Source: a virus. Taken from it: DNA of 23,465 nt. This document shows positions 1-23,465 of the stretch, piece after piece. Location of the stretch: the IMG/VR virus record IMGVR_UViG_3300047666_000147, positions 1-23,465 of that record, one strand, 5' to 3'. The notes below the pieces were generated by a model. It did not search any database and was not told the DNA's origin. It saw nothing but the letters and a program-made list of their open reading frames with translations. Numbering within the stretch: position 1 is the stretch's first letter; the number at the start of each line of letters is the position of its first letter. The translations under genes were made by a program, and so were the position numbers.

Positions 1-63
1 GGAACTAACAAACTAACCCGCGAACAAGCTTTGTATATTGCTACGGGTGATGCTAATATCTAA
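1..63 (+). CDS. 3' end of an unidentified plus-strand gene (partial)
   Basis: Frame 1 is open from the window edge to a TAA at 61-63 and encodes the C-terminal 20 residues, ending in TGDANI. The other two plus frames hit stops within the first 15 bases, so this is the only possible coding frame. A hairpin terminator follows 24 bases later, which supports a true gene end. The gene converges on the minus-strand lysis block. Too little is visible to name a product. Confidence 0.55.
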   Translation, partial: GTNKLTREQALYIATGDANI

Positions 64-79
64 TTTAACACTCTCCCTG

Positions 80-130
80 TTAAGTCAAAACCCTCTAATG
101 CTGCAACGTTAAGAGGGTTTTATTTTGTCT
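80..130. terminator. Bidirectional intrinsic terminator between convergent units
   Basis: A perfect 10-bp stem is formed by AAAACCCTCT (87-96) and AGAGGGTTTT (112-121) around a 15-nt loop. The plus side runs into TTTTATTTTGT, and on the minus side the stem is followed by TTTTGACTT. It therefore suits both the plus-strand gene ending at 63 and the minus-strand late transcript ending at 136. The stem core matches that of the terminator at 23424-23444. Confidence 0.85.
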
Positions 131-135
131 TTGAT

Positions 136-555
136 TTACTTGTCTTTTTTAGTTTCGTTGTGTCTTGTTAGCATGTATGAGCCAAAGAAAAATGTAATTA
201 TTGCCGCTGTACCTGCTAGCATTACCGAGGCTGTTGCTAGCTTAAAGTAAAATTCTGCTAACTCCATATCAAAAGGCGCAGCAATGGCACACATTAAAAT
301 AATCCATAGTTGGACTTTAATCCACTGTTTAGCAATTTCACGCCTTGCTTTTGATCGTTCGCTATTTTCACCCATAGAGGCGATAGCGTAGGAAACCACT
401 CCATTTCTTAAACCCTCCCTAGCCTCTGCTTTTTCTTGGTCGGTGTGTGACAAATTATCAATCCAGCCACCCACACCCTTTAATAATCCATTGTCTTTAT
501 CAAGGACATTATCAATAACTTTATCTGACCAGCTTAAAGGGTTATACCATGCCAT
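136..555 (-). CDS. Holin, GTA/3TM-type (probable)
   Basis: This 139-aa membrane protein is the last gene of the late unit. Its soluble N-terminal part (residues 1-75) contains a WIDNLSHTDQEKAEAREG stretch that resembles the 'holin of 3TMs, for gene-transfer release' family. Two clear hydrophobic segments follow (about 79-95 and 103-128), and the end is short and basic (KKDK). A holin would permeabilise the inner membrane to release or activate the endopeptidase encoded immediately upstream. The start ATG lies one base beyond the stop of the 129-aa endopeptidase gene. The family call comes from recall of its features, not from an alignment. Another membrane protein type cannot be excluded, especially as a second holin candidate sits at 943-1242. 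Confidence 0.65.
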   Translation of the reverse strand: MAWYNPLSWSDKVIDNVLDKDNGLLKGVGGWIDNLSHTDQEKAEAREGLRNGVVSYAIASMGENSERSKARREIAKQWIKVQLWIILMCAIAAPFDMELAEFYFKLATASVMLAGTAAIITFFFGSYMLTRHNETKKDK

Positions 556-556
556 G

Positions 557-946
557 TTATCTTACCTCAAAATGTGGCATGTCTTTAAAGTTAGACCAAT
601 GACCACCCCATCGCATATTAACGGATAGCCTGTTAGCAGCCTCAAGCATTGCAGCCGCTATTGTTGTTAGGTGTAATTCATCCCAGCTAGCCTTGCCGTC
701 AACATATGCAAATACATCAAGAGCCATGCCGCTTTGGTGGTAACTCTTTTTGACTGTGCCGTCTAACTGGCTTGCCTTATCATTAAAAAGCTTCTGCTGT
801 TCTTCTGCTGTGCGTAAACCTCCATGCTTAGGTATGCCAAAGTCAATTGGCGACATTGATAGTGCCAGCCTTGCAACTTCTACGACTTGGTAATTAACGC
901 CGATCATTCTATGCTCGCTGTTTTCACCAAACTTAAACTTATTCAT
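557..946 (-). CDS. Endolysin: M15-type L-alanyl-D-glutamate (VanY-like) peptidase
   Basis: This 129-aa single-domain enzyme should cut the peptide stems of peptidoglycan to lyse the host. The zinc-site motifs are visible: S68-Y-H70-Q-S-G-M-A-L-D77 fits the SxHxxGxAxD signature, and D122-M-P-H125-F fits the terminal DxxHF-type motif. That gives H70, D77 and H125 as predicted metal ligands. The upstream GIPKHGGLRTAEEQQKLF (about 37-54) is the usual substrate-side segment. The length is typical of phage peptidases without a binding domain. No signal peptide is seen, so export should depend on a holin. Its ATG overlaps the stop of the preceding holin candidate as ATGA (946-943), which implies coupled translation. 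Confidence 0.9.
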   Translation of the reverse strand: MNKFKFGENSEHRMIGVNYQVVEVARLALSMSPIDFGIPKHGGLRTAEEQQKLFNDKASQLDGTVKKSYHQSGMALDVFAYVDGKASWDELHLTTIAAAMLEAANRLSVNMRWGGHWSNFKDMPHFEVR

Positions 947-1242
947 TTTTTTGAATCATGCTCTTGTTGTTCACGCTTATCTTTCTTACGTGCAAAGTAA
1001 ATGTCTACAGCAAGCTTAATAATAAACATTGTTGAGCCAACTATAGATAGTATTGCTACTGCGTTTGATACTGTCATCCAGGTAGGGTCCCTGCTTACTA
1101 TTGCCGTTGAAGTTAACGCGCTAGTCCCGCCTGTCACGACGCTTGCTATCCCTAACTTGTTTATTATACCGCTTGTCGCTTCGTTCATATGCGGTGTGAT
1201 TGAGTGTAGGCCGCTGCTTAACTTGCTTAGAATGCTCATCAT
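943..1242 (-). CDS. Two-TM holin candidate
   Basis: This 99-aa protein has two hydrophobic segments (about 29-49 and 58-82) joined by a short turn around SRDPT, then a highly charged tail (ARKKDKREQQEHDSKK). That is the classic class II holin layout, and it sits directly upstream of the endopeptidase with an ATGA overlap. Its start is an ATG overlapping the stop of the 144-aa membrane protein gene (1242-1239). A second in-frame ATG follows at once, so a dual start producing holin and antiholin forms is conceivable, though the forms would differ by only one residue. The 70-aa frame described separately overlaps its first 122 bases in another frame. Confidence 0.65.
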   Translation of the reverse strand: MMSILSKLSSGLHSITPHMNEATSGIINKLGIASVVTGGTSALTSTAIVSRDPTWMTVSNAVAILSIVGSTMFIIKLAVDIYFARKKDKREQQEHDSKK

Positions 1243-1333
1243 CTTCTCTGGCTCGTCTTTGTATGTGTTTGAACGTTGAATAAATTAGATAAGCGAGTAA
1301 AAACAATATCGCCACTGTTAGCATAGTCTCCAT
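1121..1333 (-). CDS. Nested small membrane protein spanning two lysis-block genes
   Basis: This 70-aa frame starts inside the 3' end of the 144-aa gene and ends inside the holin candidate, in a different frame from both. Residues 4-20 (MLTVAILFLLAYLIYST) form one TM segment. The rest is hydrophilic and strongly basic, with many Arg and Lys and an RRDRRD end. Its ATG has a strong ribosome site: AGGAG (1342-1346 on the plus-strand numbering) lies 8 nt upstream, with a further GGGAG closer in. That argues for real translation. Candidate roles are an inner-membrane spanin subunit, since no other spanin is visible, or a holin regulator. The basic tail favours a cytoplasmic C-terminus by the positive-inside rule, which counts against a spanin. 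Confidence 0.55.
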   Translation of the reverse strand: METMLTVAILFLLAYLIYSTFKHIQRRAREDDEHSKQVKQRPTLNHTAYERSDKRYNKQVRDSKRRDRRD

Positions 1334-1673
1334 CTCTCCCGCTCCTAATAATGGTAAATAATATGCACAAGTTTACCACAATCATGCTGGATGCAAAATA
1401 ATAAGAATAATTATCAATATAAAGATTTGACAAGAAGTAAGCGACAGCTAAAAAGTTTACAACCGCAGAGGCAAGCATTACGTATGCTATTTTAGTCGAT
1501 GAAAATAACGCACAGCATAAATATATCAGTATAAATAATACGTGTTGAACGGCTTGGTTAAGAAAAGAAAGTGACACTAGCACAGTTAATAAGAACGCCA
1601 CGGCCGGCATTCTTGCCAGTCGTGTGAATCTAACAGCTAGCAGGTAGCCAAGAATTAAAAGTAAGTCGATCAC
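1239..1673 (-). CDS. Multi-spanning membrane protein of the lysis block
   Basis: This 144-aa protein has four or five hydrophobic segments in residues 1-110 (about 3-18, 23-39, 43-58, 60-82 and 88-110) and a polar tail of about 34 residues. I do not recognise the family. The start is GTG at 1673, chosen because it overlaps the stop of the preceding 33-aa gene as GTGA, a typical coupling arrangement. The first internal ATG (residue 22) would remove the first TM segment. It could be a lysis modulator or a superinfection-exclusion type membrane protein, and its place between tailspike and holin does not settle this. Confidence 0.6.
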   Translation of the reverse strand: MIDLLLILGYLLAVRFTRLARMPAVAFLLTVLVSLSFLNQAVQHVLFILIYLCCALFSSTKIAYVMLASAVVNFLAVAYFLSNLYIDNYSYYFASSMIVVNLCILFTIIRSGRDGDYANSGDIVFTRLSNLFNVQTHTKTSQRR

Positions 1674-1771
1674 TTTTTTGTTTTCTTCGGCTTGCGTAGA
1701 GACTCTAAAGTATAAGCTGCTCCGCCTTTGCGGTTTGGCTTTGGCTTGTTTGGGCTTTTCGTGCTAGACAT
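1670..1771 (-). CDS. 33-aa basic protein
   Basis: A short frame from ATG at 1771 to TGA at 1670 encodes 33 residues rich in Lys and Pro, with a central GGAAYTLESLRK segment and a KKTKK end. It sits between the tailspike gene and the membrane gene, and its stop overlaps the next GTG start. The ribosome site is weak (GAG about 13 nt upstream). The coupling geometry supports it. No family is recognised, and a non-coding leader is the alternative. Confidence 0.5.
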   Translation of the reverse strand: MSSTKSPNKPKPNRKGGAAYTLESLRKPKKTKK

Positions 1772-1801
1772 TTTATTTAATCTCATAAGTTGATAAAGGT
1801 T

Positions 1802-1822
1802 GATGTTAACACAAATAACATC
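1802..1822. repeat. Perfect 7-bp inverted repeat between tailspike and lysis genes
   Basis: GATGTTA (1802-1808) and TAACATC (1816-1822) are separated by 7 nt. It lies in the only sizeable gap (1772-1846) between the tailspike stop and the lysis block. No T-run follows on either strand, so it is not a typical terminator. It may be an operator, an RNA stem that protects the tailspike mRNA end, or chance. Confidence 0.4.
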
Positions 1823-1846
1823 CGCTCAGTACTTTCTATCTACTGC

Positions 1847-4786
1847 TTAAATGCCATACCTAAAACTATAATTAAGCGCAGTAGCTGTAGACCCTGCGTC
1901 TTTTACTACAGTTATAACCTCGTCAATCTCACCGAATATCGGGCCTCTGTCTCCTGCGGCTCCGCTTCTTACTCCCACTGAGAAAGCGCCCGGATCAAGC
2001 GCTCCGGCATTATCATCAAGAGTGCCGCCAGATATCAACACATTAACCCCAGAATTAACAGTGATTGCAGGCTCTCCAGGGAAAGCAGAAGTTACCAAGA
2101 ACTCAAGCATTGCCCTTTGCCCACTGGGAGGGGTTAATGTTATAAGTGTTCCGCTTGTACCGCTAGCAACTGTTAAATTTGTCCCCATTGTTTTAGTTAT
2201 AAACATCGAATTTCCTACCTCTATTCCAAAGAAATTAGTAGGGTCATTACTAGATAAAAACCCTGTAACTTTTTTATTGCCGCTACCGCTTACAGCTTGA
2301 TAGCCAGATGTTGCAGACCATTTTGTAAAGTCTAAAGTGTGCACTGCTGCCGCCGCTGTACGTGACTTGTAAAACAATGAGTCGTCAATGTTCAAATTCA
2401 TAGGCAGTAGATAATCAGCAGAACCGTTGTCTAACATCCTAACTCTACAGTTGCTTAACCTCACATACAATTCAGTAGGTCTAGTATTAGCCACGTCGTC
2501 AAGTATAAGCACTTCGCTGTCTGTGATGTTTACATTACCGTTTACAGCTATTGCAGCCGCCACGCCGTTGCAGTTATCAATGTTAATTTGTGGCCTAAGC
2601 GCGTCAACTCTTGTAGCCCATCCCGCATCAGCCATTGCCAAATCTCCGCCAAACTTAACTATCTCAAGCGTAGTGTTTGGAACAGAGGTTCTTAGGTTTA
2701 TGCAATTGTTGATGTTTTTAATATTAACAATCTGGTTGTAATCACCGTCTGACACATCAGTTGCATTATAAAGCGCTTTGATTCTAGCGCCGTAATGCTT
2801 GGGCGGTAAATAGGCCAGTATTGCCATGCCTGATATTGGCTTTGAAAACCCACAATCTTCAACGTTAATAGTATGTGCTATGTAGTAGTCGTTGTTTGTG
2901 TTTTCGCCGAACTCATAATTAACCATGATCCAATCTTTATCTATAGTTGCATATCGTGTTGGGTCGTCTAGCTGGATAGTTACGTTTTTAACTGTAACGC
3001 TACGGCCAAGTATTGTGGCCCTGCCATAGTCAGTATTGCCGCCTGTGAACGGAAATTTAACAACAGATAAGTCTTTTGAAAAACTATCAGTGAAGTCTGC
3101 GCCAATGATTATTTCTAAGCCATCAACTAAAATATCACCGTCCCATTCTGAACCGTAATCTATACGGGTTTGGACTATAGAATATTGAGGAGAGTCGCCG
3201 ACAACGCTTGAAGAGTTAGCCAGGAAGTATCTACATTTCTTAATAGTTAGCTGATTACCACCTGACATTAACGCGCCCCAGTTGTGAAGGTCGCAATTCT
3301 CAAGGGTTATATCAAATCCGGCCCAGTGGATATCATACCTGTTTAGTGAGCATTCTCTAAACGTAACATTTTTAAGGTAGTTAAGACCAGATGCACCCCA
3401 CCCATGTGTACCAACACAGTTAATATAGCGCCAGTTAGCTCCTACATTACCGCCGAATAGGTATAAACCTTCTGGGACAGTTGTCTGAGTCCATGCTTCA
3501 CCACGAATATTGTTCCATTCAATATCATAACTGCCTATTGCCGCAAAAAATGTTCTGCTAAAGGTGGTTACTGGCTGGTCTACAATCTCTTTTACTATAC
3601 TGTTTTGTAAAGTTACATTGTGTCTATTTCTAATCACAAGGGCGCGCACATCTGCTACGCCGTCTAATATCCATGCGGGGCTGTTTATAACCAGCCTGAA
3701 ATCGTCTTGCGGGTATATAGTACAAGCAGTGAGTCCATCACTAAAGTCTTTAGCAATGGGAGTTTGTAAGCCACCATTGTCTGCTATAACTAGTAATTCT
3801 ATTTTGTTTAAAACTACACCTGTGGAACGAGTAATATCAGCCTGACCATCTAGCCTAACCCCTGCGTTTTTATAAGCAGAGAATATTGAGGTGGGCAGCT
3901 TAGTGCTGTCTTTCTTTAGCAAATAAGCAAATGTAGTATTTAACTCAGTTAAGTCCGCAGCCCCTAAGACTACTGGGGTTGTGTAAGATTCTATTTCAAA
4001 TAAATAACGGAAGTCTGCTGATGGGTAGCCACTGCCAGCTCTTAAAACAATATTAGCACCCACCATATCCCAGTTGGTCTTAACGGCAATACTATAGGGT
4101 GATGTAGCTCTAGCTGCTAGGTAAAAAGTCCCAAAGCTTTGACGAACAGGGATTACTTTTAAGTTTGCATACGCATGGCAATTAAAAGCTGATAGCCAAG
4201 AGTCAGCAACGCCGGTTGAGTCTGCTCCAAACTGAGTATATGAAACCTCTCCACCCGTTAGAATATCCCACCTAACGCCGTCAGTGGCTACAAAATAACC
4301 GCCTCCGTCCGTGTCGCCTGGGGTTCCCGTTACTGTTGTTTTTACATAATCAGCAGCGCCAATACCTACGCTAGTTGAATAATATCCTCTCGTTGATACC
4401 ATGTTAAATGAACTTAATACGGTTGAGGCTTTCATTAAATCAAATGAATTAAACGACAACTGAACCGAATCAAAACTTGCAGGAAATGCACCAGTAACGT
4501 TATCAGCCACTCTTATTGCGCTTGATGTGTCGTTAGCATCGGCCTCAGCTTCAGTAGGAAATAAGTAGGCATCGTAAAGGCCATCTACAAACGGTATAAA
4601 TATAGTGCCGCCTGCGGTTTCAAAAAAGCCTCTGTTTTTTACCTGCGCTTTAGCAATTAAAGTGTCGCCTGTTGCGTCGGTAGCCATGGACTTTGGAGTC
4701 GTTCCACCGGGCAAATAGAATTTAAGCCAGTAGAACTTATAATCTTGAAACTGAGGTGTTAAAAATGAAGTTGCTGAAAGTGCCAT
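1847..4786 (-). CDS. Tailspike, parallel beta-helix receptor-binding protein
   Basis: This 979-aa protein is the expected distal tail component that binds, and may cut, host surface polysaccharide. Residues 1 to about 120 look like a tailspike adaptor: a beta-rich stretch with YLPGGTTPKSMATDATGDTL and a GLYDAYLFP segment of the kind that joins the spike to the tail hub. A pectate-lyase-superfamily entry follows at about 182-202 (YTQFGADSTGVADSW), then a long run of short Ile/Val/Asn-rich strands (about 200-750) typical of a right-handed beta-helix. The last 120 residues are a separate beta-rich domain ending in YSFRYGI. The start is fixed by a TAATG overlap with the 619-aa gene. Catalytic residues cannot be assigned by eye. 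Confidence 0.8.
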   Translation of the reverse strand: MALSATSFLTPQFQDYKFYWLKFYLPGGTTPKSMATDATGDTLIAKAQVKNRGFFETAGGTIFIPFVDGLYDAYLFPTEAEADANDTSSAIRVADNVTGAFPASFDSVQLSFNSFDLMKASTVLSSFNMVSTRGYYSTSVGIGAADYVKTTVTGTPGDTDGGGYFVATDGVRWDILTGGEVSYTQFGADSTGVADSWLSAFNCHAYANLKVIPVRQSFGTFYLAARATSPYSIAVKTNWDMVGANIVLRAGSGYPSADFRYLFEIESYTTPVVLGAADLTELNTTFAYLLKKDSTKLPTSIFSAYKNAGVRLDGQADITRSTGVVLNKIELLVIADNGGLQTPIAKDFSDGLTACTIYPQDDFRLVINSPAWILDGVADVRALVIRNRHNVTLQNSIVKEIVDQPVTTFSRTFFAAIGSYDIEWNNIRGEAWTQTTVPEGLYLFGGNVGANWRYINCVGTHGWGASGLNYLKNVTFRECSLNRYDIHWAGFDITLENCDLHNWGALMSGGNQLTIKKCRYFLANSSSVVGDSPQYSIVQTRIDYGSEWDGDILVDGLEIIIGADFTDSFSKDLSVVKFPFTGGNTDYGRATILGRSVTVKNVTIQLDDPTRYATIDKDWIMVNYEFGENTNNDYYIAHTINVEDCGFSKPISGMAILAYLPPKHYGARIKALYNATDVSDGDYNQIVNIKNINNCINLRTSVPNTTLEIVKFGGDLAMADAGWATRVDALRPQINIDNCNGVAAAIAVNGNVNITDSEVLILDDVANTRPTELYVRLSNCRVRMLDNGSADYLLPMNLNIDDSLFYKSRTAAAAVHTLDFTKWSATSGYQAVSGSGNKKVTGFLSSNDPTNFFGIEVGNSMFITKTMGTNLTVASGTSGTLITLTPPSGQRAMLEFLVTSAFPGEPAITVNSGVNVLISGGTLDDNAGALDPGAFSVGVRSGAAGDRGPIFGEIDEVITVVKDAGSTATALNYSFRYGI

Positions 4787-6645
4787 TATTGTTGTTCCTG
4801 TTCAATTAAAAGTGGTGTAGCTAATCCAGCACCAGCAAAACCAGCTTTATTTATTTCTGCTTGTAGTTGCTCGGTTATTTGCGCCCGTTGCTTTCCTGTT
4901 GAAGCTGCGCGCCTTTTAATAATTAAATCCCTTATAACTTTAGATTCAATGACCCCTTGGATAACACCCGGTATAAGTGCTACTGGCACGGCTACTGCTG
5001 CGGCTAGAGTCAATTGCTGTCCTGTAGGTGTCACTACGGACGCATCTTGCGCCCTAGCTGTGCTTTTAAGTTGATCGCGTAATGCAAATATAGCCATCCT
5101 TTCTTCAGGAGAGAAAAGCTTTCCTATCTGGTTTCTAGATTTATTTAACTGAGTTAAAAACTTATTAGGGTTTATATCCTCACCGTCAATAGATGACTTT
5201 TCAAAAGCTCGTTGTAATACTCGCTGTTTTGCAGCTTCCTTTCCTGAGTCAGTAAGGTTTGCAACTAGAAATTCAATATCAGAGTTTTTACCACTAAATA
5301 ATAATCTATCTACTACCTCTGGCGTAGCGTCACCATTCTTAATAATAGCCTTAGCTCCTGATTTACTTGTTCCTAATGCAAATTCAGAGACTACTTTATT
5401 TGCTCTCTTCCATTTCTCGGATAAAGAAGGATCAACATTATCAGCAAAATCTGTCATGTCTTGGCTTAGTTGTGCATAAGTTCTATTTAACAGCCCTGTA
5501 TCTGAGTTACCCTGTACTGGCGCGCCACGCCTAACTTTTTCTAGGTTAGCGCCAACACCTGAACGAATTTCTTTTACAAACTCAAAGCTTAAATCATCTG
5601 GCGCATCTAGCAAGGACTGCATATCATTTATAACAGATTGATCCGCAAGCGAGCCTTTCTGTAACTCTCTATCAAGTATAGTTTGTGCAAACTTTTTTGT
5701 TTTAGTTAACGGCACTGAACCAAGTTCGTCTAATTTAGCCGTTGATTCGTCGTATAGCTTACCTATTGCAGCCTTTGAAGTCTGAACTGAATCTTGAAGC
5801 CCTTTAACTATTTTTGCCTCAAATCCTGTGCCTTCAATAATGTCATATTTATTAGCCAGCGTTTCAACAGCCTTAATACGCTGTGCTTGCTGGCCGGTTC
5901 TTTGGAAGCCTGCAACTAATTCGCCTTGTGTTTGCAGTAGTTTGCCTACTCTAGTTTTTGGCGGCATTACATCGGACGTTAATTGCCTCACACCTGTTAG
6001 GCTTTCGGCTTCGTTAACTTCCGCAATAGCTGTTTTTTTAGCTTGATTGGTAGTTGTAGAAAGTCCTTTTGATGCCGCTGCGCCACGGCCGATTAAGCCG
6101 CCGCCAACCTCAGTTATAATATCTGGTATCATTTGTACAAACGTTGCAAAGGCTGGGCTTCCTGTTAAGTCTAAGCCCTGTTGACCTGCTGTGTCAGAGA
6201 AGTTTTTAACAGCATTTAATACACCGCCTAACCCTGAAGACTCAACAAGGTCGCCAACTTGATTTAATGCGGCCTCACCTCCCTGTGTGGCAGGTATTTT
6301 TAATTTAGCTTTAATCTGCTCTATTAATTGAGTTGGGTTGTTATCAGTAAATGGGTTTAATACGTCAACTAATGCAGTGAAGCCGCCAACACCAGTGCCA
6401 ACAATATCGCTAGCCAAAGTAACTCCACCGCTGACCCCCCCAATAATTTGCTCAGGTATGGAAATATCATCTTGCACCTCTTGTTGTTGTGTTGGGTTAA
6501 CTTCGGCAGTTGCAGCAACTTGCCCCTGTGGGGGTTGTGCGCTAGCGTTTAACTGTGCCTTTACAGTCTGTTGTATTATAGCAGGGTCTGTACCATCTGG
6601 AAATTCTAGCACCCTGCCGTCAGCTAATTGTGCCTGAATTGTCAT
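4786..6645 (-). CDS. DNA ejection protein, P22 gp16-like position
   Basis: This 619-aa protein is the last and largest of three consecutive internal virion proteins that P22-like phages inject with the genome to form a channel across the cell envelope. The N-terminus (LADGRVLEFPDGTDPAIIQQTVKAQL, residues 7-32, in part) is a motif often found at the start of injected phage proteins. Gly-rich hydrophobic segments at about 67-92 and 170-190, and a strongly hydrophobic one near 545-565 (AAAVAVPVALIPGV), could insert in membranes. The middle is helical and charged. TAATG overlaps join it to the 405-aa gene and the tailspike gene. The ejection role is inferred from order and composition. Confidence 0.7.
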   Translation of the reverse strand: MTIQAQLADGRVLEFPDGTDPAIIQQTVKAQLNASAQPPQGQVAATAEVNPTQQQEVQDDISIPEQIIGGVSGGVTLASDIVGTGVGGFTALVDVLNPFTDNNPTQLIEQIKAKLKIPATQGGEAALNQVGDLVESSGLGGVLNAVKNFSDTAGQQGLDLTGSPAFATFVQMIPDIITEVGGGLIGRGAAASKGLSTTTNQAKKTAIAEVNEAESLTGVRQLTSDVMPPKTRVGKLLQTQGELVAGFQRTGQQAQRIKAVETLANKYDIIEGTGFEAKIVKGLQDSVQTSKAAIGKLYDESTAKLDELGSVPLTKTKKFAQTILDRELQKGSLADQSVINDMQSLLDAPDDLSFEFVKEIRSGVGANLEKVRRGAPVQGNSDTGLLNRTYAQLSQDMTDFADNVDPSLSEKWKRANKVVSEFALGTSKSGAKAIIKNGDATPEVVDRLLFSGKNSDIEFLVANLTDSGKEAAKQRVLQRAFEKSSIDGEDINPNKFLTQLNKSRNQIGKLFSPEERMAIFALRDQLKSTARAQDASVVTPTGQQLTLAAAVAVPVALIPGVIQGVIESKVIRDLIIKRRAASTGKQRAQITEQLQAEINKAGFAGAGLATPLLIEQEQQ

Positions 6646-7862
6646 TATATTTGATTCCCTTGAGCGTCAAATCTTATAATAACTGGCTTTTCTTTTGTTT
6701 CTTTTTTCAACTGGTTTCTGTCACTAGCAGCTTCAAATACATTTCGTATTTTTCTTAATTCTCTACGCGCTCGCTCATCACTAATTAATGGGTTATTTAA
6801 CACTGTGGCTGATTCTGCTAGTATTTTTTGCTCTCCATCACTGATAGTCCCTTGACCTTTTAATTTCTGGCGTGATTCCAATGTTAACAAGCCTTTTATC
6901 TGGTTAATATCCGCTATAGCATCAATTGAAGCTTGTGACTTTGCTATGTCAGGCGTGTTTGTAACTATCTTACCAAACGCAGCAGAAAATCTATCGCCAG
7001 CAAGTAAGGAAGAGACCTGCGAAACTGCTGAGTCTGCCTCTGATCTTCGTGAATTTTTAGAATTTATAGCGTCTTGCTTTTGTTGCTCATTTTTAATTTT
7101 AGTTTCGTCAATATTTAATCGCCTAGACTCTATGCCTTGCCTGCCTCCTTCCGTTTCTTGCTCTAATCTTTGCGCTTCTGCTATTTTAACGTCTGACTTG
7201 GCTTGCTCTGTTGCTGTAGATTCAGAACCTTTCTGTGTTGCAACTTGAGCACCTAATGTTTGGTTAGTTGCTATTCTTTCTGCCGCTGATGTTGATGCTC
7301 CAGGGTTGACCCTTAACTTTATCAATGCAGCATTTCTTTCTACATCTGATGAGCTTGGGTTTTGAGCAATATTTAATAGGTTTTGAAATTCTCTAGTGCC
7401 TGCTGATGCGCCTGAGCCTTGCTGCTGCCGCACCAATCCTTCAACAGCCATGATGTCCCCCATCACGCCTTGCAAATCGCCAGCCTTTAACTTTTCTAAT
7501 GTTTCCATTGATTCGGTTACATCTTCGCCTGAACCTTGCTCTATCCTGTCTTGTATTTGAGATATATTGTTAAGCAAGAAAAGTTCAGCGCCTTGTGCGT
7601 CACCCGCTGCAATCAATGGCTTCAATCTCTGGCCTGTTTGATGTATATTTGTTAGTCGCTGCTTGTCGCGGTTCTGGTTTATAGTCTGCTCATTAAGCGC
7701 CATGCTCTGCTCGTTAAGAGCTAGCCCTTGTTCGCCAGCCGCTAAACCTTGTTCGCCAGCCGCTAAACCTTGTTGCTGGTTCTTAATGTCATAGAACATC
7801 TTAGCAACGTTAACTTGCGGGGCTACTGTGGCAGCTAGTGAGATGCGTGGATCAATCGCCAT
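6645..7862 (-). CDS. DNA ejection protein, P22 gp20-like position
   Basis: This 405-aa protein is rich in Gln, Ala and Glu and predicted to be largely helical. Near the N-terminus (about 29-58) it has a seven-residue repeat, GLAAGEQ, GLAAGEQ, GLALNEQ, SMALNEQ, consistent with a heptad helix. Long charged helices follow (about 210-270 and 330-395). It has no signal peptide or clear TM segment. Placement between two other internal virion proteins with TAATG overlaps on both sides suggests it is packaged in the head and injected. The family is not recognised from sequence alone. Confidence 0.65.
   Translation of the reverse strand: MAIDPRISLAATVAPQVNVAKMFYDIKNQQQGLAAGEQGLAAGEQGLALNEQSMALNEQTINQNRDKQRLTNIHQTGQRLKPLIAAGDAQGAELFLLNNISQIQDRIEQGSGEDVTESMETLEKLKAGDLQGVMGDIMAVEGLVRQQQGSGASAGTREFQNLLNIAQNPSSSDVERNAALIKLRVNPGASTSAAERIATNQTLGAQVATQKGSESTATEQAKSDVKIAEAQRLEQETEGGRQGIESRRLNIDETKIKNEQQKQDAINSKNSRRSEADSAVSQVSSLLAGDRFSAAFGKIVTNTPDIAKSQASIDAIADINQIKGLLTLESRQKLKGQGTISDGEQKILAESATVLNNPLISDERARRELRKIRNVFEAASDRNQLKKETKEKPVIIRFDAQGNQI
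7726..7775 (-). repeat. 21-bp tandem repeat in an ejection protein gene
   Basis: Two exact 21-bp units (7726-7746 and 7747-7767) are followed by the first 7-8 bases of a third. Each unit encodes one GLAAGEQ heptad on the minus strand. Further degenerate units (GLALNEQ, SMALNEQ) lie next to them, so the array probably grew by slippage in steps that keep the frame and the helix register. Confidence 0.9.
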
Positions 7863-8710
7863 TAGTGAACCCCTATCATGCTGTAATTAACTTGCATAAA
7901 CCCATCTTTATATTCAACGGCTTCGGGCATAACTCTCTGAACTTCGTTAGCCATAACGCCCTCTGAACTACCATTTAGCCCTAGTGCGTCATTAGCTAAT
8001 TCGTTCCAATCCCATGTGTAAATATTGAAACCGTTTTTATTATCTATCAGCTTAACGTTTTCTTTTAACATTGGGTCTGAAAATGCTGCCGCTGCTTGAG
8101 TGCCAAGACTTACTATGTTTTGAGCGCCTTGGGTTCTCGCGTTTGCCGCCCCAACTTGACCAGCAGCTAATGCTGCGCCTATGTCGGTTGTGGTATTAGC
8201 AATATTAGTGCCTTGACCAATAGCTGTGTTAGCCTGCCCTTGCGCGGTTTGTAACCCTTGGTTTAATAGGTTTTGAATAGAGTTTTTCTGGTCTGATATT
8301 AATGGAACTGAAGACATTAGCAGGTTGTTTGCGCTTTGCTCACCAAGCCTTTGCGTTTGTTCTATTGTATCGCCTGCGCTTAATCGGCTGTTAGCAGCAG
8401 CCATTTTAAATAGGTCGTCTTGAGCGTTAGAAGTCACTTGATTGTTTTGTTCAAGAATCTTTTGAAATAGCGGGTTGTTTTGCAAGAAGTCAAACTGTTC
8501 TTGTGAGTCCGTCATAAAACTTGACTGGTCTAAACCTTCCTGCCCTATCTGCTGAAACGGCTCTAGAAAAGCTTGACCCTCTGCCGTTGAGGTTTTTATT
8601 TGCTCAATGGCTTGCTCACCAGCATTGGCTTGTATTTCTGCGCCATCTCTCGCTGCGTTTGCTGCTGTAGAGCCAGTTATCCCGCCTACTAGGTTTCTAA
8701 CAAATCCCAT
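7862..8710 (-). CDS. Ejection protein (P22 gp7-like position) with C-terminal S74-type chaperone domain
   Basis: This 282-aa protein has a Gly/Ala-rich start (MGFVRNLVGGITGS), a Gln/Asn-rich helical body (about 25-205), and a C-terminal domain from about 210 that fits the Peptidase S74 intramolecular chaperone pattern. That domain has S211-D-P-M-L-K216-E-N, then YTWDWNE, then GVMANEVQRVMPEAV (about 251-265), then FMQVNYSMI. In endosialidase tailspikes this domain trimerises the protein and cuts itself off with a Ser-Lys pair five residues apart, and the same spacing is present here (S211, K216). The first of three ejection-type genes, it is joined by TAATG at both ends. The ejection role is inferred, and a structural tail role is the alternative. 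Confidence 0.7.
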   Translation of the reverse strand: MGFVRNLVGGITGSTAANAARDGAEIQANAGEQAIEQIKTSTAEGQAFLEPFQQIGQEGLDQSSFMTDSQEQFDFLQNNPLFQKILEQNNQVTSNAQDDLFKMAAANSRLSAGDTIEQTQRLGEQSANNLLMSSVPLISDQKNSIQNLLNQGLQTAQGQANTAIGQGTNIANTTTDIGAALAAGQVGAANARTQGAQNIVSLGTQAAAAFSDPMLKENVKLIDNKNGFNIYTWDWNELANDALGLNGSSEGVMANEVQRVMPEAVEYKDGFMQVNYSMIGVH

Positions 8711-9144
8711 TATTTATACCTCAATACGTTAACAGTGTATGTAACACCGTTCTTAATAAACCCGTCATCTATTCGCTTAATCACTTTGAAGCCGTTTAAT
8801 ATTGCAAAGTCTAAAACGTTTTTATATAAATCAGGTATTTCTGCGTAGAGTGGTTGAGTTCCGCAAAACTTCAGGGATTGTTCACCAAATTCTTTAGCGT
8901 GTTCTTTTCTGTGTTCTGGCAATACTTGCACATGGCATTCATTACCGTCTAAATACTTTTGATAAATCATAAGCCCGATAATTTTATCGTCTACATACCC
9001 ACCTAAGTACAAATATTTATCATTAATAGGTGGTTCAAAGTCTTCTATGTTCGGGCTGTTATCATCTGTGATTGTATCATATATAGACGGATTACATAAT
9101 ACCGCCTTTATATCTTCTACATTGTCAATCTTAGTGACTATCAT
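8710..9144 (-). CDS. P22 gp14-like protein (DUF2824), degenerate GNAT fold
   Basis: This 144-aa protein resembles the DUF2824 family that includes P22 gp14, a head-assembly or virion-maturation factor with an acetyltransferase-like fold. GNAT-like parts can be seen: a strand-loop GLMIYQKYLDG (57-67), HVQVLPEHRKEHAKEFG (71-87) in the place of motif A, and a late YKNVLDFAILNGFK segment (107-120). The usual glycine-rich acetyl-CoA loop (Q/RxxGxG/A) is replaced by HRKEHA, so catalysis is doubtful and a structural or assembly role is more likely. It lies just before the ejection genes, as gp14 does in P22. It overlaps the 107-aa gene by ATGA and the next gene by TAATG. Confidence 0.65.
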   Translation of the reverse strand: MIVTKIDNVEDIKAVLCNPSIYDTITDDNSPNIEDFEPPINDKYLYLGGYVDDKIIGLMIYQKYLDGNECHVQVLPEHRKEHAKEFGEQSLKFCGTQPLYAEIPDLYKNVLDFAILNGFKVIKRIDDGFIKNGVTYTVNVLRYK

Positions 9145-9464
9145 ATTTCTCTACCAGTAGCAGTAAAGTAAATAGAAGCGAGAGCCGAGCATTCAAGCTT
9201 TAGCGAGCCAAAGGCAGGTATAATCTGATTAACAATACCTATGCCTAGGTCGTTCTCACCCCATACAACCACTTTAAATGGTATCTGTGGCTGCTGTGTT
9301 CCATCTTGTGCAACTATGTAAGCTTTGTAGCTTGCGTTAACTACTGAATTGTTAGCCGCTGTGAATGACTCAATGACTACGCCTTTAGCGCCTGCTGTAA
9401 ATAATGCCTCAGCTGTGTCTATTGTTGAGTTTACAGCGTTGCTTAGTATTTGTTGAGCTGCCAT
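9141..9464 (-). CDS. Small beta-rich virion-region protein
   Basis: This 107-aa protein has no recognised family. After a short helical start (MAAQQILSNAVNSTIDTAEA) it is rich in Val, Ile, Thr and Asn with alternating strands, and it ends in YFTATGREI. There is no TM segment or signal. It abuts the fibre-like gene (TAA then ATG with no gap) and overlaps the gp14-like gene by 4 nt (ATGA). The compact beta make-up and position suggest a small capsomer or tail accessory protein, for instance one that decorates or anchors the 414-aa protein. That is inference only. Confidence 0.6.
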   Translation of the reverse strand: MAAQQILSNAVNSTIDTAEALFTAGAKGVVIESFTAANNSVVNASYKAYIVAQDGTQQPQIPFKVVVWGENDLGIGIVNQIIPAFGSLKLECSALASIYFTATGREI

Positions 9465-10709
9465 TTAGTTAACCCTCGCGACGCCGCTTGATAAAAGGAT
9501 ATCGGTTGCGTTTGTGTTGTTTTCGACAAAAACCTCCACATAGTCATTTGTTGAAAAGGTGTGTTGCCATGGCATAGTTACTGAAGTTGGCAACCCTGCC
9601 GAACCTGTACCTTGACGCCTAGAGCCTGCCTCAATTGTGCCGTTTATTGCGATGTATATTGACATGGCAATGCCTGTACTTAGCGTAGGGGCAATACTTA
9701 CTGAGAATGTAACAGGTAATCTTGCATCTTTACCTCCAATATACGTTAACCTGCCGCCTGTTGTGCCAGTAAATTGACCTGTTGGACCAACAGTCCAAGT
9801 ACCCGCCGCCAAGACTGGCGTGTTAGCTGATGCAATTGTTGAGGCGACTGTATTACCTTGAATATACAAAAGCCCGTCTGAGCGGCTATCTCTAATAGAG
9901 TCATTTGCACTAAATGTAAATTGCGCGTCATCTGGCGTTATTTGCTCAAGAGGGGTTCCGCTACCCGTTAATCGTGATTTAGATATTGTTGCCAATCCGC
10001 CTGCATTCATGTTCCCAGAATTTGGTTCTCCCGATATATAAAAAGCGCCAGCCGGGTAATCAAGGGTTGTTTCAGTTACGCTAATCGAATCAAATGTTGC
10101 AGTGCCTAAGTCAATAAATGTGCCTGCTGCAATGCTGCTTAATGCTGGTTGAAATAAGAATGCTTTCCAGTTACCAGCCAATAACATGCCGTTGGACGTA
10201 GTTGAACCTGAGAAGTTAGTAAACCTAGCGCTTGACCCATTGCCGCCAAATGTACCGATTGATGCGCCAGTGTATGCAACATCACTAACTCTTAATACAT
10301 TAGTACCAGAGTCAGAAAAGGAAAATAGCGGGCTGTTTGGATGCGTAACCCTTATGTCTTTAACGCTACCGCTAGCGTTTGTAATTGTAAAGAATGGCAG
10401 CGTGCCTGTATAACTTGCTGTTACAACTAATGAATCAAGTCCAGAGTAAACCGTATTGACGCCAAGCACTAGCCTACTAGTTGAAAACGCTACATCATCA
10501 GCCTGCACATAAAATGTATTGGCCGCTAAGGTTATTACGCCGCCAACTGCTGTAGGCAAATCTGCAATAGTGTTGACTATTACACGCCTAGTTAGTGTTG
10601 CTACCGCGTATAATTCAGTAAAATTATCGTTAATTTTAGTCGCGCCAGTGAATAAATTATCACCTAACTTAGCGTTAGCAGCTCCTATTACTATTGGTTG
10701 AAATGCCAT
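9465..10709 (-). CDS. Fibre-like virion protein with TNF/C1q-like end
   Basis: This 414-aa protein has an N-terminal GAANAKLGDNLFTGATKINDNFTELY stretch (residues 9-34, in part), a motif common at the virion-attachment end of phage fibres and spikes. The middle (about 60-300) consists of short beta strands rich in Ser, Thr, Gly and Asn, consistent with a beta-helix. The last 90 residues (about 325-414), with FSVSIAPTLSTGIAMSIYIA, an NGT turn, YVEVFVENNT and a terminal VARVN, resemble the jelly-roll heads of the TNF/C1q type found in receptor-binding proteins. It may be a head or tail fibre. It starts at a TAATG overlap with the 97-aa gene. Being separate from the tailspike, it may give the virion a second adhesin. 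Confidence 0.65.
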   Translation of the reverse strand: MAFQPIVIGAANAKLGDNLFTGATKINDNFTELYAVATLTRRVIVNTIADLPTAVGGVITLAANTFYVQADDVAFSTSRLVLGVNTVYSGLDSLVVTASYTGTLPFFTITNASGSVKDIRVTHPNSPLFSFSDSGTNVLRVSDVAYTGASIGTFGGNGSSARFTNFSGSTTSNGMLLAGNWKAFLFQPALSSIAAGTFIDLGTATFDSISVTETTLDYPAGAFYISGEPNSGNMNAGGLATISKSRLTGSGTPLEQITPDDAQFTFSANDSIRDSRSDGLLYIQGNTVASTIASANTPVLAAGTWTVGPTGQFTGTTGGRLTYIGGKDARLPVTFSVSIAPTLSTGIAMSIYIAINGTIEAGSRRQGTGSAGLPTSVTMPWQHTFSTNDYVEVFVENNTNATDILLSSGVARVN

Positions 10710-11002
10710 TAAGCTATCACCTTGTCAAATGTTATTATTGTGCTGTCGAATGCAAAGCCAGTGGTATCTATTGTAAATTCTGGCAATCCGTCTATTTGCT
10801 TTTGCAGCCATTGCGTTGTTGATGATGACCCGTTAGTACTAAAGTTTTGCAGGTCACTTACAGAATCATTGCCTCCGCCCAACCTATTCCATAATTGGAA
10901 TATAACTTGGTTTTGCTGCTCAATAAAAGCTCTGGTTTGCCTGTCTTTTAAGAACTCAGGCGGCAGCTTTAGAAACGGGGGAGGATTAACACTAGTAGCC
11001 AT
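10709..11002 (-). CDS. Small tail-region protein with N-terminal FLKLPPEF motif
   Basis: This 97-aa protein begins PPPFLKLPPEFLKDRQTRAF, followed by IEQQNQVIFQLWNRLGGGND. This signature occurs in short proteins encoded beside the tail hub gene in podoviruses. A helix or coiled coil is likely at about 16-42, and a Ser/Thr/Gln linker follows. The end is a small beta motif in which F-x-x-D-T/S-T recurs (FTIDTTGFAFDSTIITFD). It could be a trimeric adaptor that docks fibres to the tail. TAATG overlaps on both sides tie it to the gp10-like and fibre-like genes. No function is known to me. Confidence 0.65.
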   Translation of the reverse strand: MATSVNPPPFLKLPPEFLKDRQTRAFIEQQNQVIFQLWNRLGGGNDSVSDLQNFSTNGSSSTTQWLQKQIDGLPEFTIDTTGFAFDSTIITFDKVIA

Positions 11003-12429
11003 TATTTACCCGCCAGTCTAAGATCAATCGTCCCGCTGTATATGGAATAATTAACAGGGTCAGTAGTTGATACTCTAATCATCATGTCTAAAAACGTCCG
11101 CAAGCTAAACCATTCTACTTTTAGAACAAATTCACCCAATCGCCCAGTCTTAGCCCACGTCCCATGAGACCAGCTTCGACCGCCGTCATACGATGCCTCT
11201 ATCATGATTCTAGGGTTGTCACCTTGCCCACTAACTAGCCCAACGCCAGTTTCCATTATAAGTTCAAGTCTTGACATCTGAGTGCGCTTGCCTTTAGCGC
11301 CTAGCAAGTCGCCGTTAATGCTGGCAGTAACTCTTGTTCTTTGCAGTGGCGCGCCGTTATTTGTGTAAGTGTCTAAGTCTAGTGTATATACATTGCCGTT
11401 AAGCTCGTCTGCTGCAAAATTCTGACCGTAAACGCTTATAACGCTTGTTGCTTGCCACTTATCGCCAACTGTGCCGCTTGATAATTCAAACCATCCGTCT
11501 TTACCTAAAGTTTCATTAATTGTGAAGGTCTTGTTTGCAGTCGGAAAGGTTATTGTATAAAAGTTCTGCCCCTGCATTGTGTATGTGTAACCAATAGCAT
11601 CCGATGTTACAGAGAAGCTACGAATTGAATTACTAATAGCATCTGTGCTTACTTTCTCTTTATCACCTCCACGCGCTTGGTATATCGAATTATCATCACC
11701 TAACCAATAGAACGCCTCATCTGTTTTAGCAATAGAATGTAAAGCTGCTAATCCTATACTGAATATTCTACCTTGTAATTTTTCGATAGGAGGAGACCCA
11801 ACACCTGAGTTATACCATGCTACTATTGAACGGACACCGCACCTATAAATAACCTCCTCATAAACAAAGTCTCTTACCATCTTGTCTGGCAAAGTTTCTT
11901 CCGCAATGATATTTAAACCTGAAGCGGACGCCCCGTTACCTACATCTGAAACCACAGTAAAATCTGGGAATGTATATAAAAACTGGTTGTTGATAAAGTC
12001 TACTGATTGAGCGCCAGCAATATTTACGTTAGTTACTTCTGTAACTAGGTTTGTAGCTGTCGTGTACTGCCATACTTTTTCATTAGGTACGACTATAAAT
12101 AAGTTAATCCCATCATCAGCCATTATGCACCGCTTAAAGCCTGGAATAGCACCTCTTATTGTGTGCGCTCCATCCGATGCAATCTCATACAATACAGTAC
12201 CTTTAACTTGATATAGTATCTCACTCATTCTGTGAAAACCTCTATCTTCAAGCGCCGCGCCTGATGAGCCTGCAACTTTTAGGCCGGGGTAAGGCATTAA
12301 AACAAATTGGTCTTTGCCGCTTTCCGTCACCTGTTGATACCAGTTTTTAGTTTGCTGGCTAGATAACGGCTTTGACCTGCTTTGATAGCTTGGCCCCGTT
12401 ATATTGATAGGGATAGTTTTAAATGTCAT
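11002..12429 (-). CDS. Packaged DNA stabilisation / tail hub protein, P22 gp10-like
   Basis: This 475-aa protein is nearly the same length as P22 gp10 (about 472 aa), a tail-machine component that closes the portal after packaging. It has the expected early motif of replacing one subunit pattern with repeated blades: LMPYPGLK near residue 45, RMSEILYQVKGTVLYEIA (about 67-84), QGRIFSIGLAALHSIAKTDEAFYWLGDDN (about 220-248, in part), and a C-terminal part with EASYDGGRSWSHGTWAKTGRLGE then SLRTFLDMMIRVSTTDPV. The last blocks match the pattern I recall for this family. Its ATG overlaps the adaptor stop by 4 nt and its stop overlaps the next ATG (TAATG). In the virion it should sit below the adaptor ring. 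Confidence 0.8.
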   Translation of the reverse strand: MTFKTIPINITGPSYQSRSKPLSSQQTKNWYQQVTESGKDQFVLMPYPGLKVAGSSGAALEDRGFHRMSEILYQVKGTVLYEIASDGAHTIRGAIPGFKRCIMADDGINLFIVVPNEKVWQYTTATNLVTEVTNVNIAGAQSVDFINNQFLYTFPDFTVVSDVGNGASASGLNIIAEETLPDKMVRDFVYEEVIYRCGVRSIVAWYNSGVGSPPIEKLQGRIFSIGLAALHSIAKTDEAFYWLGDDNSIYQARGGDKEKVSTDAISNSIRSFSVTSDAIGYTYTMQGQNFYTITFPTANKTFTINETLGKDGWFELSSGTVGDKWQATSVISVYGQNFAADELNGNVYTLDLDTYTNNGAPLQRTRVTASINGDLLGAKGKRTQMSRLELIMETGVGLVSGQGDNPRIMIEASYDGGRSWSHGTWAKTGRLGEFVLKVEWFSLRTFLDMMIRVSTTDPVNYSIYSGTIDLRLAGK

Positions 12430-13052
12430 GGCGTCATACCGTAAGTCAAAGACATTGCGGGAGCTGGCCCATAACGGCCTTTCTTGTCTGCTTTATTAGC
12501 GCCACGAATAGCTCCAATAAACTTATTTATATATGACCTTTCTTGTTCTGTGTCTTGAGCATATCCAAATGTAGCAGCAAGTGCGCCGAACAGGTAAATA
12601 TTAGGATGGTTAGTTAATATCTCGTTTGTTTGGTTTGCCGCACTTAACGGTACAGCTTTTCTAAAATATTGAATTTGAATTGTGTAGTCTGAATCTGGTA
12701 CACGGTCAAACTGTATCTCGTTACCGATGATAGTAAAAAAGCTTGGTCTACCTGTAGCTACGTTATTAAACATTTGCTCAGGCGCTTGATATGTCAGCTT
12801 TCCTATGTTGCTGCCAGTTAAGAATCGAACTGACCTTAAAGATTCGTAATAATCAGGTAATGATAAATACTCGCCAGCCGTTAACGCGGTAGATATTGTC
12901 TCCATGCTGCGAACCGTTAACACTTCGACGTCATTTGAGTACATAGTATTTTCTGCTAGCTGTATAAAGTCTGGTATCTTGGGGCCTAAGTCGTCCCTAT
13001 GTGACCAGTCAATGATTTGCGTTAGCAGATTGTCGTATGTATCAAGAGCCAT
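12426..13052 (-). CDS. Head-tail adaptor (SU10-adaptor-like)
   Basis: This 208-aa protein should form the ring that bridges portal and tail hub. The first 40 residues (TYDNLLTQIIDWSHRDDLGPKIPDFIQLAE, in part) form the helical entry typical of phage adaptors. A LSLPDYYESLRSVRFL segment (about 58-73), a beta part with GRPSFFTIIGNEIQFDRVPDSDYTIQIQYFRKAVPL (about 100-134, in part) and terminal helices (LFGALAATFGYAQDTEQERSYINKF) complete the pattern. This matches adaptors of the SU10 family. It sits directly before the gp10-like gene, with a 4-nt overlap. Confidence 0.8.
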   Translation of the reverse strand: MALDTYDNLLTQIIDWSHRDDLGPKIPDFIQLAENTMYSNDVEVLTVRSMETISTALTAGEYLSLPDYYESLRSVRFLTGSNIGKLTYQAPEQMFNNVATGRPSFFTIIGNEIQFDRVPDSDYTIQIQYFRKAVPLSAANQTNEILTNHPNIYLFGALAATFGYAQDTEQERSYINKFIGAIRGANKADKKGRYGPAPAMSLTYGMTP

Positions 13053-13053
13053 T

Positions 13054-13383
13054 TTAAATTACACCTTGCTTAGTTCTAAGTTTATTCCAATCTGGGCTAT
13101 TTAACTTTGCTAGTAAAAACTTTCTGTTTTGCGCGCTGAGTGGGTTAATGTTATCAGCACCTTTAGCCTTTAATTCATCTCGCCACATTAACAATACACC
13201 CTCATGGATGGATGCCATCTTGTGCATGTCACCTTTAAAGCCGCGAGTTGCATTATCAAGTTGAGCTTTATTATAAGCGAAAAACGGGTCTGAGTCTTGC
13301 GTACTTGTGACACTGATTGCGCCGGTTGACTGGTCTTTACTATACGTTTCAGTCATTCCGTTATACGGGTCATAATCGCGCAT
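13054..13383 (-). CDS. Conserved phage head-region protein, unknown function
   Basis: This 109-aa soluble protein starts MRDYDPYNGMTETYSKD and has a central YNKAQLDNATRGFKGDMHKMASI block (about 37-60), then a helical part with LLMWRDELKAKG and an end, FLLAKLNSPDWNKLRTKQGVI, that looks like a conserved C-terminal motif of proteins found between capsid and adaptor genes. The function is unknown to me. A head-completion or minor capsid role would fit the position. The ATG follows directly after the stop of the 55-aa gene, and one base separates its stop from the adaptor ATG. Confidence 0.65.
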   Translation of the reverse strand: MRDYDPYNGMTETYSKDQSTGAISVTSTQDSDPFFAYNKAQLDNATRGFKGDMHKMASIHEGVLLMWRDELKAKGADNINPLSAQNRKFLLAKLNSPDWNKLRTKQGVI

Positions 13384-13551
13384 TTAAACCGCCTCGCTTT
13401 TCTTAACCGCTGCACCTACACTCTCAAAGTGCTTGAATTGCTCTTGTGTGCAAGTAAACGGTTTACCCGCCTTGACTTGGTCATCACAGCAAAGGTTACG
13501 CACTGCTACACATTCCACCAGCTTAGTTGTCGCTTTCTTTTGTCCTGTCAT
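13384..13551 (-). CDS. 55-aa small protein after the capsid terminator
   Basis: The frame runs from ATG 13551 to TAA 13384 and has a good ribosome site, AGGTGA, 3 nt from the ATG. The 55 residues include a cysteine-containing middle (VECVAVRNLCCDD, KPFTCTQEQF) and a basic end. The three cysteines in CVAVRNLCC plus a later TC hint at a small metal or disulphide site, but this is only suggestive. It is the first gene beyond the capsid terminator and abuts the 109-aa gene (TAAATG). No family is recognised. Confidence 0.7.
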   Translation of the reverse strand: MTGQKKATTKLVECVAVRNLCCDDQVKAGKPFTCTQEQFKHFESVGAAVKKSEAV

Positions 13552-13561
13552 AAATCACCTG

Positions 13562-13590
13562 TAAAAAATAGGGGCCGAAGCCCCGTCAAA
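13562..13590 (-). terminator. Intrinsic terminator with UUCG loop after the capsid gene
   Basis: On the minus strand GGGGC-TTCG-GCCCC (13571-13584) is followed by TATTTTTT (13563-13570). The stem starts 6 bases after the capsid stop codon. A GC stem with the very stable UUCG tetraloop and a U-run is a textbook intrinsic terminator. It should raise capsid mRNA relative to the downstream adaptor, tail and lysis genes, which must be reached by read-through or antitermination since no promoter is evident in the 10 bases before the next gene. Confidence 0.9.
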
Positions 13591-14541
13591 TTAAGCTGTT
13601 AAATCAGCAACTATACCGCTGGCCGCTTCGTTTCGTGACTCAAGAGTATATTCAGACACCAGCATAACCTTGTCAGAATCACCAACTTTCGCAAGTGGGG
13701 TTTCCTCAAACTCGGTTAATGATGCCATTGCAAACATATCCATCTCTAGCACAAGCATTGAATCCTGTACTTGAAAACGGTTAGGCACTACAGCCAATGA
13801 GCCAAAGTCTGACACGTAAATGTCAATAGCCGTGTGAACTGTAGCCGCGTTACCATCTACGACACGTTGAGCCGCACCAGCAGAGCCACCGTTAACAATA
13901 CCGGACATAGCTTGCTTGATAGTAGAGCCAACCATGATGGTGTCAGGGTTGCCGCCGTTGTCCCAGCATGATGCAAGTACAGTTTTTAGCAATGACTCAC
14001 TAAACGAGCGAGGTGTGCCAGTTACACGAGCGGTAGTGCCTAGCGAGCCAGCAACACCAGTAGAACCCAAACTAGTGTTACTTGATAGCCAAGATTCAAT
14101 ACCGGCCAATTCACGCGCTACTGATGCACTACCAGTAACTTTGATTTTGTTAGCAAGTAATGCGGTTTCCATATCGTTTTTCAACAATTTGGCATTTTTC
14201 ATGATTTGATAATCAAGCTCATCACCACGTCCGGCACTATCTACTCTGCGCTGTGTACGTGTAACCATAGGTGTTTTGGTTGAAATCTGAGTGTTGTTAC
14301 CTAATCGCACAGAAGCAATGGCCGCTGTAGCTGCGGAGTCGTTACCTTCAATCTGCGCGTTGTTTGCTGCTGTTCCAATCTCGTCGGTCTGCCACTCATG
14401 GTTGGTAGCTGTTGCTGGGCCATGTGAAACACCGCTTAAAAACGGGGTTTCTGTCGGGCTAATATCGTAAATGATATTGCTTAGGTCTTCACGATTACCA
14501 ATTGCTGTAATTGTGCTTACTGCATTAGTCGGGGTAGTCAT
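13591..14541 (-). CDS. Major capsid protein (DUF5309 / SU10-like)
   Basis: This 316-aa protein fits the DUF5309 family of HK97-fold major capsid proteins (the SU10 type). It has the N-terminal GNREDLSNIIYDISPTETPFLSGV block (about 15-38), then HEWQTDEIGTAANNAQIEGND (48-68), both hallmarks as I remember them. A central NGGNPDTIMVGSTIKQAMSGI part follows, and the end has LVSEYTLESRNEAASGIVADLTA. The length agrees with the family, and there is no sign of an N-terminal delta domain cut, in keeping with a separate scaffold gene just upstream. The ATG lies 25 bases after the scaffold stop, with GCGAGA as a modest ribosome site. The capsid terminator follows the stop by 6 bases. Confidence 0.85.
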   Translation of the reverse strand: MTTPTNAVSTITAIGNREDLSNIIYDISPTETPFLSGVSHGPATATNHEWQTDEIGTAANNAQIEGNDSAATAAIASVRLGNNTQISTKTPMVTRTQRRVDSAGRGDELDYQIMKNAKLLKNDMETALLANKIKVTGSASVARELAGIESWLSSNTSLGSTGVAGSLGTTARVTGTPRSFSESLLKTVLASCWDNGGNPDTIMVGSTIKQAMSGIVNGGSAGAAQRVVDGNAATVHTAIDIYVSDFGSLAVVPNRFQVQDSMLVLEMDMFAMASLTEFEETPLAKVGDSDKVMLVSEYTLESRNEAASGIVADLTA

Positions 14542-14566
14542 TTTAAAATCTCGCTTTAGTAGTTAA

Positions 14567-15514
14567 TTATTTCGGTTTCGGTATTTTTCTAAGAGTCACC
14601 GCATTTTTAGCACTTGGGTCAGCTTTAAAGGCTTTCAATGCCTTGTCATAATCGCTAACACTGGCTGTTGATGAACCCCTTGGCTTTGTAGTTACCGGGG
14701 CTTTTCTTACTGCCTTCTCAGTTGCCACGTTCTTTAGTTGGCGCTGTGAATATTTAGCAGCATCAAGCATAATCTCATAGTGCTTGGCCTCAAACGTTGC
14801 TAATTCATCTTGACTAATTCCGCGTGTTCCTGCGTACTTATTCATCAAGTTAGTGTCGTCTGTAAACGCTTTGCTTTGCTTGCCGTTATCCATCCATTCG
14901 GGATGAGCTGCAAACAAATCGCTACTTACTTTAGCCATGTCTACACTGGGTGTCTTAGCGGTCTTAGATGAATCAACAAATTGTTTCAGCTTCGACTGTC
15001 GCTCGGTGTACTTAATGTAGGCTTCCGGGTCATACTCTCGCATTTCTGCAATTTCGTCAGCAGTCTTAGTTTCTTCACTTAACATGGCCTCTAGTGTTAA
15101 AAGCTTGTCGTTAAACTCAGATTCTTTGCCTGTAAACTCAGTTTGCTTAGACTCAAATTCTTTGCGGCTATCCGCTAGCTCTTGAGTTTTACGAGTATAA
15201 TCAGATTGTCGTAAGTGCCCTTGCTCCCACTCTTCAACGTCTTTGAGGTTTATTTCACGTCCTTTATAATCAACGTAAAGATCCTCATCCTCGTCATCAT
15301 GTGTAGTTTGTGCAACTTCCGTACTTTCTGACTCTTCAACCTCCTCCGTAACTTCTTCATTAACTTTCGCCTCTGGTTCAATTACATCGTCAATTGGTGC
15401 ATCTTCCGACACATTAACTACCTCTGTTGCCTCAGTTGGCTCTGCTTGCGCAGGCTCCGAAGTTCCGCGAGATACTTTAATTCTTTCTAATATTGAATCT
15501 TGTGCTGTTTGCAT
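14567..15514 (-). CDS. Head scaffolding protein
   Basis: This 315-aa protein should guide procapsid assembly and leave before or during packaging. Residues 1-80 are highly acidic and disordered in appearance (EDAPIDDVIEPEAK, HDDEDEDLYVDYKGRE). A charged helical region follows (about 85-175), with the LRQSDYTRKTQELADSRKEF motif that is common in scaffold proteins of this phage type. The C-terminus is basic (TTKPRG, RKIPKPK), as expected for the capsid-binding end. It sits directly upstream of the major capsid gene. It is preceded by the leader element shared with TerS. Confidence 0.8.
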   Translation of the reverse strand: MQTAQDSILERIKVSRGTSEPAQAEPTEATEVVNVSEDAPIDDVIEPEAKVNEEVTEEVEESESTEVAQTTHDDEDEDLYVDYKGREINLKDVEEWEQGHLRQSDYTRKTQELADSRKEFESKQTEFTGKESEFNDKLLTLEAMLSEETKTADEIAEMREYDPEAYIKYTERQSKLKQFVDSSKTAKTPSVDMAKVSSDLFAAHPEWMDNGKQSKAFTDDTNLMNKYAGTRGISQDELATFEAKHYEIMLDAAKYSQRQLKNVATEKAVRKAPVTTKPRGSSTASVSDYDKALKAFKADPSAKNAVTLRKIPKPK

Positions 15515-15548
15515 TGTTGAGTCCTATTGGTTATTCAACGGTTAAATT
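15515..15548 (-). promoter_or_regulatory. Leader element copy 2 (before the scaffold gene)
   Basis: Read on the minus strand, this leader contains TTTAACC, GTTGAATAACC, AATAGG, ACTCA and then the start ATG, in the same order and nearly the same spacing as the leader of TerS. Only a few mismatches and two or three one-base indels separate the two copies. AGGAC can serve as the Shine-Dalgarno. The rest is longer than a ribosome site needs, so a promoter or RNA-binding site is possible. Confidence 0.6.
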
Positions 15549-15826
15549 ATATTTCTTACTGCGCCTTTAGCTCTGTCTACAAGGGTCAGCTTTGCGTTTT
15601 TACCTTCTTTAATCTTTTTAGTAAACTTAGCCAAGAACATGTTTAATACTTGGCTTTGGTTCCATGCTGCTAGCCGCTCTTTGTCATCGTCTAGCTTGCA
15701 GCTCTCAAATTTAGCAAGCAAGTCACCACGGCATTCAACTATGAATCGTTGGATTAGCTCGTCATTTAGCAATTGCTCTGCTCTAATAGCTTGTTGTACT
15801 GTGTTCTTTAAGTCTGATTCAGTCAT
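15542..15826 (-). CDS. 94-aa head-region protein, unknown function
   Basis: This soluble, mostly helical protein starts MTESDLKNTVQQAI. It has a charged middle with DDDKERLAAWNQSQVLNMF (about 46-64) and a basic end (KKIKEGKNAKLTLVDRAKGAVRNII). It sits between portal and scaffold. Its ATG lies within the last codons of the 52-aa gene (8-nt overlap). It may be a head assembly or portal accessory protein, but no family is recognised and no motif points to an activity. Confidence 0.6.
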   Translation of the reverse strand: MTESDLKNTVQQAIRAEQLLNDELIQRFIVECRGDLLAKFESCKLDDDKERLAAWNQSQVLNMFLAKFTKKIKEGKNAKLTLVDRAKGAVRNII

Positions 15827-15977
15827 GTTGCACCAATTCTATTGATTCTTTAAAAAATAAATCTAAAGTCTTTCCATATTTATTAGTATAAAAAAGGACT
15901 TGAGTTAATGATTTACCTGTAACTAGGTATCTATCATAATCCCCATTTGTTTTTAATTTTCTAAATCTAACTTTCAT
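15819..15977 (-). CDS. 52-aa small protein coupled to the portal gene
   Basis: The frame runs from ATG 15977 to TGA 15819. The ATG overlaps the portal stop as ATGA, and the end overlaps the next start by 8 nt, so it fills the space between the two genes exactly. The product is basic at the N-terminus (MKVRFRKLKTNGDYDRYLVTG) and ends FFKESIELVQHD. Strand-helix order is plausible and no TM segment is seen. Its function is unknown. Confidence 0.7.
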   Translation of the reverse strand: MKVRFRKLKTNGDYDRYLVTGKSLTQVLFYTNKYGKTLDLFFKESIELVQHD

Positions 15978-18082
15978 AGGTTAACCGTTGTAGTTGCAGT
16001 CGTGTTGTCTGCAAACTCTGCGTTAAGGTCTTTGCCGTACTTCAATTCTAAATTAGTCAGTTTAAGAGATAAATCATCAATAGCTTTCTGGCTGTCAGCT
16101 TTTAACTTGGCAATAAATTTAGCGTTGTCAGACTGCAGCTTAGCTGCGTCTATTTGTTGTGTTGCCTGCGCCTTAATTAGGCTGGCCTGCGCTTTGATTT
16201 GTTCGGCTTCTGCCAATGGGTTTTGTAATCCCTGCATTTGCTCTTGAAGCTGCAGCACTAACTTGTTGAGTATTTCATTCTCTGCTTTGAGTGTTTCGCT
16301 TGGCTCATCTGGATCGTTAAAGAACTCGTTAACTCTTGGAAATCCAATCCCCTCAACCATTCTTGATAGCGTGTTATAGCCTTTCTTCTCATCTGCTAAC
16401 GTTGAGCCTTGCTGGATTAGTGACTGCTGTATGCTGTAAATGCCTTGAAGTGATTGCAAAGACTTTTCGTTATCGCCTGCACCTAAACCAACATTAGATT
16501 GAACATGGTGGTTATACTTCCAGCCTTTAGGGTTAACAGTTAGCGCCTTACCTAACACTCTAAACTCTTGCTCTGTGTTTTGGTAGCGTGAAACAATCCA
16601 GGCTATGCCCTCGTATAACTTTCTAAATCCAGTCTCACCATAGTTTCTGGCTATCAACTCAATCTTGGCATTGCTTGAATCGCGGGTATCTAAAGTCTTA
16701 GTAGCTGTCTCTTCGTTTAAATCATCTGCGTCTAAGCCTTGGTTAGCTAACAGTGAACCGGTAGCCGCTGCTCTTGTTGTGTCAACGTATTGAATAACCT
16801 GAAGCGCTTGCTGTCCGATGTATGGAACGACTAGCGGGAAAACTGCTTGAGCTGGCAATATTTGGCTGTCTTCGTCCATCCTTATAATGCCGTTCTGCCT
16901 AACTGTAAGCATATCGTCAAGGTCAACATCATTATGTACTACGTTACGTGGGTGGTTAACCATGTAGATATTATCGTTAACGCCACGCTGTAAAGCTGTT
17001 TTCTGCAATTGGTAAGGATATGTTATTTCTGCTCTACTTCTACCGATTGCCTTATGAGGCATAAGCACTGCTGATAATGAGGCGTAAGGCGTGTGATTAA
17101 AATACTCGTTGATTAGAACCTTGTTACCGGAAATCATAACGTGCCTACGCTCTGCTATTCCGTCACCGTCAAAGTCTACTTTTACATATAAGTCCGCTAT
17201 CTCTACAAACTGACTAGCCCAGTTGTTAATGTGGGTGTCATAGTTTGCACCGCCTTGGTCGCGGTTACGTACTGATTCAATGTTAGATGTTCTACGGTCT
17301 TCTTCTTCAACTGTTGATAGCTGGTTGATTAGTTCACGGTCGAAGCCTTCAGATAATAATTCGCCGCGAGTCTTCCTAACTCTATCCCCTACCATTTCAG
17401 CATCTTCAATGCTTCGAGCGTTTCGCGTTATTAGGAATGATTCGGTAGGTATGTTGATGATGCAAACTTTTTGCTTTTCAGTTGTTACTCTGAACTTAAC
17501 GTCAAATGTTGCAAGCCCGGCTTCAGATGTCGAGCCGTTTTCATTCTGCTCTGATACTTCAACCTTAACCTTGTCAACCTTAGCACCCTTTAAGCTTTCT
17601 ACGATTGCTTGAACTTCTTCAACGTCTACATTCTCATACTCTACTTCTTCAACTTCTTTCTGTTCTTCAATAAAGTATTTGACAACGCCATTCTTTTGAA
17701 TCTCAGCGTCTTTCAACCAGTCGTGGATAACCTTAAATGATTCGGGTTGATTGCGTACTATCCAATTAACATACTTAGTCTTTTCTTCAGCTTCTTTAAT
17801 CTCGGCTTCGTTCTCAGTGTTAGGCTGGAATGTAACCACATCACCTGAACCTAAGAAGATACGAGCTAGGCTAGGCATGTCAGCCTCAACCACATCAGCT
17901 ATATCTGTTGATACTACGCTTGATTGATTCTCTACTGCTGCAAACTCGCCGGTCTTTTCACCCATATAAGCGGATAGATAAATGGTATTAAGCTTTGAAA
18001 ACTCACCATTGTACTGCGCTGCATCATCTTGAGCCTCATCTAAGAGCGCTACAAGTTCAGAGTCAGACATCTTTTGCGGCAT
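15974..18082 (-). CDS. Portal protein
   Basis: This 702-aa protein is close in length to the P22 portal (about 725 aa) and sits where a portal is expected, before scaffold and capsid. It should form the twelve-subunit ring at one vertex through which DNA is packed. Characteristic parts include the start with DIADVVEADMPSLARIFLGSGDVVTF (about 59-84, in part), DWLKDAEIQKNGVVKYFIEE, a KVDFDGDGIAERRHV turn near 305, and the LMPHKAIGRSRAEITYPYQLQK core followed by NDNIYMVNHPR. Residues about 595-686 form a long helix rich in Ala, Gln and Lys, likely the barrel or crown above the ring. It follows the plus-strand island. A probable promoter lies about 40 bases upstream. Confidence 0.85.
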   Translation of the reverse strand: MPQKMSDSELVALLDEAQDDAAQYNGEFSKLNTIYLSAYMGEKTGEFAAVENQSSVVSTDIADVVEADMPSLARIFLGSGDVVTFQPNTENEAEIKEAEEKTKYVNWIVRNQPESFKVIHDWLKDAEIQKNGVVKYFIEEQKEVEEVEYENVDVEEVQAIVESLKGAKVDKVKVEVSEQNENGSTSEAGLATFDVKFRVTTEKQKVCIINIPTESFLITRNARSIEDAEMVGDRVRKTRGELLSEGFDRELINQLSTVEEEDRRTSNIESVRNRDQGGANYDTHINNWASQFVEIADLYVKVDFDGDGIAERRHVMISGNKVLINEYFNHTPYASLSAVLMPHKAIGRSRAEITYPYQLQKTALQRGVNDNIYMVNHPRNVVHNDVDLDDMLTVRQNGIIRMDEDSQILPAQAVFPLVVPYIGQQALQVIQYVDTTRAAATGSLLANQGLDADDLNEETATKTLDTRDSSNAKIELIARNYGETGFRKLYEGIAWIVSRYQNTEQEFRVLGKALTVNPKGWKYNHHVQSNVGLGAGDNEKSLQSLQGIYSIQQSLIQQGSTLADEKKGYNTLSRMVEGIGFPRVNEFFNDPDEPSETLKAENEILNKLVLQLQEQMQGLQNPLAEAEQIKAQASLIKAQATQQIDAAKLQSDNAKFIAKLKADSQKAIDDLSLKLTNLELKYGKDLNAEFADNTTATTTVNL

Positions 18083-18113
18083 TATTAATAACTCAATTAT
18101 TCGGTTAGCTTTA

Positions 18114-18142
18114 TTGCGCCATTATATATCATAGCGTACACT
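18114..18142 (+). promoter_or_regulatory. Candidate promoter for the plus-strand island
   Basis: TTGCGC (18114-18119) and TACACT (18137-18142) are 17 bp apart, a partial sigma-70 match, about 50 bases before the first island ATG at 18195. It is the only fair plus-strand candidate in the 112-bp divergent gap. It overlaps the candidate minus-strand promoter for the portal, so the two could interfere. Confidence 0.4.
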
Positions 18143-18149
18143 GTGAATA
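18121..18149 (-). promoter_or_regulatory. Candidate promoter for the portal unit
   Basis: On the minus strand TATAAT (18121-18126) is a perfect -10 box. The -35 position (18144-18149, TATTCA) matches the consensus weakly, at 17-bp spacing. The portal ATG lies about 38 bases downstream. Minus-strand transcription would need to restart here if transcripts from the terminase genes stop before or within the island. Confidence 0.45.
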
Positions 18150-18194
18150 TGTAGCGCATTCCGCGTTATCCATTGCGTTCTATCGGGGTAAGGC

Positions 18195-18398
18195 ATGAAA
18201 GTTAAAGAGTTAATTGAGTTTTTACAATTGCAAGACCAAAACCAAGAAGTTGCATACACTTGTATGAGTGAGCAGTGCACTCTTGACGAAGATGAAATTC
18301 AAATAGTTGACTTATGCGAGGAGCGTGAAGATGGCTGGATACAGAATAAAAGGCCAGATATGAAAACCAAAAAATACTTACTATTCCCGGGGAATTAA
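18195..18398 (+). CDS. Island gene 1: 67-aa acidic phage protein
   Basis: This small acidic protein begins MKVKELIEFLQLQDQNQEVAYT, the pattern of a widespread group of short phage proteins (M-V-x-E-L-I-x-x-L-x-x-x-D-x-x-E-V) with unknown role, and ends KKYLLFPGN. TAAGG lies just upstream of the ATG. It is the first of four plus-strand genes, separated from the next by 3 bases. No catalytic motif is visible. Confidence 0.75.
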   Translation: MKVKELIEFLQLQDQNQEVAYTCMSEQCTLDEDEIQIVDLCEEREDGWIQNKRPDMKTKKYLLFPGN

Positions 18399-18401
18399 AT
18401 T

Positions 18402-18809
18402 ATGAATAACACTGAGAAGAAACTAGACGCGCTAATTGATGCGCTGGGGTTTGATGTTGAGGAGAATGACGTGTTTCTTGTTAGGACTGACGGAACTGAC
18501 AAGCAACACTTACGCACTGATATTAAGCTTACTGAGCGTGATAAACCTGTAGCAGATGATGAGCCTGTGAATCACGAATGGACGGTTGACACTAACACGG
18601 GTTGCGCTTTTGATGATGAGCTTACAATAAACCTTGCTGAAACCGAGGCATTTAAGAATTTTGCATGTACAGCGCGCACTACCATTGTTTCATCTACAAT
18701 ATTAAAGCGTGAGTTACTTAAAATATTAGAAACGGCTGGGAAGAAGCCTAAAAAGGGAACCATTGCAATAATTGAGCACGCAATAGATAAGGCGTTTAAG
18801 AATGAATAA
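18402..18809 (+). CDS. Island gene 2: 135-aa protein, unknown function
   Basis: This soluble acidic protein has an N-terminal helix (TEKKLDALIDALGFDVEE), an acidic middle (about 40-80), and a C-terminal helical basic part (LKRELLKILETAGKKPKKGTIAIIEHAIDKAFKNE, about 101-135, in part). GGGGA, about 8 nt before the ATG, is a good ribosome site. It follows island gene 1 with a 3-base gap, and the 53-aa gene starts inside its last codons. No family is recognised. Confidence 0.7.
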   Translation: MNNTEKKLDALIDALGFDVEENDVFLVRTDGTDKQHLRTDIKLTERDKPVADDEPVNHEWTVDTNTGCAFDDELTINLAETEAFKNFACTARTTIVSSTILKRELLKILETAGKKPKKGTIAIIEHAIDKAFKNE

Positions 18810-18963
18810 GTTCACCCTAATCATCTACAACAAAGGATGGACAGTTAAAGAAGCTTGCCAGCACTGGGGTATTAGATACGAGACATATAACCGTCACTGT
18901 AATAGTGAGAAGTTTGCTAATCGGCTAGAGTCAATGTGTAATGGATTGGAGGATAGATTGTGA
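18802..18963 (+). CDS. Island gene 3: 53-aa helix-turn-helix-like protein
   Basis: The frame runs from ATG 18802, overlapping the end of island gene 2 by 8 nt, to TGA 18963. Residues 11-32 (KGWTVKEACQHWGIRYETYNRH, in part) read as a compact helix-turn-helix: a helix with EACQHWG, a turn at GIR, and a recognition-like helix YETYNRHC. Short phage proteins of this type are common and usually uncharacterised. It may bind DNA and control nearby transcription. That is inference from shape only. Confidence 0.65.
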   Translation: MNKFTLIIYNKGWTVKEACQHWGIRYETYNRHCNSEKFANRLESMCNGLEDRL

Positions 18964-19115
18964 TTAAACAATATACTTTACTATTTTTAATTTGCTGCTC
19001 GACCTTCTTGTTGCTGCCAATAGATAAACCATTAAACGCTTATTATTTACTCATTATGGTTTTATTTGCTGGTGGCATTACATTGAAAGCTTGGTGTGTG
19101 CTTAAACAACGTTAG
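18960..19115 (+). CDS. Island gene 4: 51-aa small membrane protein
   Basis: The frame starts with GTG at 18960, which overlaps the stop of island gene 3 as GTGA, and has GGAGG (18948-18952) exactly 7 nt upstream, an excellent ribosome site. The product has two hydrophobic stretches (about 5-20 and 28-44) around a LPIDKPLN turn, so it is probably a hairpin membrane protein, with a short basic end (VLKQR). It ends 14 bases inside the 3' end of the convergent TerL gene. Exclusion, lysis-control or other accessory roles are possible. No family is recognised. Confidence 0.65.
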   Translation: MIKQYTLLFLICCSTFLLLPIDKPLNAYYLLIMVLFAGGITLKAWCVLKQR

Positions 19116-20655
19116 CCTTGCCATAGTTTAACGCTTTACGAGCTTTCTTAATCGGAGGCTTGAACATTAGCATCATTATACAGTCACCTTCGTTGGGTGA
19201 ATCTATTTTATTAGTTTTCATTTCCTTCTTGCTCATTATTTGCTGCAAGCCTTTACCGTTGGCTATTCTTGGTATCCTTGTTATCTGAGACCTTAAATCG
19301 ATTAGGTTTTCTATGCCTTCACTATCAAAGCTAATCATTTCATTTGGGTCTATGTAGTCACCCCTGACAACGCATTTATAAGTATTAAACATTAAGTCGG
19401 CTAATGTAATGTAATACTGTGACCTATTATTTAAGAATGTTTCTTGATATGTCTTAGGTAATTTATCTTTATCATCTTCTAGCTTTTGATATATCTTGTT
19501 TGCGTTGTCTTGCCCCTTTCCAGAAAGCGAACCTCTAAACCCGTGGAAATCAATCTTAGTGCCTTTAAAGTTGTCAGATATTTGACGTTTAAGACCTGTT
19601 CCCATGCCGTCCTCGTCCCATACGAACCAATCAGCACCATCATTTATTGCATGGTCTGTTGCCCAGTCGCACGTCTCGTCTATTGCGCCTTTATATTTAG
19701 ACCTTACCTTAGTTATTATAGAGCCGTGTCGCATAGCATAACCGCCTGCGTCCTCTCCGTCATTGAACGGGTCATGTGCTGCTATTTTGCACCCATGTGG
19801 CTCAAACACTTTCTTTAACCTTTCAATCTTATGGGCGTCTATACAAGCATCAAACCACTCACCTTTAATTATTGAATTTTCTACCTCATCCATATAATGA
19901 CCTCTCCACTTATGATCATACTCTGCCCTCGACATCTTATCGTAGTCATCAAGCCGCTCGACTTCTAGGCCAGATGCTATAAACCAGCTCTTAGGCATGT
20001 CGGTATAATTCATTTCAACAACCATTATACTGTCATCTTCATAATACCCGCACCGCTTCAGCTCTTTCTCTGCTCGAACAAGCCACTTTTTAGCTATGGC
20101 TCCGTCCCTTCTGCCTCGGTTCATAGTGATAATTATTTCGGGCATTTCAAAGCCTGATTCGGCTAGCAACTCATCCATTTGAGCTTGTGACTCTAGCTTT
20201 CTTCCATCAAGCAATCTTTCTGTATCTTCAGCGTTAAGCCTAACAGAGGCGGTAAGAACTCTTAGCGTGTTAGCTGATATATCCTCGCCTTCTTCTATCC
20301 ATAGTAAATCAACGCCTGATAGAGTGGATTTTAAAGATGTAATGTTTCTTGACAGACCTCTATAGAATGTACGACCACCGCTAACGTGAGTGATGGATGT
20401 TTTTGTATCTTCAAACCCAGTTATTTCAAGCCTGTTTATTTCATCAAGGATTGTTCTGTGGACTGACTCTTCAATTGAATTTTGGTTTTCCCTGGCACAG
20501 CAAACTAATTCACCGCTAGCTATTTTAGCCGCCACCAAGTCAGCTACGCCAGTTGATTTAGTTGAACCTCTACCTCCAACTATTATTTTTATTCTTTTAG
20601 GCTTTGTAAATATAGGGTGAAGGTTTTTGACGTACTTGATATCAATACTAGTCAT
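19102..20655 (-). CDS. Terminase large subunit (TerL, Terminase_3-like)
   Basis: This 517-aa DNA-packaging motor has both expected domains. The ATPase has Walker A G27-G-R-G-S-T-K-S34, a Walker B stretch LLWIEE (117-122) with catalytic Glu121 or Glu122, a FYRGLSRNITSLKS motif before it, and a coupling motif near ITMNR (176-180). The nuclease has three acidic sites: D295 (AAHDPFND), D347 (FVWDEDG) and D491 (GDCIMML), as expected for an RNase H-like fold that cuts concatemers. The length is normal. It overlaps TerS by 8 nt. A headful or a cos mechanism cannot be decided from the sequence alone. Its 3' end overlaps the convergent plus-strand membrane gene by 14 nt. Confidence 0.95.
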   Translation of the reverse strand: MTSIDIKYVKNLHPIFTKPKRIKIIVGGRGSTKSTGVADLVAAKIASGELVCCARENQNSIEESVHRTILDEINRLEITGFEDTKTSITHVSGGRTFYRGLSRNITSLKSTLSGVDLLWIEEGEDISANTLRVLTASVRLNAEDTERLLDGRKLESQAQMDELLAESGFEMPEIIITMNRGRRDGAIAKKWLVRAEKELKRCGYYEDDSIMVVEMNYTDMPKSWFIASGLEVERLDDYDKMSRAEYDHKWRGHYMDEVENSIIKGEWFDACIDAHKIERLKKVFEPHGCKIAAHDPFNDGEDAGGYAMRHGSIITKVRSKYKGAIDETCDWATDHAINDGADWFVWDEDGMGTGLKRQISDNFKGTKIDFHGFRGSLSGKGQDNANKIYQKLEDDKDKLPKTYQETFLNNRSQYYITLADLMFNTYKCVVRGDYIDPNEMISFDSEGIENLIDLRSQITRIPRIANGKGLQQIMSKKEMKTNKIDSPNEGDCIMMLMFKPPIKKARKALNYGKANVV

Positions 20656-21019
20656 TAGTGCCGACAGGTATAAAGTTAAACGTTGTCATCTCAACAGGCC
20701 CACCGTTAGCGCCTGTTATTTCCTGCTTGACCTTACTGCCTTCCTTTCGGTCAATAACCCTGTGAGCAGTGTTTAAGTCTTTATCATCAAGGGCTGTATC
20801 TACTATCATCTTGGCTTTTAAAGTCGGTTGATTCTTTAGGGTCTCTTTCCGCTCCGCAAACTCTTCGTTTTTTTGACAGTATTCATACAATGATGTTTTG
20901 CTTATATTGGCATGGACGCAAGCCTCTAAATCAGTTGCGCCAACCAAAAAAGCAGACTCAAGTAAGCGGATTACCGCATCCGTCATAACTGTTGGCCTGC
21001 CGCCTTTATCTTTTTTCAT
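20648..21019 (-). CDS. Terminase small subunit (TerS)
   Basis: This 123-aa protein should recognise the packaging site and load TerL. The N-terminal part (about 22-52) forms a helix-turn-helix, with LVGATDLEACVHANISKTSLYEYCQ (in part) matching the usual small-terminase pattern. It is followed by NEEFAERKETLKNQPTLKA and an oligomerisation-type helix, and ends in a beta-rich tail (VEMTTFNFIPV) that may contact TerL or portal. It directly precedes TerL. It is preceded by the leader element also found before the scaffold gene, with AGGGAC as the ribosome site. Confidence 0.85.
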   Translation of the reverse strand: MKKDKGGRPTVMTDAVIRLLESAFLVGATDLEACVHANISKTSLYEYCQKNEEFAERKETLKNQPTLKAKMIVDTALDDKDLNTAHRVIDRKEGSKVKQEITGANGGPVEMTTFNFIPVGTND

Positions 21020-21057
21020 TTGTGTGAGTCCCTATAGGTTATTCACTGGTTAAATTT
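21020..21057 (-). promoter_or_regulatory. Leader element copy 1 (before TerS)
   Basis: On the minus strand this leader reads TTTAACC, AGTGAATAACC, TATAGGGACTCA, then CACAAATG. It aligns over about 35 nt with the leader of the scaffold gene 5.5 kb away. It includes the stop codon of the 147-aa gene. TATAGGGA at this place resembles the start region of T7-type polymerase promoters, though the upstream part is not a match to T7. A shared ribosome leader is the simpler reading. Confidence 0.6.
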
Positions 21058-21499
21058 AGCCCACCGCTTGAGTGAATGAACCCGCTGCCGCTACTGCATA
21101 ATCAAAGTCATTATTAATAACGTCAATTGAAGTTGTGCCATCAGCAGTTAAGTCTACCGCTTTGTATAAATCGCCAGTTGCGGTGTGTTTAATTAATGCG
21201 GTCTTAATAGTGCTTGGGTTACTGGCGTTCTTAGCTATTGTAGACAGATTAGCATAATCAAACTTTAGGTTTACACCTGTTCGAGTTATTGCAGAGCTGG
21301 TCAATGTAGTAGCTGCCACGAAATTACCGCCAGTTAATGGCGTGTAACTTGATATGTTTGGGTTAGTTGCGTCTGCGTCTACACTTGCGTAAGCGGTAGC
21401 AATAAAACCAATTGCAAAAGCGTCGCTTGATAAATCGTATGTTTTTTTCCCCAACTTCAACGCAAAGTCGTTGAATATTTTACTGTCGCCTGCTGCCAT
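21056..21499 (-). CDS. 147-aa virion-region protein, unknown function
   Basis: This soluble protein begins MAAGDSKIFNDFALKLGKKTY and is rich in Ala, Thr, Asp and Asn, with a mixed helix-strand look. There is no TM segment or signal. The ribosome site AGAGG is well placed. It lies between the 497-aa repeat protein and TerS. The low-complexity, beta-rich character (DADATNPNISSYTPLTGG) fits a small virion or tail accessory protein, but no family is recognised. Confidence 0.6.
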   Translation of the reverse strand: MAAGDSKIFNDFALKLGKKTYDLSSDAFAIGFIATAYASVDADATNPNISSYTPLTGGNFVAATTLTSSAITRTGVNLKFDYANLSTIAKNASNPSTIKTALIKHTATGDLYKAVDLTADGTTSIDVINNDFDYAVAAAGSFTQAVG

Positions 21500-21512
21500 T
21501 AGTTTAAACCTC

Positions 21513-23006
21513 TTATGTTGTTGTCCATATTGTACTACTTATAACGCTGTCAGTCCAAGCTGTAGATGCTGTAGCCTTATCAGTCCATACCGATCCAAAG
21601 TCGATAGATGGACTTTGCGTTAACATGTTAATTGTTTTGGTTGACTCTACAATTGAAAGTGTGCCACTTAACGTAATATTTGGGCTTTGGGTTGTAATAT
21701 TTAAAGTTGCTGTTGACTCAGTTATTACCAGCGTGTCTGGTGCTGTCAGCGTAATGTCTGGGTCATTGTTTGTAATATCAAGTGTTGATGTTGATTCTGT
21801 AATTGTTAACGTTGCTGTTAACGTTACAGTAGGGTCAATGCTGGTAATGTTAAGAGGCTCTGAGCCTTCTACAATTGAGATTAAGCCGGTAAAGTCTATA
21901 ACTGGGTCTACGCTTGTTATGTTTAGCGTAGCTACTGACTCTGTTATAGTTAGTGTTGCGCCACCAGGAACAAATACAGTGCCTAATGTCCAAAATGCGG
22001 ATGGGTTTGATTGATTACTCTCTCTTGAGGCACAAAAATCCGCGCTATCCGCTGTTTCTTTGACGTAGAAAGAATATATTTCTCCTGTGTATCTATCCTT
22101 CGGACCTGTTCCTACTCGTAAATCACCTGTGCCCACGTTTAGCGTTGTTGATGCATCACTTGAAAGAAGGGTGCCTAAATCATTTGCGCCATCCATATAC
22201 ACTGTGGCGGCTTGGTTATCAAACACATTACAAGACCGCTGCACTGATGTTGTGCTTGAGTTTGTTTGGTGCCCTATCCTATATCCGCCCGCCGCTTGCG
22301 AAAAGCCTGATTGAAAGGTTACTGTTTCTGAAGATCCTGAGACAGTTGAATCTTGGCGAAGGCCAAATGGCTCATCACCAGCGCCTTCATCATTGTTTAA
22401 ATACCAGATTCCTTTATCTGCTGAGGCCGCTGCATTTTCAAATGTACAATAGACGCTAACAGTTGACCTGCCATTTAAAGGTACTGCCCCAAGCGATATA
22501 AACCCGTCACTGAATGAGTAACCTTGTACTGACAATGCAGTTGGTGATGTACCGCCTAACGTTCCGCTGTATCCATTACCTGTTGAATCTGCAAGGCTAC
22601 CACCGTATAAATGCAATGCTGCAAGAAAGTCTTGCCAAACCTCCTCACTGCCAAATGATGCTCCTGGCAATGGCTGTGATTGCCCCGCTTTATTCCAAAA
22701 TGCGTAAACTTCTCTTGTGCCGCTTGCATATGTAGGAAATCTTATTTCAGCAACAAACTCAGTGCTTGATGCAGTTGCATTAGTTACACATGTAATAATA
22801 TCAACAGGTAATTGAGTTGATCCGTTTATGTCTGTACTACAATAAAAGTCACCGCCACCGTTTAGGCATGACAAAGAGCCGGTATCTAATGCGGATGTAG
22901 GCAAGTTAGCTTTAGTTATGACAGCAGTGAAGCCGGTTAATGAGCTGCCAGGACTAAGGCCAGTTAGTAACCGCCCTTGCCCCCAATCTGCTGCTGTAAA
23001 AGCCAT
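21513..23006 (-). CDS. DUF2341/LamG-type virion protein with 24-aa repeats
   Basis: Residues 1 to about 110 match the DUF2341 pattern (GGDFYCSTDINGSTQLPVDI, FVAEIRFPTYASGTREVYAFWNKAG, in part). A LamG/concanavalin-like domain follows (about 135-340; DSTGNGYSGTLGGTSP, then VYMDGANDLG and GEIYSFYVKE). Residues 351-472 are five repeats of about 24 aa with the frame TLTITES..TLNITS.DP.I.LT. The last 25 residues carry W-T-D units (VWTDKATASTAWTDSV, IWTTT). A sugar-binding LamG unit and a stalk-like repeat suggest an exposed virion protein, for example a head decoration or secondary adhesin. It lies upstream of the terminase genes, away from the other adhesins. No signal peptide is seen. Confidence 0.7.
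   Translation of the reverse strand: MAFTAADWGQGRLLTGLSPGSSLTGFTAVITKANLPTSALDTGSLSCLNGGGDFYCSTDINGSTQLPVDIITCVTNATASSTEFVAEIRFPTYASGTREVYAFWNKAGQSQPLPGASFGSEEVWQDFLAALHLYGGSLADSTGNGYSGTLGGTSPTALSVQGYSFSDGFISLGAVPLNGRSTVSVYCTFENAAASADKGIWYLNNDEGAGDEPFGLRQDSTVSGSSETVTFQSGFSQAAGGYRIGHQTNSSTTSVQRSCNVFDNQAATVYMDGANDLGTLLSSDASTTLNVGTGDLRVGTGPKDRYTGEIYSFYVKETADSADFCASRESNQSNPSAFWTLGTVFVPGGATLTITESVATLNITSVDPVIDFTGLISIVEGSEPLNITSIDPTVTLTATLTITESTSTLDITNNDPDITLTAPDTLVITESTATLNITTQSPNITLSGTLSIVESTKTINMLTQSPSIDFGSVWTDKATASTAWTDSVISSTIWTTT
21591..21956 (-). repeat. Five 24-aa beta repeats in the DUF2341/LamG protein
   Basis: Repeats at residues 351-374, 375-398, 399-424, 425-448 and 449-472 share TLxIxES, then xLNITS, then DPxIxLT. 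One unit has a two-residue insertion (399-424). Alternating strands within each unit imply a beta stack. At DNA level the copies are diverged but still similar, so unequal crossing or old duplication is likely. Confidence 0.85.
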
Positions 23007-23009
23007 GGG

Positions 23010-23357
23010 TTACTTAAACTGCGCGGCGTATTCTACTAAATTAAGCCCACCAGCTTCCATTTCGGCAATAAAAACAGCCTTAGATGTTGTGCCGTCATCT
23101 AACTTCTTAAGTTTATCTAACCCTCCCAATACAGGCGCAATGCTAATCATTACATCACGGAATATTGTAGAGTTTGCCAGCCGGTCTTCTGAGTCTACAG
23201 TCAATACGCTAATTGGAGAGTTCATATATGCGCTATATTTACACGCGTTTTCTACAGCTACCGCAAGCTGACTAATTGCAGACCTAGCACTTTTCCCAAT
23301 GTCTTGAGGGTGCTGCCCAATCTTTGTAAGTGATAAAGTTTGTGTTGAAATAGCCAT
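23010..23357 (-). CDS. 115-aa protein, first gene of the late unit, unknown function
   Basis: This soluble protein starts MAISTQTLSLTKIGQHPQDIGKSARSAISQLAVAVENACKY (residues 1-41, in part) and appears mainly helical, with a stretch VLTVDSEDRLANSTIFRDVMI. AGGG, about 8 nt before the ATG, is a fair ribosome site, and the extended -10 promoter lies 30 bases upstream. No TM segment is seen. No family is recognised. Its lead position suggests it is made together with the virion proteins behind it. Confidence 0.6.
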   Translation of the reverse strand: MAISTQTLSLTKIGQHPQDIGKSARSAISQLAVAVENACKYSAYMNSPISVLTVDSEDRLANSTIFRDVMISIAPVLGGLDKLKKLDDGTTSKAVFIAEMEAGGLNLVEYAAQFK

Positions 23358-23386
23358 TATAAACCCTAATTATTTATTACTAGGTT

Positions 23387-23395
23387 ATTATATCA
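23387..23395 (-). promoter_or_regulatory. Extended -10 promoter of the late unit
   Basis: On the minus strand TGATATAAT is a perfect extended -10 (TGnTATAAT), about 30 bases before the 115-aa gene. No good -35 box is visible, which is normal for extended -10 promoters or for activator-dependent late promoters. It lies just downstream of the terminator at 23424-23444, so it would begin a new transcription unit. Confidence 0.6.
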
Positions 23396-23414
23396 CTATT
23401 CTTATCTGACTAGA

Positions 23415-23450
23415 ATTAAAAAGACCCTCCCACTGTGAGAGGGTTAAAAG
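23415..23450 (-). terminator. Minus-strand intrinsic terminator
   Basis: On the minus strand ACCCTCTCAC-A-GTGGGAGGGT (23424-23444) forms a stem of up to 10 bp, with one G-U wobble, followed by CTTTTTAATT (23414-23423). It would end transcripts entering from the right before the late promoter. The core is the same ACCCTC/GAGGGT pair seen in the terminator at 87-121. Confidence 0.85.
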
Positions 23451-23464
23451 CTATCGGCATTTTC
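23444..23464 (-). CDS. Possible 3' end of a gene entering from the right (partial)
   Basis: A minus-strand frame from the window edge encodes ENADSF and ends with TAA at 23446-23444, at the foot of the terminator stem. A second open frame runs on through the stem to a later stop and is less likely. Only a few codons are visible, so this rests on the terminator needing an upstream gene. Confidence 0.3.
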   Translation of the reverse strand, partial: ENADSF

Positions 23465-23465
23465 A

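Follow-up and report, generated by a model that had tools for sequence, protein, structure and literature searches.

A probably portable cassette of small genes lying backwards between the portal and terminase genes of an IMG/VR virus: exchange between shared flanks and possible self-regulation

Operons of acr genes are found among the head genes of Mu-like phages of Pseudomonas. In acr-aca operons, as described in PMC9410906, small cargo genes are combined with a small helix-turn-helix (HTH) regulator of the operon's own promoter, and the Aca proteins and AcrIIA1 tabulated there range from 60 to 149 aa. Lambdoid morons are extra genes that separate two neighbours which adjoin each other in relatives (PMC4378225). 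In phage P22, immI (mnt, arc, ant, and sieA) lies between genes 16 and 9, and in large phages a bS21 gene occupies the reverse strand of the TerL-portal-capsid region (PMC9723584). The locus analyzed here is of a kind already known from morons, acr-aca operons, and P22 immI. Its combination of antisense orientation, an HTH gene of its own, an outward -10-like hexamer, and exchange between shared flanks was not recognized in the literature covered, from which most subscription papers were absent.

The window, i.e., the whole stretch of DNA that was analyzed, corresponds to a 23,465-base virus record of IMG/VR. Four coupled genes occupy positions 18195-19115 on its plus strand, between an SU10-type portal gene (15974..18082; SU10_portal, 4.5e-148) and a TerL gene (19102..20655; phrog_2, 8e-25; Terminase_3, 2e-18), both on the minus strand. 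Inspection confirmed the plus-strand island inside the packaging module that an earlier note on this DNA had described, with all four open reading frames in place and with exact couplings consisting of a 3-nt gap between genes 1 and 2, an 8-nt overlap of genes 2 and 3, and a 4-nt GTGA overlap of genes 3 and 4; the GGAGG assigned to gene 4 was found at 18948-18952, seven nt before its GTG. The island genes point away from the divergent portal gene and head-on into the end of the convergent TerL gene, whose 3' end overlaps gene 4 by 14 nt. The GC content of the island was 38.3%, compared to 41.8% for the window, in which no Rfam match reached the gathering score.

Gene 1 (18195..18398, plus strand) encodes a 67-aa acidic protein (pI 4.4) that matched phrog_5861 (2e-8), a family of unknown function. 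Gene 2 (18402..18809, plus strand) encodes a 135-aa acidic protein (pI 4.9) with a conserved N-terminus and a variable tail, and gene 3 (18802..18963, plus strand) a 53-aa HTH-type protein of the HTH1 family, a candidate autoregulator. Gene 4 (18960..19115, plus strand) starts with GTG and encodes a 51-aa protein that is both hydrophobic and basic (pI 9.3, GRAVY 1.09). Like lambdoid morons, the island lies between genes that are adjacent in relatives. Its position between TerL and portal differs from that of P22 immI, and no clear relatives of mnt, arc, ant, or sieA were found by name in PHROGs or Pfam among the window genes. The reverse-strand placement is shared with the bS21 gene, which differs in being one ribosomal-protein gene, linked to late-stage replication in the title of PMC9723584, for which neither an HTH gene nor exchange is noted in the passages of that paper covered here.

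Relatives of the window's TerL and portal genes were common in IMG/VR contigs, and all matches in named phages showed less than 60% identity. Loci were searched with five family profiles (three HTH types, a Zn-ribbon family, and the N-terminus of gene 2), and gene roles in unannotated contigs were assigned from size and context. Cassette families were detected in 25 of 67 unique TerL-portal junctions, counts that are not frequencies because many loci were found via the cassette genes themselves. The smallest gap in these 25 junctions was 254 bp; among the 42 junctions without cassette families, 40 gaps measured -1 to 196 bp and two measured 443 and 496 bp. The junction count left out 18 of 85 unique portal contexts that lacked a TerL end; duplicates were removed by exact sequence, and near-identical contigs remain (e.g., L092/L094/L135 and L147/L150). 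The island is therefore optional, its absence from these 42 junctions being the opposite of conservation in all relatives, the outcome that the earlier note had named as speaking against an accessory cassette. That designation was upheld by presence or absence among relatives, by exchange, and by the recurrence of its gene families elsewhere, in other phages as well as at different sites.

Portal identity to the window was 60-100% in the 25 cassette junctions and 37-66% in the others, a link that is partly a fetching effect because junctions were found via the window's own TerL or portal. TerL proteins of the cassette junctions fell into two groups, with 47-49% and 66-100% identity to that of the window. 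These values suggest joint movement of the cassette and the portal side, and an exchange of TerL at the far edge of the cassette. A TerL scan of GTDB genome contigs yielded five MAG contigs, one of them named Colwellia. This contig (L175, CAJXPG010000156.1), with a TerL relative of 49% identity, carries gene 2 and Zn-ribbon relatives antisense to their left neighbour and represents a possible host lead. Another relative, G005 (loci L241 and L242; 37,170 bp), has a 127-bp direct terminal repeat and encodes NinB, RusA, and DnaD-like proteins.

Pairwise comparison of loci revealed alike flanks around unlike middles. L086 and L134 shared a 679-bp stretch with 99.3% identity, which starts 8 bp ahead of the outward -10-like hexamer and continues into the portal gene as far as L134 extends, and they were 91.5% identical over 211 bp covering the Zn-ribbon gene that adjoins TerL. 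Between these flanks, the HTH type, the control region, and one gene differed. Four more pairs (L091/L097, L102/L096, L089/L095, and L104/L003) showed the same arrangement, with flanks 75-91% identical. The portal-side edge in these pairs coincided with the outward -10-like hexamer in three cases and with the portal ATG in L091/L097, while the other edge in L089/L095 was the TerL end and not the Zn-ribbon gene. In L096, the HTH2 frame holds a 45-bp stretch with an 87% match to the end of an HTH1 gene, a remnant. The cassettes are read as alleles that would have been exchanged by recombination at shared edges.

A candidate divergent control region (18083..18194, no strand assigned) lies between the portal start and gene 1, and its presence makes independent expression of the cassette plausible. 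A consensus promoter scan of 18083-18194 gave no hits. The region contains an outward -10-like hexamer, TATAAT (18121..18126, minus strand), 44 nt before the portal ATG. Such a hexamer, 30-80 bp before the portal ATG, was present in all 25 cassette junctions and in 8 of 42 non-cassette junctions (p 8e-12, in a test that compares non-coding with partly coding DNA). In 15 hand-picked HTH-first cassettes elsewhere, an outward -10 was found upstream of the HTH gene in all 15, against 4.5 expected from pair-block shuffles, and an inward -10 in five. A terminator-like site was found inside TerL (19184-19200), a single occurrence where 0.8 were expected by chance.

Allowing one mismatch, 18 of 20 unique hits to the motif TATAATANGTNAAAC in the loci collected lay on the divergent side of a cassette gene and no more than 1.4 kb away from it, compared to at most two hits at that side for 60 permuted motifs. 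Only this location was extreme: the permuted motifs averaged 7 hits in total and reached 19. In 20 whole records, nine hits were found in eight records, seven of them at cassette edges and two away from them (G009:23633 and G012:39624); the motif was absent from the remaining 12 records, some of them cassette-bearing. The window keeps only the TATAAT of the outward motif and not its AnGTnAAAC part.

Control-region motifs chosen by eye were found upstream of the HTH gene in 7/7 H2, 5/5 H3, 7/8 H1b, and 3/4 H1c loci, one H1b locus also fitting the H1c motif, with a background of 0 to 12 in 1200 random stretches. For H1a, the type of the window, the motif occurred upstream of the HTH gene in 2/10 cases and at 4/7 junctions, and none of the motifs was found for H1d (11 loci) or other HTH1 members (3 loci), nor in any of nine junctions whose cassette has no HTH gene. 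The H2 motif accompanies HTH2 at other cassette sites as well (L009, L012, and L229). For several types, these by-eye motifs suggest that the control-region type follows the HTH type, a pairing consistent with an HTH protein that controls the promoter from which it is expressed. The window also carries a dyad-like element, TAGCGC-N5-GCGTTA (18152..18168, plus strand), a candidate operator that did not rise above shuffles; it was matched in three other H1a-type junctions, giving 4/7 in all. Palindromic operators were rejected as a per-locus signal, as the best inverted repeats exceeded shuffles at 0 of 27 loci (p 0.08-1.0).

Orientation and gene content were linked. Among 88 cassettes left after removal of exact duplicates, 23 of which had only one flank, 46 of the 63 antisense cassettes had an HTH gene, as against one of the 24 sense cassettes, and one cassette was mixed (Fisher 2.5e-9). 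The single sense exception, L166, proved to be antisense on inspection, which changed these counts to 47 of 64 and 0 of 23. The HTH gene preceded the Zn-ribbon gene in all 27 cassettes in which both were found. Small hydrophobic proteins recurred in the cassettes. The Zn-ribbon family was weakly FmdB-type: at a threshold of 0.1, 13 of 18 members matched Pfam Zn_ribbon_8, with 5e-4 as the best value and 19 bits for the first member against a cut-off of 34. A profile search found no relative in the window. A hairpin in the Zn-ribbon gene of L086 was discarded, as it was not kept in the codons of most other relatives.

The same families also occurred at other places in head-gene regions: in L147-L150 they separate scaffold-like from minor-head-like genes, in L165, L169, L187, and L208 scaffold-like from portal-like genes, and in L004 and L009 they come after the portal gene. 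Neither the TerL nor the portal of the window had a match in L147-L150, L165, and L169 (L149 and L148 read as one type). In L224, L226, L228, L232, and L235, gene 2 relatives lie on the same strand as, and between, portal-sized and scaffold-sized genes and are followed by a small protein of type MKTYKSSDLTHKRAEV or MKKFNA(G/S)DLSKKPS; a Phd/YefM-like assignment of the small protein in L226 was dropped, as Pfam gave no match at 0.1. One Zn-ribbon, one gene 2, and one HTH2 member, when compared with named phages, gave no match.

With its coupled small genes and the HTH-type model of gene 3, the island may be likened to acr-aca operons. In contrast to those operons, the cassettes run against the late operon in most contigs examined, place the HTH gene before that for the Zn-ribbon protein and often at the very front, although it is the third of four genes in the window, while aca genes come after acr genes, have an outward -10 towards the downstream genes, and contain no known Acr. 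From lambdoid morons they differ in being multi-gene and antisense, and in having an HTH gene of their own, allelic exchange, and the outward -10.

Gene 3 is a real coding gene as judged from its sequence, under clear coding constraint: differences from five relatives were distributed over codon positions as 44/39/118, with a nominal p of 1.6e-13 for comparisons that are not independent because all include the window gene. The predicted structure of this basic protein (pI 8.6) consisted of four helices in an HTH-type arrangement (mean pLDDT 88), in agreement with the helix-turn-helix-like character noted from the sequence. The highest-ranked solved look-alikes of the model were Aca1 and lambda-repressor-type proteins. 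In a second-look structure comparison, Aca1 entries came out on top (Z 5.5-5.9), with an unrelated dioxygenase just below them (Z 5.0-5.2). Foldseek gave no match to the model at E < 0.001, and in a sequence search of the PDB with E up to 1 no Aca was found, so that a sequence relation to solved Acas went undetected. At 53 aa, gene 3 also falls below the Aca sizes tabulated in PMC9410906. The Aca1 likeness of the model is weak and would support a protein that works like Aca1 rather than membership of that family. A weak match to a PADLOC candidate (0.0089) was also obtained. HTH1 members showed weak matches to terminase-small-subunit profiles (best 0.0049) and also to excisionases.

Gene 4 contains two hydrophobic stretches, which fit the two-TM hairpin predicted for it from sequence; this much of its earlier description as a two-TM protein stood, the hairpin itself remaining a prediction. 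The suggestion in the earlier note that genes 3 and 4 form an exclusion or control pair was not borne out. Gene 3 matched 28 of 138 sequences searched and gene 4 only three, two of which were the window itself, and the cassette of the sole gene 4 relative, a contig seen in loci L107 and L238, has no recognized HTH gene. A control role for gene 3 alone is likelier than a gene 3/gene 4 pair. Alignment of gene 2 with 19 relatives identified two features common to the family, the N-terminal ~20 residues and a motif resembling DYKLTKR, which reads DIKLTER in the window; the middle stretch and tail varied strongly in both length and sequence. Its model comprised an N-terminal helix and a beta hairpin, with block pLDDT values of 86-88 for residues 1-40 and 44-49 for residues 51-80. 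A fold search returned nothing convincing, and tblastn against phages with E up to 1 gave no match. None of the window's four proteins had a confident match to a defence or anti-defence family.

Neighbours of gene 3 relatives in named Vibrio phages gave clues to cargo function. In the cultured Vibrio phage 13VT501A, a gene 3 relative precedes a 212-aa gene, after which comes, on the strand of the gene 3 relative, a gene for a Lar restriction-alleviation protein (PF14354, 1.4e-7, over the cut-off). A two-gene unit consisting of a 264-269-aa protein and an HTH protein is found in antisense orientation within the head genes of Vibrio phage 1.131.O and, in 1.165.O and 1.168.O, amid replication/recombination genes; two of these three larger proteins were scanned and showed weak, below-cut-off matches to DndB. 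The Lar and DndB neighbours point to phage-host conflict as a possible cargo function; for genes 1, 2, and 4 of the window such a role would be an extrapolation. Among the six named Vibrio phages with gene 3 relatives, the gene was antisense in one only, 3' of TerL on the same strand in three, and in replication/recombination regions in two. Since the HTH gene lies on its neighbours' strand in five of these six, it does not need an antisense setting, a result that speaks against the orientation pattern seen in the contigs.

On balance, we lean slightly towards reading the island as a portable, self-regulated cassette of the moron type, similar to acr-aca operons, with small, variable cargo that is perhaps anti-defence. 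The island would represent one allele, lying backwards in the late head operon of a phage group represented chiefly by environmental contigs, and such cassettes would consist of small cargo genes and an HTH protein of ~53 aa. The control region most likely holds two opposed promoters, one directed into the cassette and one outward, the latter of which would drive the late genes downstream of the interruption. Most likely, the HTH protein binds close to the promoter of the cassette and, once an initial burst of expression has passed, represses the operon that encodes it, in the manner of Aca proteins from anti-CRISPR operons. Repression of this kind would protect late expression from transcription running towards TerL. 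The most likely role of the cargo is to aid the phage against defences of the host or against competing phages.

An unlikely alternative is that the cassette is a prophage-expressed moron, active in the lysogen and silent during lytic growth, that serves lysogenic conversion or superinfection exclusion; the hydrophobic protein would then be the excluder, as sieA is in P22 immI. The site within the late operon and the occurrence of small regulators and of hydrophobic proteins are consistent with this, as are a weak match of gene 2 to a CopG-like repressor profile (0.08) and a tyrosine integrase in the cassette-bearing record G007. Against these observations stand the 20 related records, only two of which encode a tyrosine integrase and none a resolvase-type one; the 37-kb relative G005 has neither type, although records may be fragments and lysogeny without an integrase is possible. 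Moreover, no gene 3 relative was found in GTDB genome contigs, where 32 stretches fitted the pattern scanned and none was confirmed as a relative.

We consider it a shade less probable still that these are head-associated genes, with the Zn-ribbon protein, the gene 2 family, or a terminase-small-subunit-like gene 3 acting in assembly or packaging, such that the site near terminase, portal, and scaffold would reflect function. The weak terminase-small-subunit matches of HTH1 members point in this direction, and Zn-ribbon and gene 2 relatives do occur on the same strand, without an HTH gene, both directly after portal-sized genes and between portal-sized and scaffold-sized genes. Absence of the cassette from many relatives and its variable gene content argue against an assembly role, and the Zn-ribbon protein had no structural-family match. 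Least probable, and in our estimate quite improbable, is a mobile unit, spread chiefly by homing nucleases, that persists because the nuclease cuts empty junctions, with the cargo genes as passengers. An HNH_3 gene in the L137 cassette (6884-7360, minus strand; 2.9e-10), a weak, below-cut-off GIY-YIG match in the L208 cassette (4195-4620, plus strand), and shortened HNH-like relatives recognized by eye in L100 and L016 would agree with such a unit. The window's four proteins, however, matched no nuclease family, other cassette proteins having been sampled only, and the exchange tracts fit ordinary recombination at shared flanks.

Beyond the reading of the island as a self-regulated cassette, we put forward, tentatively and with considerable doubt, that it belongs to a new and widespread class of exchangeable, backward, self-silencing anti-defence islands in which an outward promoter repairs the late operon. 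If this is true, the HTH types would be new families of Aca-like regulators and could serve as bait for unknown anti-defence genes. Vibrio phages 1.131.O and 13VT501A, whose gene 3 relatives are in public records, would make the proposal testable. It would show how independently controlled genes can enter the most conserved operon of phages without breaking it, and would provide families of regulators as markers for candidate anti-defence genes in viruses that are mostly metagenomic.
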